Origin: Ruminococcus sp. AF41-9
Lineage (GTDB): Bacteria > Bacillota > Clostridia > Lachnospirales > Lachnospiraceae
Length of the DNA: 63,819 nt
Reading direction: 5' to 3'
NCBI RefSeq assembly: GCF_003477525.1
Contig: NZ_QUDO01000022.1
Location: 1-63,819 of the forward strand
Of this stretch, positions 1 through 63,819 are shown one piece after another; within the stretch, counting starts at the first letter, position 1, and each line of letters begins with the position of its first letter. A program made the translations under genes and the position numbers. Under the pieces are notes generated by a model that had not been told where the DNA came from, did no database searches, and worked only from the letters and a program-made list of their open reading frames with translations.

Positions 1-148
1 AAAAATCTGCTAAACATCGAGAAAGACAGAGCCAAACTCGCCTGCGGCTCAGACAGTGTCTCTGTTTTCTCATAACGCAGATTTTTTCTGGCTAAGAATA
101 TCTAAGAATCCTGCAAATGCACACGAAACAAACTGTTTTTCTGCCCTG
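1..148 (+). repeat. Fold-back element, copy 1 (left part outside window)
   Basis: This is the right part of a long hairpin element seen in full at 3620-3823, 33067-33271 and 63185-63384. It has the shared loop (AAACTCGCC-TGCG-GCTCAGACAGTG) near 35-60, flanked by inner arms that pair imperfectly. Next come the shared CGCAGATT/CTAAGAATATCTAAG stem strand and the fixed CCTGCAAATG motif near 112-121. Its right outer arm resembles, but is not identical to, that of the 33-kb copy. The partner left outer arm lies before base 1. Confidence 0.75.
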
Positions 149-151
149 ATT

Positions 152-180
152 ATAGCAATCTTCGGAAATAATGCATTTAA
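152..180 (-). repeat. Half-copy of the MITE terminal repeat
   Basis: The stretch TATAGCAATC...AATAATGCATTTAA matches the reverse complement of the right terminal repeat of the element at 3362-3530, with a few changes. No matching left end is visible, so this is a solo end or remnant. The 68-nt hairpin repeat begins inside its last bases. Confidence 0.55.
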
Positions 181-244
181 CCAAATCAAGTAAGTCCCCT
201 GCTTCAATTGCGAAAAGCAATAAGCAGTGGGTGGGGACTTGCTT
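177..244 (+). repeat. 68-nt hairpin repeat, copy A
   Basis: This is identical over 68 nt to 52424-52491. It folds into one long hairpin: AAGTAAGTCCCC pairs with GGGGACTTGCTT, then CTGCTT with AAGCAG, then ATTGC with GCAAT around a GAAA-type loop. There is no T-run after it, so it is not a standard terminator. It sits about 150 bp before the permease start. Confidence 0.8.
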
Positions 245-393
245 CCGGGTAGTATTTTTACAGGGGCAGGAAAATAATCACCAAATTCAGTCGACAAATC
301 TTGTATAGTTTTCAGCCAAAAATAATTAGGCTATCTAATTGTTTTTTAGGATGAAAAATGTTAGAATATACAAAAGAAATTGGGAGGCATTTT

Positions 394-1785
394 ATGAAGA
401 GAGGCAGTATTTTTGAAACTGACGGAATCCCCCGTATGAGCGAGGCTTTACCCCTTGCCATGCAGCACGTCGTAGCCATGATCGTAGGGTGTGTGACACC
501 AGCGATCATTGTTTCCGGAGCAGTCCCGGGAGGGCTCTCCAGAGAGGACCAGGTGATTCTGATTCAGTCAGCACTGGTCATTGCAGCATTAGCAACTTTG
601 CTTCAGTTATTTCCAATCGGTGGTAAAACAAAGTTTGCCATCGGTTCCGGTCTGCCTATTATTATGGGTGTAAGTTTCGCCTATGTACCGAGTATGCAGG
701 CGATAGCGGAGTCCTATGGGATCGCAGCAATCATGGGAGCTGAGATCGTAGGTGGTATCGTTGCTGTAGTCATGGGTCTTCTGGTGAAGAAGATTCGTAT
801 ATTTTTCCCACCGCTGATCACAGGAACCGTTGTATTTACCATCGGTCTTTCCCTGTATCCGACAGCCATCAACTATATGGCGGGCGGTACCAGTAATCCA
901 AATTATGGTTCCTGGCAGAACTGGGCGATCGCATTTTTTACCCTGATCGTTGTTACGGCACTGAACCATTTTGGAAAAGGAATCTGGAAACTGGCTTCTA
1001 TCCTGATCGGTATTATTGTGGGATATCTGGTTTCTATTCCGTTTGGAATGGTTGATTTCTCCAGTATTGGAGAGGCTGGTGTCTGTCAGCTTCCGTCTCT
1101 GATGCATTTTGGAGTGCAGTTTGAGCCATCTTCCTGCGTTGCACTTGGAATCCTGTTTGCGATTAACTCCGTTCAGGCAATCGGTGATTATTCTGCAACG
1201 ACGATCGGTGCCATGGACAGAACTCCGAAGGACGAAGAACTTCAGCGTGGTATTGTTGGATATGGTATTTCCAATGTGGTAGGTGCGCTTCTTGGCGGAC
1301 TTCCGACTGCTACATACAGCCAGAATGTAGGTATTGTTACGACAACAAAAGTTATTAACCGCTGGGTACTGGGCCTTGCTGCTACGATCCTTGGTGTGGC
1401 AGGTCTTGTTCCGAAGTTTTCAGCGATTCTGACAACGATTCCGCAGTGTGTCTTGGGCGGCGCAACGGTATCTGTATTTGCCTCCATCGCCATGACAGGT
1501 ATGAAACTGGTAGCTTCAGCGGAAATGGACTACAGAAATTCTTCTATCGTAGGACTTGCAGCAGCCCTTGGTATGGGTGTTTCCCAGGCTACAGCAGCAC
1601 TGGCAAGCTTCCCGGCATGGGTAACTACTATTTTCGGTAAATCTCCGGTCGTTCTCGCTACAATCATCGCAGTCCTTCTGAATGTGATTCTTCCGAAAAC
1701 ACGGGATGAAAAGAAGGAAGAGGCAAAAAAAAAGATTGAAGTAGAACAGAAACTGGAAGAAGACCACAGAGAGTTTGGAGAGTAG
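394..1785 (+). CDS. NCS2-family nucleobase:cation symporter (xanthine/uracil permease)
   Basis: This is a membrane permease that takes up a purine or uracil together with a cation. The 463-residue product is hydrophobic throughout, with about 12-14 membrane spans. Near residues 305-315 it has the NCS2 signature region (QNVGIV followed by T-K-V-x-N-R). The C-terminal tail after about residue 440 is charged and Lys/Glu-rich, as expected for a cytoplasmic end. The ATG at 394 is preferred over the one at 358 because GGGAGG lies just upstream and the product then begins at a normal NCS2 N terminus. No purine riboswitch is visible upstream. Xanthine is the likeliest substrate from overall similarity to PbuX-type proteins, but uracil or guanine cannot be excluded. 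Confidence 0.88.
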   Translation: MKRGSIFETDGIPRMSEALPLAMQHVVAMIVGCVTPAIIVSGAVPGGLSREDQVILIQSALVIAALATLLQLFPIGGKTKFAIGSGLPIIMGVSFAYVPSMQAIAESYGIAAIMGAEIVGGIVAVVMGLLVKKIRIFFPPLITGTVVFTIGLSLYPTAINYMAGGTSNPNYGSWQNWAIAFFTLIVVTALNHFGKGIWKLASILIGIIVGYLVSIPFGMVDFSSIGEAGVCQLPSLMHFGVQFEPSSCVALGILFAINSVQAIGDYSATTIGAMDRTPKDEELQRGIVGYGISNVVGALLGGLPTATYSQNVGIVTTTKVINRWVLGLAATILGVAGLVPKFSAILTTIPQCVLGGATVSVFASIAMTGMKLVASAEMDYRNSSIVGLAAALGMGVSQATAALASFPAWVTTIFGKSPVVLATIIAVLLNVILPKTRDEKKEEAKKKIEVEQKLEEDHREFGE

Positions 1786-2039
1786 GAACGGAAATTTATG
1801 TGATAAGACATCATTTGTCCCAAACTCATACAGAAAACTAAATACAGGAATAAACGTATAGAAATACGGGAATAAGAAGGTATGCTTTTGCAGGGGGATG
1901 CAAGGGCATATCTTTTTTTCTCTCAGAATCTCCTTTGTCTGAAAGAATATAAAAAAGTCAGCCTGTTTATTGCACATATGTGTTATAATACCCATATTAT
2001 TATGCAACATAAAAAATCAAACAACACAGGAGGTCTTTT

Positions 2040-3271
2040 ATGTCCAGAAAAAATCTGATCGTCGGTCAGTCCGGCGGCCCTACCGCAGTTATTAACAGCA
2101 GTCTTTACGGAGTGGTATCCGAAGGAAGACGCCATCCGGAAACAATCGAGCATATTTATGGAATGGTAAATGGAATCGAGGGATTCCTGAACGGAACTGT
2201 TCTTGATTTCGAGGACGTACTTCCGGGGGAGAAACTGGATGGCCTGAAAATTACACCAGGCGCTTATCTCGCTCCTGCCGTTATAAACTTCCGGAATCTT
2301 TACAGGATCCGGTTTATCCGAAACTCTTTAAGAAATTTGAAGAAATGAACATTGGCTGGTTTTTCTATATCGGCGGAAATGATTCCATGGATACGGTAAG
2401 CAAACTTTCCCGTTATGCTGCGCAGACCGGAAGCGACATCCGCATCATCGGAGAACCAAAGACGATCGACAATGATCTGGTTCACACAGACCATACTCCA
2501 GGTTTCGGAAGTGCAGCCAGATATGTAGCGTCTACGGTCCGTGAGATTACCATAGATGCAAATGTCTATGAGAAGAAATCCGTAACGATCGTAGAAATCA
2601 TGGGTCGCCATGCAGGATGGCTGACAGCCGCATCTGCACTTGCCCGCAAATACACCGGTGATAATCCACTTCTCATCTATCTTCCGGAAACTGCCTTTGA
2701 TCAGGAAGCATTTCTCAAAGCGGTAGAGAAATCATTTGAGAAAAACTGCAATGTTATCGTCTGCGTATCCGAAGGTATTCATGATGCAAAGGGAACATTC
2801 ATCTGTGAATATGACAACTCCGTAGGCACGGACACATTCGGACACAAAATGCTGGCAGGCTGCGGCAAATATCTGGAAAATCTTGTTCGTAATCGCCTTG
2901 GTGTCAAAGCCCGTTCCGTAGAACTTAACGTCAGCCAGCGCTGCTCGGCATCCATGATGTCCTTAACAGACCAGCAGGAAGCCATTGCAGCCGGAAGATT
3001 CGGCGTACAGGCGGCATTAAACGGAGAAACCGGAAAAATGATTTCCTTCATCCGAAAAGAAACATCCGATGGAACCTATACAATGGAATGTGGCCTGGAA
3101 GATGTTAATGTTATCTGTAATGAAGAAAAGACCGTTCCGACAGAATGGATCACTCCTGATGGATCTGATGTCACAGAAGCGTTTATTAATTATGCCCGCC
3201 CTCTGATCCAGGGAAAAGTAGAAATTCCTTACGGAGAAGATGGACTTCCAGCATTTGTATATCGTAAATAA
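2040..3271 (+). pseudogene. 6-phosphofructokinase, PPi-type (single-base frameshift)
   Basis: The enzyme phosphorylates fructose 6-phosphate in glycolysis. The N-terminal part (QSGGPTAVINSS) is in one frame to about 2270. The rest, with GGNDSMDT and the active-site motif PKTIDNDL, is in another frame from about 2272. Restoring one G in the CTCGCTCC run near 2270 gives a continuous protein of about 410 residues with the normal GSCRYKLP segment. The GGND form, rather than the ATP-type GGDG, suggests pyrophosphate as phosphoryl donor. A strong AGGAGG site precedes the ATG. A sequencing or assembly deletion is more likely than a real null mutation because both halves are fully conserved. Confidence 0.88.
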
Positions 3272-3361
3272 GTTTAAAAAATATAATCAGAATTTTCGTA
3301 ATCTCTATAGGAACTGGATGAATTGTACATCTGAGATGGCAGTCTTAAAACTTAACGATAA

Positions 3362-3530
3362 GTATTATAGCGATCCTCCAAAATAACGCATCTTAATCCA
3401 GTCCATCAGAGGGTGAAATCCTGCGTCAGATATCTTTGCCGTGCGTCAGCACGTCTGCAGATATCTTCCTTGTCTTTCACCCTCTGCTGAACTGTCTTAA
3501 ATGCATTATTTATGAGGATTGCTATAATAC
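3362..3530. mobile_element. MITE-like element, 169 bp
   Basis: The ends are inverted repeats (GTATTATAGCGATCCTC at the left, GAGGATTGCTATAATAC at the right), with about 40 nt of imperfect complementarity. Inside is a second hairpin, CAGAGGGTGAAA pairing with TTTCACCCTCTG, which encloses AGATATC repeats. It has no coding capacity. A shorter derivative lies at 17408-17498 and a half end at 152-180. It lies between the 3' ends of the phosphofructokinase and ABC exporter genes. Confidence 0.75.
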
Positions 3531-3619
3531 AAGTAATAAATTTGAAGGATAGCAAAAAATATTAAGAGGTGCTGCTGGCAATTAGCTTGAGGATTAACAG
3601 TTAACGCTGGGAATTAACA

Positions 3620-3823
3620 GTGGAGAAAAAGTAATTGTTCTGGATGCATTTGCAGGATACTTAGAGATTCTTAGTCGGCAAAAAGCTGCGTTATAAAAAA
3701 ATCGACACACTGTCTGAGCCGCAGGCGAGTTTGTGTCGATTTTTTATGGTTTTAGCAGATTTTTGGCGGCTTAGAATCTCTTAGTGTCCGAAACCGCATC
3801 CAGAACAATTACTTTTTCTCCAC
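3620..3823 (-). repeat. Fold-back element, copy 2
   Basis: This 204-bp element has perfect 28-nt outer arms (3620-3647 and 3796-3823). Read on the minus strand it carries the family motifs in order: CGGTTTCGG, a middle stem with CTAAGCCGCC, CTAAAACCA, a private inner arm rich in A and GTCGATT, the loop AAACTCGCCTGCGGCTCAG, the complementary inner arm, ATAACGCAG, CTAAG, and CCTGCAAATG. Orientation is opposite to the other three copies. It may also terminate transcription between the convergent genes, but that is not needed to explain its structure. Confidence 0.8.
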
Positions 3824-3861
3824 GTCCCTTAATGAACAAACTTACGTCCCTTAATGAACAG
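3824..3861. repeat. Short direct repeat beside fold-back copy 2
   Basis: The 17-mer ACGTCCCTTAATGAACA occurs twice in tandem, separated by a few bases (starting near 3822 and 3843). It directly abuts the right end of the fold-back element and the 3' end of the exporter gene. Function unknown; it may be a footprint of insertion or slippage. Confidence 0.5.
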
Positions 3862-3878
3862 ACAAGTACAAAAAACAG

Positions 3879-5600
3879 CTACATATTATAATACCCAGCA
3901 TAAACTCCATTCATATCCAACAACTCCTCATGCGTCCCTCTTTCCACAATACCATTCTCCGTAATCACAATAATCTCATCCGCATCCCGGATCGTAGACA
4001 GACGATGCGCAATCGTGATCGTAGTCCGGTTCTGTGAAAGTTCCTCCAGACTCCGCTGAATCCAGCGCTCACTCTCATTGTCCAGAGCACTGGTAGCCTC
4101 ATCCAGAATCAGAATCGGCGGATTCTTCAGGAAAACACGGGCAATAGAAATACGCTGTTTCTGACCACCTGAGAGTCTGGTTCCACGTTCACCCACATAA
4201 GTGTCATACTGCTGAGGAAGCTCCATAATAAAATCATGAATACTGGCACGTCTTGCCGCCTCCACAATTTCTTCATCCGAAGCCCCCGGTTTACCATAGG
4301 CGATATTGTCCCTGATAGTCCCGTCAAAAAGATAAACATCCTGCTGAACCGTACCAATCTGACTTCTGAGACTCTTCAGAGTCAGCCCACGGATATCCTT
4401 TCCATCAATGGTGATTCTTCCCCCGGTTACATCATAAAAACGTGGCAAAAGAGAACAGATTGTTGTTTTACCGCCTCCGGAAGGCCCCACAAGTGCCACA
4501 GATTTTCCGGCAGGGATATCAATGGAAATATCGTTAAGTACAGGGGTATCGTCATCGTTGTAGTGAAAAGAAACATGCTCATAGCTGACATGCCCTTCGA
4601 CATTTGTGAGTTCCTGTGCATCAGGTGCGTCTTTGATTTCTGTCGGTGTTTCCATGACATCAAGAAAACGACGGAAACCGGAAAGACCCTTCTGCATCAT
4701 TTCCACCAGTTCAACCAGAATCTGAATCGGGCTGATAAAAATTCCAATGTAAAGAGCATACATGGCCAGGTCAGCAGTCTGCATTTCACCGCTGGCAATA
4801 AGATATCCACCATATACCAGAGTAACCAGATACATCATTCCCTGAAAGAAAAGATTGGAACTCATGAAACTTCCCATACAACGGTAATTATCCCGTTTGG
4901 AAACAAGAAAAGCTTCATTGCTTTTTTTAAATTTCGCATGCTCAATATCTTCATTGGCAAAGGACTGCACAACACGGATACCGGAGAGAGTATCCTGAAG
5001 ACTGGCATTTACATCACCGATCTTTCGCCTGTTTTCCATAAAAGTTTCCTGCATCCGGGCATTCTGTCTGAAAGAGAACAGAAACATCAGAATAACCAGA
5101 ATGATCAGAGGAAGCGCCAGCTTTTTGTTGATCAGGAATAAAAAGATAAAGGCACCTATGATTTTAACCAGAGAAATGAAAAGGTTCTCCGGGCCGTGAT
5201 GTGCAAATTCGGAGATATCGAAAAGGTCACTGACCAGCTTGCTCATCATCTGACCGGAATTATTCTGACTATAATAGGAGAAAGACAGTTCCTGATAATG
5301 GTCAAAAAGTTCCTGGCGCATATCCCGTTCCATGTTTGCACCCATCATATGTCCCTGATACGTGACGTAGTATTTGCAGAGACACTGAATGATATACATG
5401 AGAAAAAGACCTCCGGCGATGAGCGGGAGTGTGTGAAGGATGTCAGATTTGTCCTGGGTAAATAAAGTTCTGGTTGTGGTGCGGAGAATCTGCGGGTAGG
5501 CGAGATCCACCAGACTGATCACGGCCGCACATATCAAATCAATAAAAAAAACCGCTTTGTACGGACCATAATAGTGAATGAATTTTTTAATTGTTTTCAT
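3879..5600 (-). CDS. ABC exporter, fused permease and ATPase (multidrug/lipid type)
   Basis: This is a half-transporter expected to work as a homodimer or heterodimer, exporting drugs, lipids or peptides. The 573-residue product has an N-terminal six-span type IV exporter domain (about 15-320) followed by an ATPase domain. The ATPase has Walker A GPSGGGKTT near 371, signature LSGGQKQR near 476 and Walker B ILILDEAT near 497. The N terminus MKTIKKFIHYYGPYK is typical. It stands alone, convergent with the phosphofructokinase gene, with no partner half-transporter or regulator next to it. Substrate cannot be told from sequence. Confidence 0.88.
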   Translation of the reverse strand: MKTIKKFIHYYGPYKAVFFIDLICAAVISLVDLAYPQILRTTTRTLFTQDKSDILHTLPLIAGGLFLMYIIQCLCKYYVTYQGHMMGANMERDMRQELFDHYQELSFSYYSQNNSGQMMSKLVSDLFDISEFAHHGPENLFISLVKIIGAFIFLFLINKKLALPLIILVILMFLFSFRQNARMQETFMENRRKIGDVNASLQDTLSGIRVVQSFANEDIEHAKFKKSNEAFLVSKRDNYRCMGSFMSSNLFFQGMMYLVTLVYGGYLIASGEMQTADLAMYALYIGIFISPIQILVELVEMMQKGLSGFRRFLDVMETPTEIKDAPDAQELTNVEGHVSYEHVSFHYNDDDTPVLNDISIDIPAGKSVALVGPSGGGKTTICSLLPRFYDVTGGRITIDGKDIRGLTLKSLRSQIGTVQQDVYLFDGTIRDNIAYGKPGASDEEIVEAARRASIHDFIMELPQQYDTYVGERGTRLSGGQKQRISIARVFLKNPPILILDEATSALDNESERWIQRSLEELSQNRTTITIAHRLSTIRDADEIIVITENGIVERGTHEELLDMNGVYAGYYNM

Positions 5601-5886
5601 AAAAAAAATGAAACTCCTTTCGTTTGTAAAGACCTCCTGAAATACAAGTGACTATCACAGTAAATACAGGTGATTTCATAGTAACCATAACAGCAGCTAA
5701 AGTCAAGAAGGAGGGCGTAAAGACTTTAAAACAGAGGATGTTTGTGTTATAGTTACGGGAAAGGGAGTTTCAGTTAAAGACATATTTGCCCAGGGAAAAA
5801 CGTAATCAAAAGAAAGCAGTAAAAAGAGGCAGAAAAGAAGAAAGCAGAAAGAAACAGACAGAAAAGGAAGAAAGGCAGAAAACAAA
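5601..5886. other. Intergenic region between divergent genes
   Basis: This stretch separates the divergent exporter and VWA-cluster genes. From about 5790 to 5886 the plus strand is almost entirely purine (A/G). No convincing promoter hexamer pair was assigned. An open frame on the minus strand here (5703-5885) reflects this skew and is not accepted as a gene. Confidence 0.4.
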
Positions 5887-6195
5887 ATGCAGGACAGAAA
5901 GCTTGAGCAGGCACTAGAAATTTATTTTCAGGGAGAGATCGATGAGAGAACAGAAGAATTTCGGGAGATACAGAAATATCTGAGACTCAGAATACGCCCT
6001 GCGATGGAATTTCTTATTGAGAAGGAAGATACAGAGAAAATGGAGCAGCTTGAGAAATGCGGCTGGTTTTCTACAAAAGAGCTGGATGGATTTATCCGGT
6101 GTGCGCAGGACAAAGAGAAACTGCGTTCTCTGGCGTGGCTGCTTCATCTGAAAGATGAGAAATACGGATATCAGAAGAAAGATTTTTCGCTGTGA
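5887..6195 (+). CDS. Hypothetical protein upstream of VWA/MoxR pair
   Basis: I do not recognise this 102-residue protein. It is highly charged (many Glu, Lys, Arg), without signal peptide or membrane span, and predicted mostly helical. It contains one Cys-Gly-Trp-Phe segment near residue 58. It starts a three-gene set with a VWA-like protein (47 bp downstream) and a MoxR-type ATPase, all on the same strand, so it is probably their partner or adaptor. Purine-rich sequence with an AAGGAAG motif precedes its ATG. Confidence 0.6.
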   Translation: MQDRKLEQALEIYFQGEIDERTEEFREIQKYLRLRIRPAMEFLIEKEDTEKMEQLEKCGWFSTKELDGFIRCAQDKEKLRSLAWLLHLKDEKYGYQKKDFSL

Positions 6196-6242
6196 CCGGA
6201 TAAAACCCGGCAGTGAAATATCAGGAAAAGGAACCGGAAATT

Positions 6243-7556
6243 ATGAGTGAGACAAATGACAGAGGCAGACAGGAAGTTCTTGGAAAAAAGATTCTCCAAA
6301 ACTGCAGAAATGAGCTGTATCTGGATTTTCCGTATCTGGACGGTGCATTTGCAAGTCTGGAATATGAAGTGGATGACAGTATCTCCACGATTGGGACAGA
6401 CGGGGAAAAGATTTACTTTAACCCGGTATTTTTATTAAAGAAATATGTGGAAGATCCGGTGGCCGTGCGGCGGGGGTATCTGCATATGCTTCTGCATTGT
6501 CTGTATCTTCATATCTTTATGGAACCAGAAGAGAGCCTGTCTTCTGAAGAGAATTTACCAGAGTCCGGTGAGGAGCCGGAAACATGGAACCGGAAATGTG
6601 ATTTTTTTGTAGAGAATCTGATTAATGAGGCATGCGAAAAAAGAGTATGCAGCAGCCTTATGAAAGCTACAGATAAGAAAAATACAGACAAGAAAAACGC
6701 AGATAGGAAAAATGCAGATACGAAAAACACAGATAAGAAAACCGACATAAGCGGACAGGAATACAGCTTTGACGACCATACCCTCTGGAAGAGAAATGCA
6801 GGACAGGCATCCAGTGGAAAGAGAACGAAGGAAAAATGGGAGCGCATTCTTGCCTATACGTCACAGAATAAGACCGGTACACAGAGCAGAGCCGGAAGTC
6901 AGACGAACAGCAGACAGGAGGAACTGGATGAAATTTACAGAAGCAAATACGATTACCGTAAATTTCTGAAACAGTTTTGCAGGCTGAGGGAAGAAGTGGA
7001 GCTGGATACGGAGAGTTTTGATTATATTTTTTACCATTTCGGAATGGAGCACTACGGGAATCTGCCATTGATCGAGCCGTTGGAATATAAGGAAGTAAAC
7101 CGTCTGGAGGAGCTGGTGATCGCCATTGATACTTCCGGATCATGTTCCAGAGAAACGGTGCAGAGATTTCTGGGAGAAACGTATGCGATTTTAAGTGAAA
7201 AGGAAAATTTTTTCAACAGAATGAAAGTTTATATCGTCCAGTGCGACTGCTTTGTCCAGAAAGTGGATGTGATCCATTCGGAGGAAGAATGGAAAGAGTA
7301 CAGCCGAAATGTGACAATTCAGGGACGCGGCGGCACGGATTTTCGACCGGTGTTTGAACTGATCCGGCAGGAAAAGGAGAAAAAAGAGCTGAAAAATCTT
7401 CGGGCACTGATCTACTTTACGGACGGCGATGGGATCTATCCCAGACAGAAACCGGATTATGAAACTGCGTTTGTATTCTTAAAACGTACGGATAAAATGA
7501 AGCTGGTTCCCTCCTGGGCGAAATGCCTGATCACAAGGGAAGCAGGAACAATATGA
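6243..7556 (+). CDS. VWA-like metallopeptidase-fold protein (DUF2201/COG3864 type)
   Basis: The 437-residue protein has two parts. The N-terminal part carries a histidine cluster, H-M-L-L-H-C-L-Y-L-H near residues 80-90, typical of the predicted metallopeptidase domain of the DUF2201 family. The C-terminal part is von Willebrand A-like, with metal-site motifs DTSGS (about 294), GGTDF (about 363) and TDGDG (about 395). Between them lies a low-complexity linker of five-residue repeats near 141-167, encoded by a 15-bp tandem repeat. The ATG at 6243 has AGGAAAAGG upstream and is preferred over the GTG at 6213. Such proteins usually pair with a MoxR ATPase, which follows directly. The cellular target is unknown. 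Confidence 0.72.
   Translation: MSETNDRGRQEVLGKKILQNCRNELYLDFPYLDGAFASLEYEVDDSISTIGTDGEKIYFNPVFLLKKYVEDPVAVRRGYLHMLLHCLYLHIFMEPEESLSSEENLPESGEEPETWNRKCDFFVENLINEACEKRVCSSLMKATDKKNTDKKNADRKNADTKNTDKKTDISGQEYSFDDHTLWKRNAGQASSGKRTKEKWERILAYTSQNKTGTQSRAGSQTNSRQEELDEIYRSKYDYRKFLKQFCRLREEVELDTESFDYIFYHFGMEHYGNLPLIEPLEYKEVNRLEELVIAIDTSGSCSRETVQRFLGETYAILSEKENFFNRMKVYIVQCDCFVQKVDVIHSEEEWKEYSRNVTIQGRGGTDFRPVFELIRQEKEKKELKNLRALIYFTDGDGIYPRQKPDYETAFVFLKRTDKMKLVPSWAKCLITREAGTI
6664..6744 (+). repeat. 15-bp tandem repeat inside the VWA gene
   Basis: About five imperfect copies of a 15-bp unit (consensus ACAGATAAGAAAAAT) encode repeats of Thr/Ala-Asp-Lys-Lys-Asn. The unit is a multiple of three, so copy changes would lengthen or shorten the linker without breaking the frame. 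Confidence 0.8.
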
Positions 7557-7633
7557 GTTGTGCCGGATACAGGGCAAACGGCGTGAACAGTAACCAAACG
7601 GCAGCAATAACTGACAGGAGCAGGGAAAAAGAG

Positions 7634-9190
7634 ATGAATATACAGGAAGCAAAAGAGGAAATCTGTAATACAGTCCGGGCATATCTGGCGAAGGATGAGG
7701 ATGGATATTATGTTTATCCGCTGGTGCGGCAAAGACCGATTCTTCTGATCGGACCTCCGGGAATCGGGAAAACTGCGATCATGGAGCAGGCGGCAGCAGA
7801 GTGCAAAGTAGGGCTTGTATCTTACACGATCACGCATCATACCAGACAGAGTGCCATTGGTCTTCCGGAGATTGTGGAGCGCAATTACGGGGGAAAAGAA
7901 ATGATGGTGACAGACTATACGATGAGTGAGATCGTGGCGTCTGTCTATGACTGTATGGAAAATACGGGAAAAAGAGAAGGCATTCTGTTTATCGACGAGA
8001 TCAATTGCGTATCAGAAACCCTGGCACCGGCAATGCTTGCGCTCCTTCAGAATAAAACATTCGGGAGTCATAAAATCCCGGAGGGATGGATTCTGGTGGC
8101 GGCAGGGAATCCGCCGGAGTATAATAAATCTGTCCGGGAGTTTGACATTGTTACGCTGGACCGTGTCCGGAAACTGGAGATTGAGCCGGACTGTGATATC
8201 TGGCTGAAATATGCAGGACAGCGGAAGGTACATCAGGCGATCATTTCTTACCTTTCCATGAAAAAAGAAAGGTTTTATTCTGTGGAGAACACGGTGGACG
8301 GCAAATTTTTTGTGACTGCCAGAGGATGGGAGGATCTTTCCAGACTGCTCCAGAGTTATGAGAAACTTGGAATTGAGATCAGTGCCGAACTGGTCGGGGA
8401 ATTTTTGCAGAAAGAGGAGACTGCCAGAGATTTTGCAGGCTTTTATCAGTTATATATGAAATACGGAGAAGACTATCAGATTCCGGAGATCCTGGACGGC
8501 AGGCTCAGTCCGGAGAAACTGAAAGAGAAGCAGAAGATGGCCGGTGGCGGAGCTTTTGAAGAACGGTTTGCAGTTGTGAATCTGATCCACGGTACTTTGA
8601 AGGAAACGGTGGGAAAATATGGACACGCAGACCGACAGCTTACGGTAATGTATGAATTGCTGCAGCATATGAAGAAGCAGGTGAAAAAAAATCCCGTGGA
8701 TCTGGAGAGCAGGGGGCAGATCAGTGCAGATCTTTCCTCACTGGAAGAATTTGTGCAGGAGCAGGAGAACAGCCTGCAGGTTAAGATAAAGATGGAACTG
8801 CTTTCCCTGAAAGAACAGAAATATCAGGAGATTGCGATCCGTAAATTACGGGAATATATTCTGAATGCGAAAAAGGAGCATTTACGGTCGGCAGAGAATG
8901 GGTTTAAACGAATCTGTAAATGCTTTGAAGAAGAAGCTGCCGGAAGGGAAGCTCTGGTGGAGAAGATACAGAGACAGTTACAGAATGCCTTTTCTTTTAT
9001 CGAAGAGAGTTTCGGGGAGAAGCAGGAGATGCTGCTTTTCGTGACAGGATTGACGGCTGACCGGGAAATGACGGATTTTATTGCTGAGAATGGATGTCCG
9101 GCATATTTCCAGCATAGCGGAATGCTTTTATATAACAGAGAAGAAAGAGAGCTGAGGCAGGCGTGTATGGAGGCAGTGGAAGAACTCTGA
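7634..9190 (+). CDS. MoxR-family AAA+ ATPase
   Basis: This is a chaperone-like ATPase of the MoxR class, expected to act on the VWA-like protein encoded just upstream. It has Walker A GPPGIGKTAIM near residue 39, Walker B ILFIDEIN near 116 and sensor 1 AAGNPPEYN near 157. The C-terminal 200 residues are long, helical and Glu/Lys-rich, probably coiled coil. The ATG at 7634 is chosen over an in-frame start at 7523 because GACAGGAGCAGGG lies before it. The extra 37 residues from 7523 would also be read through a GTTACTG-family repeat and overlap the previous gene. Proteins of this type (about 518 residues) accompany DUF2201 proteins in Clostridia. Confidence 0.8.
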   Translation: MNIQEAKEEICNTVRAYLAKDEDGYYVYPLVRQRPILLIGPPGIGKTAIMEQAAAECKVGLVSYTITHHTRQSAIGLPEIVERNYGGKEMMVTDYTMSEIVASVYDCMENTGKREGILFIDEINCVSETLAPAMLALLQNKTFGSHKIPEGWILVAAGNPPEYNKSVREFDIVTLDRVRKLEIEPDCDIWLKYAGQRKVHQAIISYLSMKKERFYSVENTVDGKFFVTARGWEDLSRLLQSYEKLGIEISAELVGEFLQKEETARDFAGFYQLYMKYGEDYQIPEILDGRLSPEKLKEKQKMAGGGAFEERFAVVNLIHGTLKETVGKYGHADRQLTVMYELLQHMKKQVKKNPVDLESRGQISADLSSLEEFVQEQENSLQVKIKMELLSLKEQKYQEIAIRKLREYILNAKKEHLRSAENGFKRICKCFEEEAAGREALVEKIQRQLQNAFSFIEESFGEKQEMLLFVTGLTADREMTDFIAENGCPAYFQHSGMLLYNREERELRQACMEAVEEL

Positions 9191-9388
9191 CGGACGAAGT
9201 GCTGACAGGAGTATGGAACAGTAATGACTACAAAATACAGATGACATTTCTATATAATAGAACAGGAGTAAACAGAGTCAGGAGGATATCTGCAATAGAA
9301 GCAGAGGATTTGCCTGACGGGAGACGTACCTGAGTTGATAAAAAATAAAAGCAGGTCTGTTCAGGCAGATCTGGGAAATGGAGGAATC
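9191..9388 (+). other. Short intergenic region before sortase gene
   Basis: This holds a GTTACTG-family remnant (GGAACAGTAATGAC near 9217) and a possible -10 box TATAAT near 9252, but no clear -35. The open frame from 9335 is not used because a good GGAGG site precedes the ATG at 9389. Confidence 0.4.
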
Positions 9389-10183
9389 ATGTCAGAGAAG
9401 AAACCGAAAAAAAAGAAAACAGCCGGGGATATTGTTCTGAGCATCATTCTGGTTGCGGCGGTCTGCGTGTTCTGTTATGCAGGATATAATCTTTTCCATA
9501 TTTATACAGAGTATAAGAAGGGGACGGATGAATATAATCAGATTGCACAGATGGCAGTCACAGAGCGCAATCCGGATGTTGAGGGTGAGGCGGCAGGCCC
9601 GTCCGATGAAGGAAGATTAAAGGCCCCGATGGATATTGATTTTAAGTCGTTGAAGAGTGTGAATGAGGATGTGGTAGGCTGGATTTATGTGGAGGCAGTT
9701 CCGGACATTAATTATCCGATCGTGCATGGAACGGATAATGAAACCTATCTTCACAGAACTTATGAAAAGAATTATAATTTCGCAGGAACGATTTTTGTGG
9801 ATTATGAGAATAAGGGAGATTTCAGCGACTGTAATACGCTGGTCTATGGCCACAATATGAAAAATGGTTCCATGTTTGCGCAGCTGAAGAAATTTTCACA
9901 GAATGAGGAAACCTATAAGAAGAGTAAATATTTCTGGATTTTTACACCTGAGAAGAACTACAGATATGAGATTATTTCCGCGTATACGACAGGAGTAAAC
10001 AGCGATACTTATACACTGTTTAAGGGACCGGGAGAGGAATTTCAGGAATATCTGGATAAGATCAGAGGATATTCTGAGATCCAGACGGATGCAGGGGATT
10101 TAACTATTAAGGATAAGATTATTACCTTATCTACCTGTACAGGAAATGAGGCGACCCGTTATGTTGTGCAGGGAAAAGGGTAG
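9389..10183 (+). CDS. Class B sortase
   Basis: This is a membrane-anchored transpeptidase that cleaves a sorting signal and joins the protein to peptidoglycan or a pilin. After a lysine-rich cytoplasmic start comes one membrane span (about 12-33), then the catalytic domain. The three catalytic residues are visible: His in YGHNM (about 153), Cys in LSTC (about 248) and Arg in TRYVV (about 255). The 264-residue length fits SrtB. No substrate with a sorting motif is encoded nearby, so it is an orphan here and its substrate lies elsewhere. Confidence 0.88.
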   Translation: MSEKKPKKKKTAGDIVLSIILVAAVCVFCYAGYNLFHIYTEYKKGTDEYNQIAQMAVTERNPDVEGEAAGPSDEGRLKAPMDIDFKSLKSVNEDVVGWIYVEAVPDINYPIVHGTDNETYLHRTYEKNYNFAGTIFVDYENKGDFSDCNTLVYGHNMKNGSMFAQLKKFSQNEETYKKSKYFWIFTPEKNYRYEIISAYTTGVNSDTYTLFKGPGEEFQEYLDKIRGYSEIQTDAGDLTIKDKIITLSTCTGNEATRYVVQGKG

Positions 10184-10248
10184 ATACCCTGGATGTGACA
10201 GAGTAAACACACGGTATCATATAAATCTACGGAACAGGAGGATGCATC

Positions 10249-10986
10249 ATGGCAGGAGAAGTTGAAAAGTTACAGGAACTTGTGGATAACTATGACAATA
10301 TTGTGTTCTTTGGTGGAGCAGGAGTTTCCACAGAGAGCGGGATTCCGGATTTCAGAAGTCAGGACGGGCTGTATCATCAGAAGTATGATTACCCGCCGGA
10401 GACAATTTTAAGCCATACGTTTTTTATGCGCAAACCGGAAGAATTTTTTAAATTTTACAGGGACAAGATGCTCTGTGACACTGCAAAACCGAATGCAGCG
10501 CACAGGAAACTGGCTGAGCTGGAGGCGGCAGGGAAGCTGAAAGCTGTGATCACACAGAATATTGACAACCTGCATCAGATGGCTGGCAGTAAGAAAGTGC
10601 TGGAGCTTCACGGAAGTGTACACCGTAATTATTGTATGAAATGCCATAAATTTTATGATTTTGCACATATCAAGGCATCTACCGGGGTTCCGAGATGCGA
10701 GTGTGGAGGAATTATCAAGCCGGATGTGGTGCTTTATGAAGAAGGTCTGGATAATCAGACGATCAATGAAGCGGTGAAGGCGATTTCCGAGGCACAGGTG
10801 CTGATCATCGGAGGCACTTCCCTGGCGGTTTATCCGGCAGCAGGGCTGATCGACTATTTCCGGGGAGAGCATCTGGTAGTGATCAATAAATCCCCGACAC
10901 CGAGAGACAGATACGCAGATTTACTGATCCAGGAGCGATCGGACAGGTATTTGCGCAGATTCACTGTTGATGGAAAAATTCTGTAA
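10249..10986 (+). CDS. cobB: NAD-dependent protein deacylase, Sir2 family
   Basis: This sirtuin removes acyl groups from lysines using NAD+. The 245-residue protein has the NAD-binding motif GAGVSTESGIPDFRS (about 23-37), TQNIDNLH (about 102), the catalytic His in LHGSVH (about 121) and a Zn site with CxxC near 130 and CEC near 150. It follows the sortase gene and has an ACAGGAGG site before the ATG. The gene symbol is by family; substrates are not inferable. Confidence 0.92.
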   Translation: MAGEVEKLQELVDNYDNIVFFGGAGVSTESGIPDFRSQDGLYHQKYDYPPETILSHTFFMRKPEEFFKFYRDKMLCDTAKPNAAHRKLAELEAAGKLKAVITQNIDNLHQMAGSKKVLELHGSVHRNYCMKCHKFYDFAHIKASTGVPRCECGGIIKPDVVLYEEGLDNQTINEAVKAISEAQVLIIGGTSLAVYPAAGLIDYFRGEHLVVINKSPTPRDRYADLLIQERSDRYLRRFTVDGKIL

Positions 10987-11110
10987 AAAGAAAACAGCAG
11001 CGTGACGGATGATATTTTTGCTGGCGGACACAGGGGAACAGTAATATGTTTTCGGACTGCTGAAATAAAAGGTAAATGAAATAAAAAGTAAAATAAGAGG
11101 AGTAAAAAAT

Positions 11111-11302
11111 ATGGGACTTCTTTATGAAGTTGGAGACATTGTTACATTGAAAAAAGTCCATCCATGCGGCAGCAGGGACTGGGAAATCTTAAGAGTAGGC
11201 GCAGATTTCCGCCTGAAATGTCAGGGATGTGGACATCAGATCATGGTTCCGCGCAAGATGGTGGAAAAAAATACTAAAAATTTGATAAAAAAAGAAAAAT
11301 AG
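11111..11302 (+). CDS. DUF951 family small protein
   Basis: This 63-residue conserved Firmicutes protein of unknown function has the family pattern: a short beta-rich start (YEVGDIVTLKK), HPCGSRDWEILRVGADFRLKC, then CGH and a basic end. Two Cys in C-Q-G-C plus His suggest possible metal binding. It lies just upstream of the rpsF operon, a common position for this family. The RBS is AAGAGGAG before the ATG. Confidence 0.85.
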   Translation: MGLLYEVGDIVTLKKVHPCGSRDWEILRVGADFRLKCQGCGHQIMVPRKMVEKNTKNLIKKEK

Positions 11303-11305
11303 TGC

Positions 11306-11334
11306 TTTACAGACAGCGAAAACTGTGTTAGAAT
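11306..11334 (+). promoter_or_regulatory. Promoter of the rpsF operon
   Basis: TTTACA (11306-11311), a 17-nt spacer, and TAGAAT (11329-11334) lie 79 bp before the rpsF ATG. The leader between has a small hairpin (CCTTGC with GCAAAGG near 11359-11380). It could be the S6:S18 autoregulatory site known in other bacteria, but I cannot confirm the conserved core. Confidence 0.6.
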
Positions 11335-11412
11335 CAACACTCGTGATATATTTTATATCCTTGCTCTTTGACAGGCAAAGGGCCAACAGACCATAAGGAG
11401 GTAAAGCAAGAC

Positions 11413-11700
11413 ATGAACAAGTACGAGTTAGCATTAGTTGTTAGTGCAAAAGTTGAAGACGAAGTACGTGATGCAGTTGTTGAGAAAGCAAAAGGATACA
11501 TCACACGTTACAACGGCACTATCACAGAAGTAGAAGAATGGGGTAAGAAGAAATTAGCTTACGAAATTCAGAAAATGCATGAAGGCTTCTACTACTTTAT
11601 TCAGTTTGAAGCAGACGCACAGTGTCCGGCGGAAGTTGAAAGACACGTTCGTATCATGGACAACGTATTAAGATATTTAGTCGTAAGAAAAGACGCATAA
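11413..11700 (+). CDS. rpsF: 30S ribosomal protein bS6
   Basis: This 95-residue ribosomal protein pairs with bS18 in the 30S platform. The sequence MNKYELALVVSAKVEDE and the WGKKKLAYEIQKMHEGFYY segment are standard bS6. The ATG at 11413 has AAGGAGG spaced normally; the upstream in-frame start at 11368 would add leader sequence. First gene of rpsF-ssb-rpsR. Confidence 0.97.
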   Translation: MNKYELALVVSAKVEDEVRDAVVEKAKGYITRYNGTITEVEEWGKKKLAYEIQKMHEGFYYFIQFEADAQCPAEVERHVRIMDNVLRYLVVRKDA

Positions 11701-11778
11701 TCTGATACAGAGTGAATTTAGAAAGCACCATTAAGAAACCCGTTCAACCATTCAGAACAGAAACGAAGAGGTATTCAC

Positions 11779-12234
11779 ATGAACAAAGTAATTTTAATGG
11801 GACGCTTAACAAGAGATCCTGAGGTGAGATATTCCGCAGGAGAGAATGCATTGGCGATTGCCAGATATACACTGGCAGTAGACAGAAGATTCCGTCGTGA
11901 CGGGGAAGCGACAGCAGATTTTATCAACTGTGTATCCTTTGGACGTACAGCAGAGTTTGCAGAGAAGTATTTCCGTCAAGGACTTAAGATTGTTGTTTCA
12001 GGACGTATTCAGACAGGTAGCTATACCAACCGTGACGGACAGAAAGTCTACACGACAGAGGTTGTAGTTGAAGATCAGGAATTTGCCGAGAGCAAGGCAG
12101 CAAGCGATAATTACGCAGCTTCCCATCCTCAGGCAGCAGCACCTGCACCTTCCATGCCGACTCCGGGAGCAGCCAGTGCAGACGGCTTTATGAACATTCC
12201 GGATGGAATTGATGAAGAACTGCCGTTCAATTAA
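11779..12234 (+). CDS. ssb: Single-stranded DNA-binding protein
   Basis: The 151-residue SSB protects single-stranded DNA and recruits repair and replication proteins. It has an N-terminal OB fold (MNKVILMGRLTRDPEVRY to about 105), an Ala/Pro-rich linker, and the acidic tip DEELPFN that binds partners. It sits between rpsF and rpsR as in most Firmicutes. Confidence 0.97.
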   Translation: MNKVILMGRLTRDPEVRYSAGENALAIARYTLAVDRRFRRDGEATADFINCVSFGRTAEFAEKYFRQGLKIVVSGRIQTGSYTNRDGQKVYTTEVVVEDQEFAESKAASDNYAASHPQAAAPAPSMPTPGAASADGFMNIPDGIDEELPFN

Positions 12235-12277
12235 GGCTTATTACAAACTGATAGAATAAGATAGGAGGAAAGCAATC

Positions 12278-12541
12278 ATGGCTTACAATAGAGGCGAAAG
12301 ACCAGACTCTCCAATGAAGAGAAGAGGCGGACGCAGAAGAAAAAAAGTTTGCGTATTCTGTGGTAAAGAGAATAACGAAATCGACTACAAGGATGTAGCA
12401 AAATTAAGAAAATATGTTTCTGAAAGAGGAAAAATCCTCCCAAGAAGAATCACAGGAAACTGTGCAAAACATCAGAGAGCACTGACAGTTGCTATCAAGA
12501 GAGCACGTCATATGGCTATGATGCCATACATCCAGGACTAA
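12278..12541 (+). CDS. rpsR: 30S ribosomal protein bS18
   Basis: The 87-residue bS18 has an Arg/Lys-rich start, CVFCGKE with two Cys (the zinc-binding type), the IDYKDV motif and the conserved [12 protein letters not shown] segment. GGAGG precedes the ATG. A hairpin terminator follows at 12566. Confidence 0.97.
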
Positions 12542-12565
12542 TCTGATCTGAAGATGAATGTTAAG

Positions 12566-12616
12566 GAAGCTGTTGCTTCTGCAATGAAAATTGCGGAGCA
12601 CGGCTTCTTTTTTGTT
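12566..12616 (+). terminator. Terminator after rpsR
   Basis: A long hairpin (GAAGC...TTCTGCAAT with ATTGCGGAGC...GGCTTC) with a GAAA loop is followed by TTTTTTGTTT. Confidence 0.8.
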
Positions 12617-12628
12617 TAACAGTAAGTA

Positions 12629-12657
12629 TGGTAAAACTCATGGAAATCTGTTATAAT
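12629..12657 (+). promoter_or_regulatory. Probable promoter of gdpP-rplI-dnaB
   Basis: A perfect TATAAT (12652-12657) lies 17 nt after a weak -35, TGGTAA. It directly follows the rpsR terminator and precedes gdpP by 70 bp. Confidence 0.55.
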
Positions 12658-12727
12658 ACATACCAAAGGGCGTTTTTGTGCCCTGCCAAAACGAAACTGA
12701 AAAAGAGAAAAGAACGGAAAGAAAGAC

Positions 12728-14779
12728 ATGAGTGATAAACTGAAATTAAAAGGGCACATGAAAGCATTCATGCGGTGGCCTTTGATTCTCTCCGTGTTAC
12801 TGATCGTGCTGAATCTTCTGGTATACTATATCAGCATAAAAGCAGGTATTGTTGTATCAGTGGGGATTCTCATTTACGTTGGGATCGCAGTTGTGGTATT
12901 GCGCTGTCACCGCCCGTTTATTGTAAATGGTCTGATCGCATTTGCCAATCAGTATGACACACTGGAAAAGAGAATCCTGGAAGAGCTGGCTCTGCCCTAT
13001 GCCATTATGGATATGAATGGCAAAATGATCTGGTCCAATAAAGTATTTGCAGAGCTGACAGGAAAGGATCAGTTTTACAAGAAAAATATCAGCTCTATTT
13101 TTCCTGATGTGACAGCCGACAAGCTGCCTGTTTCAGAGAAAAAAGAAATGAGTGAAGTCTGCACACAGTTCGGAGAAAAGGTTTACCGGATCTCCATGCA
13201 GAGAGTTTCTCTTGGGGAAGTGGTTGCGAGAAGTGAGCTGTTTGAGAAAACCGACCGTAAAGTCAGCCTCATTGCCATGTATCTCTATGATGATACAGAA
13301 CTGAAAGAATATATCAAGAAAAATGAAGATGACAAGCTGGTTGTTGCACTGGCTTATCTCGACAATTACGAGGAAGCTCTGGAGAGCGTGGAAGATGTAC
13401 GCCGTTCTCTGCTGATCGCACTGATCGACCGAAAGATCACCAAATATTTTTCCAATTTCGACGGTCTTGTGAAGAAGCTGGAGAAGGACAAATATTTCCT
13501 GATCATGCGCCAGAGTTCACTGGAAGCTCTGAAAGAACAGAGATTCCACATTCTGGAGGAAGTCAAGACCGTAAATATCGGAAACGAGATGGCGATCACT
13601 TTAAGTATCGGTGTCGGTCTGAATGCTTCCACTTATATTCAGAATTATGAATATTCCCGTATTGCCATAGAGATGGCACTTGGGCGCGGCGGTGACCAGG
13701 TGGTAATTAAAAATGGCAACAACATTACTTACTATGGCGGTAAGACACAGCAGGTAGAGAAGACGACCCGTGTAAAAGCGAGAGTGAAGGCTCAGGCACT
13801 CAAAGAGTTTATGAGTACCAAAGACCGTGTCGTAGTCATGGGACATAAGATTACAGACGTGGATGCCCTGGGTGCTGCCATCGGTATTTACCGTGCAGGA
13901 AAGACCATCGGAAAGACCGTCAATATCGTGGTGAATGATCCAACTGTGTCCATCCGTCCGTTGATGGCAGGATTTATGAACAATTCGGATTATGATCCGT
14001 CTATGTTCGTAAACAGTGCGCAGGCGAAGGAGTTTGTGGATAACAATACCGTAGTTGTGGTTGTTGATACCAATAAGCCAAGCTATACAGAGTGCGAAGA
14101 GCTGCTTCATATGACAAAGACAATCGTAGTGCTCGATCACCACAGACGCGGAAGTGAAGTAATTGATAATGCAGTGCTTTCCTATGTGGAGCCTTACGCA
14201 TCTTCCGCATGTGAAATGGTTGCTGAGATTTTACAGTATTTTTCAGATGATCTCAGAATCCGCAATATGGAAGCAGACTGTATTTACGCAGGTATCATGA
14301 TCGATACCAATAACTTTACCACAAGAGCCGGTGTGCGTACCTTTGAGGCCGCTGCATTTTTAAGAAGAAGCGGTGCAGATGTGACCAGAGTCCGCAAGAT
14401 GCTGCGTGACAATCTGGAATCCTATCAGGCCCGTGCAGAGGCAGTGCGTACGGCACATATTTACAGAGACTGCTTTGCCATAGCAAGATGCCCGAGTGAG
14501 GGGCTGGACAGTCCGACAGTGGTAGGAGCTCAGGCTGCCAATGAACTTCTGAATATCGCAGGAGTCAAGGCATCTTTTGTACTGACAGAGTACAATAACG
14601 AAGTTTATATCAGTGCCCGCGCAATTGATGAAGTCAATGTGCAGGTAATGATGGAAAAGATGGGTGGCGGCGGTCATATGAACATTGCCGGTGCTCAGGT
14701 CAAGGCAACTCCGGATGAAGTGGAGAAAATGCTGAAAGACATCATAGACGAGGATTATCAGGAGGAAAAAGCAAAATGA
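12728..14779 (+). CDS. gdpP: Cyclic-di-AMP phosphodiesterase GdpP
   Basis: This membrane enzyme breaks down cyclic-di-AMP. It has two N-terminal membrane spans (about 15-58), a degenerate PAS region, a degenerate GGDEF domain (about 170-330), then DHH and DHHA1 domains. The catalytic motifs are visible: [12 protein letters not shown] near 375, VVDTNKP near 443, LDHHRRG near 470 and [11 protein letters not shown] near 645. The length of 683 is normal. The stop overlaps the rplI start by 4 bp, so the two are translationally coupled. The same order is found in B. subtilis (gdpP-rplI-dnaC). Confidence 0.95.
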
Positions 14780-15222
14780 AAGTAATTTTACTGGAAGATG
14801 TAAAATCCCTTGGAAAAAAAGGACAGATCGTAAATGTAAGTGACGGATATGCAAGAAACATGATCCTTCCGAAAAAACTGGGACTGGAGGCAACTCCTAA
14901 GAACTTAAATGACCTCAAACTTCAGAAGGCAAACGAAGAAAAAGTTGCCAAAGAAGTTTACGAGGCAGCGCAGGCATTTGCCAAAGACCTTGAGACAAAA
15001 GAAATCATTCTGACTCTGAAGACAGGAGAAGGCGGAAGAACTTTCGGTTCCGTTTCTTCCAAAGAAATTTCAGAAGCAGCAAAGAAACAGTTAAATCTGG
15101 ATATTGATAAAAAGAAACTTCAGCTTCCGGAGCCAATCCGTACATTAGGTGTGACTCAGGTTCCTGTAAAGCTTCATCCTAAGGTAACCGGAACATTAAA
15201 AGTATGGGTAAAAGAAGCCTGA
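14776..15222 (+). CDS. rplI: 50S ribosomal protein bL9
   Basis: The 148-residue bL9 binds 23S rRNA. The N-terminal domain ([16 protein letters not shown], then [13 protein letters not shown]), long connecting helix and C-terminal domain are all present. The start overlaps the end of gdpP (ATGA); the RBS lies inside gdpP (AGGAGG). Confidence 0.97.
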
Positions 15223-15244
15223 GTCTTCCGGGAGGGATTAAAAC

Positions 15245-16573
15245 ATGGAAGAAGCACTGATCAAAAGAATTCTTCCCCACAGTATCGAGGCAGAACAGTC
15301 CGTGATCGGTTCGATGATCCTGGACAGGGATGCCATTCTTGTGGCATCGGAGATTCTTACCAGTGATGATTTCTATCAGAAACAGTATGGCATTATTTTT
15401 GATGCCATGGTGGAACTGTGCAACGAAGGCAAACCGGTAGATCTGATCACACTTCAGAACCGCCTGAAGGAAAAAGAGCTTCCGCCGGATATCAGTAGCA
15501 TGGAATATGTGAGAGATCTGCTCACCGCAGTTCCGACCTCTGCCAATGTCAAATATTATGCCAATATTGTAAGTGAGAAAGCGGTTCTTCGAAGACTGAT
15601 CAAGGCAAATGAAGAAATTGCCAATACCTGTTATCTGGAGAAAGAGAGTACAGAGATCATTCTGGAGGAGGCGGAGAAAAAACTTTTCAACATCCTTCAG
15701 AAGCGAAACAGCGAGGAATATGTACCGATCCAGCAGGTAGTCTTAAACGCAATCAACAATATTGAAAAGGCGTCCAAACTGAAAGGTTCTGTCACCGGTA
15801 TTCCGACCGGTTTCGTGGATCTGGACTATAAGACTTCGGGAATGCATCCGTCCGACCTGGTGCTGATCGCAGCCCGTCCGTCTATGGGAAAGACCGCCTT
15901 TGTTCTGAATATTGCACAGTATATGGCATTTCGTAAGGATGTCACAGTAGCGATTTTCAGTCTGGAAATGTCCAAGGAGCAGCTTGTAAACCGACTTCTG
16001 GCCATGGAATCTCACGTAGATTCCCAGAACATGCGAACCGGTAATCTGAAAGATGAGGACTGGACAAAGCTGGTGGAAGGTGCGGATATCATTGGAAAAT
16101 CCAATCTGATCATTGACGATACACCTGGTATCTCCATTGCGGAAATGCGCTCCAAATGCAGAAAATATAAACTGGAACATAATCTTGGCATTATCATGAT
16201 CGATTACTTGCAGCTCATGAGTGGAAGTGGAAAAAGTGACTCCCGTCAGCAGGAGATTTCTGATATTTCCCGTTCCCTGAAAGCCCTTGCCAGAGAGCTT
16301 GGGGTTCCGGTGATTGCTCTGTCACAGCTCAGCCGTGCCGTAGAACAGCGCCCGGATCACAGACCGATGCTTTCTGACCTTCGAGAGTCCGGAGCTATCG
16401 AGCAGGATGCCGATGTGGTAATGTTTATCTACCGTGATGACTATTATCATAAGGATACAGAAAAGAAGGACATTGCAGAGATCATCATAGCCAAACAGAG
16501 AAACGGCCCGATCGGTACCGTGGAACTGGTATGGCTGCCGAGGTATACACAGTTTGTCAATATGAAGAAATAG
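15245..16573 (+). CDS. dnaB: Replicative DNA helicase DnaB
   Basis: This hexameric helicase drives the replication fork (named dnaC in B. subtilis). It has an N-terminal helical domain (PHSIEAEQSVIGSMI), Walker A ARPSMGKT near 212-219, Walker B IMIDYLQL near 318 and the arginine-finger region DLRESGAIEQDADV near 380. The length of 442 is normal and no intein is present. It is the last gene of the operon. Confidence 0.97.
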   Translation: MEEALIKRILPHSIEAEQSVIGSMILDRDAILVASEILTSDDFYQKQYGIIFDAMVELCNEGKPVDLITLQNRLKEKELPPDISSMEYVRDLLTAVPTSANVKYYANIVSEKAVLRRLIKANEEIANTCYLEKESTEIILEEAEKKLFNILQKRNSEEYVPIQQVVLNAINNIEKASKLKGSVTGIPTGFVDLDYKTSGMHPSDLVLIAARPSMGKTAFVLNIAQYMAFRKDVTVAIFSLEMSKEQLVNRLLAMESHVDSQNMRTGNLKDEDWTKLVEGADIIGKSNLIIDDTPGISIAEMRSKCRKYKLEHNLGIIMIDYLQLMSGSGKSDSRQQEISDISRSLKALARELGVPVIALSQLSRAVEQRPDHRPMLSDLRESGAIEQDADVVMFIYRDDYYHKDTEKKDIAEIIIAKQRNGPIGTVELVWLPRYTQFVNMKK

Positions 16574-16589
16574 TGATATAAGAGATAAA

Positions 16590-16638
16590 AACAGCAGCAG
16601 ACAGGAAGATAAAAGTTTCCTTCTGCTGTTATTTTTTT
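16590..16638 (+). terminator. Terminator after dnaB
   Basis: AACAGCAG...GGAA pairs with TTCC...CTGCTGTT and is followed by ATTTTTTTG. Confidence 0.85.
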
Positions 16639-16729
16639 GTATAAAATATAGCATCGACAGATGATCAATAGATATGCTGGTTATATATGATTTGTGCATA
16701 TTCTGTCTGAAAAGGTCAGATGAATTTTC

Positions 16730-16758
16730 TTGAAATCTCCCTGGTATTTTTTTATAAT
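16730..16758 (+). promoter_or_regulatory. Promoter of the MerR-like gene
   Basis: TTGAAA (16730-16735), a 17-nt spacer, and TATAAT (16753-16758) lie about 58 bp before the ATG. Confidence 0.7.
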
Positions 16759-16815
16759 GATAACAATCCTCAAAGATTTTTTCAGGAGTGTTGGAAACAG
16801 AACAGGAGGGGGAGT

Positions 16816-17378
16816 ATGGAGCAGCGATACAGTGTAACTCAGGCGGCACAGATCCTTGGTGTGAGGGCATCCGTCCTCGGTATTGGGAGGATGAACTGAA
16901 TCTGCGGATCAGCCGGAATGAGCAGGGACATCGTTACTACACAGGATATGATATTACGCTTCTGGCAAATATAAAAGAACTGAAGAAAAGAGGACTGGCA
17001 CTGCGGGCAATCAAAGAGGTAATCCCGAAGATTTCCCAGACACCTCCGGGCAGTACAGATCATAAAGTAAAGCTTCTGAATGATGAACAGGAAGAATGGC
17101 AACTGAGAAATGAATCAGGAAATGCCATGAGAAATTCCGGAGAAAATATAAGGAAAAATGCAGGGAGAAATGGAACGGGACAGGACATGGAAAAAGAAAA
17201 AATTCTGGAATTTCAGAATATTCTGGAACGACTGATCACACAGGAACTTCAGATGAAGAAAGAGGGAGAAAATGACTGCCGCAGCCTGGATGCCGCGATC
17301 CGGAGCAGACAGCTTGCAAGAAAAGAAGCAGCTGCTTCCCTGGAAAAGAAAAATAAGAAACGACGAAGAAAATACTGA
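16816..17378 (+). pseudogene. MerR-type HTH regulator (single-base frameshift)
   Basis: This is a DNA-binding protein with an N-terminal MerR-like helix-turn-helix. From the ATG at 16816 (after GGAGGGGG) the product reads MEQRYSVTQAAQILGVRASVL in one frame. The next frame continues RYWEDELNLRISRNEQGHRYY. A missing C near 16878 (CTCGG for CTCCGG) explains the break. Restored, it is about 188 residues with a Lys/Arg/Glu-rich, probably coiled-coil C-terminal part. No effector domain is recognisable and there is no obvious target gene. Likely a sequence error rather than decay. Confidence 0.75.
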
Positions 17379-17407
17379 GTTTCAGAATTGCGCATATTCA
17401 TTGGACT

Positions 17408-17498
17408 TATAGCGATCCTCTAAAATAACGCATCTTAATCCAGTCTTTCACCCTCTGCTGAACTGTCTTAAATGCATTATTTACGAGGATTGCTATAA
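17408..17498. mobile_element. Internally deleted MITE derivative
   Basis: It has the same ends as the 3362-3530 element (TATAGCGATCCTC... and ...GAGGATTGCTATAAT). About 79 bp between two short GTC direct repeats is missing, which removes the left half of the inner hairpin. About 91 bp remain. Confidence 0.75.
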
Positions 17499-17570
17499 TC
17501 TGAAAAAATATAAAAGGTACATAGAAAATAAAGAAAAACATATAAAGTAAAAAAACGGTATAAAAAGTAA

Positions 17571-17614
17571 AAAAACAGCCATACTTCTTATTATAAAAGA
17601 AGTATGGCTGTTTT
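17571..17614. terminator. Bidirectional terminator
   Basis: A strong hairpin with an AAAACAGCCATACTTCTT left arm and exact complement has A/T-runs on both sides. It ends the ferredoxin gene from the minus strand and could also stop plus-strand transcripts. Confidence 0.88.
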
Positions 17615-17625
17615 AAAATTCAAAA

Positions 17626-17820
<195 letters not shown>

Positions 17821-17855
17821 TTAACGTTTTTGTTCCCTCGCTGGGTTATATGGAT

Positions 17856-17884
17856 ATTCTAATATATATTTGTCAGAATTACAA
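17856..17884 (-). promoter_or_regulatory. Ferredoxin promoter
   Basis: Read on the minus strand: TTGTAA (17884-17879), a 17-nt spacer, TAGAAT (17861-17856). Confidence 0.6.
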
Positions 17885-18027
17885 GTATAAAATCAGGTAC
17901 AATAATAAAATAATATCAAGTTAGTTTTATCTCACTTTGACTTTCCGTCATTTATAGTGACAATAGTTCAATGAATATACAAAAAAAGTAAGACTGTCAA
18001 AAAAATAGTACGTTTTTTCTGAATTTA

Positions 18028-18056
18028 TTGACAATTCAATCTGAGAATTGTATAGT
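18028..18056 (+). promoter_or_regulatory. Promoter of the BMP transporter operon
   Basis: A perfect -35 TTGACA (18028-18033), a 17-nt spacer, and TATAGT (18051-18056). The transcript would have a leader of about 165 nt. Confidence 0.8.
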
Positions 18057-18068
18057 AAAGGTACTTGC

Positions 18069-18104
18069 AAAGAGGCATAACCCACCGTGTTGTGCCTCTT
18101 TTGT
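18069..18104 (+). terminator. Leader hairpin, possible attenuator
   Basis: AAGAGGCA pairs with TGCCTCTT and is followed by TTGTTC, only about 12 nt after the predicted transcription start. It looks like an early terminator or stability hairpin. No known riboswitch was recognised. Confidence 0.55.
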
Positions 18105-18133
18105 TCAGAGATGTGGGTCACTGAGACGACAGA

Positions 18134-18198
18134 AAGTTACTGTTCACTGACAGTATCCCGCGAAGTGTGATTACTGATCCTGAAGTGAACAGCAACCA
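18134..18198 (+). repeat. GTTACTG-family palindrome in the BMP leader
   Basis: GTTACTGTTCACT at the left and AGTGAACAGCAAC at the right form terminal inverted repeats around CCCGCGAAGTG and ATTACTGATCC. It lies in the leader, just before the RBS of the binding-protein gene. Confidence 0.65.
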
Positions 18199-18226
18199 CA
18201 AAAAAAGAAGAATGGAGGAAAGAAGA

Positions 18227-19414
18227 ATGAAAAAAGCATTGGCAATCGGACTTGCAGCAGTAATGGCAGTTTCCATGAGCGCACCGGTCATGGCGAGTGA
18301 TGACAGCGAAGGCGGCGCAGGAATCGCGAAAGAGGATCTGAAGATTGGTGCGATCTATATCGGAGATGAGAATGAAGGATACACTGCAGCACATATGGCA
18401 GGTATCGACGAGATGGTAGAGAATCTGGGACTGGATGATTCTCAGGTAATTGAAAAAACATTAATCGGTGAAGACGAGGGATGTTACGATGCAGCAGCAG
18501 ACCTTGCAGACCAGGGATGCCAGATTATTTTTGCAAACAGCTTTGGACATGAAACTTATATCCTTGAAGCAGCAGGAGAGTATCCGGACGTACAGTTCTG
18601 CCATGCAACCGGAACACAGGCTGCATCCAGCGGACTTTCCAATATGCACAACTACTTCACCAACATTTACGAAGCACGTTATGTATCCGGTGTGGTAGCA
18701 GGTCTGAAACTGAATGAGATGATCGAAGACGGCACAGTAAAAGAAGATGCCTGCAAGATCGGTTATGTAGGTGCATTCCCATATGCAGAGGTTATCTCCG
18801 GTTATACTTCCTTCTACCTTGGCGCAAAGAGCGTATGCCCATCCGTAACTATGGAAGTAAAATATACAAACAGCTGGGCAAGTTTTGACCTTGAAAAAGA
18901 ATGTGCAGATGCCCTGATTTCTGACGGCTGTGTACTGATCAGCCAGCATGCTGATACCACAGGTGCTCCTACAGCATGTGAAGCAGCAGGCGTTCCGTGT
19001 GTAGGTTACAACATTGATATGACATCTGTAGCACCGAACACAGCACTTACATCTGCATCCATGGACTGGGGTGTATATTATACATACGCAGTACAGTGCA
19101 TGCTTGACGGTACAGCAATTGACACAGACTGGTGTAAAGGTTTCGCAGAAGGTGCTGACAAGATCACACCTCTCAATGACAAAGTTGTGGCAGAAGGTAC
19201 AGAAGAGAAAGTAAAAGAAGTAGAAGATGCTTTAAGCGATGGTTCCCTTCATGTATTTGATACCTCTACATTCACAGTAGATGGCGAAGAACTTACCACT
19301 TATGAAAAAGACGGAACAGAATATGTTTCTGACGGATACTTCCATGAATCTGAATACGGTTCTGCACCTGCATTCGATGTAGCAATCGACGGAATCACAT
19401 CTATTACAGAATAA
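18227..19414 (+). CDS. BMP-family ABC transporter substrate-binding protein (nucleoside type)
   Basis: This secreted binding protein belongs to the basic membrane protein (Med/BMP) family, which in Firmicutes mostly captures nucleosides. A signal peptide (MKKALAIGLAAVMAVSMSA) ends in VMA-S, a signal peptidase I site. There is no lipobox cysteine, unusual for this normally lipid-anchored family. The mature domain begins KIGAIYIGDENEGYTAAH and contains the LADQGCQIIFANSFGHE segment. The ATG at 18227 has GGAGG just before it. ATPase and two permease genes follow, so this is the start of a complete importer. Confidence 0.9.
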   Translation: MKKALAIGLAAVMAVSMSAPVMASDDSEGGAGIAKEDLKIGAIYIGDENEGYTAAHMAGIDEMVENLGLDDSQVIEKTLIGEDEGCYDAAADLADQGCQIIFANSFGHETYILEAAGEYPDVQFCHATGTQAASSGLSNMHNYFTNIYEARYVSGVVAGLKLNEMIEDGTVKEDACKIGYVGAFPYAEVISGYTSFYLGAKSVCPSVTMEVKYTNSWASFDLEKECADALISDGCVLISQHADTTGAPTACEAAGVPCVGYNIDMTSVAPNTALTSASMDWGVYYTYAVQCMLDGTAIDTDWCKGFAEGADKITPLNDKVVAEGTEEKVKEVEDALSDGSLHVFDTSTFTVDGEELTTYEKDGTEYVSDGYFHESEYGSAPAFDVAIDGITSITE

Positions 19415-19424
19415 GAAACGAAAC

Positions 19425-19461
19425 GGGCGGAGCTGCTGGTCGGCAGCTCTGTCTTTTTTTT
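19425..19461 (+). terminator. Hairpin terminator between binding-protein and ATPase genes
   Basis: GGCGGAGCTGC pairs with GGCAGCTCTGTC and is followed by eight T. As an internal, partly leaky terminator it would make the binding protein more abundant than the membrane parts. Confidence 0.8.
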
Positions 19462-19507
19462 GCTCCATAATACAGAAGCAGAGAACAGAAAAAAGGAGGG
19501 ATAAGTA

Positions 19508-21043
19508 GTGGGAGAAAATTATGCACTGGAACTTAGAGACATTTCCAAGCGTTTCGGGTCGGTTCAGGCCAACGACCATGTGAATCTCACACTGAGAAAA
19601 TCAGAGATTCTTGCAATTCTCGGAGAGAACGGAAGCGGCAAGACCACTCTGATGAATATGATCTATGGAATCTATTATCCGGATGAAGGACACATTTTTG
19701 TGGATGGAAAGGAAGTAACGATCCGTTCACCAAAAGATTCCTATGAACTGGGAATCGGTATGGTACATCAGCATTTCAAACTGGTAGATGTACTGACAGC
19801 AGCAGAGAATATCGTGCTGGGGCTTCCGGGCAAAGGCAGACTGGATATGAAGAAAATCACAGCGGATATCCAGAAGCTGGTGGATAAATATGGATTTGAA
19901 CTGAACCTGTCACAGAAAATTTATGAGATGTCTGTTTCGCAGAAGCAGACCGTGGAGATCATCAAGATGCTGTACCGTGGTGCCAGAATCCTGATTCTGG
20001 ATGAGCCGACAGCAGTTCTGACTCCGCAGGAAGCAGACCGTCTGTTTGATATTCTCAGAAATATGCGTAAAGACGGATGTTCGATTATGATCATCACGCA
20101 TAAACTTCAGGAAGTACTGGCATTGTCTGACCGTGTGGCAATCCTCAGAAAAGGAAAGTACATAGATACCGTAGAGACAGCACAGGCAAATGTGCAGAGT
20201 CTTTCTGAAATGATGGTAGGTTCCAGAGTAGACCTGAATATCCGTCGTCTGGAGCCGAAAAATGTAAAGAAACGACTGATCGTCAAAAATCTGAACTGCA
20301 GAAATAAAGAAAATGTCAAAACACTGGATGAAGTAGACCTGACTGTAAATACCGGTGAAATTCTTGGTATCGCGGGTATTTCCGGAAGCGGTCAGAAGGA
20401 ATTTCTGGAAGCGATCGCCGGATTGCAGGAAGTGGAAAGCGGTTCTATCTGTCTGCTGGATGATCAGGGAAACAGCAGGGAACTTTGTGGTATGGATTCC
20501 ATTTCCATCAATAAGGCAGGAATCAGTCTCGCCTTTGTCCCGGAGGATCGTATCGGTATGGGACTTGTGGGAGATATGGATATGACTGACAACATGATGC
20601 TGCGAAGCTACCGTAATGGAAAAGGCCCTTTCCTGGATCGAAAAGGGCCGAAAGCTCTTGCACTGAAGATTAAGGAACAACTGGAAGTTATGACTCCAAG
20701 CATCTCCGCACCGGTCCGTCAGATGTCCGGTGGAAATGTTCAGAAAGTTCTGGTCGGCCGTGAGATCGCACAGAACCCGAAAGTACTTCTGGTTGCATTC
20801 CCGACCCGAGGAGTGGATATCAATACTTCTCATGTTATTTACAGGCTCCTGAACGAGCAGAAAGAAAAAGGAGTTGCTGTTGTCTGCGTAATTGAAGATC
20901 TGGATGTGGTACTGGAACTCTGCGACAGGATTGCCGTATTCTGTGGAGGAAAAATTACCGGAATTGCAGACGGAAGAACAGCAACCAAGGAAGAAATCGG
21001 ACTGCTTATGACGAAGCATGAAAAAGGAGGGGATGTATCATGA
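19508..21043 (+). CDS. Nucleoside/simple-sugar ABC transporter ATP-binding protein (tandem)
   Basis: The 511-residue double ATPase energises the importer. The first domain has Walker A GENGSGKTT near 39 and Walker B ILILDEPTA near 160. The second has a degenerate Walker A (GISGSGQKEF near 291), signature MSGGNVQKV near 406 and VAFPTRGVD in place of Walker B, usual for the RbsA/NupA type. The GTG start at 19508 follows AAAGGAGGG. The stop overlaps the next gene. Confidence 0.92.
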   Translation: MGENYALELRDISKRFGSVQANDHVNLTLRKSEILAILGENGSGKTTLMNMIYGIYYPDEGHIFVDGKEVTIRSPKDSYELGIGMVHQHFKLVDVLTAAENIVLGLPGKGRLDMKKITADIQKLVDKYGFELNLSQKIYEMSVSQKQTVEIIKMLYRGARILILDEPTAVLTPQEADRLFDILRNMRKDGCSIMIITHKLQEVLALSDRVAILRKGKYIDTVETAQANVQSLSEMMVGSRVDLNIRRLEPKNVKKRLIVKNLNCRNKENVKTLDEVDLTVNTGEILGIAGISGSGQKEFLEAIAGLQEVESGSICLLDDQGNSRELCGMDSISINKAGISLAFVPEDRIGMGLVGDMDMTDNMMLRSYRNGKGPFLDRKGPKALALKIKEQLEVMTPSISAPVRQMSGGNVQKVLVGREIAQNPKVLLVAFPTRGVDINTSHVIYRLLNEQKEKGVAVVCVIEDLDVVLELCDRIAVFCGGKITGIADGRTATKEEIGLLMTKHEKGGDVS

Positions 21044-22118
21044 AGAAAGAACCTTTTCTGCAGGTAAGCAAAAGAAGAAACAAGGCCGGATGGCAGGAAC
21101 GTCTTCTGATCCGCTTTATCGCACTGATCCTTGCGCTGATCGTGTGTGGTGCCGTAATCGTGGCTCTTGTAAAAATGAATCCGGTGGATGTATATAAGGC
21201 AATCTGGGATGGAGCCATGGGTTCTGAGAGACGTATGTGGCAGACCATTCGAGATACCATGGTACTTCTGTGTATTTCCATTGGCCTGGCTCCGGCATTT
21301 AAGATGAAGTTCTGGAATATCGGAGCAGAGGGTCAGATCCTGATCGGCGGAGCATGTTCCGCAGCAGTGATGATCTACGCAGGTGACAAAATGCCGACAG
21401 CGCTGCTTCTGCTCGTGATGTTTATTGCCAGTGCCGTCGGCGGCATGATCTGGGGAATGATCCCGGCAGTCTTTAAGGCACACTGGAACACCAATGAGAC
21501 ACTGTTTACCCTAATGCTCAACTATGTTGCCATGCAGGTTGTCACTTACTGCATCGTATTCTGGGAAAACCCGAAAGGTTCCAATACGGTTGGGATCATT
21601 AATCAGGCGACAAAAGCCGGATGGCTTCCGGAACTTTTCGGACAGAAATACGGATGGAATGTTGTGATTGTCCTGATCCTGACTGTGGGAATGTTTATTT
21701 ATCTGAAATACTGCAAACAGGGTTATGAGATCGCCGTTGTCGGTGAGAGTGAAAACACTGCAAAATATGCAGGAATCCAGGTAAAGAAAGTTATCGTGCG
21801 TACCATGCAATCTCAGGTGCGATCTGCGGTATCGCAGGTTTCGTTATTGTCAGCGGAGCCAGCCATACGATCTCCACTGCAACAGCAGGCGGACGTGGTT
21901 TTACAGCCATTATCGTTGCATGGCTTTCTAAGTTTAACACCTTTATCATGGTTGCTGTTTCCTTTGGCATCGTATTTATGGAACAGGGAGCGGTACAGAT
22001 CGCGACACAGTACGGACTGAATGAAAATGCTTCTGATGTTCTGCTGGGTATCATTCTGTTTTTCCTGATCGGTGCAGAATTCTTTATCAACTACAGAGTA
22101 AAGCGTGCGAAGAAATAG
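21040..22118 (+). pseudogene. Nucleoside ABC transporter permease 1 (single-base frameshift)
   Basis: This is the first of two membrane permeases of the importer. The frame from 21040 is normal to about 21807 (VKKVIVRTM). It then continues in the next frame with ISGAICGIAGFVIVSGA to a stop at 22118. One G is missing in ACCATGCAATC (ACCATGGCAATC expected). Restored, it is about 360 residues with some eight membrane spans and the family EGQ motif (WNIGAEGQILIGG near 90). Transport would need this subunit, so a sequence error is likely. Confidence 0.88.
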
Positions 22119-22130
22119 GAGGTGGATGCA

Positions 22131-23111
22131 ATGAGTGTACTGACCATTTTTATTCAAAAAGCAATTGTCCAGGGCATCTGTATTCTGTATGGTGCGCTTG
22201 GTGAGATTATGACAGAGAAATCCGGAAACCTGAACCTTGGTATTCCGGGAATCATGTATATGGGAGGCATTTCCGGCCTGATGGGAGCTTTCCTTTATGA
22301 GAAAGACAATCCGAATCCCAATGCATTGGTGGGTGTGCTGATTTCCTTTTTGTGTGCCTTTGCATGTGCGGCAATCGGCGGTCTGATCTACAGTATCCTG
22401 ACCATTACCCTGCGTGTAAACCAGAACGTAACCGGTCTTGCCCTCACAATCTTTGGTACCGGATTTGGTAACTTCTTCGGTGGTTCCATTTCCAAACTTG
22501 CAGGTGGTGTCGGTCAGATTTCTGTAAAAGTAACAGGAAGTGCCTATACAGCCAAGATTCCGGGACTGTCGAAGATTCCGGTGATCGGAAGTATTTTCTT
22601 CCACTATGGATTTATGACATACCTGTGTATCATTGCAGCGGTAGTATTATCTTATTTCCTGTTTAAGACAAGAGCAGGTCTGAGCCTTCGTGCGATCGGA
22701 GAGAACCCGGGAACCGCAGATGCGGCAGGTATCAATGTTATCAAATATAAATATCTTTCTACCTGCATCGGGGCAGGTCTTGCAGGGCTGGGCGGATTAT
22801 ATTTCGTTATGGAATATTCCGGCGGAACCTGGACTGACAATGGATTTGGTGACCGTGGATGGCTGGCAGTGGCACTGGTTATTTTTGCACTGTGGAAACC
22901 GTTGAATGCCATCTGGGGAGCCTTCCTTTTCGGAGCACTTTATATCCTGTATCTGTATATTCCGGGACTGGGACGAAGCATGCAGGAAGTATTTAAGGCT
23001 CTGCCTTATGTAGTAACCATTATCGTACTGGTATTTACCAGCTTCCGAAAGAAGAAAGAGCATCAGCCGCCTGCTGCGCTGGGACTTCCGTATTTCAGGG
23101 AAGAACGATAA
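22131..23111 (+). CDS. Nucleoside ABC transporter permease 2
   Basis: The 326-residue second permease has about eight to nine membrane spans and the conserved EKSGNLNLGIPGIM segment near residue 25. The ATG at 22131 has GGAGG upstream; the in-frame GTG at 22122 overlaps that site. It completes the BMP-ATPase-permease-permease set, which resembles the guanosine/nucleoside importers of Firmicutes. Confidence 0.9.
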   Translation: MSVLTIFIQKAIVQGICILYGALGEIMTEKSGNLNLGIPGIMYMGGISGLMGAFLYEKDNPNPNALVGVLISFLCAFACAAIGGLIYSILTITLRVNQNVTGLALTIFGTGFGNFFGGSISKLAGGVGQISVKVTGSAYTAKIPGLSKIPVIGSIFFHYGFMTYLCIIAAVVLSYFLFKTRAGLSLRAIGENPGTADAAGINVIKYKYLSTCIGAGLAGLGGLYFVMEYSGGTWTDNGFGDRGWLAVALVIFALWKPLNAIWGAFLFGALYILYLYIPGLGRSMQEVFKALPYVVTIIVLVFTSFRKKKEHQPPAALGLPYFREER

Positions 23112-23117
23112 AAAATG

Positions 23118-23172
23118 TTCAATGGCAGCACCCTGCGAAGTGTATTACTGAGAACGGAGGGAACAGTAACTT
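23118..23172 (-). repeat. GTTACTG-family repeat
   Basis: Read on the minus strand it gives GTTACTGTTCCCTCCGTTC then TCAGTAATACACTTCGCAGG. This closely matches the left end of the element at 59083. Confidence 0.65.
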
Positions 23173-23208
23173 ACCAGGCATGGAGTGGACAGTAATATAA
23201 ATAAAATG

Positions 23209-23237
23209 TTGATTCCTGAGTAAAATAGTATTATAAT
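23209..23237 (+). promoter_or_regulatory. Promoter of the DUF1858 gene
   Basis: TTGATT (23209-23214), a 17-nt spacer, and a perfect TATAAT (23232-23237) lie about 55 bp before the ATG. Confidence 0.7.
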
Positions 23238-23291
23238 AGCGACAGTGGCAACAGCCCATAAACTCAGTAAAAAATAAGGAGGAAATATACA

Positions 23292-23492
23292 ATGGCTAAA
23301 GTATCAAAAGATATGCTGATCGGTCAGCTTCTTCAGATTGACCCTAATATTGCACCAATTCTTATGAGAGCTGGAATGCATTGCCTTGGATGCCCGTCTT
23401 CTCAGATGGAATCTCTGGAAGAAGCTGCTATGGTTCATGGAATGGATGCTGACCTTCTGGTTCAGCAGATCAACGATTTCCTTGGAGAATAA
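23292..23492 (+). CDS. DUF1858 domain protein (hybrid-cluster-protein-associated redox disulfide domain)
   Basis: This 66-residue single-domain protein has the family pattern of a central CxxC (HCLGCPSS, near 31-37) and a helical end. Related domains are linked to hybrid-cluster proteins and redox sensing. It has its own promoter, an AAGGAGG site and a terminator downstream. Confidence 0.85.
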
Positions 23493-23504
23493 TAGAAAAC
23501 AGCA

Positions 23505-23570
23505 GTTACTGAGCGCTGGTAATATCCTGTGGGATGTTACCGGGAACAGGGTAAACAGTAACAAACAATA
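23505..23570 (+). repeat. GTTACTG-family repeat
   Basis: The outer ends are CAGTTACTGAGCGCTGG and ...AAACAGTAAC. Inside, GTAATATCCTGTGGGATGTTAC is a smaller palindrome. Confidence 0.55.
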
Positions 23571-23638
23571 AGAGATGCGAAATCTATAAGATTTATAGAA
23601 ACGTAAAAACTACAGCGAAGCTGTGGTAAGTGTATAAA

Positions 23639-23688
23639 ATGAAAGCTGCCTGATCATTTAGAATGAACCGGCAGCTTTCATTTTTATA
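23639..23688. terminator. Bidirectional terminator
   Basis: ATGAAAGCTGCC pairs with GGCAGCTTTCAT around a 19-nt loop, with T's after it on the plus strand. It lies between convergent DUF1858 and mecA. Confidence 0.8.
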
Positions 23689-23747
23689 TATATGTCTTTT
23701 AATGAGTGTATGTGTCGCTTTATATGTTTTTATATCCCAGGTATTTC

Positions 23748-24497
23748 TTACAACTGAGTAAGCTGCTGAAGAGCAGACTGAGAAATTACTTCACCGTGTT
23801 CTTTCAGGTATGCTTCGCCGGAAAGAGTGAAGGCTCTGCCTCTTCCGTATTCGGTAAGAATATTGCAGACTTTGTTAAACTCTTCTGCGGTGCAGGAAGA
23901 CTGGTGGATAACCAGCTTGTAAGTATCGTCAGAAGAATCTTTATATAAGGTGTTGGCACCCTGGAAATATCCGTTTAATCCATGAGAGGCATCGATGACA
24001 TCATCCAGTGTTTCAAATTCATAGAGACGGATAAGATTTACGTCAGGCACTGTTTCGGAATCAGCAGTGTTTTTCTGAGCATTGTCAGAAGACGGTGCTT
24101 TTTCTTTTTTCTGTGAACTCTTCAGTTTGGCCTCGCAGAGTTTCTGGAAAATATCGATAATGTTGTCTGCGCCGTCAAGCTGGAGTGTATCGGTCTGCTC
24201 TTTCCCGCGGAACGGAGCAAATTTGGAGAAACGGGTGTCCAGTTCCTCCGGGTCTTCGACTTTGGTGATGATGAGGATAATACTCTCAGGACTGACAGGA
24301 ATCGCCTCGATCATCAGTGGAATATTATCAGCCTCAAATCCAAACTGTATCTGTGCCTGCTGCATCATATCACGGAAAAGTTTCTTTGCCTTCTCTGTGC
24401 CATATGCAAGCTCACTGATACGGATCTGATGACTGTCCAGATCTTCTTTTGTTAAAGTGCATCGAATCTGATTTTCATTGATTTTCTCTATTTTCAT
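23748..24497 (-). CDS. mecA: Adaptor protein MecA
   Basis: MecA delivers proteins to the ClpC-ClpP protease. The 249-residue product has the N-terminal substrate-binding region (MKIEKINENQIRCTLTKEDL), an acidic linker near 130-155 and the C-terminal ClpC-binding domain (YEFETLDDVI near 165). It stands alone, as usual. Confidence 0.92.
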   Translation of the reverse strand: MKIEKINENQIRCTLTKEDLDSHQIRISELAYGTEKAKKLFRDMMQQAQIQFGFEADNIPLMIEAIPVSPESIILIITKVEDPEELDTRFSKFAPFRGKEQTDTLQLDGADNIIDIFQKLCEAKLKSSQKKEKAPSSDNAQKNTADSETVPDVNLIRLYEFETLDDVIDASHGLNGYFQGANTLYKDSSDDTYKLVIHQSSCTAEEFNKVCNILTEYGRGRAFTLSGEAYLKEHGEVISQSALQQLTQL

Positions 24498-25022
24498 ATA
24501 TATCTCACATCCTGTTCTGGGTTATGTTCATATTATCAGTTTATTGATGTATATTAGATTATTTACATACAATTTTATACACTATATTATATAACACGGG
24601 AATGCAAAATGTAAAGATGAGTGGGATACCAATTTATAAAAATTTTGGAAAGAAAATCGAAAAAATTAAACAAATTGCTGAAAACTCTTGCGGTTGTATA
24701 AAAAATAAGTATAATGAAAAACAGGAGAAATAATCTCAGCGGATACAAGCATTTATTTTACGGTTAAATATCAACCAGAACGTTATTGTTTTTTCTGTTC
24801 ACAGTAACATGACAGCCAGCCGTCTGTTGTTTCACATCCTCATTGCCATTCTTTTTCATGCGGCGTTCCGGCCGCGGCAGTGTACGGTAAAATTCCAGTT
24901 ACAAAATTTATATGATACCAGAATTAAAAGACAAAAATTCGTTCGTGTTTGCACGATAAGAATTTGGAAATTCCGCGAGATTTTTTTCCGGGAAACCTGC
25001 GGGTGCTTTCTGAAATCAGATT
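24498..25022. other. Non-coding region upstream of mecA
   Basis: AT-rich, no gene seen. A TTGCGG / TATAAT pair with a 16-nt spacer near 24689-24716 could be a plus-strand promoter for the small gene at 25023. A lone GTTACTG-family half (TGTTCACAGTAAC) sits near 24800. Confidence 0.4.
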
Positions 25023-25280
25023 TTGTCAGAGAAAGGAGGACGACGTACGGAAAATATATCACGGGTCAGAAAAAAAGAACTGCGTAAGCCACTCGAAAAG
25101 GAGCTGAAAGAGTACCGCTCACAGGGAATTTCTCTCTATCTTGACGGAAAACCCAGTACTCCGAAAAACATTGCAAAAGCCTGTCAGATTGCAGAAGATG
25201 GTGGTTATATGCGGGATTACGTGGAAGATGAAAAAGGACGGATCGCCCGGGTAGACTTCGATTTTATCAGAGAAAAATAA
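25023..25280 (+). CDS. Small hypothetical protein, start uncertain
   Basis: I do not recognise this basic/acidic 70-85-residue protein; it ends with GRIARVDFDFIREK. Its likely RBS (AAAGGAGG, 25031-25038) lies inside the frame that begins at the TTG at 25023. The true start should therefore be downstream, yet the first codons there are ACG, GAA, AAT, ATA. Either a non-standard start is used or a base change has hit an ATG near 25047. Direct repeats follow the gene. Confidence 0.55.
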   Translation: MSEKGGRRTENISRVRKKELRKPLEKELKEYRSQGISLYLDGKPSTPKNIAKACQIAEDGGYMRDYVEDEKGRIARVDFDFIREK

Positions 25281-25281
25281 A

Positions 25282-25384
25282 AGGACAGAAGAGGTAAAAG
25301 AGATAAAAGAGATAAAAGAGAGGGAAAAATGCGGGAAGATCAGAGAAGAAAGTAAGCGATCAGAGAAGAAAGTAAGCGATGAGA
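25282..25384. repeat. Purine-rich direct repeats
   Basis: AGATAAAAG occurs three times, then GATCAGAGAAGAAAGTAAGC occurs twice in tandem. No coding potential. Confidence 0.6.
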
Positions 25385-25436
25385 GAAAGATGCTGTCACG
25401 TAAAGATAAATGAAATCTGAAAGACAAAAGAAAAAA

Positions 25437-25500
25437 CAGGCTGTCCGGAAAAATTCATGGAAATATCCCCTGATGTCCATTATGCCCCGTGACAGCCTGA
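25437..25500 (+). terminator. Possible terminator
   Basis: CAGGCTGTC (25437-25445) pairs with GACAGCCTG (25491-25499) over a 45-nt loop; the A-rich sequence downstream makes it a weak terminator. Confidence 0.4.
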
Positions 25501-25676
25501 AAATATAAAAAAATAGGAAAACACTATTTTTATAATACAATCAAAATATAATCTATGATATAATATTCTCAACTTGGTTACTGCTTTCATCAGGCATTCC
25601 TGTGCATGGCGGGAACAGCAGTCACCAGGTGTATATAGAAGCATCATTAACGAATGATACCGAAAGGAAGAAAATT

Positions 25677-27323
25677 ATGAGCAAAAAATATAAGCCGGCA
25701 GCAGCGGTGATTGTTCTGATCCTTCTGGTTGCGGTGATCGGGATCGTTACACATGTCGTCATGAAACGAATTCCCACCCGGCAGACGATGGACCTGAGCG
25801 AGTATTATGGAGAACTTGCAGATGGTGAGGCAGCTTTGATCCTGGGGGATGAGAAGCTGGAGACGAGAGCACTTATCGTAGGCGAGAAGGTTTATCTGCC
25901 GCTGGATGTGGTCAACACGTATCTGAATCAGAGATATTACTGGGATTCTGCAAACCAGCAGATTCTTTACGCGACTCCTTCTGAGCTGACATCCACGGCT
26001 GCGGCATCAGAGGCAGGCGATCAGGTCTGGCTGAAAGACGGCACTGTGTATCTGAATCTTTCTTTTGTACAGCAGTATACAGATATGGATGCCTATATCC
26101 TTCAGAACCCATACCGTGTCGACATTCAGTATCAGTTTGACAATGTAAAAACAGTTAAAGTGAAGAAAAATACTTATGTGCGTTATCAGGGCGGAATTAA
26201 GTCACCGGTTCTTACTACGGTACAAAAGGGAACGGAGCTTCGACTGGTTGAAGAACTGGATAACTGGGATAAAGTATCTACAGATGACGGATTTATCGGA
26301 TATGTGGAAAAAAGTAAAGTGGGAGATCCGGCAGATGCAGTCTTTGAGAGAAATTTTGCCGGTGAACAGTATACATATCTGACCATGGATCAGCCGGTAA
26401 ACATGGTATGGCATCAGGTGACATCCACAGATGCCAATGCATACTTTGCAGATGCAACTGCCAATATGACAGGAGTCAATGTCATTTCTCCAACCTGGTT
26501 TTATATTGCAGATACTTCCGGAAATATTTCAAACATTGCCAGTGCGGATTATGTTTCACAGGCACATGAGAAGGGTCTGAAAGTCTGGGGACTTATTGAT
26601 AACTTTACCCAGGATGTCAGCACAACGGAAACGCTTTCCAGCACTGCGGCGAGACAGAACATGATCAGTCAGCTTGTGCAGGCTGCTCTGAATGTGGGAA
26701 TGGACGGTATCAATGTGGATTTTGAGTCCCTGAGTGAAGATGTGGGAATCCATTTCCTGGAATTTTTAAGAGAGCTTTCCATTGAGTGTCATAAGAATAA
26801 TCTGGTGCTTTCTGTAGACAACCCGGTACCGGAGGATTTTACCAGCCATTATGACCGTGCAGAACAGGGAAAAGTAGTAGATTATGTGATCATTATGGGA
26901 TATGATGAACATTATGTTGGTTCAGAGACCGGTTCTGTTGCCTCACTTCCGTGGGTTGAACAGGGAATTGTGGATACACTGGATGAAGTTCCGGCGGCCC
27001 GTGTGATCAATGCGGTGCCGTTTTACACCAGACTGTGGAGAACGACTGGCGGCAATGTGACCAGTGAGGCGATCGGTATGGATCAGGCGCAGCAGGTGAT
27101 CTCCGAGAATAATGTAGAGACTTACTGGGACAAAACGACTTCCCAGAATTATGGCAGTTATGATATTGACAATTCCAGCTATCAGATCTGGCTGGAAGAT
27201 TCCCAGTCCATCGCAGAAAAGGTGAAACTGGTATCCAAATATGGCCTTGCAGGTGTTTCCGCATGGAAGCTTGGATTTGAAAACAGCGGCATCTGGCAGG
27301 TAATCTCAGAGAATCTGAATTAA
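25677..27323 (+). CDS. SH3 and glycosyl hydrolase 18-like surface protein
   Basis: The 548-residue protein probably acts on cell-wall glycan at the outer face of the membrane. One N-terminal span (about 8-30) is followed by a copper-amine-oxidase-N-like region (about 60-140), an SH3-like domain (about 165-215) and a GH18-type domain (about 235-548). The catalytic pattern is DGINVDFESL near 343, with the Glu retained. Similar proteins (YaaH/YdhD types) occur in spore-formers. The ATG at 25677 follows AAAGGAAG. It precedes a cell-wall amidase gene, in keeping with wall remodelling. Confidence 0.82.
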   Translation: MSKKYKPAAAVIVLILLVAVIGIVTHVVMKRIPTRQTMDLSEYYGELADGEAALILGDEKLETRALIVGEKVYLPLDVVNTYLNQRYYWDSANQQILYATPSELTSTAAASEAGDQVWLKDGTVYLNLSFVQQYTDMDAYILQNPYRVDIQYQFDNVKTVKVKKNTYVRYQGGIKSPVLTTVQKGTELRLVEELDNWDKVSTDDGFIGYVEKSKVGDPADAVFERNFAGEQYTYLTMDQPVNMVWHQVTSTDANAYFADATANMTGVNVISPTWFYIADTSGNISNIASADYVSQAHEKGLKVWGLIDNFTQDVSTTETLSSTAARQNMISQLVQAALNVGMDGINVDFESLSEDVGIHFLEFLRELSIECHKNNLVLSVDNPVPEDFTSHYDRAEQGKVVDYVIIMGYDEHYVGSETGSVASLPWVEQGIVDTLDEVPAARVINAVPFYTRLWRTTGGNVTSEAIGMDQAQQVISENNVETYWDKTTSQNYGSYDIDNSSYQIWLEDSQSIAEKVKLVSKYGLAGVSAWKLGFENSGIWQVISENLN

Positions 27324-27526
27324 TGTGAATAAGAATGAATGCGAATAAGAATCAATGAAATGATATGAGGCTGGAGACAAAAAGGAGTTTGTCTCCGACC
27401 TGATATGAAAAGAACCAGAAGATAAGAACTGGCAATAAAAACACTTTCCGAGACATATATTAAAATAGCAGATCAGGGGAAGAAGATTTTCTGATGGCTG
27501 TAAATATGCCGGGAGGTGTTTTTTAT

Positions 27527-28249
27527 TTGAAAAAGTATGGAATGGAGATTCTTATGGCGTGTCTGCTTCTGGTCAGTTTTTTCTTTCTGTCAAGAGAGGC
27601 TGCACAGGTAGCCGGGACAATGAGCAGCAATACCGGGAACAAGAAGTATCAGAGTGAAAATTTGCGGACGATTCTGGTGGATGTAGGGCATGGCGGTGCA
27701 GATCCCGGAATGATCGGAGTGGGCGGTCTGGAAGAAAAAGGAATCAATCTGGAAATTGCTTTGAAAGTAAGGGACGTTCTGGAGAAGAAGGGTTTTACAG
27801 TGATCATGACGCGGGAGCAGGATGAGGGACTTTACGATCAGGACAGCAGAAACCAGAAGGCGCAGGATATGCAGAGAAGGATCGCTCTGATCAAAGAATG
27901 TAAACCTGTTCTGTGTGTGAGTATTCATCAGAACAGTTATCAGGATTCTGCTGTGTATGGACCACAGGTATTTTATTATGAAGATTCTTTGCAGGGGAAA
28001 AAGATGGCAGAGCTGATTCAGACAGAACTGAATACCCGTCTGGAAGTGAAGCGTCCCAGAGAGGCAAAGGGAAATAAAACTTATTATCTGCTGAAGCGAA
28101 GCGAAAGTGTTCTGAACATTGTGGAGTGTGGATTTCTCACAAACCCACAGGAAGCAGAACTTCTCCAGACAGAGGAATATCAACAGAAGGTGGCGGAAGC
28201 AGTGGCTGAGGGAATCTGTACTTATCTGGAGCAGCAGGATATCAAATAA
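27527..28249 (+). CDS. cwlD: N-acetylmuramoyl-L-alanine amidase, CwlD-like
   Basis: This zinc amidase cuts the peptide from muramic acid; CwlD does so in making muramic lactam for spore cortex. The 240-residue protein has an N-terminal span and an Amidase_3 domain with VDVGHGG (Zn His), a Glu in GLEEKGIN, SIHQN (second His) and VECGFLTN (catalytic Glu). The TTG at 27527 follows GGGAGGT at normal spacing, so I prefer it to the ATG at 27494. The CwlD assignment is by length and order of motifs; another amidase is possible. Confidence 0.8.
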   Translation: MKKYGMEILMACLLLVSFFFLSREAAQVAGTMSSNTGNKKYQSENLRTILVDVGHGGADPGMIGVGGLEEKGINLEIALKVRDVLEKKGFTVIMTREQDEGLYDQDSRNQKAQDMQRRIALIKECKPVLCVSIHQNSYQDSAVYGPQVFYYEDSLQGKKMAELIQTELNTRLEVKRPREAKGNKTYYLLKRSESVLNIVECGFLTNPQEAELLQTEEYQQKVAEAVAEGICTYLEQQDIK

Positions 28250-28371
28250 CACCTCAAAAATATTTATTTTGTGTGAACTTACTTTTAATGAAACTGGATT
28301 TTTGTTATACTGATAGGGATTTGGCGGAAAGTTAACTGTCATTTACTTATGAAAATATACAGGGGGAAGAT

Positions 28372-30503
28372 ATGCTTGGAATGATTTACCTGTTCCTGGC
28401 GGTTATGCTGGGATATGAAGGTTCAAAGATACTTACTGAGAAAAATAATCATGCAGGATATGCCGCTAACCGGATCTGGCTGATTTTACCGGCATCCTTT
28501 GGCGTGGGAATGCTGGTGCTTACCTGGATCGTCTATATTGTTTCGTGGTTTGCAAGCGTGGTGGGAGGAATAAAAAATCCTCTCTTATATGGAAATGCAG
28601 CCGGGATGATCGGGAGCGTGATTATTCTGCTTCTGATGTTTATTCGGAAATATAAAAATGAAAGTAAAAATAAAAGCCAAAATAAAGATAAAAATGACAG
28701 GATTCAGATGAAGTTCTGGAATGACTGGATCGCGGATAAGAAAAGATTCCGGAAGGAAGCTGTTGTGTTTGCTTTTCTGCTGGCGTTTATTACATATATG
28801 ATGTTCTATGTCTTTTATATGAAAGATGGAATTTTATATTCCGGAGTGACGGTGTATGGTGATTATGCGCCACACACTGCTATGATGCGGTCTTTTTCTG
28901 CGGGTAATAATTTCCCGACACAGTATCCGCATTATGGTGGTGCAGATGTGAAATATCATTTTATGTTCCAGTTTCTTGCAGGAAATCTGGAGTATCTGGG
29001 GATGCGGCTGGATTTTGCCTATAATATTGTGAGCATCGGAGCATTGCTTGGATTTCTGATGCTTTTATATGAGCTGGCACTGCGGATCACAGGGAAAATG
29101 TGCTGTGGTGTTCTGACGCTGGTGTTTTTCTTTTTCAGAAGTGGAAATGCTTTTTTCCGGTTTGTGTGGGAACATATCCAGAGTGGTGATCTGCTTTCTA
29201 CGCTCTCAGAAAATGAGTCTTTTATTGGTTATACGACAAATGAGAACTGGGGGCTTTGGAATTTTAATGTGTATTTAAATCAGAGACATCTTGCGTTTGG
29301 TCTGTTGATGGTGACACTCGCACTTTATCTTTTTATGGATTGGCTGGAAGCGGGAATGCGCATGAGGAACGAGGAATTGTCTGGATACGTGGACGGCTGT
29401 TTTCAAAAGAAGCGTGGAAGAGCAGAAATCTGGAACAGGCGTTACTGATGGGACTTTTTCTGGGACTGTGTGCATTCTGGAATGGTGCGGCAGTGATCGG
29501 CGGCTTGCTGATTTTGTGTGGATTTGCTGTTTTTTCGGATGGCAAGCTGGACTATGCGCTCATGGCTGGTGTGACGATTTTCTTTTCGTTTCTTCAGACG
29601 AAGATTTTTATTTCAGGAAGTGCCATGAGTCCTCAGATTTATCTGGGATTTCTGGCAGAGGATAAGACGCTCTGGGGAGTGATAAAGTATTTATTCTGGG
29701 TGAGTGGAGTCTTTTTCCTTGGACTGGTGGTGCTGGCTGTTTTCCTGAAAAGACGGGAGAGGATGATCATGCTGGGATTTCTGTTTCCGACATTCTTTGC
29801 GTTTACTTTGCTGATGACACCGGATATTAATGTGAATCATAAGTATATTATGGTTTCGTATGCGTATCTGGCGGTGTTCTGGGCGTGGGCGGTGTGTGCC
29901 CTGTGGGGAAGTGGCGGTCTGCGCAGAGCGGGGCTGTATAAACCGCAGGCGGATGAGTCTGGCGAAAGAAATGGAACTTCCGGGAAAACAGATCAGAAAT
30001 CATCTGCTGTTGCTTTGCGTCTGGGAAGAAAATTTCTGGCAATTGTGCTGACTGTATGCCTGACTGCTACAGGAATTTATGATTTTGTGGTGATCGTGAA
30101 GGGAAATGGTCCCGGCAGAAGAGTGACTGTAAATATGGAGAGTGAGCTGACACAGTGGCTGGAGGCTCATCTGGAAAAGAATGATCTGATTCTGACTCCT
30201 GAGTACAGTATGAATGAGGTTACCATGTCCGGTGCGATGCTGTATTGTGGATGGCCGTATTATGCGTGGTCAGCAGGGTATGATACGAATTATCGTGCGG
30301 CGCAGGCGGTGACGATTTATACGACATCTGACAGGGAAGAACTGAAAGATGTGGTGAAACGGGAGAAGATTACTTATATTCTGTTTGAGGAAGGCTCTGA
30401 GTTTGAACAGCAGCAGTGCAGGGAAGATGTGATCGCGGATGTCTATGAGATGGTTTATGAGACCGGGGATGGACGGATTCGGATTTATAAGACAACGGAA
30501 TGA
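28372..30503 (+). pseudogene. Large polytopic membrane protein, glycosyltransferase-like (single-base frameshift)
   Basis: It reads normally to about 29390 (LALYLFMDWLEAG). It then continues in the next frame with RLFSKEAWKSRNLEQALL up to 30503. Losing one base near 29390-29400 explains the switch. Restored, it is about 710 residues with about 12 spans and a loop with GDYAPHTAMMRSF and QYPHYGGADVKYHFMFQF near 160-200. That loop pattern resembles the DUF2298 protein encoded next. Such proteins are thought to be lipid-linked sugar transferases, but no substrate is known. Confidence 0.65.
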
Positions 30504-30623
30504 AATATTTGTTTTTGAGTTGTTAAGTTTTGGGTTGTGCGAGGCAGCTTTAGGTGAATCGTATTAATTTGAGAAAATAAAGATGAGAAAATAAAAAATA
30601 AGCAGGTGAGGAGGAGATTACAG

Positions 30624-32926
30624 ATGAAGAAATGGGCACCGAGAGTGCTTCTGGCTATGGTTCTTGTGGGAGCGTCAGCGTTTCTGCTGAAAGGGGATGT
30701 GTGGACATTCTGGACGTGGTGGCTGCTGGCTTTCCTGATGGGAATGGTGGCGATGCCTGTGACAGGGAGACTGTTTGCAGGGTTTGAGGATAAGGGATGG
30801 ATGTTTTCAAAGGTACTGGCAGTTGCGGTTACGGGGCTTTTGACCTGGCTGCTGGTATCTGTGAAGATTCTGCCATTTACGGCGGCTGCGTGTATTGGTG
30901 TATGTGTGGTGTGCGCGGCTGGTTGTGGAGTTTTGTTTCATTTTCAGTTGAAGAAGGGGATTGACTGTCTTCCGGCTGGTAAGGGGAATCTGGTTTTCTG
31001 GGAAGAAGTTCTGTTTTTTGTATTTTTCCTGATGTGGACGTATTTTGCAGGATTCCGGCCGCAGGCGTATGGTACGGAGAAGTTTATGGATTATGGTTTT
31101 ATGGAAGCCATGATGCGGAGTACGACTCTTCCGGCGAGGGATCTGTGGTATTCGGAAGGTACGATCAATTATTATTATGGTGGTCAGTATTTTGCGGTGT
31201 TTCTGACGAAATTGTCCGGAAGTAAGGTGGAGCTGACTTATAATCTGATGCGTACGTTTGTGGCGGCGTTTGCGTTTAGTCTTCCGTTTTCGCTGGTCTA
31301 TCAGATGTCTGTGGACAGGCTGAGAGACTGCGGGAAAAAAGGGCTGGCAGAGGGGACTTTTGGAAAGTCGGCTGTAAATCAGGTGGAGAAAGTGAGAGGA
31401 TGGCGGAGTTTTGTGCCGGTGGCAGCGGGATTGACAGCGGGACTTGCGGTTTCGATTGCGGGAAATATGCATTATGTGGTCTACAGTAAGATTATTCCGT
31501 GGATTCAGAAGCTTCAGGGAAAGGAAGTGGACAGCTACTGGTTCCCGGATGCAACGCGTTACATTGGATATAATCCGGATGTGCCGGATAAGACGATTCA
31601 TGAGTTTCCGTGTTATTCTTTTGTTCTCGGGGATCTGCATGCGCATGTGGTGAATGTGATGTTTGTGCTGCTTCTGGTGGGACTGCTTTATGCGTGGATG
31701 CGTAATGTGCGTATGCGTGAGGCGGTGATTGGAAGACCGGGAAGGAAGGAATTCTGGAAAAAGCAGCTTTTGATGCCGCATATTCTGCTGGCTGCGGTTA
31801 TGATTGGGATGTTCCGGTTTACGAATTACTGGGATTTTCTGATTTATTTTGTTGTGACCGGCGGAGTGATTTTGTTTGCCAATGTTGTTCAGTTTGAAGG
31901 GAAAGTGAAGCGGATACTGGCGGTGACTGCGGCGCAGGCGGTGGAGATCGTGATCATTTTTTATGTGGTTTCGCTGCCGTTTACTCTCCAGTTTGACAGT
32001 ATGTTTAAGGGAGTGGGAATTGCGCAGTATCATTCGATGATTCATCAGTTGTCGATTTTGTGGGGACTTCCGGTGGTTTTGACGGTGATGCTGATTGGAT
32101 GTATTGTCTGGGAAAAGGTGAAGGTCCGTGGCGGTCAGAAGATGAGTCTGTATCGGCTGATGAAGGCGGTTTCGGTGCCGGATCTTTTTGTGGTTGTTAT
32201 GGGGCTTTGTGCAATCGGGCTGATCGCGATTCCGGAGTTTGTTTATGTAAGAGATATCTATGAGAATGGCCATGCCAGGGCGAATACGATGTTTAAGCTG
32301 ACTTATCAGGCGTATATGTTGTTCGGGATGACTATGGGTTATGGGATTTTCCGGATGATTGTTACTGCGCGTGAGAAGGTGTTTAAGGTTGTGTCGGTGA
32401 TTGGTCTGGTGTTGCTGTGCTGGACGTTTGGATATCTTGGGATTAGTGTGCATTCGTGGTTTGGGGATGTGTGGAAAGTCTCTGATTATAAAGGACTGAA
32501 TGCGACTTCTTTTCTGGAGAATGATTTTGCGGAGGATGTTGGCGGTATTCAGTGGCTGAAGGAGAATGTGAAGGGCTCGCCGGTTGTGCTGGAAGCGAAT
32601 GGGGACAGTTATACCGGGTATGAGCGTGTTTCAGCTATGACGGGACTGCCGACTCTGCTGGATGGTATGTTCATGAGTGGCTCTGGAGAGATGATACAGC
32701 GGATCTGAATCAGAAGAGGGCGGATGTTGAGAGTATTTATACTTCTTCGGATGTGGAGTATGTGAAGGAGCTGGTGGAGAAGTATGGGGTTTCTTATATT
32801 TTTGTTGGTTCGAAAGAGCGGGAAAAGTATGGGGAGCGATTAAATGAGGAGACTTTGAATTCGATTGGGACGGTGGTGTTCCGGGATGAGAGGTCGGAGA
32901 CTTATATTTTGGAGGTTTCGGAGTAG
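30624..32926 (+). pseudogene. DUF2298 / YYY-motif membrane protein (single-base frameshift)
   Basis: This multi-span protein has the family signature: MDYGFMEAMMRSTTLPARD, then INYYYGGQY near 185 (the YYY motif) and HEFPCYSFVLGDLHAHV near 330. The frame breaks near 32660, where CTGCTGGATGG lacks one G. The next frame gives GWYVHEWLWR and runs to a stop at 32926. Restored length is about 767. The ATG at 30624 follows GAGGAGG. The family is likely a membrane glycosyltransferase with an unknown product; the preceding gene is probably its partner. Confidence 0.78.
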
Positions 32927-32994
32927 CTTCGGGAATTTTGGAAGTTGACAGGGAGCCTGGATTTAGGAAAATAAAAACAATAAAAATGATAAAA

Positions 32995-33031
32995 GCGGCA
33001 ATCGTGCGAAAAGAGCATGATTGCCGTTTTT
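32995..33031 (+). terminator. Terminator after the membrane-protein pair
   Basis: GCGGCAATCGTGC pairs with GCATGATTGCCGT and is followed by TTTTTG. Confidence 0.85.
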
Positions 33032-33066
33032 GAGGTCCAGGAAGGGGAGGCTTATCGAAGGGTGAC

Positions 33067-33271
33067 GCCCGGAAAAATAGTTCCTTTTGTGTGCGGTTTC
33101 GGGGCCTAAGATATTCTAAGCCACCAGAAATCTGCTAAAACCATGAGAAAACAGAGCCAAACTCGCCTTCGGCTCAGACAGTGTCTCTGTTTTCTCATAA
33201 CGCAGATTTCTGCTGACTAAGAATATCTAAGACCCCTGCAAATGCACACAAAAGGAACTATTTTTCCGGGC
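33067..33271 (+). repeat. Fold-back element, copy 3
   Basis: This 205-bp element has perfect 28-nt outer arms (33067-33094 with 33244-33271). The middle stem pairs CCTAAGATATTCTAAG with CTAAGAATATCTAAG. The inner arms ATGAGAAAACAGAG and CTCTGTTTTCTCAT are a perfect 14-bp stem. The loop is AAACTCGCCTTCGGCTCAG. The fixed motifs CGGTTTCGG and CCTGCAAATG face each other at the outer junction. It sits just after a terminator. Confidence 0.85.
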
Positions 33272-33355
33272 TGATATTGGAAGAAGAGAAGTAGTGTACA
33301 CATGGATAATAATTATTGGAAATAATTATAAAACTTATTAATTTTTAGTTTTATT

Positions 33356-33384
33356 TTGGGCTTTTACTGTGCTTTTTCTATAAT
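33356..33384 (+). promoter_or_regulatory. Probable promoter of the LRR gene
   Basis: TTGGGC (33356-33361), 17 nt, TATAAT (33379-33384). The surrounding 200 bp are much more AT-rich than the flanks. Confidence 0.5.
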
Positions 33385-33498
33385 GTTATGTTATCATAAA
33401 AGAGTCTTATAAAATGCTTTATGGGGCTATTTTATGATTAAGGAGGATGAAAAAGCAATGAGAAAGGAAGCTTCTGACAGAAAGGGGAAAAAACGCGT

Positions 33499-35031
33499 AT
33501 GAAAAGGATCATAAAGAATATTTTATTATTTGCTACAATAATTACCAGCGTATTTGTTGCTTGTACAGCAGTTCAGGCAGAGAATAAGTATCAGGATGGG
33601 GATTATACCTATACTGTTGAGTTTGGAAAAGCTACATTGGTAAAATATACGGGAAACAGTTTGGATATTATTGTTCCGTCAGTACTTGGTGGAAAGCCAT
33701 TAGTAGAAATAGAGAATGGAGCTTTTTATAACAATAACTATATTAATTCAGTTGTTTTGCCTGATACGGTAAAAAAAATGGGGCAGGGTGTTTTTAAAGG
33801 CTGCGAGAATTTGCAAAATGTGCATTTCCCAACAGATATTACGTCTATATCTGAGGAAATGTTTGCTGGATGCAGCAGTTTAAAAGAATTTACTTTTTCT
33901 AGAAAAATAAAAGGAATAGGACAGGGAGCGTTTCAGGGGTGTTCAAGTCTGAAGAATATAATTTGTCCAAGTGTCAATTCATTAGGATTTAGATGCTTTG
34001 CAAATTGTACTTCGTTGAAATCTGTTATTTTTAAAAAGGGAATTGTAGAAAGCTCCGGTGGAACTTTTTCAAAATGTGTAAATTTAGAAACGGTAGTATT
34101 TCCGCAGGGAACGAAAGTAATAGCTTTTGCAACATTTGAAGATTGCAAATCCTTGAAACATATTACACTTCCCAAAAGTATTACTCGTATTGATTTTATA
34201 GCGTTTATTGGTTCTGGTATTGTTGACATTGAAATACCAGATTCCGTTGAACAATGTGGAGAGCGTATTTTTGAAGACTGTACTAATCTTCAAAAGGTTA
34301 AATGGTTTGCCTCCAATCTTCCGCATTGCACATTTGAAAGATGTACTTCATTAAAAAGTGTAGTTTTAGGTGAAAAATTGTCAAAAATATCATATTTAGT
34401 TTTTGAAGGTACAACCCAATTGGAAACATTGCGCATTCCTTCTTATACTATAGTCGATAACGAGGCCTTTTCTGGAGCAGAAGCCCTTCATACTATTTAT
34501 GGAGTCAAAGGCAGTAATGCAGAAACAGTAGCAAAAGCGGTTGGGCTTAATTTTGTTCCGGTTAAGGACATTTCTGTAAAATTAAATAAGACGAAACTCA
34601 TGCTGTATACAATGAAGGGAAAAAACACAGCCACTTTAAAAGCTGTAGTTAGCGGTAGCACATCTACCCCGACCTGGACCAGTTCGGATATCGGTGTTGT
34701 TCAGGTCAATACAAGTGGGAAGATTGTTGCGAAGAAGTCTGGTACAGCTTATGTGACAGTCACGCTTGGAAATAAAAGTGCATCTTGTAAGGTTACGGTT
34801 AAAAAGCCGGCTTTAACAGTGAAGAAAAAAACAGTTGCTCTGAAAAAAGGTCAGAGTTATACGATTTCTTATTCAGCAGTTCCGGCAGGAAAAGCTGTAT
34901 TTAAGAGTTCTGATGCGAAATGCGTTACAGTAAATGCGAATGGGAAAATAGTTGCCAAACGCAAAGGTACAGCTATTATTTCAGTAAGTTGTAATAATAT
35001 TATACAGAAAATAAAGATAACCGTACAATAA
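33499..35031 (+). CDS. Secreted leucine-rich-repeat (BspA-type) protein with Ig-like domains
   Basis: This 510-residue surface protein has a signal peptide ending near residue 27. About a dozen BspA/LRR_5 repeats (about 45-350) follow the pattern of F-x-x-C-xx-L-xx-V/I, and then two bacterial Ig-like (Big_2-type) domains (about 365-510). No LPXTG or membrane anchor is seen. Such proteins commonly mediate host or surface binding. The repeat part is more AT-rich than its neighbours, which may mean recent transfer. The C-terminal Ig part is closer to the local base use. Confidence 0.85.
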   Translation: MKRIIKNILLFATIITSVFVACTAVQAENKYQDGDYTYTVEFGKATLVKYTGNSLDIIVPSVLGGKPLVEIENGAFYNNNYINSVVLPDTVKKMGQGVFKGCENLQNVHFPTDITSISEEMFAGCSSLKEFTFSRKIKGIGQGAFQGCSSLKNIICPSVNSLGFRCFANCTSLKSVIFKKGIVESSGGTFSKCVNLETVVFPQGTKVIAFATFEDCKSLKHITLPKSITRIDFIAFIGSGIVDIEIPDSVEQCGERIFEDCTNLQKVKWFASNLPHCTFERCTSLKSVVLGEKLSKISYLVFEGTTQLETLRIPSYTIVDNEAFSGAEALHTIYGVKGSNAETVAKAVGLNFVPVKDISVKLNKTKLMLYTMKGKNTATLKAVVSGSTSTPTWTSSDIGVVQVNTSGKIVAKKSGTAYVTVTLGNKSASCKVTVKKPALTVKKKTVALKKGQSYTISYSAVPAGKAVFKSSDAKCVTVNANGKIVAKRKGTAIISVSCNNIIQKIKITVQ

Positions 35032-35194
35032 CGGACAGAAAGAAAAGTATGGGACTTGCCTGAGGGTTTTGTAAAAGCTGAATAAATGATAGAGACAAAA
35101 GCAGAAAAATCGTGTACAATAGCAATTGTGGAATCATAAAAAATAAAGCAACAAACGAAAGAAATTAAAGAAACGAAAAGAAAGCAGGAATAAA

Positions 35195-36250
35195 ATGAAA
35201 GCAGAAGTTGTATCCATGACAGCGGACAACCTTAATATGGAAGCAATCCGTCGTGGTGGAGAGATACTGAAACAGGGTGGTTTGGTTGCGTTTCCTACGG
35301 AGACAGTTTATGGTCTTGGGGGAGATGCGTTGAATCCGCAGGCATCTATGAAGATTTATGCTGCAAAGGGCAGACCGTCAGATAATCCTCTGATCGTGCA
35401 TATTGCAGAGTTTGACAAGCTGGCTCCAATTGTAGCAGAGGTTCCGGAGAAGGCTAAGATTCTGGCTGAGAAATACTGGCCGGGTCCGCTGACTATGATC
35501 CTTCCGAAATCTGATCTGGTGCCGAAGGAAACTACGGGAGGTCTGGACAGTGTGGCTGTTCGTTTCCCGAGTGATAAAATTGCGCAGGAGCTTATTAAAG
35601 CTGCCGGTGGTTATGTGGCTGCACCGAGTGCAAATACTTCCGGAAGACCGAGCCCGACTACCGCACAGCATGTAGAGGAGGATCTTGGAGAAGCGATTGA
35701 GATGATCATTGACGGAGGCCAGGTGGGGATTGGTCTGGAGTCTACGATTGTTGATTTTACAGAGGATGTTCCGGTGGTTCTGCGTCCGGGTTATATTTCG
35801 CTGGAAATGCTGCAGGATACTTTGGGAGATGTAAGAATGGACAAGGGGCTGATCGCAGCGGACAGCAAGGTTCGCCCGAAAGCACCTGGCATGAAATATC
35901 GTCATTACGCACCGAAGGCGGATCTGGCTATTGTGGAAGGTTCAGAGGAAGCTGTGGTTGCTAAGATTAATCAGCTTGCAGCAGAGGCGAAGGCGCGTGG
36001 TGAGCAGGTTGGTATTATTGCTACGGATGAGACGAAGGACAGGTATCCGGAGGGTCTGGTAGTAAGTATCGGAAGCAGAAAAGAAGAAGAGAGTATTGCG
36101 CATCATCTGTATGAAGTGTTAAGGGATTTTGACCAGAGCGCGGTTAAATCTATTTACTCAGAGGCATTTTATACACCAAGGATGGGACAGGCAATCATGA
36201 ATCGTCTGCTGAAAGCAGCAGGACATAAGATTATTCAGGCAGAAGAATAA
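35195..36250 (+). CDS. ywlC: L-threonylcarbamoyladenylate synthase (Sua5/YwlC)
   Basis: This enzyme makes threonylcarbamoyl-AMP for the t6A modification of tRNA. The 351-residue protein has the YrdC domain (about 15-200; KQGGLVAFPTETVYGLG near 26, KGRPSDNPLI near 60) and the extra C-terminal Sua5 domain (about 240-345), typical of the long form. It is followed by rpiB after 29 bp. Confidence 0.93.
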   Translation: MKAEVVSMTADNLNMEAIRRGGEILKQGGLVAFPTETVYGLGGDALNPQASMKIYAAKGRPSDNPLIVHIAEFDKLAPIVAEVPEKAKILAEKYWPGPLTMILPKSDLVPKETTGGLDSVAVRFPSDKIAQELIKAAGGYVAAPSANTSGRPSPTTAQHVEEDLGEAIEMIIDGGQVGIGLESTIVDFTEDVPVVLRPGYISLEMLQDTLGDVRMDKGLIAADSKVRPKAPGMKYRHYAPKADLAIVEGSEEAVVAKINQLAAEAKARGEQVGIIATDETKDRYPEGLVVSIGSRKEEESIAHHLYEVLRDFDQSAVKSIYSEAFYTPRMGQAIMNRLLKAAGHKIIQAEE

Positions 36251-36279
36251 TAAATTTTAAATTTCAGGAGGAAAAGGAA

Positions 36280-36711
36280 ATGATAGCTTTAGGGTGCGAT
36301 CATGGCGGATATGAGTTAAAGCTGGAGATTAAAAAATATCTGGATGAGAAGGGAATCGAATATAAGGATTATGGCTGTGACAGTCTGGAATCCGTAGATT
36401 ATCCGGTATATGCCAAAAAGGTTGCTCATGCGATCGTTGATGGAGAATGTGAGAAGGGAATCCTGATCTGTGGAACAGGTATCGGAATTTCCATCACAGC
36501 AAATAAGATTAAAGGAATCAGAGCTGCGCTTTGCACAGACTGCTTCAGTGCAGAGGCAACCAGACTTCACAATGATGCGAATGTTCTGGCACTTGGGGGA
36601 AGAGTGGTAGGACCTGGACTGGCTGTGAAGATTGTAGATACATTCTTAAATACACCGTTCTCCAATGATGAGAGACACATCAGAAGAATCAATCAGATGG
36701 AGACAGAATAA
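36280..36711 (+). CDS. rpiB: Ribose-5-phosphate isomerase B
   Basis: This interconverts ribulose- and ribose-5-phosphate. The 143-residue protein starts MIALGCDHGGYELK with the conserved CDHGG. It has ICGTGIGISITANK (phosphate site) and the RRINQME end. It is co-oriented with ywlC upstream and dCMP deaminase downstream, a common clostridial order. Confidence 0.95.
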   Translation: MIALGCDHGGYELKLEIKKYLDEKGIEYKDYGCDSLESVDYPVYAKKVAHAIVDGECEKGILICGTGIGISITANKIKGIRAALCTDCFSAEATRLHNDANVLALGGRVVGPGLAVKIVDTFLNTPFSNDERHIRRINQMETE

Positions 36712-36850
36712 GAGAGAAATAAAAAATTATAAGAAGTAAGAAATAAAGAATAAAAGGATAAAGGATGGCCAGGGGCTGGGATGTTGAGTGGGGAGATGCC
36801 CCGATTCTTCGGTACAGTCGCTGGCTGTCTTTGACAGTAGGAGGTTATGC

Positions 36851-37345
36851 ATGATGGATAAAAATTGTAAGCGTACGGATTATTTGTCCTGGGATGAATA
36901 TTTTATGGGGATTGCCATGATGTCAGGAATGCGTTCCAAGGATCCGAACTCTCAGGTGGGAGCCTGTATTGTAAGTAAGGATAATAAGATTTTGTCTGTG
37001 GGTTATAATGGTTTTCCGACCGGATGCTCCGATGATGAGTTTCCGTGGGCGAGAGAGGGAGACAGCCTGCATACGAAGTATTTTTATGTGACACACAGTG
37101 AATTAAATGCGATTCTGAATTACAGAGGGGGAAGTCTGGAGGGTGCGAAGCTGTATGTTTCTCTTTTTCCATGTAATGAGTGTGCCAAGGCAATTATTCA
37201 GGCTGGAATTAAGACGATTGTGTATGACTGTGACAAGTATGCAGATACTCCGGCAGTGATCGCGTCGAAGAGAATGCTGGATGCAGCGGGAGTACGCTAT
37301 TATAAATATAGCAGGACTGGAAGAAATATTCATATTGAGGTGTAG
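36851..37345 (+). CDS. Deoxycytidylate (dCMP) deaminase
   Basis: This zinc enzyme turns dCMP into dUMP for thymidylate synthesis (ComEB-type). The zinc motifs are HSELNAI near 80 (His and catalytic Glu) and PCNECA near 107. The ATG at 36851 has AGGAGG upstream; the frame from 36788 would add 21 unconserved residues. Confidence 0.9.
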   Translation: MMDKNCKRTDYLSWDEYFMGIAMMSGMRSKDPNSQVGACIVSKDNKILSVGYNGFPTGCSDDEFPWAREGDSLHTKYFYVTHSELNAILNYRGGSLEGAKLYVSLFPCNECAKAIIQAGIKTIVYDCDKYADTPAVIASKRMLDAAGVRYYKYSRTGRNIHIEV

Positions 37346-37375
37346 AGCACGGAATATTTCCGTAATTTTGACTCT

Positions 37376-37404
37376 TGACACACCCTGACATTTCGCATAA
37401 AATA
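37376..37404 (+). promoter_or_regulatory. Promoter of proS
   Basis: TTGACA (37376-37381), a 17-nt spacer, and TAAAAT (37399-37404), directly before the T-box leader. Confidence 0.8.
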
Positions 37405-37419
37405 AAACCAAATGCGAAA

Positions 37420-37665
37420 TATTTACGGCGATGAAGAGAATAGTACATAAGGAGCAATCCCAGAGAGGAATCCCGTGTGGTGGAAGGATTCTGTGCGTGA
37501 GTTATGGAACCGGCCTCGGAGCCCCGTACAATTGAAGTACGGCGTTTTTCCTGCGTTATCGGAAAAAGAGCGAGCAGTGTGCAGGCATTTGGGCACAGTG
37601 CTAATTAGGGTGGTACCGCCGAAGCCTTTCGGTCCCTTGTGAGGGATGCTGGGCTTCTTTTTTTC
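37420..37665 (+). promoter_or_regulatory. T-box riboswitch (tRNA-Pro sensing)
   Basis: The leader has the invariant T-box sequence AGGGTGGTACCGC (37607-37619). After it comes a terminator hairpin (GAAGCC...GGTCCCTT with AGGGATG...GGGCTTC) and seven T's. The upstream Stem I has the usual purine-rich bulge and a likely specifier, CCG (37510-37512), a Pro codon after GAA. Uncharged tRNA-Pro would favour the antiterminator and switch on proS. The specifier position is inferred by eye. Confidence 0.9.
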
Positions 37666-37843
37666 GTCTTTGTATGGCACTGGTGTGATACAGAAGAAAA
37701 TAAGAAAAATAAGAAGAAAATGCATTCCGCCGCGACTATATCCTGAGTAAAAGAGAACAGAAAGCTGAAAGTTTTTCTATAAAAACCGGCAGTTTTTTTG
37801 TTTCAGTCAGGATCAACACAATCACATAAAAAGGAGAAAAATC

Positions 37844-39283
37844 ATGGCAAACAACAAGAAACTGGTAGAAGCCATCACATCTATGGAAGACGATTTCGCC
37901 CAGTGGTATACCGACGTTGTAAAGAAAGCTGAACTTTGCGGATATACCAGTGTAAAAGGCTGCATGGCGATCAAACCTGCAGGATATGCAATCTGGGAGA
38001 ACATCCAGCATGAACTGGACAGAAGATTTAAAGAAACAGGCGTACAGAATGTATATATGCCGATCTTTATCCCGGAATCTCTTCTTCAGAAAGAGAAAGA
38101 TCATGTAGAAGGATTTGCACCTGAGGTTGCATGGGTAACTCATGGTGGTCTGGATCCGCTTCAGGAGCGTCTGTGCGTACGTCCGACTTCTGAGACATTA
38201 TTCTGCGATTTCTATGCAAAAGAAATCCATTCTCACAGAGACCTGCCGAAAGTATACAATCAGTGGTGTTCTGTAGTTCGCTGGGAAAAGACAACACGTC
38301 CGTTCCTTCGTTCCCGTGAGTTCTTATGGCAGGAAGGCCATACTGCTCATGCTACAGCAGAGGAAGCAGAAGAGCGTACCATTCAGATGCTGAACCTGTA
38401 TGCAGACTTCTGTGAAGAAGTACTTGCAATCCCGGTTATCAAGGGACAGAAGACAGATAAAGAGAAATTCTCCGGTGCAGAAGCTACTTATACGATTGAG
38501 TCTCTGATGCATGACGGTAAAGCTCTTCAGTCCGGTACCAGCCATAACTTTGGTGACGGATTTGCGAGAGCATTCGGCATCCAGTATACAGATAAAGAAA
38601 ATAAACTTCAGTATGTACATCAGACTTCCTGGGGAATGACTACACGTATGATCGGTGCCATCATCATGGTACACGGTGATAACAGTGGTCTGGTTCTGCC
38701 TCCGAGAATTGCTCCGACACAGGCTGTTATCATTCCGATTCAGCAGAGAAAAGAAGGCGTTCTGGAGAAAGCAGATGAGATGTTTGCAGCATTAAAAGCA
38801 GCAGGAATCCGTGTAAAAGTAGACGACACAGACAAGAGCCCGGGATTCAAATTCGCAGAGCAGGAAATGCGTGGTATTCCGATCCGTATCGAGTGTGGCC
38901 CGAAGGATATCGAGCAGGGTCAGGCTGTGATCTGCCGTCGTGATACAAGAGAGAAATATACTGTTAAATTTGAAGAACTGGCTGAGAAGGCACAGGAAAT
39001 CTTGGATACCATTCAGAAGGATATGCTGGAACGTGCCCGTGCTCACAGAGATACACATACTTATGTTGCGACCAACTATGAAGAATTTAAGGATACGATC
39101 AACAATAAACCTGGCTTTGTAAAAGCTATGTGGTGTGGTGACCGTGCATGTGAAGACAAGATCAAAGAGGATGTTCAGGCTACATCCAGATGTATGCCGT
39201 TTGAGCAGGAACACTTAAGTGATGTCTGCGTATGCTGTGGAAAACCGGCCAAGAAGATGGTTTACTGGGGCAGAGCATATTAA
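37844..39283 (+). CDS. proS: Prolyl-tRNA synthetase, archaeal/eukaryal-like type
   Basis: This charges tRNA-Pro. The 479-residue form has no editing insertion between the class II motifs and carries a C-terminal Zn-type domain with Cys near the end. Those features mark the archaeal-like ProRS found in many Clostridia, as opposed to the longer bacterial form. Visible motifs are VRPTSE near 107 and [13 protein letters not shown] near 150. It is controlled by the T-box upstream. Confidence 0.95.
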
Positions 39284-39350
39284 AACTGCGGAGCAGTTAT
39301 TTGGTGTAGAGCCACGTAGCGAAGCGGATGCTTTTATCCGCTTGACTCAG
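39283..39350 (+). repeat. Two-hairpin module, copy 1
   Basis: AACTGCGGAGCAGTT and AGCGGAT...ATCCGCT are two small hairpins separated by ATTTGGT and GTAGCGA. Almost the same module recurs at 52521-52588. The bases between the hairpin halves differ, but the stems and linkers are conserved. Confidence 0.7.
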
Positions 39351-39363
39351 TGAAGAAATAGAG

Positions 39364-39403
39364 AAAACCGGCAGCAGAGCGATACCTGTATGCCGGTTTT
39401 CGG
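39364..39403 (+). terminator. Terminator before the CCA-adding enzyme gene
   Basis: AAAACCGGCA pairs with TGCCGGTTTT around a loop of about 18 nt. An alternative in-frame start at 39390 lies inside this hairpin. Confidence 0.7.
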
Positions 39404-39437
39404 GGTTGATAATAATGAAACAGATAAGGATGGTCAT

Positions 39438-40754
39438 ATGATTCTGGAAATACCAAAAAACGCGGAAATAGTTTTGCACACGCTGGAGAATGCGGGATAT
39501 GAGGCTTATGTGGTAGGCGGCTGTGTCAGGGATTCGATTCTCGGGAGGAAGCCGGATGACTGGGATATCACAACCTCTGCGAAACCGGAGCAGGTGAAAG
39601 CCCTGTTTCACAGAACGGTAGATACGGGGCTGCAGCATGGAACTGTGACCGTTCTTATGGAAAAAGAAGGTTATGAGATTACGACTTACCGTGTGGACGG
39701 GGAGTATGAGGATGGCAGACATCCAAAAGAAGTGACCTTTACGGCCAGTCTGGAAGAGGATCTGAAGCGGCGTGATTTTACGATCAATGCCATGGCGTAT
39801 AATCCGTCGAGAGGTCTGGTGGATCTTTTTGGAGGTCTGGAAGATATCCAGGGAAAAATCATCCGCTGTGTGGGTGATCCGCTGGAGCGTTTTACAGAGG
39901 ATGCCCTGCGCATTATGCGTGCAGTCCGTTTCAGTGCACAGCTTGGATTTACCATAGAAGATGAGACTCGTAAGGCACTGGGCGTTCTGGCACCGAATCT
40001 GAAGCATGTCAGTGCAGAACGTATTCAGGTGGAGCTTGTGAAACTTCTGGTGTCTCCACATCCGGATTATCTTCGGGTGGCTTATGAGGCAGGAATCACC
40101 GCAGAGTTTCTGCCGGAGTTTGATGCCTGCATGGAGACTCCGCAGAATACGCCTCATCATTGCTATACAGTCGGAGAGCATATCCTGCACAGCCTTGACT
40201 ATGTACGCGCAGACAGAGTTCTTCGTATTACGATGCTGCTTCATGACATCGGGAAACCGGTGGTTCGAAAGACGGATGAGAACGGCAGGGATCATTTCAA
40301 GACGCATGGAGATGCCGGTGAAAAGATGGCAGGACAGATTCTGCGCAGGTTGAAATTTGATAATGATACGATCCGCAGGGTGACAAGGCTGGTAAAATGG
40401 CATGACGACAGACCGGAGGGCAGTATGCGGTCCGTGCGCCGTGCAGTCAACCGGATCGGTGAGGATCTTTTCCCGTATTATCTGGAAGTGCAGGAGGCAG
40501 ATATGCTGGCACAGAGTGCGTACAGAAGGGAAGAGAAGCAGGAACGCCTGAACCGTGTGAAAGCGTCTTATGAGAAGATTCTGGAGGAACAGCAGTGTGT
40601 TTCGTTAAAGACACTGGCAGTCACAGGAAAGGATCTGATCGAGGCAGGATACAGACCGGGGCGTGAGATCGGTGAGACACTGAACCGTCTGCTGGAAGCC
40701 GTCCTGGAAGATCCGGAGAAAAATAAGAAAGAGATTCTTCTTACTATGATCTGA
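39438..40754 (+). CDS. cca: CCA tRNA nucleotidyltransferase
   Basis: This adds or repairs the 3' CCA of tRNAs, which matters here since the local tRNA-Tyr lacks an encoded CCA. The 438-residue protein has the nucleotidyltransferase motifs GGCVRD and DDWDI near 23-40 and RRDFTIN near 110. It also has an HD domain (LLHDIGKP near 265). The ATG at 39438 follows AAGGA; the frame from 39390 would include a terminator hairpin. Confidence 0.93.
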   Translation: MILEIPKNAEIVLHTLENAGYEAYVVGGCVRDSILGRKPDDWDITTSAKPEQVKALFHRTVDTGLQHGTVTVLMEKEGYEITTYRVDGEYEDGRHPKEVTFTASLEEDLKRRDFTINAMAYNPSRGLVDLFGGLEDIQGKIIRCVGDPLERFTEDALRIMRAVRFSAQLGFTIEDETRKALGVLAPNLKHVSAERIQVELVKLLVSPHPDYLRVAYEAGITAEFLPEFDACMETPQNTPHHCYTVGEHILHSLDYVRADRVLRITMLLHDIGKPVVRKTDENGRDHFKTHGDAGEKMAGQILRRLKFDNDTIRRVTRLVKWHDDRPEGSMRSVRRAVNRIGEDLFPYYLEVQEADMLAQSAYRREEKQERLNRVKASYEKILEEQQCVSLKTLAVTGKDLIEAGYRPGREIGETLNRLLEAVLEDPEKNKKEILLTMI

Positions 40755-40808
40755 ATGGATTTTTTCCGTCGAGATATGTGGGGAAAAGACAGAAATAAAA
40801 CAACACAG

Positions 40809-40838
40809 AATCCGGGGGTATATCCCCTGGATTTTTTT
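40809..40838 (+). terminator. Terminator after cca
   Basis: AATCCGGGGG pairs with CCCCTGGATT, followed by TTTTT. Confidence 0.8.
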
Positions 40839-40873
40839 CATATGTATAGAAAGTACAAAAATAAGAGGGGGAT

Positions 40874-41890
40874 ATGTCATTGTATGATTACGGACTTGGC
40901 ACGTTGTCTCAGTATGACCTGACAGCAGACCGTTCTGCAAGGACAAGGGGGGCTTTACTTTGCTATACATCCCGGGGACTCCTGATCCTGAGGGAGTTTC
41001 ATGGTTCGGAAAAGAAGCTGAAAAAGCAGCAGGAACTGTTGCTTCATCTTCAGGAAAACGGGATCAGCACAGACTGTTTTCTGGAAAATACGGAAGGGAG
41101 CCTGATCAGCCGGGATAAGGATGAACTGTCCTTTACACTTCAGCACTGGTATGAGGGGCGGGAGTGTGATACGAAATCCAGAGAAGATATTCTGAGAAGT
41201 GTTCGGACACTGGCAAGATTACATATTTTTATGAAAATGGAGCCGATGGAGGAATACAGAGAAAAGTCTCTGAAAGACGAATATGTCCGGCATAATCAGG
41301 AGCTGCGCAAAATCCGGAAATTTATCCGCAGAAAGGGTGCTTCCTGTGTGTTTGAGAAAGATTTTCTGGGGAGTGTGGAGTGGTTTCTGGAGCGGGCACA
41401 GCTTGCAGTTACACTTCTGGATGAGACAGAGTATGAAACGCTTCGGGAGAAGTCCTGGCAGGAGGGATGTGTCTGTCACGGGGAATATAATCAGCACAAT
41501 GTACTGATGCTGAAGGGGGAGAAAGAGAAAACGGCAGTGACCAATTTCGGGCACTGGAGCTTTGACATCCAGATGGCAGATCTTTACCGTTTTATGAGAA
41601 AGATTCTGGAAAAATATAACTGGAACCTGGAGCTGGGACAGGAAATGCTTCTGGAATATCATAAGATCCGCCCGATTTCCTTTATGGAGTGGCAGAACCT
41701 CAGGGTGCGTTTTACCTATCCGGAGAAATACTGGAAACTGGCAAATTATTACTATTCTCATAAGAAGGTGTGGATTTCTGAGAAAAATGTGGAAAAGCTT
41801 GCAAACCTGATCAGACAGAAGGAAGCATGGCGGAATTTCGGCCAGAATTGTTTCAGAAAATACAGCTTTTCAGATTCCATTATGCAGTAA
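40874..41890 (+). CDS. CotS-family spore coat kinase-like protein
   Basis: The 338-residue protein has an aminoglycoside-phosphotransferase/choline-kinase fold, as in the spore coat protein CotS. Catalytic-loop features are CHGEYNQHNVLM near 197 (His-Gly-Glu/Asp...Asn). The usual DFG-like site is replaced by NFGHWSFD near 222, so kinase activity is doubtful. The segment DLYRFMRKILEKYNW is a hallmark of the CotS group. Role: spore coat or spore-surface modification, inferred from family. Confidence 0.82.
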   Translation: MSLYDYGLGTLSQYDLTADRSARTRGALLCYTSRGLLILREFHGSEKKLKKQQELLLHLQENGISTDCFLENTEGSLISRDKDELSFTLQHWYEGRECDTKSREDILRSVRTLARLHIFMKMEPMEEYREKSLKDEYVRHNQELRKIRKFIRRKGASCVFEKDFLGSVEWFLERAQLAVTLLDETEYETLREKSWQEGCVCHGEYNQHNVLMLKGEKEKTAVTNFGHWSFDIQMADLYRFMRKILEKYNWNLELGQEMLLEYHKIRPISFMEWQNLRVRFTYPEKYWKLANYYYSHKKVWISEKNVEKLANLIRQKEAWRNFGQNCFRKYSFSDSIMQ

Positions 41891-41939
41891 TTTTCTCCTG
41901 ATGATATGAGCAGCAGTACGCAAAATAAGCTGCAGTCTT

Positions 41940-41998
41940 TTGCCGGTTACCGGGGACGGAAAAATGTATTACTGAGGACGGAATGAATCATAACTTTT
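41940..41998. repeat. GTTACTG-family repeat
   Basis: GGTTACCGGGGACGG on the left; ATGTATTACTGAGGACGGAATGAATCATAAC on the right, like the 23118 copy read in the same direction. Located just upstream of the HU promoter. Confidence 0.5.
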
Positions 41999-42034
41999 GC
42001 TGCGAACGTATGAGCGCAAACTGCAACAAAAACC

Positions 42035-42063
42035 TTGACAATAAGGGCAAAAAGGTATATATA
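42035..42063 (+). promoter_or_regulatory. Promoter of the HU gene
   Basis: TTGACA (42035-42040), 17 nt, TATATA (42058-42063), 73 bp before the ATG. Confidence 0.8.
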
Positions 42064-42135
42064 TAGAGGATAGAGCTCTGTCGCTTTTGGCAGATGCCAC
42101 CAAACAAGAAAGAGATCATTAGAGGAGGAAACACC

Positions 42136-42414
42136 ATGAATAAAACAGAATTAGTAGCAGCTATGGCGAAAGAGACAAACTTATCCAAGAAGGACGTAGA
42201 AGATGTTCTGAAATCTTTCGTTGATGTCGTTTCTAAAGAACTGAAAAATGGCGGAAAAATTCAGTTAGTTGGTTTCGGTACTTTCGAAGTAAGTGAAAGA
42301 GCTGCTAGAGAGGGAAGAAATCCTCAGACTGGTGAAACAATGAAAATTGAAGCTTCTAAAGCACCTAAGTTCAAAGCAGGAAAAGCTTTAAAAGATATGG
42401 TTAACGGTAAATAA
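42136..42414 (+). CDS. hup: HU family DNA-binding protein
   Basis: This 92-residue histone-like protein bends and compacts DNA. The sequence MNKTELVAAMA, the GFGTFEV turn, and the arm with GRNPQTGETM are canonical. The ATG at 42136 follows AGAGGAGG. It begins the order HU-RqcP-YabP-YabQ-DivIC-SpoIIE known from B. subtilis. Confidence 0.97.
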   Translation: MNKTELVAAMAKETNLSKKDVEDVLKSFVDVVSKELKNGGKIQLVGFGTFEVSERAAREGRNPQTGETMKIEASKAPKFKAGKALKDMVNGK

Positions 42415-42432
42415 TTGAGTGACGATAACCAA

Positions 42433-42457
42433 GGGGGAACGGAAGTTCCCCCTTTTT
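42433..42457 (+). terminator. Terminator after HU
   Basis: GGGGGAAC pairs with GTTCCCCC around GGAA, followed by TTTTT. Confidence 0.92.
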
Positions 42458-42606
42458 GTATATGGTGCAGAGGAAATATGCTGGTCGCTGTCTGCAAAAC
42501 GTTATCCTGAAAAGCACTCTGGAATAAATACGACAAAGTTCCGGGTATATATTGCCCCTGTTATCAGAAACTGTAAATTTATAATATTATTGGAGAATAA
42601 GAGAAT

Positions 42607-42846
42607 ATGCGATTAGACAAATATCTGAAGGTATCCCGACTGATCAAACGCCGTACCGTGGCAAATGAGGCATGTGACGCAGGACGTGTTCTGGTAAATG
42701 ACAAACCTGCCAAGGCTTCTGTTCAGGTCAAGGCAGGAGATACCATTGAAATCCAGTTCGGAAGTAAGAACGTGAAAGTTGAAGTTCTGGATGTAAAAGA
42801 AACGGTAAAGAAAGAAGACGTAGAAAGCATGTATAAGTACCTGTAA
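42607..42846 (+). CDS. rqcP: RqcP, S4-domain ribosome quality-control factor
   Basis: This 79-residue S4 RNA-binding protein (older name YabO) helps RqcH add Ala tails to stalled nascent chains. The S4 fold starts MRLDKYLKVSRLIKRRTVANEA. Its location between HU and YabP supports the assignment. Confidence 0.93.
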   Translation: MRLDKYLKVSRLIKRRTVANEACDAGRVLVNDKPAKASVQVKAGDTIEIQFGSKNVKVEVLDVKETVKKEDVESMYKYL

Positions 42847-42931
42847 TATTTTCCGTCTATTTTTTACTGGTATCACATAAACTACTGATAAGTGATATGT
42901 CAGAAGGTCAGTGGTGACCGGGAGGGCGGGT

Positions 42932-43213
42932 TTGGAGGAAAAGAGAACACTTTCCGCTCACAGCCTGACGTTAAATAACCGTCAGGGCGGCAGAATTACC
43001 GGAGTCAGGGATGTAAATTCTTTTGACGAAAAAGAAATCCTGCTCTTTACAGACGCAGGGAAACTTGTAATAAAGGGAGAACAGCTTCACGTAAAACAGC
43101 TCAATCTGGAAAAGGGAGAAGTAGACCTGGAAGGAAGGGTAGACAGTCTTACTTATCTGTCAAAGAACACAGATAAAAAAGAGGAATCGCTTCTGAAAAG
43201 GATGTTCAGGTAA
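42932..43213 (+). CDS. yabP: Sporulation protein YabP
   Basis: This 93-residue small beta-rich sporulation protein has the pattern HSLTLNNRQGGRITGV-x-DV-x-SFDE-x-EI and a Leu-rich end. A GGGAGGG site sits 5-8 nt before the TTG at 42932, which I prefer to the GTG at 42911. In B. subtilis yabP and yabQ are made in the mother cell. Confidence 0.88.
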   Translation: MEEKRTLSAHSLTLNNRQGGRITGVRDVNSFDEKEILLFTDAGKLVIKGEQLHVKQLNLEKGEVDLEGRVDSLTYLSKNTDKKEESLLKRMFR

Positions 43214-43230
43214 TAAGGGATGAATAAAGT

Positions 43231-43677
43231 ATGAGTACATTTATCCATCATGAACTGCTTCTTTTTATCCGGACTGTGGCTGTGGGGGCGGTTCTCCTTT
43301 TGTGTTATGATCTTTTACGGGCACTGCGGGATGTTTTTGCACATTCCAGGAAAATAACGGAGGCGGAGGACCTGATTTACTGGCTGTGCTGTACGGTTTT
43401 TGTATTTACGGAGATTTACAGGACAAATGATGGGATTCTGCGTTTTTTTATGATCCTCGGAATTTTGCTTGGAGCGTGGATCTGCCATGTGACGATCAGT
43501 ACATTTTTTGTAAAATGCTGTACCAGGATCATGGAAATTCCTGTTATTGTGCTTAAATTTTTGATAAAATGGTTGCTATTTCCGGTCAGAAGATGTAAAC
43601 TTTTCGTGTGTAAATATGTAAAAAAGGAAAGGCTGGCAAATTGGGGAATTCTAAGAAAAAAAAGAAGAAAAAAATAG
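43231..43677 (+). CDS. yabQ: Spore cortex biosynthesis protein YabQ
   Basis: The 148-residue membrane protein has about three to four spans (about 10-30, 45-65, 70-95, 105-120) and a basic C-terminal tail rich in Lys/Arg. It is needed for cortex formation in B. subtilis. Its 3' end overlaps divIC by 37 bp in another frame. Confidence 0.88.
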   Translation: MSTFIHHELLLFIRTVAVGAVLLLCYDLLRALRDVFAHSRKITEAEDLIYWLCCTVFVFTEIYRTNDGILRFFMILGILLGAWICHVTISTFFVKCCTRIMEIPVIVLKFLIKWLLFPVRRCKLFVCKYVKKERLANWGILRKKRRKK

Positions 43678-43952
43678 GTTACAATTCTCTTGGAATGCTT
43701 GCGATTGCGCTGGTTGTTTTAGTCCTTCTGGGAGGACTTATGCTAAAAAGTAATGACCTGCAGGAACGACTCACAGTATACGATGCTAAGGCAGCCACTC
43801 TTGAGCAGCAGATAGAAGACGAGAAAGATCGTACAGAAGAAATTGACAAATTAAAAAGATATATGGAGACAGATGAATATACGGAGGAAGTTGCCAGAGA
43901 GAAACTGGGACTTGTGAAGGATAATGAGACTGTCTTTAAGAAAGAACAATAA
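43641..43952 (+). CDS. divIC: Septum formation initiator, DivIC/FtsB type
   Basis: This 103-residue division protein has a Lys-rich cytoplasmic start, one membrane span (about 16-36), a coiled coil (about 40-80, LEQQIEDEKDRTEEIDKL) and the EVAREKLGLVKDNE end. The TTG start at 43641 lies within yabQ and has AAGGAAAGG upstream. Confidence 0.9.
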   Translation: MGNSKKKKKKKIGYNSLGMLAIALVVLVLLGGLMLKSNDLQERLTVYDAKAATLEQQIEDEKDRTEEIDKLKRYMETDEYTEEVAREKLGLVKDNETVFKKEQ

Positions 43953-43967
43953 AAATCCCTCTGGTTT

Positions 43968-44033
43968 TGTCGAAAACTTTTGGGATTTCTTCGTCTGTGT
44001 TTGACAGATATTTCAGCACCTCTTTTTTATAAT
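43968..44033 (+). promoter_or_regulatory. Spo0A-type spoIIE promoter with 0A box
   Basis: TGTCGAA (43968-43974), the core of the Spo0A box, lies about 27 nt before a perfect TTGACA (44001-44006). A 21-nt spacer then separates it from a perfect TATAAT (44028-44033). Spacers of 21-22 nt are the mark of Spo0A-activated sigma-A promoters such as spoIIE and spoIIG in B. subtilis. The 140-nt leader ends at spoIIE. Confidence 0.82.
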
Positions 44034-44172
44034 AATTTTCTGACAGAGAATTCATAATGATTTTGACTGTTGGGCGTCACATCTGGAACGTTGAAATTTC
44101 AGTAATTCAGTAATCCTGGAATTTCAGTAACGTTGAATGAGGGGAATTTTATGAAAAAGGGGAGGGAAAAAT

Positions 44173-45666
44173 ATGCAGGAATGGATGATTGCCATGCTCG
44201 TGATCAGCGTTTTGCTGGTGATACGGGACATGGCAAAAACTATTTTGGCAGGAAATATGCCGGATATGCAGGAAATTTTACCATTGTATGAGAGCCATCC
44301 CCAGAAAGAGAAGGTGGAGCGCTATGCGGCATCTTTTCAGAAACTGGCGGATACATTTTACGGGATGCCATACCGGAAGGAATATTTAAGTGACGGGCAG
44401 ATTGAGAGGCTGATCCGGGATACCAATGAGAAAGTGTGCAGCAGGTGTTATCAGCGGGAAATCTGCTGGGGAGAGCATGCACAGGCACTGAGCAAAGGGG
44501 TGGAGCTGATAGTCCGTTCCCTGGAATGTGGGGATGAGGAAAATCTCCGCCATCTGAGAAATGACTGGATGAGTGTCTGCGGGCGTTCGGTGCAGTACTA
44601 TGAAGCTGTCTTTGAGAATTTTCAGAAGGAGAAGCAGAACCTGATCTGGGACAACCGCATGATCGAGAACCGGCTGGCAGTGGCACAGCAGCTGACTGAG
44701 ATTTCCCGGATCATGGAAAATGTGGCGAGTGACCTGTATGATATAGAAAAAGGAACGCCGCAGTTTGAGGAAGAACTGCGAAAGGCTCTGCGCAAACGTC
44801 ATGTTCTTTTGCAGCAGGTCTGGGTGATGGACAAGGCAAAAGGGCGCAGGCAGGTGTTTCTGACCATGCGGGCGAGAAGCGGGCAGTGTATTTCGATGAT
44901 GGAGATTTCGCAGCTTCTGTCAGAAATCTGTGAGAGTCCGATGGCTCCGGTGAGTGGAAGCAGATGTATTGTGAACGGAGAATATCATACGGTACATTTT
45001 ATTGAGGATGTCAGTTATCAGGTTCTTTACGGTGTGGCGAGACTGACCAGAGAACAGGAGAAGGTTTCCGGGGATAATTATGTGTGCAGGCAGGAGGACG
45101 GCGGCAGATTTGTCATGTGCCTTTCTGATGGAATGGGCTCCGGGATGGAGGCATGCCGGGAGAGTGAGACTGTGGTGGAACTTCTGGAACAGTTTCTGGA
45201 ATCCGGTTTTTCTCAGGAGACAGCGGCAAAAATGGTTAATTCTGCACTGGTGCTCAAAGGAGAAGAAGGGATGTTTTCTACAGTGGATATGTGCGCGGTA
45301 GATTTGTATACCGGAATCTGCAATTTCCTGAAGGCTGGTGCGGCATCGACATTTATTAAACGGGATCACTGGGTAGAATCGATCACATCTGAGAGTCTGG
45401 CAGCAGGGCTGGTACAGCAGATTGATTTTGAAACTGCCAGCAGGAAACTTTACCATGGAGATTATCTGATCATGATGACAGACGGTGTACTGGATGCCCT
45501 GCCGCCCGAGAAAGAAGAGGAAACCATGAAAGAGATCATCATGGATGTGCACGAAGATTCCCCGAAGGATTTCGGACGCGGGATTCTGGAACGGGTGCTT
45601 GGGTACAGTGATTATCATGCGAGAGATGATATGACCGTGCTGGTTGCCGGGGTATGGAAAAAATAG
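44173..45666 (+). CDS. spoIIE: SpoIIE-type PP2C phosphatase, short form
   Basis: SpoIIE dephosphorylates the anti-anti-sigma factor SpoIIAA to activate sigma-F in the forespore. The 497-residue protein has one N-terminal span (about 2-20), a cysteine-bearing helical middle (VCSRCYQREICWGEH near 90-105) and the PP2C domain (about 290-497). Metal-site Asp residues are in LSDGMGSG (about 318), MMTDGVLDAL (about 435) and ARDDMTVL (about 483). B. subtilis SpoIIE is about 830 residues with ten spans, so most of the membrane domain is absent here. Location between divIC and tilS matches spoIIE. Confidence 0.88.
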   Translation: MQEWMIAMLVISVLLVIRDMAKTILAGNMPDMQEILPLYESHPQKEKVERYAASFQKLADTFYGMPYRKEYLSDGQIERLIRDTNEKVCSRCYQREICWGEHAQALSKGVELIVRSLECGDEENLRHLRNDWMSVCGRSVQYYEAVFENFQKEKQNLIWDNRMIENRLAVAQQLTEISRIMENVASDLYDIEKGTPQFEEELRKALRKRHVLLQQVWVMDKAKGRRQVFLTMRARSGQCISMMEISQLLSEICESPMAPVSGSRCIVNGEYHTVHFIEDVSYQVLYGVARLTREQEKVSGDNYVCRQEDGGRFVMCLSDGMGSGMEACRESETVVELLEQFLESGFSQETAAKMVNSALVLKGEEGMFSTVDMCAVDLYTGICNFLKAGAASTFIKRDHWVESITSESLAAGLVQQIDFETASRKLYHGDYLIMMTDGVLDALPPEKEEETMKEIIMDVHEDSPKDFGRGILERVLGYSDYHARDDMTVLVAGVWKK

Positions 45667-45669
45667 AAT

Positions 45670-45722
45670 GACAGTAACGATTCAGCAGCCTGCTGGCTGT
45701 GAAGGGGCTGAACAGTTACGAA
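45670..45722. repeat. GTTACTG-family hairpin between spoIIE and tilS
   Basis: ACAGTAACGATTCAGC pairs with GCTGAACAGTTACG around a GCCTGCTGGC inner hairpin. No T-run follows. Confidence 0.55.
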
Positions 45723-45763
45723 TAACAGCAGATAATAAAGGGTAAGAGGAAGAAACGGAAAAG

Positions 45764-47143
45764 ATGGAAAAAGAAGTTCTGGCTTATATAAGGCAAAACA
45801 AGATGATAGAAAAGGGAGATACTGTCCTGGCAGGGGTATCCGGGGGAAGCGATTCCATGGCGATGCTTCGGATTCTGAAGAAGCTTCAGCAGGAACTTGG
45901 GATCACTCTGAGAGTCGTCCATGTACATCATGGAATCCGTGGAGAGGAAGCAGACAGGGACAGTACCTTTGTGGAAAAGATATGCAGGGAATGGGAAATT
46001 CCATGTACGGTATATTATTATGATGTGCCGGGACTGAGCCGGGAGTGGAAACTGGGCGAGGAGGAAACCGGAAGGCTGGTGAGGAAAGAAGCCTTTCAGA
46101 AAGAAATTGCACAGATGCAAAACGCGTCTGTAAAGATAGCTCTGGCGCATAATCAGGAGGATCTGGCGGAGACCATGCTTCACAATCTCTGTCGTGGAAC
46201 CGGGCTGCGGGGGCTTTGTACGATGCGCTCTGTTGCCGGGGAGATCATCCGGCCGATCCTGTGCCTGAGCAGGGAAAAGATTGCAGAGTATCTGGCAGAA
46301 AATGAAATCCGGCATATTCAGGACAGCACCAATCTGTCTGATGAATATACCAGAAACCGTATCCGCCATCACATCCTGCCAGCACTGGAGCAGGAGGTAA
46401 ATAAAAAGGCAGCAGAACATATGGCAGAAACAGCAGAACGGATTTTTCAGGCAGAGGAATATCTGACACAGCAGAGCGCAGCGATCCTGCCCGTTTTTCA
46501 GACGGAAGAGGGCTACTGTTTTACTGATCAATTCTTTGAACAGCCGAAGATCATCCAGACATATGCCTTGCAGCAGGCAATGGAGCGGCTGGCAGGCAGA
46601 CGCAAGGACCTGACAGCCGTCCATTATGAAAAAGTTCTGAAACTTTATGAAATGCAGACTGGCAGAAGAATCAGCCTTCCGTATCAGATGGAAGCCAGAA
46701 GAACTTACGATGGAGTAGTACTGAAAAATAAAACAGAAGTAGTTGTGGCAGGAGAAGAATGGGAACTTTTAATCCCCGGCACAGTCACCTGCCCTCTGGG
46801 GGAATTTTCAGCGGAAATATTTTCCTATGAAGGCCAGAAAATTGAAGAAAAAAAGTATACCAAATGGCTGGATTATGATAGAATAGAGAAGAATCCGTGT
46901 ATCCGGACCAGAAAGACAGGGGATTATCTTGTGATCAACGCACAGGGGAACACAAAGAAACTGAACCGCTGTATGATCGATGAGAAGATTCCGGCAGAAA
47001 AGAGAGATACTGTTCCGCTGGTCACATGCGGAGAGGAGATTCTCTGGATGGTGGGAGGCAGGATGAATGAGAGGTATAAAATTAACCCCCAAACCAGGAA
47101 GGTGTTAGTATTAAATTACCAAGGAGGATATAAAAATGAGTGA
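45764..47143 (+). CDS. tilS: tRNA(Ile)-lysidine synthase
   Basis: This modifies C34 of tRNA-Ile(CAU) to lysidine, so it is essential for reading AUA. The 459-residue protein has the PP-loop SGGSDSMAML near 27, the HVHHGIRGEEAD segment near 52 and the C-terminal TilS domains. It overlaps hpt by 8 bp. Confidence 0.95.
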   Translation: MEKEVLAYIRQNKMIEKGDTVLAGVSGGSDSMAMLRILKKLQQELGITLRVVHVHHGIRGEEADRDSTFVEKICREWEIPCTVYYYDVPGLSREWKLGEEETGRLVRKEAFQKEIAQMQNASVKIALAHNQEDLAETMLHNLCRGTGLRGLCTMRSVAGEIIRPILCLSREKIAEYLAENEIRHIQDSTNLSDEYTRNRIRHHILPALEQEVNKKAAEHMAETAERIFQAEEYLTQQSAAILPVFQTEEGYCFTDQFFEQPKIIQTYALQQAMERLAGRRKDLTAVHYEKVLKLYEMQTGRRISLPYQMEARRTYDGVVLKNKTEVVVAGEEWELLIPGTVTCPLGEFSAEIFSYEGQKIEEKKYTKWLDYDRIEKNPCIRTRKTGDYLVINAQGNTKKLNRCMIDEKIPAEKRDTVPLVTCGEEILWMVGGRMNERYKINPQTRKVLVLNYQGGYKNE

Positions 47144-47666
47144 GAAAATTAAAGTTTTACTCAGCGAAGAGGAAGTAGATTCCCGCATTAAGCAGATCGC
47201 AGAGAAAGTCAGCAAGGACTATGCAGGCAAAGAAATCCATTTAATCTGTGTATTAAAGGGCGGCGTGTTCTTTACATGTGAACTTGCCAAAAGAATCACA
47301 GTGCCGGTTTCTCTTGACTTTATGTCCGTATCCAGCTATGGCGACGATACCAAGTCCAGCGGTGTTGTAAAGATCGTCAAAGACCTTGACCAGCCACTGG
47401 AAGGCAAGGATGTTCTGATCGTGGAGGATATCATTGACTCCGGAAGAACATTAAGCTATCTGATCGAGATCCTGAAAAAGAGAAATCCGAACAGCATTCG
47501 TCTGTGTACTTTACTGGACAAACCGGAACGCAGAGTCAAAGATGTAAAAGTAGACTACTGCTGCTTCAACATCCCGGATGAATTTGTTGTAGGATATGGT
47601 CTGGATTATGCGCAGAAATACAGGAATCTTCCATTTATCGGAGTTGTGGAACTGGGGGAAGACTGA
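47136..47666 (+). CDS. hpt: Hypoxanthine phosphoribosyltransferase
   Basis: This salvages hypoxanthine/guanine with PRPP. The 176-residue protein has the PRPP motif VLIVEDIIDSGRTL near 97-110 and LKGGVFF near 43. AAGGAGG precedes the ATG. tilS-hpt-ftsH is a classical Firmicutes order. Confidence 0.95.
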   Translation: MSEKIKVLLSEEEVDSRIKQIAEKVSKDYAGKEIHLICVLKGGVFFTCELAKRITVPVSLDFMSVSSYGDDTKSSGVVKIVKDLDQPLEGKDVLIVEDIIDSGRTLSYLIEILKKRNPNSIRLCTLLDKPERRVKDVKVDYCCFNIPDEFVVGYGLDYAQKYRNLPFIGVVELGED

Positions 47667-47682
47667 AAGGAGATTTAAGTAA

Positions 47683-49530
47683 GTGAAAAAGCAGCCAAGC
47701 AGAATTGGTCTGTATCTGGTGCTGGTCGTTGCGCTGGTAGCCGGTTATTTTTATCTGAATAACCAGGTGGTTTCCCAGAGCAGTTATACGCAGAAGCAGT
47801 TAGAACAGGCTCTTGAAGACAACAAGGTGGTGGATGCGACTATTCAGCAGAACAGAGAAGTTCCTACAGGAGCTGTCATTGTGGACACCACAGATGACGG
47901 ACAGCGTAAGGTTTATGTGACAGACGTTAATCAGGCAATCGAACTGCTGAATAAGTATGAGATTGATGTTACAACACAGAATGTGCCGGCAGATAATGTC
48001 GTTCTGACAACTCTGCTTCCTGTTCTGCTGACCGGTGCACTTGTGATCTTTCTGATCATGATGATGAACCGCCAGATGTCAGCAGGCGGCGGTGGAAATG
48101 CCAAAATGATGAATTTCGGCAAGAGCCGTGCGAGAATGTCCTCTCCGGATGATAAGAAAGTGACATTTGACAATGTAGCCGGACTTCAGGAGGAGAAAGA
48201 AGATCTGGTCGAAGTCGTAGACTTCCTGAAATCTCCTCAGAAATATACAAAAGTAGGTGCCAGAATCCCGAAAGGTGTGCTGCTTGTAGGCCCTCCTGGA
48301 ACCGGTAAGACCCTTCTTGCCAAAGCAGTGGCAGGAGAAGCAGGCGTTCCGTTCTTCTCCATTTCCGGTTCTGACTTCGTGGAAATGTTTGTCGGTGTCG
48401 GTGCTTCCCGTGTGCGTGACCTTTTTGAGGAAGGCAAACGCCATGCACCGTGTATCATCTTTATCGATGAGATCGATGCAGTTGCCAGACAGCGTGGTAC
48501 CGGTATGGGCGGCGGCCACGATGAGAGAGAGCAGACCCTTAACCAGCTCCTTGTGGAGATGGATGGTTTCGGTGTCAATGAGGGAATCATCGTGATGGCA
48601 GCGACCAACCGTGTAGATATCCTTGACCCGGCGATCCTGCGTCCGGGACGTTTTGACCGTAAGGTTGCAGTGGGACGTCCGGATGTGAAGGGCAGGGAGG
48701 AAATTCTCCGCGTCCATGCCAAGGACAAACCTCTTGGTGAGGATGTAGACCTGGCTCAGATCGCCAGAACAACCGCAGGATTTACAGGTGCGGACCTTGA
48801 GAACCTTCTGAATGAAGCTGCCATCGAAGCAGCCAGACAGAGCAGAGGATTTATCCTTCAGTCTGATATCAAAGGTGCTTTTATCAAAGTGGGCATCGGT
48901 GCTGAGAAAAAGAGCAAGGTGATTTCTGAGAAAGAGAAGAAGATCACTGCCTACCATGAATCCGGTCATGCGATCCTGTTCCATGTACTTCCGGATATGG
49001 ACCCGGTTTATACGATCTCGATCATCCCGACAGGAATGGGGGCTGCCGGTTATACCATGCCGCTTCCGGACAATGATGAGATGTTTAACACCAGAGGAAA
49101 GATGCTTCAGGACATCATGACTCTGTTAGGCGGACGTATCGCAGAGGAGATCATCTTCGGAGATATTACCACAGGTGCATCCAATGATATCAAACGTGCC
49201 ACAGCGACAGCCAGAAGTATGGTAATGAAATATGGTATGTCCGATAAGCTCGGACTGATCTGCTATGGGGATGATGACGATGAAGTATTTATCGGCAGAG
49301 ATCTGGCTCATACCAGAAGTTACAGCGAGGATGTAGCCAAGGCGATCGACGAGGAAATTCACCGCATTATCAGTGAATGCCATGAGCAGGCGAAGGCGAT
49401 TATTCTGGAGCATGAGGACGTTCTGCATAGCTGTGCAAAACTTCTTCTTGAGAAGGAAAAGGTGCACAGAGACGAGTTTGAAGCACTTTTTACAACAGAA
49501 AATCCGAAAACAGAAAACAGCGATATATAA
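47683..49530 (+). CDS. ftsH: ATP-dependent zinc metalloprotease FtsH
   Basis: This membrane AAA+ protease degrades membrane and regulatory proteins. It has two spans (about 8-26, 108-130) around an outer domain, and Walker A GPPGTGKT near 204. Also present are Walker B FIDEIDAV, the second region of homology ([19 protein letters not shown]) and zinc motif HESGH near 425. The GTG start at 47683 follows AAGGAGA. The length of 615 is normal. Confidence 0.96.
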
Positions 49531-49539
49531 TATAACCAA

Positions 49540-49580
49540 AAAAGTGTGCCCAATTTTGTGAAGTTTGTGCACACTTTTCT
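49540..49580 (+). terminator. Terminator after ftsH
   Basis: AAAAGTGTGC pairs with GCACACTTTT, followed by CTC. Confidence 0.8.
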
Positions 49581-49668
49581 CTTGCCCCATGCTATTATAT
49601 AAACCGTAAAAACCCCCCAATACATTATATAGTTTTTGCTACACCCCATAAGAAGAAATACCTTCTCC

Positions 49669-49703
49669 AAAAGAGACAGCCTATCCCGCTGTCTCTTTTA
49701 CTT
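49669..49703 (+). terminator. Second hairpin terminator
   Basis: AGAGACAGC pairs with GCTGTCTCT, with A's before and TTTTA after; may work in both directions. Confidence 0.7.
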
Positions 49704-49799
49704 TATAAAAATAAATCAGGAATCGTGCCTGCAGAAGGCTTTATTGGATACCTTGTGCAGAATCACTGAAATGAAAAAAATTTTGCAACATTCAGATGG

Positions 49800-49828
49800 T
49801 TGTCAGACGGTTCCTTTTAAGATAAAAT
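49800..49828 (+). promoter_or_regulatory. Promoter of the amylase gene
   Basis: TTGTCA (49800-49805), 17 nt, TAAAAT (49823-49828), about 150 bp before the gene. Confidence 0.6.
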
Positions 49829-49976
49829 AGAAGAGATTAATAAAGAAGCTGCCTGCATTCAGAAAAGTGAGGACTGCCAGAAATACATGAACAGGAAACC
49901 TGCCAGAAAGAAACACAAAACACATGGAAGGAAAATGAGAAAGAAGTGACGGATTGGAATTTCAGAGAGGCTGAGT

Positions 49977-52115
49977 GTGGACAGAGATGACAGAGAGGAT
50001 CAGACGGAAATGGAACATGAAAGAATAGATATCAAGAAAAAAATGCAGTATATCTTAAACATGCGTCCCGTATTTAACAAAGAGGCGCTTTTCAGTGACG
50101 GAACAGAATATTACAGAAGCCCGGCAGAACCACAGGCCGGTGACACAGTGATGATCAAGTTCCGTACACAGAGAAACAATGTGGATTCTGTATATCTTGT
50201 GAGCGGAGAACAGCGCATTCAGATGCAGCGCTGTGAGACAGAGAATGGATTTGATTATTATTCTGCACAGGTGACTGTAGGAGAGGACATCTTCCGTTAT
50301 TATTTTGAGATCCAGTATGGATGGGTGACCTGCTATTATAATAATCTGGGAGTCTGTATGAAGCATGAAGGCAGAATGGATTTCGAAATCTATCCTGGCT
50401 TTGATACCCCGAAGTGGGCGAAGGGTGCGGTCATGTATCAGATTTACGTAGACCGTTTCCTGAACGGTGATCCGACCAACGATGTTGTGACCGGAGAATA
50501 TTTTTACATTGGAGATACCAGTGTACAGGTAGAAGAGTGGAATAAGATACCGGCAGTTATGGGTGTCCGTGAATTTTATGGCGGTGACCTTCAGGGAATT
50601 ATGAATAAACTGGATTACCTGCAGGATCTGGGAGTTGAGGTTATTTATCTGAACCCGATCTTTGTGTCTCCGAGTAACCATAAATATGACTGTCAGGATT
50701 ATGACTATGTAGATCCACATTATGGGAGAATCGTTGAGGACTGTCATGACGGTGTTCTTCTCAACGGTGACAGGGACAATTCCCATGCATGGAAATATAT
50801 CAAACGAGTGACAGACAAGAAGAATCTGGAAGCCAGCAATGAACTGTTTGCCAGACTGACCGCAGAAATCCACAGAAGAGGCATGAAGATCATTCTGGAC
50901 GGTGTATTTAACCATTGCGGTTCTTTCAACAAGTGGATGGACAGAGAGCGTATCTACGAGCATCAGGAGGGATATCCGAAGGGTGCCTATATTTCAGCGG
51001 ACAGTCCGTACCGTAATTTCTTTTCCTTCAATGACCCGAACAGATGGCCGTATAACCCGACTTATGACGGATGGTGGACGCATGATACCCTGCCGAAACT
51101 GAATTATGAAGGTTCCAGAGAACTTTATGATTATATTCTGCGTATTGGCCAGAAATGGGTGTCTGCACCGTACAACGTAGATGGATGGAGACTGGACGTA
51201 GCGGCTGACTTAGGCCATAGCAATGAGTTTAACCATAAGTTCTGGAAAGATTTCCGTAAGGCAGTCAAGACAGCCAACCCGAATGCGATCATTCTGGCAG
51301 AGCATTACGGTAATCCGGAAGGCTGGCTGATGGGTGACGAATGGGATACTGTCATGAACTATGATGCATTCATGGAACCACTGACCTGGTTCCTGACCGG
51401 TATGGAGAAACACAGTGATGAGTACAGAGAGGATCTGTTTGGAAACAGTGATGCCTTTATCGGAGCTATGAAGAACCATATGCGTGCTCTTCATATGTCC
51501 GCCTTGCATACAGCTATGAACGAACTTTCCAACCACGACCATTCCCGTTTCCTGACAAGAACCAACCACAGAGTCGGACGAATTTCCTATGCAGGTGCGG
51601 AAGCTGCATCAGAAGGAATCAATCCGGCAGTAATGCGTGAGGCGGTTGCCATCCAGATGACGTGGCCGGGTGCACCGACCGTATATTATGGAGACGAAGC
51701 AGGACTCTGCGGCTTCACAGACCCGGATAACAGACGTACTTATCCATGGGGAAGAGAAGACTACCAGATGATCGATTTCCACAGATCGATGATTCGCATT
51801 CATAAACAGTATGAGGTTCTGAAAACAGGTTCCCTGGGATTCCTCTGGAATGATTATCAGGGACTCTGCTATGCGAGATTCTCACGTAAAGATCAGATGA
51901 TCGTGATCATAAACAACAGACAGGAAGACCGTGAAGTAGAGATCAATCTGTGGCAGGCAGGCATCAGCCGTCTGGCAGATACGAAACTGGAAAGAATCAT
52001 GCTCTCCTACAGAGACGGATTCACAGAAGAACCCGCAGAATACACAGCCAAAGCCGGAATCCTCCGCGTTCCAATGCCGGGATTTGGAGCGATGGTACTG
52101 TATCATAAAAACTGA
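49977..52115 (+). CDS. GH13 alpha-amylase family enzyme (neopullulanase/cyclomaltodextrinase-like)
   Basis: This intracellular enzyme, with no signal peptide, splits alpha-glucans or maltodextrins. It has an N-terminal CBM34-like beta domain (about 20-130), then the GH13 barrel with DGVFNHCG (region I, near 309), DGWRLDVA (region II with the Asp nucleophile, near 400), LAEHYG (region III Glu, near 440) and LSNHDHSR (region IV Asp, near 518). A C-terminal beta domain follows. The GTG at 49977 has GAGAGG upstream; an ATG at 50010 is a possible alternative. It stands alone with its own promoter. Confidence 0.9.
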   Translation: MDRDDREDQTEMEHERIDIKKKMQYILNMRPVFNKEALFSDGTEYYRSPAEPQAGDTVMIKFRTQRNNVDSVYLVSGEQRIQMQRCETENGFDYYSAQVTVGEDIFRYYFEIQYGWVTCYYNNLGVCMKHEGRMDFEIYPGFDTPKWAKGAVMYQIYVDRFLNGDPTNDVVTGEYFYIGDTSVQVEEWNKIPAVMGVREFYGGDLQGIMNKLDYLQDLGVEVIYLNPIFVSPSNHKYDCQDYDYVDPHYGRIVEDCHDGVLLNGDRDNSHAWKYIKRVTDKKNLEASNELFARLTAEIHRRGMKIILDGVFNHCGSFNKWMDRERIYEHQEGYPKGAYISADSPYRNFFSFNDPNRWPYNPTYDGWWTHDTLPKLNYEGSRELYDYILRIGQKWVSAPYNVDGWRLDVAADLGHSNEFNHKFWKDFRKAVKTANPNAIILAEHYGNPEGWLMGDEWDTVMNYDAFMEPLTWFLTGMEKHSDEYREDLFGNSDAFIGAMKNHMRALHMSALHTAMNELSNHDHSRFLTRTNHRVGRISYAGAEAASEGINPAVMREAVAIQMTWPGAPTVYYGDEAGLCGFTDPDNRRTYPWGREDYQMIDFHRSMIRIHKQYEVLKTGSLGFLWNDYQGLCYARFSRKDQMIVIINNRQEDREVEINLWQAGISRLADTKLERIMLSYRDGFTEEPAEYTAKAGILRVPMPGFGAMVLYHKN

Positions 52116-52420
52116 AAACGGATAAGAAAAGCTGAACAGTCAATCGGATATTCGCAATCTGGTTTGCTGTCTGCTTGATTGGCTTAAATGACAGAAACAG
52201 GTAATCGCAGTGTTTTTTGGAAATGCTGTGGTTATCTGTTTTTGTTTTGGTGGAAAAAGATTGAAAAAATTTTTTAAGTACCCTATAATAAAAACCAAAT
52301 AGTTATTCTGACGAAAAAATAGTTTTTGAAATGTGTTTTATAGTACATATTTTCAGAAACTATTTTTCAGATATCTGTTGGGGAGGCAACCGGAGCGTTT
52401 GGAAATCTTGCAGAAAGTAT
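52116..52420 (+). other. Long leader region of the LytTR operon
   Basis: No gene is accepted here. A promoter lies at 52261-52289, and an A/T-rich hairpin (AAATAGTTTTTGAAA with TTTCAGAAACTATTTTT) lies near 52316-52370. The leader is nearly 400 nt and also holds the repeats at 52424 and 52521. Confidence 0.5.
52261..52289 (+). promoter_or_regulatory. Promoter of the two-component operon
   Basis: TTGAAA (52261-52266), 17 nt, and a perfect TATAAT (52284-52289). Confidence 0.75.
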
Positions 52421-52423
52421 ATT

Positions 52424-52491
52424 TTAACCAAATCAAGTAAGTCCCCTGCTTCAATTGCGAAAAGCAATAAGCAGTGGGTGGGGACTTGCTT
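52424..52491 (+). repeat. 68-nt hairpin repeat, copy B
   Basis: Identical to 177-244. Here it lies inside the long leader of the LytTR operon, immediately before another hairpin (AGGCG...CGCCT, 52495-52520) and the two-hairpin module. Confidence 0.8.
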
Positions 52492-52520
52492 GTATCAGGA
52501 GGCGTGTAAGCGCCTTCTGA

Positions 52521-52588
52521 TAAACTGCGGAGCAGTTATTTGGTTATGAGCAAGTAGCGAAGCGGATTGCGAATATCCGCTTGACAGT
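52521..52588 (+). repeat. Two-hairpin module, copy 2
   Basis: ATAAACTGCGGAGCAGTT, ATTTGG, then GTAGCGAAGCGGAT...ATCCGCTTGAC, matching 39283-39350. Loop sequences differ while stems are kept. Confidence 0.7.
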
Positions 52589-52681
52589 ATGCTTTGAAGA
52601 GACTGTAGCAAGCCAGATAGATGGTAATCTGGCAAACAGGCAGTAGTTTATACTGTCATAAAACAATTGGGGGACATAAAA

Positions 52682-53392
52682 ATGTTAAATATTGCTGTCT
52701 GCGATGACGAGGAAATGGTTCTGCCATATCTCTGTGAACAGATTTCCTCTGCATTTGAACGGGTTCATATGGAGGTTAGGATTGATTCGTATTCTTCCTC
52801 CATAAAACTGAGAAAAACTATAGAAAACAGGATCAGTTATGATGTATTTTTTCTTGACATTGACATGGAGGAACTGGATGGATTCAGGCTGGCTTCTTTT
52901 ATTGAGAACAAACTGGAAGAAGCAGTTCTGATTTTTGTATCTTCAAAAGAAGAGTATGTTTTTTCCAGTTTCCGGCATCATCCGTTCTCTTTTATACGAA
53001 AAGAAAAACTGAGACAGGATCTGGAAATTACTGTGACTGATCTGCAAAAGAAACTGAAGTGTGAAAACGGGAATGACAGGATCATTCTGACAGATGAGCA
53101 GCAGAACAGCTATGAATTTCCGGTACAGGATGTGCTGTATATAGAGGCACAGGACAAATATATCTGCATCCATACAACCAATGGAAATCAGGTGATTAGA
53201 AGTTCTCTTTCCGCAGCGGAGAAAACTCTGAAGGATACCTGTTTTATGAGAATCCATAAATCATACATGATCAATCTGCATATGATATACGCAATCTTTT
53301 ATGACAAAGTGGTGATGGATGACAAGACGGAACTGCCGGTTGGACGTGGAAAGGTACAGATGCTCAGACAGCGGTTCTGCGAAGAGACTTAA
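52682..53392 (+). CDS. LytTR-family response regulator (AgrA-like)
   Basis: This DNA-binding response regulator is partner of the next gene's kinase. The receiver domain (about 1-120) has CDDEE near 7 and the phospho-Asp in FFLDIDMEE near 57. The LytTR domain (about 135-236) has YIEAQDKYICIHT and SYMINLHMI. The ATG at 52682 follows GGGGGA. No agrB or agrD gene is adjacent, so the signal is not shown. Confidence 0.9.
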   Translation: MLNIAVCDDEEMVLPYLCEQISSAFERVHMEVRIDSYSSSIKLRKTIENRISYDVFFLDIDMEELDGFRLASFIENKLEEAVLIFVSSKEEYVFSSFRHHPFSFIRKEKLRQDLEITVTDLQKKLKCENGNDRIILTDEQQNSYEFPVQDVLYIEAQDKYICIHTTNGNQVIRSSLSAAEKTLKDTCFMRIHKSYMINLHMIYAIFYDKVVMDDKTELPVGRGKVQMLRQRFCEET

Positions 53393-53407
53393 GAAGGATG
53401 GTGGGAT

Positions 53408-54790
53408 ATGATTAGTTTGTTAGATGTTCATTATCTGTATGCAGAACCGGGAATCAGGGAAATCCACCTGATCGGACAGTTTCTGGATGCCTTTTTATAT
53501 GTATACCTGATTGGGAATTTTTTTGAAGCCAGAAAAAGTATTTATAAAACCCGGAACTGGAAAACGGGTCTGGTCATAGTCTTTACTGCAATTCTGGCCC
53601 TGACAGATAAATTCTTCAGCAATAATTTTTATACCTATTGTATTGCCATGGTGCTGATCCCTATTATCTATGTATCTTTGTTTTACAGAGGGGAACAGAG
53701 TATAAAAATTTTAGTGTGCATCATTTTTTTTGCACTGATGAATATGCTGGATGCGGTTGCAATTTCGCTTATGGATTGTATGGCGAATGAAGCTTATATG
53801 GTAACAGAAACCACATGGAATATGATATTTTTTACCAGGCGTATTTTATTTAAAGGAATCCTTTATTTACTGCTTCGTGTACTGATGCTTGATATCATGC
53901 AAAAATGCACACATATCAGAAAAATTTACTGGTATTATCTGGGATTTGTGAGTGTTTTTGCTTACGTTCTGGGAATTGTATGGGACAATATTCAGCGAAA
54001 TATTCCCAAATATGGATATGTAAAACTGCTCAGTTCCGGAAGCTGTCTGTTTATGATCGTCAGCAGTTGCTGGATGGCGGGAAATATTATGAAACTGGAT
54101 GAACTTCAGAAACAGGAACTTGTAAGAAAAATGACCGGAAAAGCGAAAGTGCAGGATCTGGAAGAGATTGAAAAGGTACAGGAGGAATTTCATAAATTCC
54201 GTCATGATTATAAAGCGCATCTGTTTGCAATTGATATGATGGTGGAAGAAAAGGAATATGAGAAACTTCATCAGTATCTGAGCTGTATGCACGAAAATCT
54301 TGATTCACTTGACGGCACTGTGATGTACACAGATTCAAATGTTATCAATATCCTTATGGAACAGAAGAAACAAAAAGCGAAAAGTAAATGTGTGGATTTA
54401 TTTGTTTCCAGTAATGTAAAACTGGAAGAAATTCTGGATGTCAGAATTAAACTGTATGATTTTGTTTCGCTGATTTCCAATCTCTGTGATAATGCAATTG
54501 ATGCTGCTGCAAAAGTGGAAAATGGTTTTGTGCGGCTGAATTTTTCGCAGAAAAAATCTTATCTTCAGATTGAGTCCCTCAACTCCACATATGAAAATGT
54601 GCTGGTGGAGAATCCCGCCTTTGAAACAGATAAAAGTGAAAAACGTCTGCATGGGTATGGGACAAAAATTATATGGAAAATTGTAGAGAAATACGATGGA
54701 ATACATAATGAAAGTGGAGATGAAAACTCTCTGAAAATGCAGATCCTGCTGAATATAAATGCAGATATATCTGAAAATCCGGTCAGTTAA
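53408..54790 (+). CDS. GHKL sensor histidine kinase (AgrC-like)
   Basis: This membrane kinase has six to seven N-terminal spans (about 15-225), a dimerisation/phospho-acceptor helix with FRHDYKAHLFA near 264, and the GHKL ATPase with the N-box LCDNAIDAA near 358 and G-box GYGTKII near 417. AgrC-type kinases often sense peptides. The gene is 16 bp after the regulator. Confidence 0.9.
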   Translation: MISLLDVHYLYAEPGIREIHLIGQFLDAFLYVYLIGNFFEARKSIYKTRNWKTGLVIVFTAILALTDKFFSNNFYTYCIAMVLIPIIYVSLFYRGEQSIKILVCIIFFALMNMLDAVAISLMDCMANEAYMVTETTWNMIFFTRRILFKGILYLLLRVLMLDIMQKCTHIRKIYWYYLGFVSVFAYVLGIVWDNIQRNIPKYGYVKLLSSGSCLFMIVSSCWMAGNIMKLDELQKQELVRKMTGKAKVQDLEEIEKVQEEFHKFRHDYKAHLFAIDMMVEEKEYEKLHQYLSCMHENLDSLDGTVMYTDSNVINILMEQKKQKAKSKCVDLFVSSNVKLEEILDVRIKLYDFVSLISNLCDNAIDAAAKVENGFVRLNFSQKKSYLQIESLNSTYENVLVENPAFETDKSEKRLHGYGTKIIWKIVEKYDGIHNESGDENSLKMQILLNINADISENPVS

Positions 54791-54807
54791 AATTTTCAGA
54801 TACTTCT

Positions 54808-54859
54808 GTCGTGAAGTGCATATAAAAAATAATACAGAGAATATTACGCACTTCACGAC
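54808..54859. promoter_or_regulatory. Perfect 12-bp inverted repeat upstream of the GH3 gene
   Basis: GTCGTGAAGTGC (54808-54819) and GCACTTCACGAC (54848-54859) are exact complements 28 nt apart, and no T-run follows. It could be a terminator-like hairpin or an operator for a regulator, perhaps the adjacent LytTR protein. The GH3 promoter lies 28 nt downstream. Confidence 0.6.
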
Positions 54860-54886
54860 AATATACTGCAGTTACCGACACTGAGA

Positions 54887-54916
54887 TTGAAATTGTGCAA
54901 GTTGCTGCTATATAAT
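54887..54916 (+). promoter_or_regulatory. Promoter of the GH3 gene
   Basis: TTGAAA (54887-54892), 18 nt, and TATAAT (54911-54916), about 92 bp before the ATG. Confidence 0.7.
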
Positions 54917-55008
54917 GCAATCAGTCAGTAAGAATTAAAAAATATTACTGAAAGAGAAGGGGTAATACAAAAACTATATTGTGCATTATGTAAAAGGAGG
55001 TTCACAGT

Positions 55009-57519
55009 ATGAACAGAAACAGAGCACTTGTAAAGGCAGGCGCAGCAGTGATGACAGCAACGATGCTGGTTTCCTCATTTGCTCCGGCAGTATCCGCAGC
55101 AGAAGATGGAGCAAAATACACTGTTACAGAAACAGCGTATGGATTTAACAAGGTAGAGCAGACAGACGGCAAGACCTTAACTTATTCTCCGGATTCAGGA
55201 GTAACTCTTCTGGAAGATGACGGATATGCGTTTAAGGATTTAAACCAGAATGGCAAGCTTGATACCTATGAGGACTGGAGACTTTCCACAGAAGAAAGAG
55301 CAAAAGCATTAGCAGAAATGATGGCAGCGGATGGACGTGATGGAATCGAGAGTATTGCAGGTCTGATGCTGTACAGTGCGCATACCGCAGTTTCTTCTGA
55401 GACAGTATCCGGTACAGAACTCGACAGCAGATCCGGTACGCAGGATGGAACAACAACAATGGAAGCCATCACAGACAATAAACTGCGTCATGTACTGGTT
55501 ACTTCTATTGCATCACCAGAAATCGGAGCGAAATGGAGCAACAATTTACAGGCAATCGTAGAGGGAATGGAATACGGTATTCCGTGTAATAACAGTTCTG
55601 ACCCTCGTCATGAGGCAAGTGCAGATGCTTCTGTTCAGTATGTGGCAGGAGAGTCCGGAACTATTTCCCAGTGGCCTGGAAGCCTTGGTCTGGCAGCAAC
55701 TTATGATCCGGAAGTTGTAAAAGATTTTGGTAATACAGTTGCAAAAGAGTATCGTGCATTGGGAATCGGAACTGCATTATCACCGCAGATTGACCTTGCT
55801 TCCGAACCAAGATGGAGTCGTGTAAACGGAACATACGGTGAAAACACAGAACTGACGATTGACCTTTCCAGAGCAGTTGTAGATGGTTATCAGTCCACCT
55901 GCGATGCAGATGGAAATGATGAAGGATGGGGAGATGAATCCATCGTTGCCATGATTAAACACTGGCCAAGCGGCGGCCCTGAAGAAGGTGGACGTGATGC
56001 ACACTTTGGCTATGGTAAATATGCAGTATATCCGGGAAACGATTTCTCAGAGCAGATCAGAAACTTTACAGAAGGTGCGCTGAATCTGGAGGGTGCAACA
56101 GAAATGGCGGCAGCAGTTATGCCATATTACACCATCAGCTACGATCAGGACCCGACAGGCGACAATGTTGGTAATGGTTTCAGCAATTATATGATTAACG
56201 AATTACTCCGTGGAGAGTATAATTTTGATGGTGTTGCCTGCACAGACTGGATGATCACAGCAGATACAGATAATGATTATATCTTCCAGGGCAAATGCTG
56301 GGGCGTAGAGGATGTTACAGTTGCAGAACGTATCTATAAATGCCTGATGGCCGGTATGGACCAGTTCGGTGGAAACAACACAATTGCTCCTGTAATGGAA
56401 GCATATGACATGATGGTAGAAGAGCAGGGACAGGAATTTGCAGATTCCAGATTTGAAGAATCCGCAACCAGACTCCTCACCAATATCTTCAACCTTGGAT
56501 TATTTGAAGATCCATATCTCGATGTAGATGAAACAGTTGCAACCGTTGGTTCTTCTGATCTTATGGAAAAAGGCTATGATGCACAGCTTAAATCTGTAGT
56601 TATGCTGAAAAATGAAAACAACATCATTTCCGCATACGATGAATCAGCAGAAAAGAAAACTGTTTATGTACCGAGCTACACAGAAACCACAACAGATGAC
56701 ACAACAAAAGTTGTTACAACTACAGAAACTCCAAGTGTAGGTGTACAGTTCCTGTCTCAGTATTTCAACGTAACAGATAATCCGGAAGAAGCTGACTTTG
56801 CCATCGTTGGCATGAGCAGCCCGAACAGCGGAAGCGGATACAGCGAAGAAGATCTGGAAGCAGGCGGAAACGGCTATGTTCCGATTTCCTTACAGTATCG
56901 TGAGTACACCGCTGACACAGCAAGAGAAACTGCTATTGCAAATGACCCTGGAAAACAGTTTATTGACAGTGAAACAGGCGAAATGGTTTATACAGACGAA
57001 GTAGAAAATCGTTCTTACAAAGGAAAATCTGTGACAACTACAAATGAATACATGCTGGATACCTTAGAAGCAACAAAAGAAGCGATGGGCGACAAACCGG
57101 TTATCGTTTACATGAGAGAAAGCAAACCTATGGTATGGTCTGAAGTAGAACCTCTTGCAGACGCTATCATCGTTGGATACAGCATTTCTGACCAGGCAGC
57201 GGTAGATATTATCGCCGGTGTTGCAGAACCGTCCGGACTTCTTCCAATGCAGCAGCCTGCAAACATGGAAACAGTAGAAGCTCAGAACGAAGACACACCA
57301 ATGGATATGGAATGCTATGTAGACGCAGCCGGAAACAGCTATGATGTAGCATTTGGTATGAACTGGAGTGGTGTGATCAGCGACGAACGTGCAGAAAAAT
57401 ACGCTCCGAAAGCAGCAGAAAGCTCTGATGCAGAAGAAACTACAGACGCAGAAGAAGACACAACAGAAGAAGCAGCAGAAGAGACTGCAGAAGAAACAAC
57501 AGAGGAAAGTGCGGAATAA
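55009..57519 (+). CDS. Secreted glycoside hydrolase family 3 protein
   Basis: This secreted beta-glycosidase-type enzyme acts outside the cell. The 836-residue protein has a signal peptide cut near residue 31 (VSA-AEDG). An EF-hand-like loop (DLNQNGKLDTYED near 74) precedes the GH3 barrel, with KHWPSGG near 326 and the nucleophile Asp in ACTDWM near 411. The second GH3 domain is at about 520-780, and a Glu/Thr/Ala-rich low-complexity tail runs from about 805. No sorting motif is present; the acidic tail may spread in the wall or medium. It is downstream of the two-component system and upstream of a foldase-like gene. Confidence 0.88.
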   Translation: MNRNRALVKAGAAVMTATMLVSSFAPAVSAAEDGAKYTVTETAYGFNKVEQTDGKTLTYSPDSGVTLLEDDGYAFKDLNQNGKLDTYEDWRLSTEERAKALAEMMAADGRDGIESIAGLMLYSAHTAVSSETVSGTELDSRSGTQDGTTTMEAITDNKLRHVLVTSIASPEIGAKWSNNLQAIVEGMEYGIPCNNSSDPRHEASADASVQYVAGESGTISQWPGSLGLAATYDPEVVKDFGNTVAKEYRALGIGTALSPQIDLASEPRWSRVNGTYGENTELTIDLSRAVVDGYQSTCDADGNDEGWGDESIVAMIKHWPSGGPEEGGRDAHFGYGKYAVYPGNDFSEQIRNFTEGALNLEGATEMAAAVMPYYTISYDQDPTGDNVGNGFSNYMINELLRGEYNFDGVACTDWMITADTDNDYIFQGKCWGVEDVTVAERIYKCLMAGMDQFGGNNTIAPVMEAYDMMVEEQGQEFADSRFEESATRLLTNIFNLGLFEDPYLDVDETVATVGSSDLMEKGYDAQLKSVVMLKNENNIISAYDESAEKKTVYVPSYTETTTDDTTKVVTTTETPSVGVQFLSQYFNVTDNPEEADFAIVGMSSPNSGSGYSEEDLEAGGNGYVPISLQYREYTADTARETAIANDPGKQFIDSETGEMVYTDEVENRSYKGKSVTTTNEYMLDTLEATKEAMGDKPVIVYMRESKPMVWSEVEPLADAIIVGYSISDQAAVDIIAGVAEPSGLLPMQQPANMETVEAQNEDTPMDMECYVDAAGNSYDVAFGMNWSGVISDERAEKYAPKAAESSDAEETTDAEEDTTEEAAEETAEETTEESAE

Positions 57520-57585
57520 TCTTCTTTCATGAAAAACAAGACATCCTGTTCTGATCTTTGACTGAATCGGGAAAGAAAAAGAACT

Positions 57586-57638
57586 ATCGCGGAAATTCCG
57601 TAAGCGTGCCGAAAAATGCATCGGGAATTTTCCGCGAT
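57586..57638 (+). terminator. Inverted repeat between the GH3 and foldase genes
   Basis: ATCGCGGAAATTCC pairs with GGGAATTTTCCGCGAT. No clear T-run, so it may be an RNA stability hairpin rather than a terminator. Confidence 0.5.
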
Positions 57639-57663
57639 ATTCTGTTATATAGGAGAAGACAAA

Positions 57664-58640
57664 ATGATCAATAAAAAACACATAACACTTTTTACACTTT
57701 GCGCATTTACTGTGGCTTCCCTGTTTACCAATGTACAGGCAGCAGAAAAAACAGAACTTTCAGAAGGAATGTACAACTGGTTCCTGGTTCAGGCATATAA
57801 TTCTGCCTGCAGTCTTAACGGAGGCAAAGAAGGACTCTGGGATAATGAAATAGAAGGAAAAGCAGCCGAAGAATGGATCGAAGATACGGCAATCCTGTAT
57901 GGAAAAGAATATCTGGCATCTGAACTGAAATTCGACGAAGAAGAACTTACCATAGAAGACAGCTCTCTGGAAACAATGGAATCTACAAAGGAAAGATACT
58001 GGAATGAACTGGGATATGAAGATACTATGAAAACTATGGTGTGACAGAAGATGAATTCAACAGTGTATTACTGCATGAATTAAAAACAGACCTTCTGTAC
58101 AAACAGGATGAAAGTGAACTTCTGGCGGCAGTGACAGAGGAACAGACGGAAAGCTATGTGAAAGAACACGGAGCATTATTTGAGTTCGTGGCAGTTCCAT
58201 ATGAAGAAAAAGAGGCATACGAGGACTATCAGAAACGCCTGGAAGACGGAGAAACACTGGAAGACATTGCAAAAGAAATCTATAAGGACTCTGACCTGCA
58301 AAATCAGGGATTTGGTTCCTCTTATACATCTTATTCAGAATCTGCTCTGTATTTTGACACAGACACAAGCCTGACCACTGCATTCTGGGATGCAGTGACA
58401 GAGGCAGAATATAATGAGAATGTTTCTTTCTATGACGAAGCAAGCCAGTTCTACATACTGTTCAAAAAAGTAGAATTCTCCATGGACTGGCCGGGAATCG
58501 ACCTCTACGAAAGCAAAATCAACAGCTACATTGCCTCAGAAACATTCACACAGATCATGAATGAATGGGCAGCAGACATAGAACTGTCCAATGAAGATAC
58601 TTTCCGCGAAAGCGTAAATATTAAAGAAAGATTTGCATGA
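57664..58640 (+). pseudogene. PrsA/SurA-like peptidyl-prolyl isomerase (single-base frameshift)
   Basis: This secreted foldase may help fold exported proteins such as the upstream GH3 enzyme. The signal peptide ends near residue 22 (VQA-AEK), with no lipobox. The first frame ends after ELGYED near 58020. The next frame continues YYENYGVTEDEFNS and holds the parvulin-type domain (about 165-260). One base is missing near 58018-58026. Restored length is about 325. AGGAGA precedes the ATG at 57664. Family assignment is by overall pattern; catalytic residues are not certain. Confidence 0.7.
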
Positions 58641-58669
58641 GAGAATATTTATAAAAAAGAAAAGACTAA

Positions 58670-58716
58670 CCGAAAAAAGCAGTTACTCGTTTATCGAGGG
58701 GACTGCTTTTTTCGGT
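58670..58716 (+). terminator. Terminator after the foldase gene
   Basis: CCGAAAAAAGCAGT pairs with ACTGCTTTTTTCGG, a strong hairpin with A/T-rich stem ends. Confidence 0.8.
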
Positions 58717-58860
58717 TTCGGCTGTAATGGTTTTGCTTAATTTTAATAAAGCTTATAAAAAATTTACAAAAGGTTCTTATGCTGATTTTATTTGCACCAG
58801 ATATCGAGGGTTTTTAATAATTTTTCTTTTGCGTCAGTATCTAATTTTATAATGCTCTGA

Positions 58861-59058
58861 TGTAAAAAGTATTGCGATGCAGTTGCAGTTAGCTGGTATG
58901 GCAGTGATTACACGGTTAATGCGATTGATTTGCTTATAAGTGCAGGAGTAAAGACAAATATTCATTATGTATTACATAACGAATCTATAAAAGAAGCACT
59001 GCACAGAATGAAAAGCCGGACATTTCCTAAAGGAATTTTTATAGTGTTTTTACAATAG
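58861..59058 (+). pseudogene. Radical-SAM-like protein fragment
   Basis: A frame with no start, bounded by stops at 58858 and 59056, reads CDAVAVSWYGSDYTVNAIDL, then GVKTNIHYVLHNESI and FPKGI. This resembles the middle of a radical SAM enzyme, but the CxxxCxxC motif and both ends are absent. Probably a remnant of a decayed gene. Confidence 0.4.
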
Positions 59059-59082
59059 TGTTTTTACATAAAGAAAGCTCAG

Positions 59083-59217
59083 AGTTACTGTTCACTCCGT
59101 TCTCAGTAACTTAGCCAAAATTCATTCCAGATTGCCTGCGGCAATGGAATTTTGGCTTGTATGTCTCGGGATTTTGGCATATTCATGCCAAAACACTTCG
59201 CGGGATAGTGGTGTGTG
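59083..59217. repeat. GTTACTG-family element, largest copy
   Basis: The ends are GTTACTGTTCACTCCGTTC and GTGAACAGTAA. Inside are two more hairpins: GCCAAAATTC.../GAATTTTGGC (59114-59156) and TTTTGGCATATTCATGCCAAAA (59171-59192), then CACTTCGCGGGA. The segments match the 23118 and 18134 copies. Confidence 0.65.
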
Positions 59218-59223
59218 AACAGT

Positions 59224-59250
59224 AAAAGCTCAGACACTGTCTGAGCTTTT
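59224..59250 (-). terminator. Terminator of tRNA-Tyr
   Basis: AAAAGCTCAGACA pairs exactly with TGTCTGAGCTTTT; on the minus strand it follows the tRNA and ends in T's. Confidence 0.85.
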
Positions 59251-59258
59251 AATAAGAG

Positions 59259-59340
59259 TGGATGGAGAAGGATTCGAACCTTCGAAAGCGTTGCTAACAG
59301 ATTTACAGTCTGCCCCCTTTGGCCACTCGGGAATCCATCC
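59259..59340 (-). tRNA. tRNA-Tyr (GUA anticodon)
   Basis: On the minus strand: a 7-bp acceptor stem (GGATGGA with TCCATCC) and discriminator A. The anticodon stem-loop gives ACTGTAAATCTG (anticodon GTA), with a long class II variable arm, and the T-loop is GTTCGAATC. No CCA is encoded. It has its own terminator directly downstream. Confidence 0.95.
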
Positions 59341-59600
59341 TTGAACCGAAATTCATTATATATGAAATGAATGAATAATGCAAGAACTTTTTGAAAAAAT
59401 AATAGAGATTTTTTGCAGATCATGGTTTTTCCGATAGTTTTATTATTTTGTTTGTCATTTTTTTGGCAAAATAGTAGACGAAAATGCAGAAATCTGGTAA
59501 GATAACCATGTCTGGATATAGATGTAATTCCATATCAAAGATTGATTAGCGTAGCTGGTGAGAGAACGCAGCAGTTACGACAGATTAGGAGGAATTTATC

Positions 59601-60464
59601 ATGTTAGTAAGCGCAACAGAAATGCTGAAAAAAGCAAAAGCTGGCCATTATGCAGTTGGACAGTTCAACATCAACAACCTTGAGTGGACAAAGGCTATCC
59701 TTTTAACAGCTCAGGAACTGAACTCTCCTGTAATCCTTGGTGTATCCGAAGGTGCTGGTAAATACATGACCGGTTATAAAACAGTTGTTGGTATGGTTAA
59801 CGGTATGATGGAAGAACTGAACATCACAGTTCCGGTAGCTCTTCACCTTGACCACGGCAGCTATGAAGGATGCTTAAAATGCGTAGAAGCAGGATTCTCA
59901 TCCATCATGTTCGACGGATCTCATTATCCGATCGAAGAGAACGTTGCAAAAACTAAAGAACTGGTTAAAATTGTTGCTGAACACGGAATGTCTCTGGAAG
60001 CAGAAGTTGGTTCCATCGGCGGTGAAGAAGACGGTGTTGTAGGAATGGGCGAATGCGCAGATCCTCAGGAATGCAAGATGATCGCAGACCTTGGCATTGA
60101 CTTCCTTGCAGCAGGTATCGGTAACATCCACGGAAAATATCCGGCAAACTGGAAAGGTTTAAGCTTCGAAACTCTTGACGCTATCCAGCAGTTAACAGGT
60201 GATATGCCACTCGTTCTTCACGGCGGCACAGGTATCCCGGCTGATATGATCAAGAAAGCAATCGACCTTGGTGTATCCAAGATCAACGTAAATACAGAGT
60301 GCCAGCTTTCCTTCGCAGCAGCTACACGTAAATACATCGAAGAAGGCAAAGACCAGCAGGGTAAAGGATACGATCCTCGTAAACTTCTTGCTCCTGGATT
60401 CGAAGCAATCAAAGCTACTGTTAAAGAAAAAATGGAATTATTCGGATCAGTTAACAAAGCTTGA
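59601..60464 (+). CDS. fba: Fructose-bisphosphate aldolase, class II
   Basis: This glycolytic zinc aldolase is 287 residues long. It begins MLVSATEMLKKAKAGHYAVG, with zinc ligands in LHLDHG near 82-87 and HGKYP near 179 and the LHGGTGIP motif near 208. TTAGGAGG precedes the ATG. A terminator follows at 60484. Confidence 0.95.
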   Translation: MLVSATEMLKKAKAGHYAVGQFNINNLEWTKAILLTAQELNSPVILGVSEGAGKYMTGYKTVVGMVNGMMEELNITVPVALHLDHGSYEGCLKCVEAGFSSIMFDGSHYPIEENVAKTKELVKIVAEHGMSLEAEVGSIGGEEDGVVGMGECADPQECKMIADLGIDFLAAGIGNIHGKYPANWKGLSFETLDAIQQLTGDMPLVLHGGTGIPADMIKKAIDLGVSKINVNTECQLSFAAATRKYIEEGKDQQGKGYDPRKLLAPGFEAIKATVKEKMELFGSVNKA

Positions 60465-60475
60465 TGATAATGATC

Positions 60476-60723
60476 TCATAACGAAAAAAATCTCACATCC
60501 CTGTGGTGTGAGATTTTTTTTCTGCCCTCTTTCAGTTTGGCAATCGTGCGGTTGATCGTCTTGACTGTCATTCCCAGCTCTTCTTTGATTCCCTCGCGGG
60601 TTTTGCGCAGGGTGATGCTTCCGGCTTTTTCGATACGGTTGAGTGAAGCATATTTTAACAGGTAGTCAAGAAACAGAAAAGTCGGCGGGTAGAACAGTTT
60701 GGCTGCGGTGGGGGCTTTTTTGA
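60476..60723 (-). pseudogene. C-terminal fragment of a Crp/Fnr-type regulator
   Basis: The minus-strand frame reads FLFLDYLLKYASLNRIEKAG, then LRKTREGIKEELGMTVKTIN and RTIAKLKEG. This is the pattern of the winged helix-turn-helix end of a Crp/Fnr-family protein. There is no start, no cyclic-nucleotide domain, and the frame closes upstream near 60732. The last codons are made from the fba terminator. A decayed gene end. Confidence 0.45.
60484..60522 (+). terminator. Terminator after fba
   Basis: AAAAAATCTCACATCC pairs with GGTGTGAGATTTTTT around CTGT, then a T-run. It lies inside the reading frame of the minus-strand Crp-like remnant. Confidence 0.92.
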
Positions 60724-60997
60724 TTGTATTATTTTAGAAATTGCCATAGGGGGCTGGAAATTGGAACAAGGAATATGAACAGAGACAAGAAAATGGGGAA
60801 AAGTAGAGAAAGAAAGTACGGTTTACAGGATATATGTTTGATTGTGTATAATTTTAACATCGTTACTGAGTCTGGAAGGAACAGTATTGTTATTTGCAAT
60901 TTGGCAGACGAGTATAAAAAGAGGGTTGTATTTTTGGGAATTTATTATAAAATTTATTTGTATTGAGACAGATAAAGGAATAAAAAAGAAGTAATCA

Positions 60998-61027
60998 ACA
61001 AAGAAACAAAGAAACAAAGAAACAGAG
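60998..61027 (+). repeat. 8-bp tandem repeat before the L,D-transpeptidase gene
   Basis: Three perfect copies of CAAAGAAA and a variant fourth sit directly before the GAGG ribosome site and the ATG at 61038. Copy changes would alter spacing upstream of the RBS, not the reading frame. Confidence 0.75.
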
Positions 61028-61037
61028 GAACAAAGAG

Positions 61038-62480
61038 ATGAAGAAAAAACAGACGATCAGCAGAAAAACACAGAAGATTATTCTTGGAATATGTATTGTA
61101 GCAGTGCTGATTCTTGGAATTGGACTGTTTGCGTATATACATATGGTGGACAGTACGACTCTTGGGCGTAAAATATCCATCTATGGTCTGGATGTTTCGA
61201 AGATGACTGTAGAGGAAGCGCAACAGAAGATTGCAGACACATTTCAGAGTAAGGCTGTTGTATTTGAAGAAGATGGAGGAGAAGTTTACAGAACCAGTCT
61301 GAAAGATCTGGGGTATGCGCTGGATGAGGAGAATCTGAAGAGTGCGCTGGATGCTTTGCAGCAGGAGAGAAGTCAGGAGACAGAGATTCTGGCATCTCAG
61401 GAGGATTATCAGATTGAGTATCAGGTTGTGAAGGATGAGGCTCAGGAACAGGCGGCACTGACAGAAGAGCATTTTGGTGAGAAAGAGAGAACTGCCTCTT
61501 CGGATGCAGAGATACGTTACAGCAAGAAGAAAAAGAAGTTTGTGCTGGTGAAGCAGGTGCAGGGAAATCAGATTGATGATGAAAAGCTGCTCAGTTATGT
61601 GGATGGGAGTCTGGAGAGTGAGTTTCAGTCGGATCTGCTTGGAGATGAGGTTAAGCTTGTAGTTGATACAGAGGTGTATCAGCAGCCGGAAGTGAAGGCT
61701 ACGAAGGAAATGAAGGAGCAGGTGGAAAGCCTGAACAGTCAGCTTGACAAATATCGAAGCACGACGGTTACTTATCTGTTTGGGTCTGAGACTCAGGTGC
61801 TGGATTCGGATACGATTTTTTCCTGGGTGAAGATTGATGGTACAGATATGAGTATTGATCAGGATGCGGCGGCTGCATATGTTTCAGATATGGCAAATAA
61901 GTATAATACGATTTATATTCCACGTACGTTCCACACTTCTTCCGGCGAGGATATCACGGTGCAGGATAATGAGTATGGCTACAGGATTGATCAGGATGCA
62001 GAGCTGGCACAGCTTCTGGCGGACCTGAAGAGTGGTGAGGCGGTTTCAAGAGAGCCGGTTTACAGCAGCAGTGCGATGATGAGAAATGGAACGGATGATC
62101 TGGTAGGCAGTTATATTGAAGTAAGTCTGGATGCGCAGCATCTGTGGCTTTATAAGGATGGGGCACTGGTGACGGAGACGGATATTGTCAGTGGAGCACC
62201 TACGGCGGAGCGCGAGACTTACAGGGGTGCGTGGCCGATTGCTTATAAGGCAAGTCCATTTACGCTGAGCAGTGAGGAGTATGGATATAATACGACTGTG
62301 AAGTACTGGATGCCGTTTGTGTATGGTCAGGGTCTTCATGATGCGTCCTGGCAGTCTGCGTTTGGCGGTGACAGGTATAAGACGGGGCATGGAAGCCACG
62401 GCTGTATTAATCTGCCGGAGGATCAGGCTGCGTTGATTTATAATACGATTGATGGTGGGTATCCGATTATTATTTACTGA
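61038..62480 (+). CDS. L,D-transpeptidase (YkuD domain) with PG-binding domain
   Basis: This cell-wall enzyme makes 3-3 crosslinks. The 480-residue protein has an N-terminal span (about 12-34), a peptidoglycan-binding/VanW-linked domain (about 45-130; TLGRKISIYGLDVSKMTVEE), a second similar segment, then the YkuD domain (about 355-480) with the catalytic HGSHGCINLP near 450-459. It is expressed alone and preceded by an 8-bp repeat tract. Confidence 0.9.
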   Translation: MKKKQTISRKTQKIILGICIVAVLILGIGLFAYIHMVDSTTLGRKISIYGLDVSKMTVEEAQQKIADTFQSKAVVFEEDGGEVYRTSLKDLGYALDEENLKSALDALQQERSQETEILASQEDYQIEYQVVKDEAQEQAALTEEHFGEKERTASSDAEIRYSKKKKKFVLVKQVQGNQIDDEKLLSYVDGSLESEFQSDLLGDEVKLVVDTEVYQQPEVKATKEMKEQVESLNSQLDKYRSTTVTYLFGSETQVLDSDTIFSWVKIDGTDMSIDQDAAAAYVSDMANKYNTIYIPRTFHTSSGEDITVQDNEYGYRIDQDAELAQLLADLKSGEAVSREPVYSSSAMMRNGTDDLVGSYIEVSLDAQHLWLYKDGALVTETDIVSGAPTAERETYRGAWPIAYKASPFTLSSEEYGYNTTVKYWMPFVYGQGLHDASWQSAFGGDRYKTGHGSHGCINLPEDQAALIYNTIDGGYPIIIY

Positions 62481-62609
62481 TCATTGGTTGACGATTAATA
62501 TTTTGGAATGTGAAAATGTGATTCAGATTCAATAAGTTGGTTTTTCAGACTTTCTAAAATACTGACTGTGAATTAAAATGTGAATTAAAATAATAAGGAG
62601 GTTTTTCAC

Positions 62610-63146
62610 ATGGAATTTCAGAATCTTATTGAAAAGAGAAGAACGGTTCGTAAGTATGCGGCAGGGAATGCTGTGAGCAAAGAGGATGTTCTGGCTATGG
62701 TAAAGGCTGCTCAGGAGGCTCCATCATGGAAAAATTCTCAGACGGGACGTTATTACTGCATTATGAATGAGAAGGATGTGGCACGTTTCAGAGAGAAGTG
62801 TCTGCCGGAGATGAATGCAGGGAAATGCGAGAATGCGGTGCTGATCGTCAGTACTTTTGTGCATAACAGAGCTGGATTTCAGAGGGATGGAAGTGCGGAC
62901 AATGAGCTTGGAAATGGCTGGGGATGTTATGATCTTGGACTGCAGAATGAGAATCTTGTGCTGAAGGCTACGGAGCTTGGATATGGAACTTTGATCATGG
63001 GGATCCGTGATGCGGATGAGATCAGGGAGTTTTGTGATGTTCCGGAAAGTGAGACTGTGGTTGCAGTGATCGCAGTAGGGGTTCCTGGGGAAGAGCCTGG
63101 GCGGCCTAAGCGGAAAGAGACTGGGGATATTGTGAAGTTTCTGTAA
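62610..63146 (+). CDS. Nitroreductase family protein
   Basis: This FMN-dependent reductase of unknown substrate is 178 residues long. It has RRTVRKY near 10, the PSWKNSQTGRYY segment near 37 and the Gly-rich end region GVPGEEPGRPKRK. AAGGAGG precedes the ATG. It is monocistronic, followed by fold-back copy 4. Confidence 0.88.
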   Translation: MEFQNLIEKRRTVRKYAAGNAVSKEDVLAMVKAAQEAPSWKNSQTGRYYCIMNEKDVARFREKCLPEMNAGKCENAVLIVSTFVHNRAGFQRDGSADNELGNGWGCYDLGLQNENLVLKATELGYGTLIMGIRDADEIREFCDVPESETVVAVIAVGVPGEEPGRPKRKETGDIVKFL

Positions 63147-63184
63147 CGCAGGAGAGGCGTAAGCTTCTGTAACAGAGGAGGGAC

Positions 63185-63384
63185 GCAAGCTCCAGCCATT
63201 CTCTTCGGCTCCGGTTTCGGGCCTTAAGAAAAGCTAAGCTCGGAAAATCAGCTAAAACCATTCGCAAATAACTCAAACTCGCTGCGCTCAGACAGTGAGT
63301 GATTTGCGAATAACGCTGATTTCCCGAGGCTAAGTTTTTCTAAAGACCCTGCAAATGTCGCCGAAGAGAATGGCTGGAGCTTGC
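63185..63384 (+). repeat. Fold-back element, copy 4
   Basis: This 200-bp element has perfect 25-nt outer arms (63185-63209 with 63360-63384). The middle stem pairs AGAAAAGCTAAGCTCGG with CCGAGGCTAAGTTTTTCT, and the inner stem pairs ATTCGCAAAT with ATTTGCGAAT. The loop is AAACTCGCTGCGCTCAGACAG. The fixed motifs CGGTTTCGG and CCTGCAAATG are at the outer junction as in the other copies, while arms and middle stem bases differ in paired fashion. Confidence 0.85.
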
Positions 63385-63453
63385 TGATATTTGGCTGAGA
63401 CTGATAAAAGATCTGACAAAAAGAGAAATTTTGAAAAATAATGAAATTAACTG

Positions 63454-63483
63454 TTGACAATGGGATAACTCCGGTGGTATATT
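63454..63483 (+). promoter_or_regulatory. rRNA operon promoter P1 (predicted)
   Basis: TTGACA (63454-63459), 18 nt, TATATT (63478-63483). Confidence 0.7.
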
Positions 63484-63568
63484 AGATGAGCTGTCGGGAA
63501 TAATTGTTTCTGATAAAGATACAATTCGATATGATTTCTGAAAAGGAAAAAATAAATTAAAAAAGTGC

Positions 63569-63597
63569 TTGACAACTTATGAATGGTATGATAAAGT
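63569..63597 (+). promoter_or_regulatory. rRNA operon promoter P2 (predicted)
   Basis: TTGACA (63569-63574), 17 nt, TAAAGT (63592-63597). Same -10 and spacing as P3. Confidence 0.75.
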
Positions 63598-63697
63598 AAT
63601 CAAGTCGCTTGAACAGAGCCGACAATCACAGATCAGGACGGTATTTCGGAAAACCGAAAGAGTTCGAAAAACTTTGAAAAAAACTTGAAAAAAGTTC

Positions 63698-63726
63698 TTG
63701 ACAAAGAAAAAGAGATGTGATAAAGT
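63698..63726 (+). promoter_or_regulatory. rRNA operon promoter P3 (predicted) and leader
   Basis: TTGACA (63698-63703), 17 nt, TAAAGT (63721-63726). The leader after it has CCTTGATAACTAAACAGTG, typical of Firmicutes rRNA leaders and spacers, so a 16S gene is expected just beyond base 63819. Confidence 0.75.
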
Positions 63727-63819
63727 AAACAAGCTGTCGCAAGACAGACAACCTTGATAACTAAACAGTGAAACACATACGATTCTCGAAAATTCTTTAC
63801 ATTTTTAAGAACGGTTGAA

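Follow-up and report, generated by a model that had tools for sequence, protein, structure and literature searches.

Several described systems resemble parts of the element reported here. Bacterial MITEs are small, non-coding and dispersed, with inverted repeats and a target duplication; MITEAba12, as presented in the available text of PMC6382973, is 113 bp long with 16-bp repeats and shares its ends with ISAba12. REP and BIME sequences are interspersed palindromes, and REP are characterized in the relevant part of PMC3733652 by stems of 5-13 bp, GTAG or CGTC tags and frequent G-T pairs. Other stem-loop families are intergenic and form one long stem-loop, ERIC being cited in PMC2267715 as an E. 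coli family with a single long stem-loop, in a survey which covered Clostridium perfringens and C. tetani. Elements of the IS66 family produce 8-bp duplications and have ends starting GTAAGCG, according to the section of PMC11946415 that deals with them. With respect to the origin of hairpins, quasipalindrome template switching has been studied in E. coli (PMC7202029). PMC8794818 proposes that template switching gives rise to hairpins and preserves them, attributing perfect stems and simultaneous pair changes in RNA genes, mostly with short stems, to arm-to-arm copying during DNA replication.

The window, which is the whole stretch of 63,819 nucleotides of Ruminococcus sp. AF41-9 DNA that was analyzed, holds a fold-back element at four places, complete at three and cut at the fourth (Table 1). 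A sequence-only reading had reported these four places with a common layout and with perfect outer arms of 28, 28 and 25 bp within each copy, and all of this was confirmed. The loop pattern AAACTCGC-N(3-7)-GCTCAGACAG gave four matches in the window versus none in 100 dinucleotide shuffles. In copy 3 the repeat search at 33067 returned a 38-nt, 89% arm pair, of which the outer 28 positions pair completely. Inward of these arms come the asymmetric islands CGGTTTCGG/CCTGCAAATG and then a middle stem that carries CTAAG on each side; the asymmetric pair GCTAAAA/TAACGC follows, and an inner stem leads to the loop AAACTCGC-NNNNN-GCTCAGACAG. The islands were thus present as claimed; the second pair had been given as AAAACC facing ATAACG, and an alignment of 21 copies showed that GCTAAAA facing TAACGC is the better form. 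Conservation extended slightly outside the arms, with GGG(T)GAC on the 5' side and TG plus a loosely conserved TTGG on the 3' side. Over all subfamilies the unit was approximately 200-300 bp long with outer arms of 25-70 bp, and one core, consisting of the loop AAACTCGC..GCTCAGACAG and the asymmetric islands, lies within arms that are specific to each copy and pair almost perfectly.

Table 1. Copies of the fold-back element in the window and parts of copy 3.
Feature	Position	Strand	Observation
Copy 1	1..148	+	cut by window start, 5' half absent; loop 34-56; model R1 88.6 bits at 1-127
Copy 2, whole	3620..3823	-	28-bp outer arms (3620-3647/3796-3823, 28 nt, 100% paired); model R1 147.8 bits, model-building sequence
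Copy 3, whole	33067..33271	+	28-bp perfect outer arms; model R1 160.2 bits, model-building sequence
Copy 3, 5' outer arm	33067..33094	+	28/28 pairs with 33244-33271
Copy 3, 5' island CGGTTTCGG	33094..33102	+	GTTTCG nearly invariant among 21 copies
Copy 3, second 5' island GCTAAAACC	33134..33142	+	read in sequence and 21-copy alignment
Copy 3, terminal loop AAACTCGCCTTCGGCTCAGACAG	33159..33181	+	loop pattern match; common to several phyla
Copy 3, facing 3' island ATAACGC	33197..33203	+	read in sequence and 21-copy alignment
Copy 3, facing 3' island CCTGCAAATG	33235..33244	+	TGCAA invariant among 21 copies
Copy 3, 3' outer arm	33244..33271	+	28/28 pairs with 33067-33094
Copy 4, whole	63185..63384	+	25-bp perfect arms (63185-63209/63360-63384, 25 nt, 100% paired), different sequence; model R1 150.5 bits, model-building sequence

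A covariance model (R1) of the kind proposed by the earlier reading was built from 21 Lachnospiraceae copies, three of them from the window. The scores of the three whole window copies (147.8-160.2 bits) are therefore high by construction; the cut copy, which was outside the training set, was recovered as well (Table 1). Folded as RNA, copy 3 had a predicted energy of -113.1 kcal/mol compared with -45.22 (sd 4.29) in 200 shuffles (z -15.82).

Other repeats were observed near these copies. Window positions 149-180, 3365-3528 and 17407-17499 carry a second repeat, whose ends resemble TTATAGCRATCCTC...GAGGATTGCTATAA and which also looks like a fold-back; dozens of matches to its copy beside window copy 2 were listed in three Blautia-genus genomes. 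A 69-nt stretch was 100% identical at 176-244 and 52423-52491, 52 kb apart, and is related to sequences that recur often among the matches listed from Blautia-genus genomes. At the 5' edge of copy 2 there is a direct repeat, ACGTCCCTTAATGAAC, at 3822-3837 and 3844-3859, and TTCATTAAGGGACG also precedes another copy (ortholog group E).

The element shares with MITEAba12 its small size, lack of coding sequence, inverted repeats, target duplication (in Hungatella) and dispersal, and differs from MITEAba12 as described in PMC6382973 in that its 25-70 bp of paired arm are of copy-specific sequence and its structured core is common to hairpins in other phyla. Like REP and BIME it is an interspersed palindrome, found in Ralstonia as inverted pairs among the matches listed. 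Unlike REP as outlined in PMC3733652, it is 200-300 bp long, its G-T pairs are rare and it is defined without a GTAG or CGTC tag; units of this size with 25-70-bp outer arms fall outside the REP dimensions of a 20-40 bp palindrome with 5-13 bp stems. It has in common with ERIC and other families in PMC2267715 an intergenic, long single stem-loop. The paired arm changes are of the kind discussed in PMC8794818, here in the 25-70-bp arms of an interspersed element instead of RNA genes. At gathering scores Rfam 15 returned only tRNAs for the window and 18 loci, and no description of the element was found in open-licence literature, the papers listed for its loop letters being unrelated, so the earlier statement that no named family has this design held within these sources. 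The best weak Rfam match, MIR7504, was rejected at 38.2 bits versus the 83 needed, and for the skipping-rope and ssNA-helix motifs the open-licence literature gave nothing on the element. In Hungatella the element works like a MITE, and the REP, Rfam and terminator features tested were absent. We regard it as an interspersed palindrome whose core is common to several phyla and whose two arms evolve together. On balance we consider it probable that these copies are a patchy family of non-autonomous MITE-like fold-backs, in which the arms are kept paired by template switching and the core by selection.

Between Hungatella copies the arms were 62.7% identical and the core 91.7% (136 comparisons). 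Covariation, for which the earlier reading had suggested a test, was strong: among 17 copies both sides changed in 58 of 70 arm pairs, with 254 cells changed on both sides versus 23 on one, a paired-drift result that is inflated by the relatedness of the copies. Standard pairs made up 96.0% of 1141 cells in these copies, compared with 73.1% (sd 0.8) when partners were shuffled and at most 46.0% when the arms were slid. The double changes included more transversions (137 cells) than transitions (115 cells), and the non-Watson-Crick cells were G-T in 25 cases, A-C in 22 and other in 24, some of these being alignment faults. When 18 Hungatella copies were each read in their own register with arms ended by score, there were 1183 Watson-Crick, 14 G-T, 6 A-C and 5 other pairs, a count which leaves out one of 19 rows, the mis-registered second copy of L184. 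An earlier arm count gave 19 G-T versus 13 A-C, having missed the island in eight rows, with most Hungatella rows at zero. In 26 distinct copies from the Blautia genus and the window, taken at a fixed 28 pairs, 713 of 728 pairs (97.9%) were Watson-Crick, with 4 G-T, 7 A-C and 4 other; this count covers copies with the island motifs and a full arm, L357 (10/28) and L353 (5/28) having been dropped. An excess of G-U over other mismatches was consequently absent from the fixed-length arms and mild (14 to 6) in the score-extended arms.

In Blautia the element looks older and is in decay. The gene upstream of window copy 3 is likewise followed by a counterpart of the copy in G055, in G040 and in G001 (Blautia wexlerae), and the G001 counterpart has lost its apical half. 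Eleven ortholog groups were aligned, with group K doubtful on the 5' side. Window copy 3 and its G055 counterpart differed at 8 of 28 pairs, all on both sides and four by transversion. Group C contained a paired transversion (G-C versus T-A) and group I a single paired transition. Group P showed a block of paired changes together with a one-base indel that is itself paired, and one of its positions reads A-T in G055, A-C in G001 and G-C in the collapsed G040 copy. Five single-sided differences were found in groups A, E, N and O, and end trimming hid further single-sided mismatches which are visible in the fixed-length count. These ortholog counts are to be read with pairs within a group not independent, group P shifted by its indel and group R lacking one member. 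Such a mixture of single-sided and paired states is what would be predicted by mutation followed by arm-to-arm copying. Replacement of a whole copy by another could mimic part of these data, above all for the window copy. Apical deletions occurred at orthologous Blautia sites: two seemingly empty sites contained a shorter palindrome made from the outer arms only, and two more comparisons (L430, L419) resemble internal losses. No insertion of the Blautia/window subfamily was seen, the apparent empty sites being these two deletions and six that were unreadable.

Gene context was determined from crude gene calls for 174 of 232 distinct copies, leaving out copies near locus ends and six viral loci. 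Between genes of the same direction, 57 copies were sense and 19 antisense (p 1.5e-5); 30 copies lay between convergent genes, 22 between divergent genes and 46 inside predicted ORFs. The preference for sense placement is a hint of action in transcripts. It would be in keeping with a structured RNA, or an element of RNA processing or stability, in which pairing is kept by selection through compensatory changes, as would the excellent predicted fold of copy 3, the conserved and asymmetric islands and loop, and the strong covariation. In RNA helices under selection G-U is usually tolerated far better than A-C, and in the fixed-length arms G-T was no more common than A-C. Further points against an RNA are the surplus of transversions among double changes, near-perfect pairing up to approximately 70 bp, the copies between convergent and divergent genes and the lack of an Rfam family at gathering score. 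We regard this explanation as unlikely. The sequence-only reading had offered templated copying and selection for shape as alternatives; the missing G-T excess, the transversions and the paired changes in orthologs favor templated correction of DNA arms, and selection on RNA shape is less favored.

Insertion was observed in Hungatella. The genome of Hungatella effluvii (G002) has 21 loops, and a congeneric genome (G017) has 4 exact loops and 10 model R1 matches. Flanking sequences of 19 G002 copies were searched for in G017, and the comparison was carried to single bases at 12 sites. The extra segment in G002 contains both arms and ends in GTTACAGTTCA or GTAACAGTTCA and the complement, with variants. 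Target duplications adjoining the GTTACAGTTCA-like ends were readable by hand as 8 bp at 8 of the 12 sites, two of them perfect (GAAAATCA, CTTTATTC), four with one mismatch and two with two; alternative readings are 10 bp at L190 and 5 bp at L180 and L181, and approximately 20 bases are unexplained at L187. No duplication was readable at the other four sites, L182, L192, L194 and L196. At L194 the G017 site seems to retain the right arm and end and is therefore probably a deletion rather than an empty site. In Hungatella, then, the unit inserted with its arms and created a target duplication for which 8 bp is the best reading, and these duplications beside shared ends indicate that the whole fold-back moves like a MITE there. 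Comparison of loci with and without the element, as had been proposed for defining its exact ends, gave these readings in Hungatella; the sites of the Blautia/window subfamily gave deletions or no reading.

These duplications and the common GTTACAGTTCA ends would also be expected of an ordinary MITE whose long terminal repeats came from several old, already different sources and underwent no ongoing correction, and two arm subfamilies are indeed visible among the Hungatella copies. However, both arms of orthologous copies change after insertion, and the source elements themselves would need the same paired drift. Unpaired arm positions were also rarer than diverged duplication positions: 8 of 64 positions are mismatched in the Hungatella duplications, versus 25 of 1208 arm positions unpaired (Fisher p 1.4e-4), where the latter is a low estimate and the test leans, since score extension penalizes mismatches. 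An uncorrected MITE of this kind appears improbable to us.

As to what may move the Hungatella form, a 565-codon frame in the Blautia-genus genome G055 matches the IS66 transposase family and lies between inverted GTTACTGTTCAA ends, similar to those of the Hungatella form and flanked on both sides by TTTTGGTT, an 8-bp duplication. The IS66 likeness consists of the 8-bp duplications and of ends beginning GTAA in part of the Hungatella copies; the ends cited in PMC11946415 start GTAAGCG. In the Hungatella genomes searched, neither a clear autonomous partner for the fold-back nor an IS66 element with matching ends was found, and an IS66-family fragment in G002 (L446) had two imperfect end matches 1.15 kb apart which look like chance. 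An IS66-type transposase is the leading candidate mobilizer for the Hungatella form only, as a lead and not a proof. G002 also contains a second repeat of 151 bp (for example L393 1501-1651) with ends GTAACAGTTCAGACGGC, whose terminal bases are common to the Hungatella fold-back.

The shared motifs recur well beyond the window, which the sequence-only reading had no means of seeing. With one genome per species, the loop was found in at least 120 stretches from Bacillota, Bacteroidota, Proteobacteria and Nitrospirota, a scan which gives range and says nothing of prevalence. The matches listed included Blautia wexlerae, Hungatella effluvii, Clostridium and Selenomonas for Bacillota, Parabacteroides and Sphingobacterium for Bacteroidota, and Ralstonia, Noviherbaspirillum and Polaromonas for Proteobacteria; Nitrospirae were also present. 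Among 126 distinct copies from the listed loci, 100 had at least six contiguous Watson-Crick pairs beside the loop, compared with 1.4% when halves of different copies were paired; the other 26 had shorter apical stems and some may be chance. CTAAA occurred within 60 nt 5' of the loop in 44 of the 126 copies and TAACG within 60 nt 3' in 25, versus 12 and 5 on the swapped sides, and both together in 20 copies versus a shuffle mean of 0.54 and maximum of 3. The motif AARTAASCAAA was noted 5' of the loop in 14 of the 126 copies and never 3' (loci L008, L023, L029, L030, L048, L050, L070, L080, L102, L117, L120 and L123), and in several of these a TCAAG farther on could pair with the hairpin loop CTTGA in a pseudoknot-like manner.

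Prevalence was surveyed in Clostridia and Lachnospiraceae only. The exact loop was present in 8 of 291 Clostridia genomes drawn evenly, and R1 matched 9 of 60 Lachnospiraceae genomes, both including the source genome as a known positive. The source genome itself gave 32 R1 matches, a figure in which one copy or more counts twice, once per strand. Over 46 loci R1 gave 53 matches up to E 0.01; those in Lachnospiraceae were strong, some coming from genomes that supplied building sequences, and those in other phyla were short and weak and rested on the loop. In 16 genomes picked for holding a locus there were 1 to 71 loops each among the matches listed, mostly on both strands, and the reversed control pattern gave none among the matches listed in the same genomes. 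The element is thus multi-copy but patchy. Plasmid records gave no match to the element queries, and the Ralstonia query matched two records in part. Five unannotated faecal 'Bacteriophage sp.' contigs of uncertain phage nature matched in the phage records, the best at 90.3% over 65% of the query and at a contig end. Of the viral-collection contigs, L002 (7362-8879) and L006 carry Betaproteobacterial-type copies, two inverted copies in L002 flanking two small ORFs; the other four matches were without stems in the rows listed. In the Ralstonia genome G007 (C3), loops among the matches listed stand as inverted pairs approximately 212-220 bp apart, like REP dimers (745335/745553 and 1295151/1295371).

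Integron attC sites, to which the element may bear some likeness, carry R'/R'' boxes and are recombined by the integron integrase. A single-stranded DNA site that works in folded form, like attC or REP, and is cut and joined by a specific nuclease or recombinase that reads bulged islands, would accommodate the fixed unpaired islands inside variable stems, the presence of copies on both strands among the matches listed and the inverted Ralstonia pairs. The 8-bp duplication in Hungatella points instead to a staggered double-strand cut, and the translations of ORFs between closely spaced copies, as read, included no recognizable transposase, nuclease or recombinase; we think this explanation very unlikely. 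Intrinsic terminators of unrelated origin, suggested by the mostly intergenic hairpins and by one terminator-like site (0.6 expected) on the minus strand in 601 bases around copy 3, deserve hardly any credence, being contradicted by the loop and islands shared by copies from many genomes, by the lack of a T run directly after the outer stem of copy 3 and by divergent placements.

For the MITE-like fold-back with arms corrected by template switching, the most likely course is the following. During replication or repair a strand would fold and the polymerase would copy one arm from the other, as in quasipalindrome template switching, such that a mutation in one arm would be either erased or copied across and the letters would drift with complementarity kept. 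Template switching would explain why the arms pair perfectly and yet drift, and also the transversions and the paired indels. It should also erase asymmetric islands, and selection on the core is therefore assumed, most likely through a protein which recognizes the folded form; such recognition, for which the islands may be the sites, would serve mobility or an effect on transcripts. More tentatively, and as a possibility we would not yet favor, the hairpins could form a cross-phylum mobile class in which the core is read folded by one protein family, the ends differ per lineage and the arms record template-switch correction.

If such a class is real, arm complementarity would be rewritten faster than it decays while the sequence drifts. 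Instability is to be expected of long perfect palindromes in bacterial genomes, yet those described here persist at orthologous sites and are still paired despite changed letters. Mismatched, corrected and collapsed states are all visible in related genomes, and each copy would serve as a natural test of how frequently arm-to-arm copying occurs in bacterial DNA synthesis. That one loop occurs in several phyla, with the scanned stretches giving no Rfam family at curated scores, is a hint of an undescribed recognition system.
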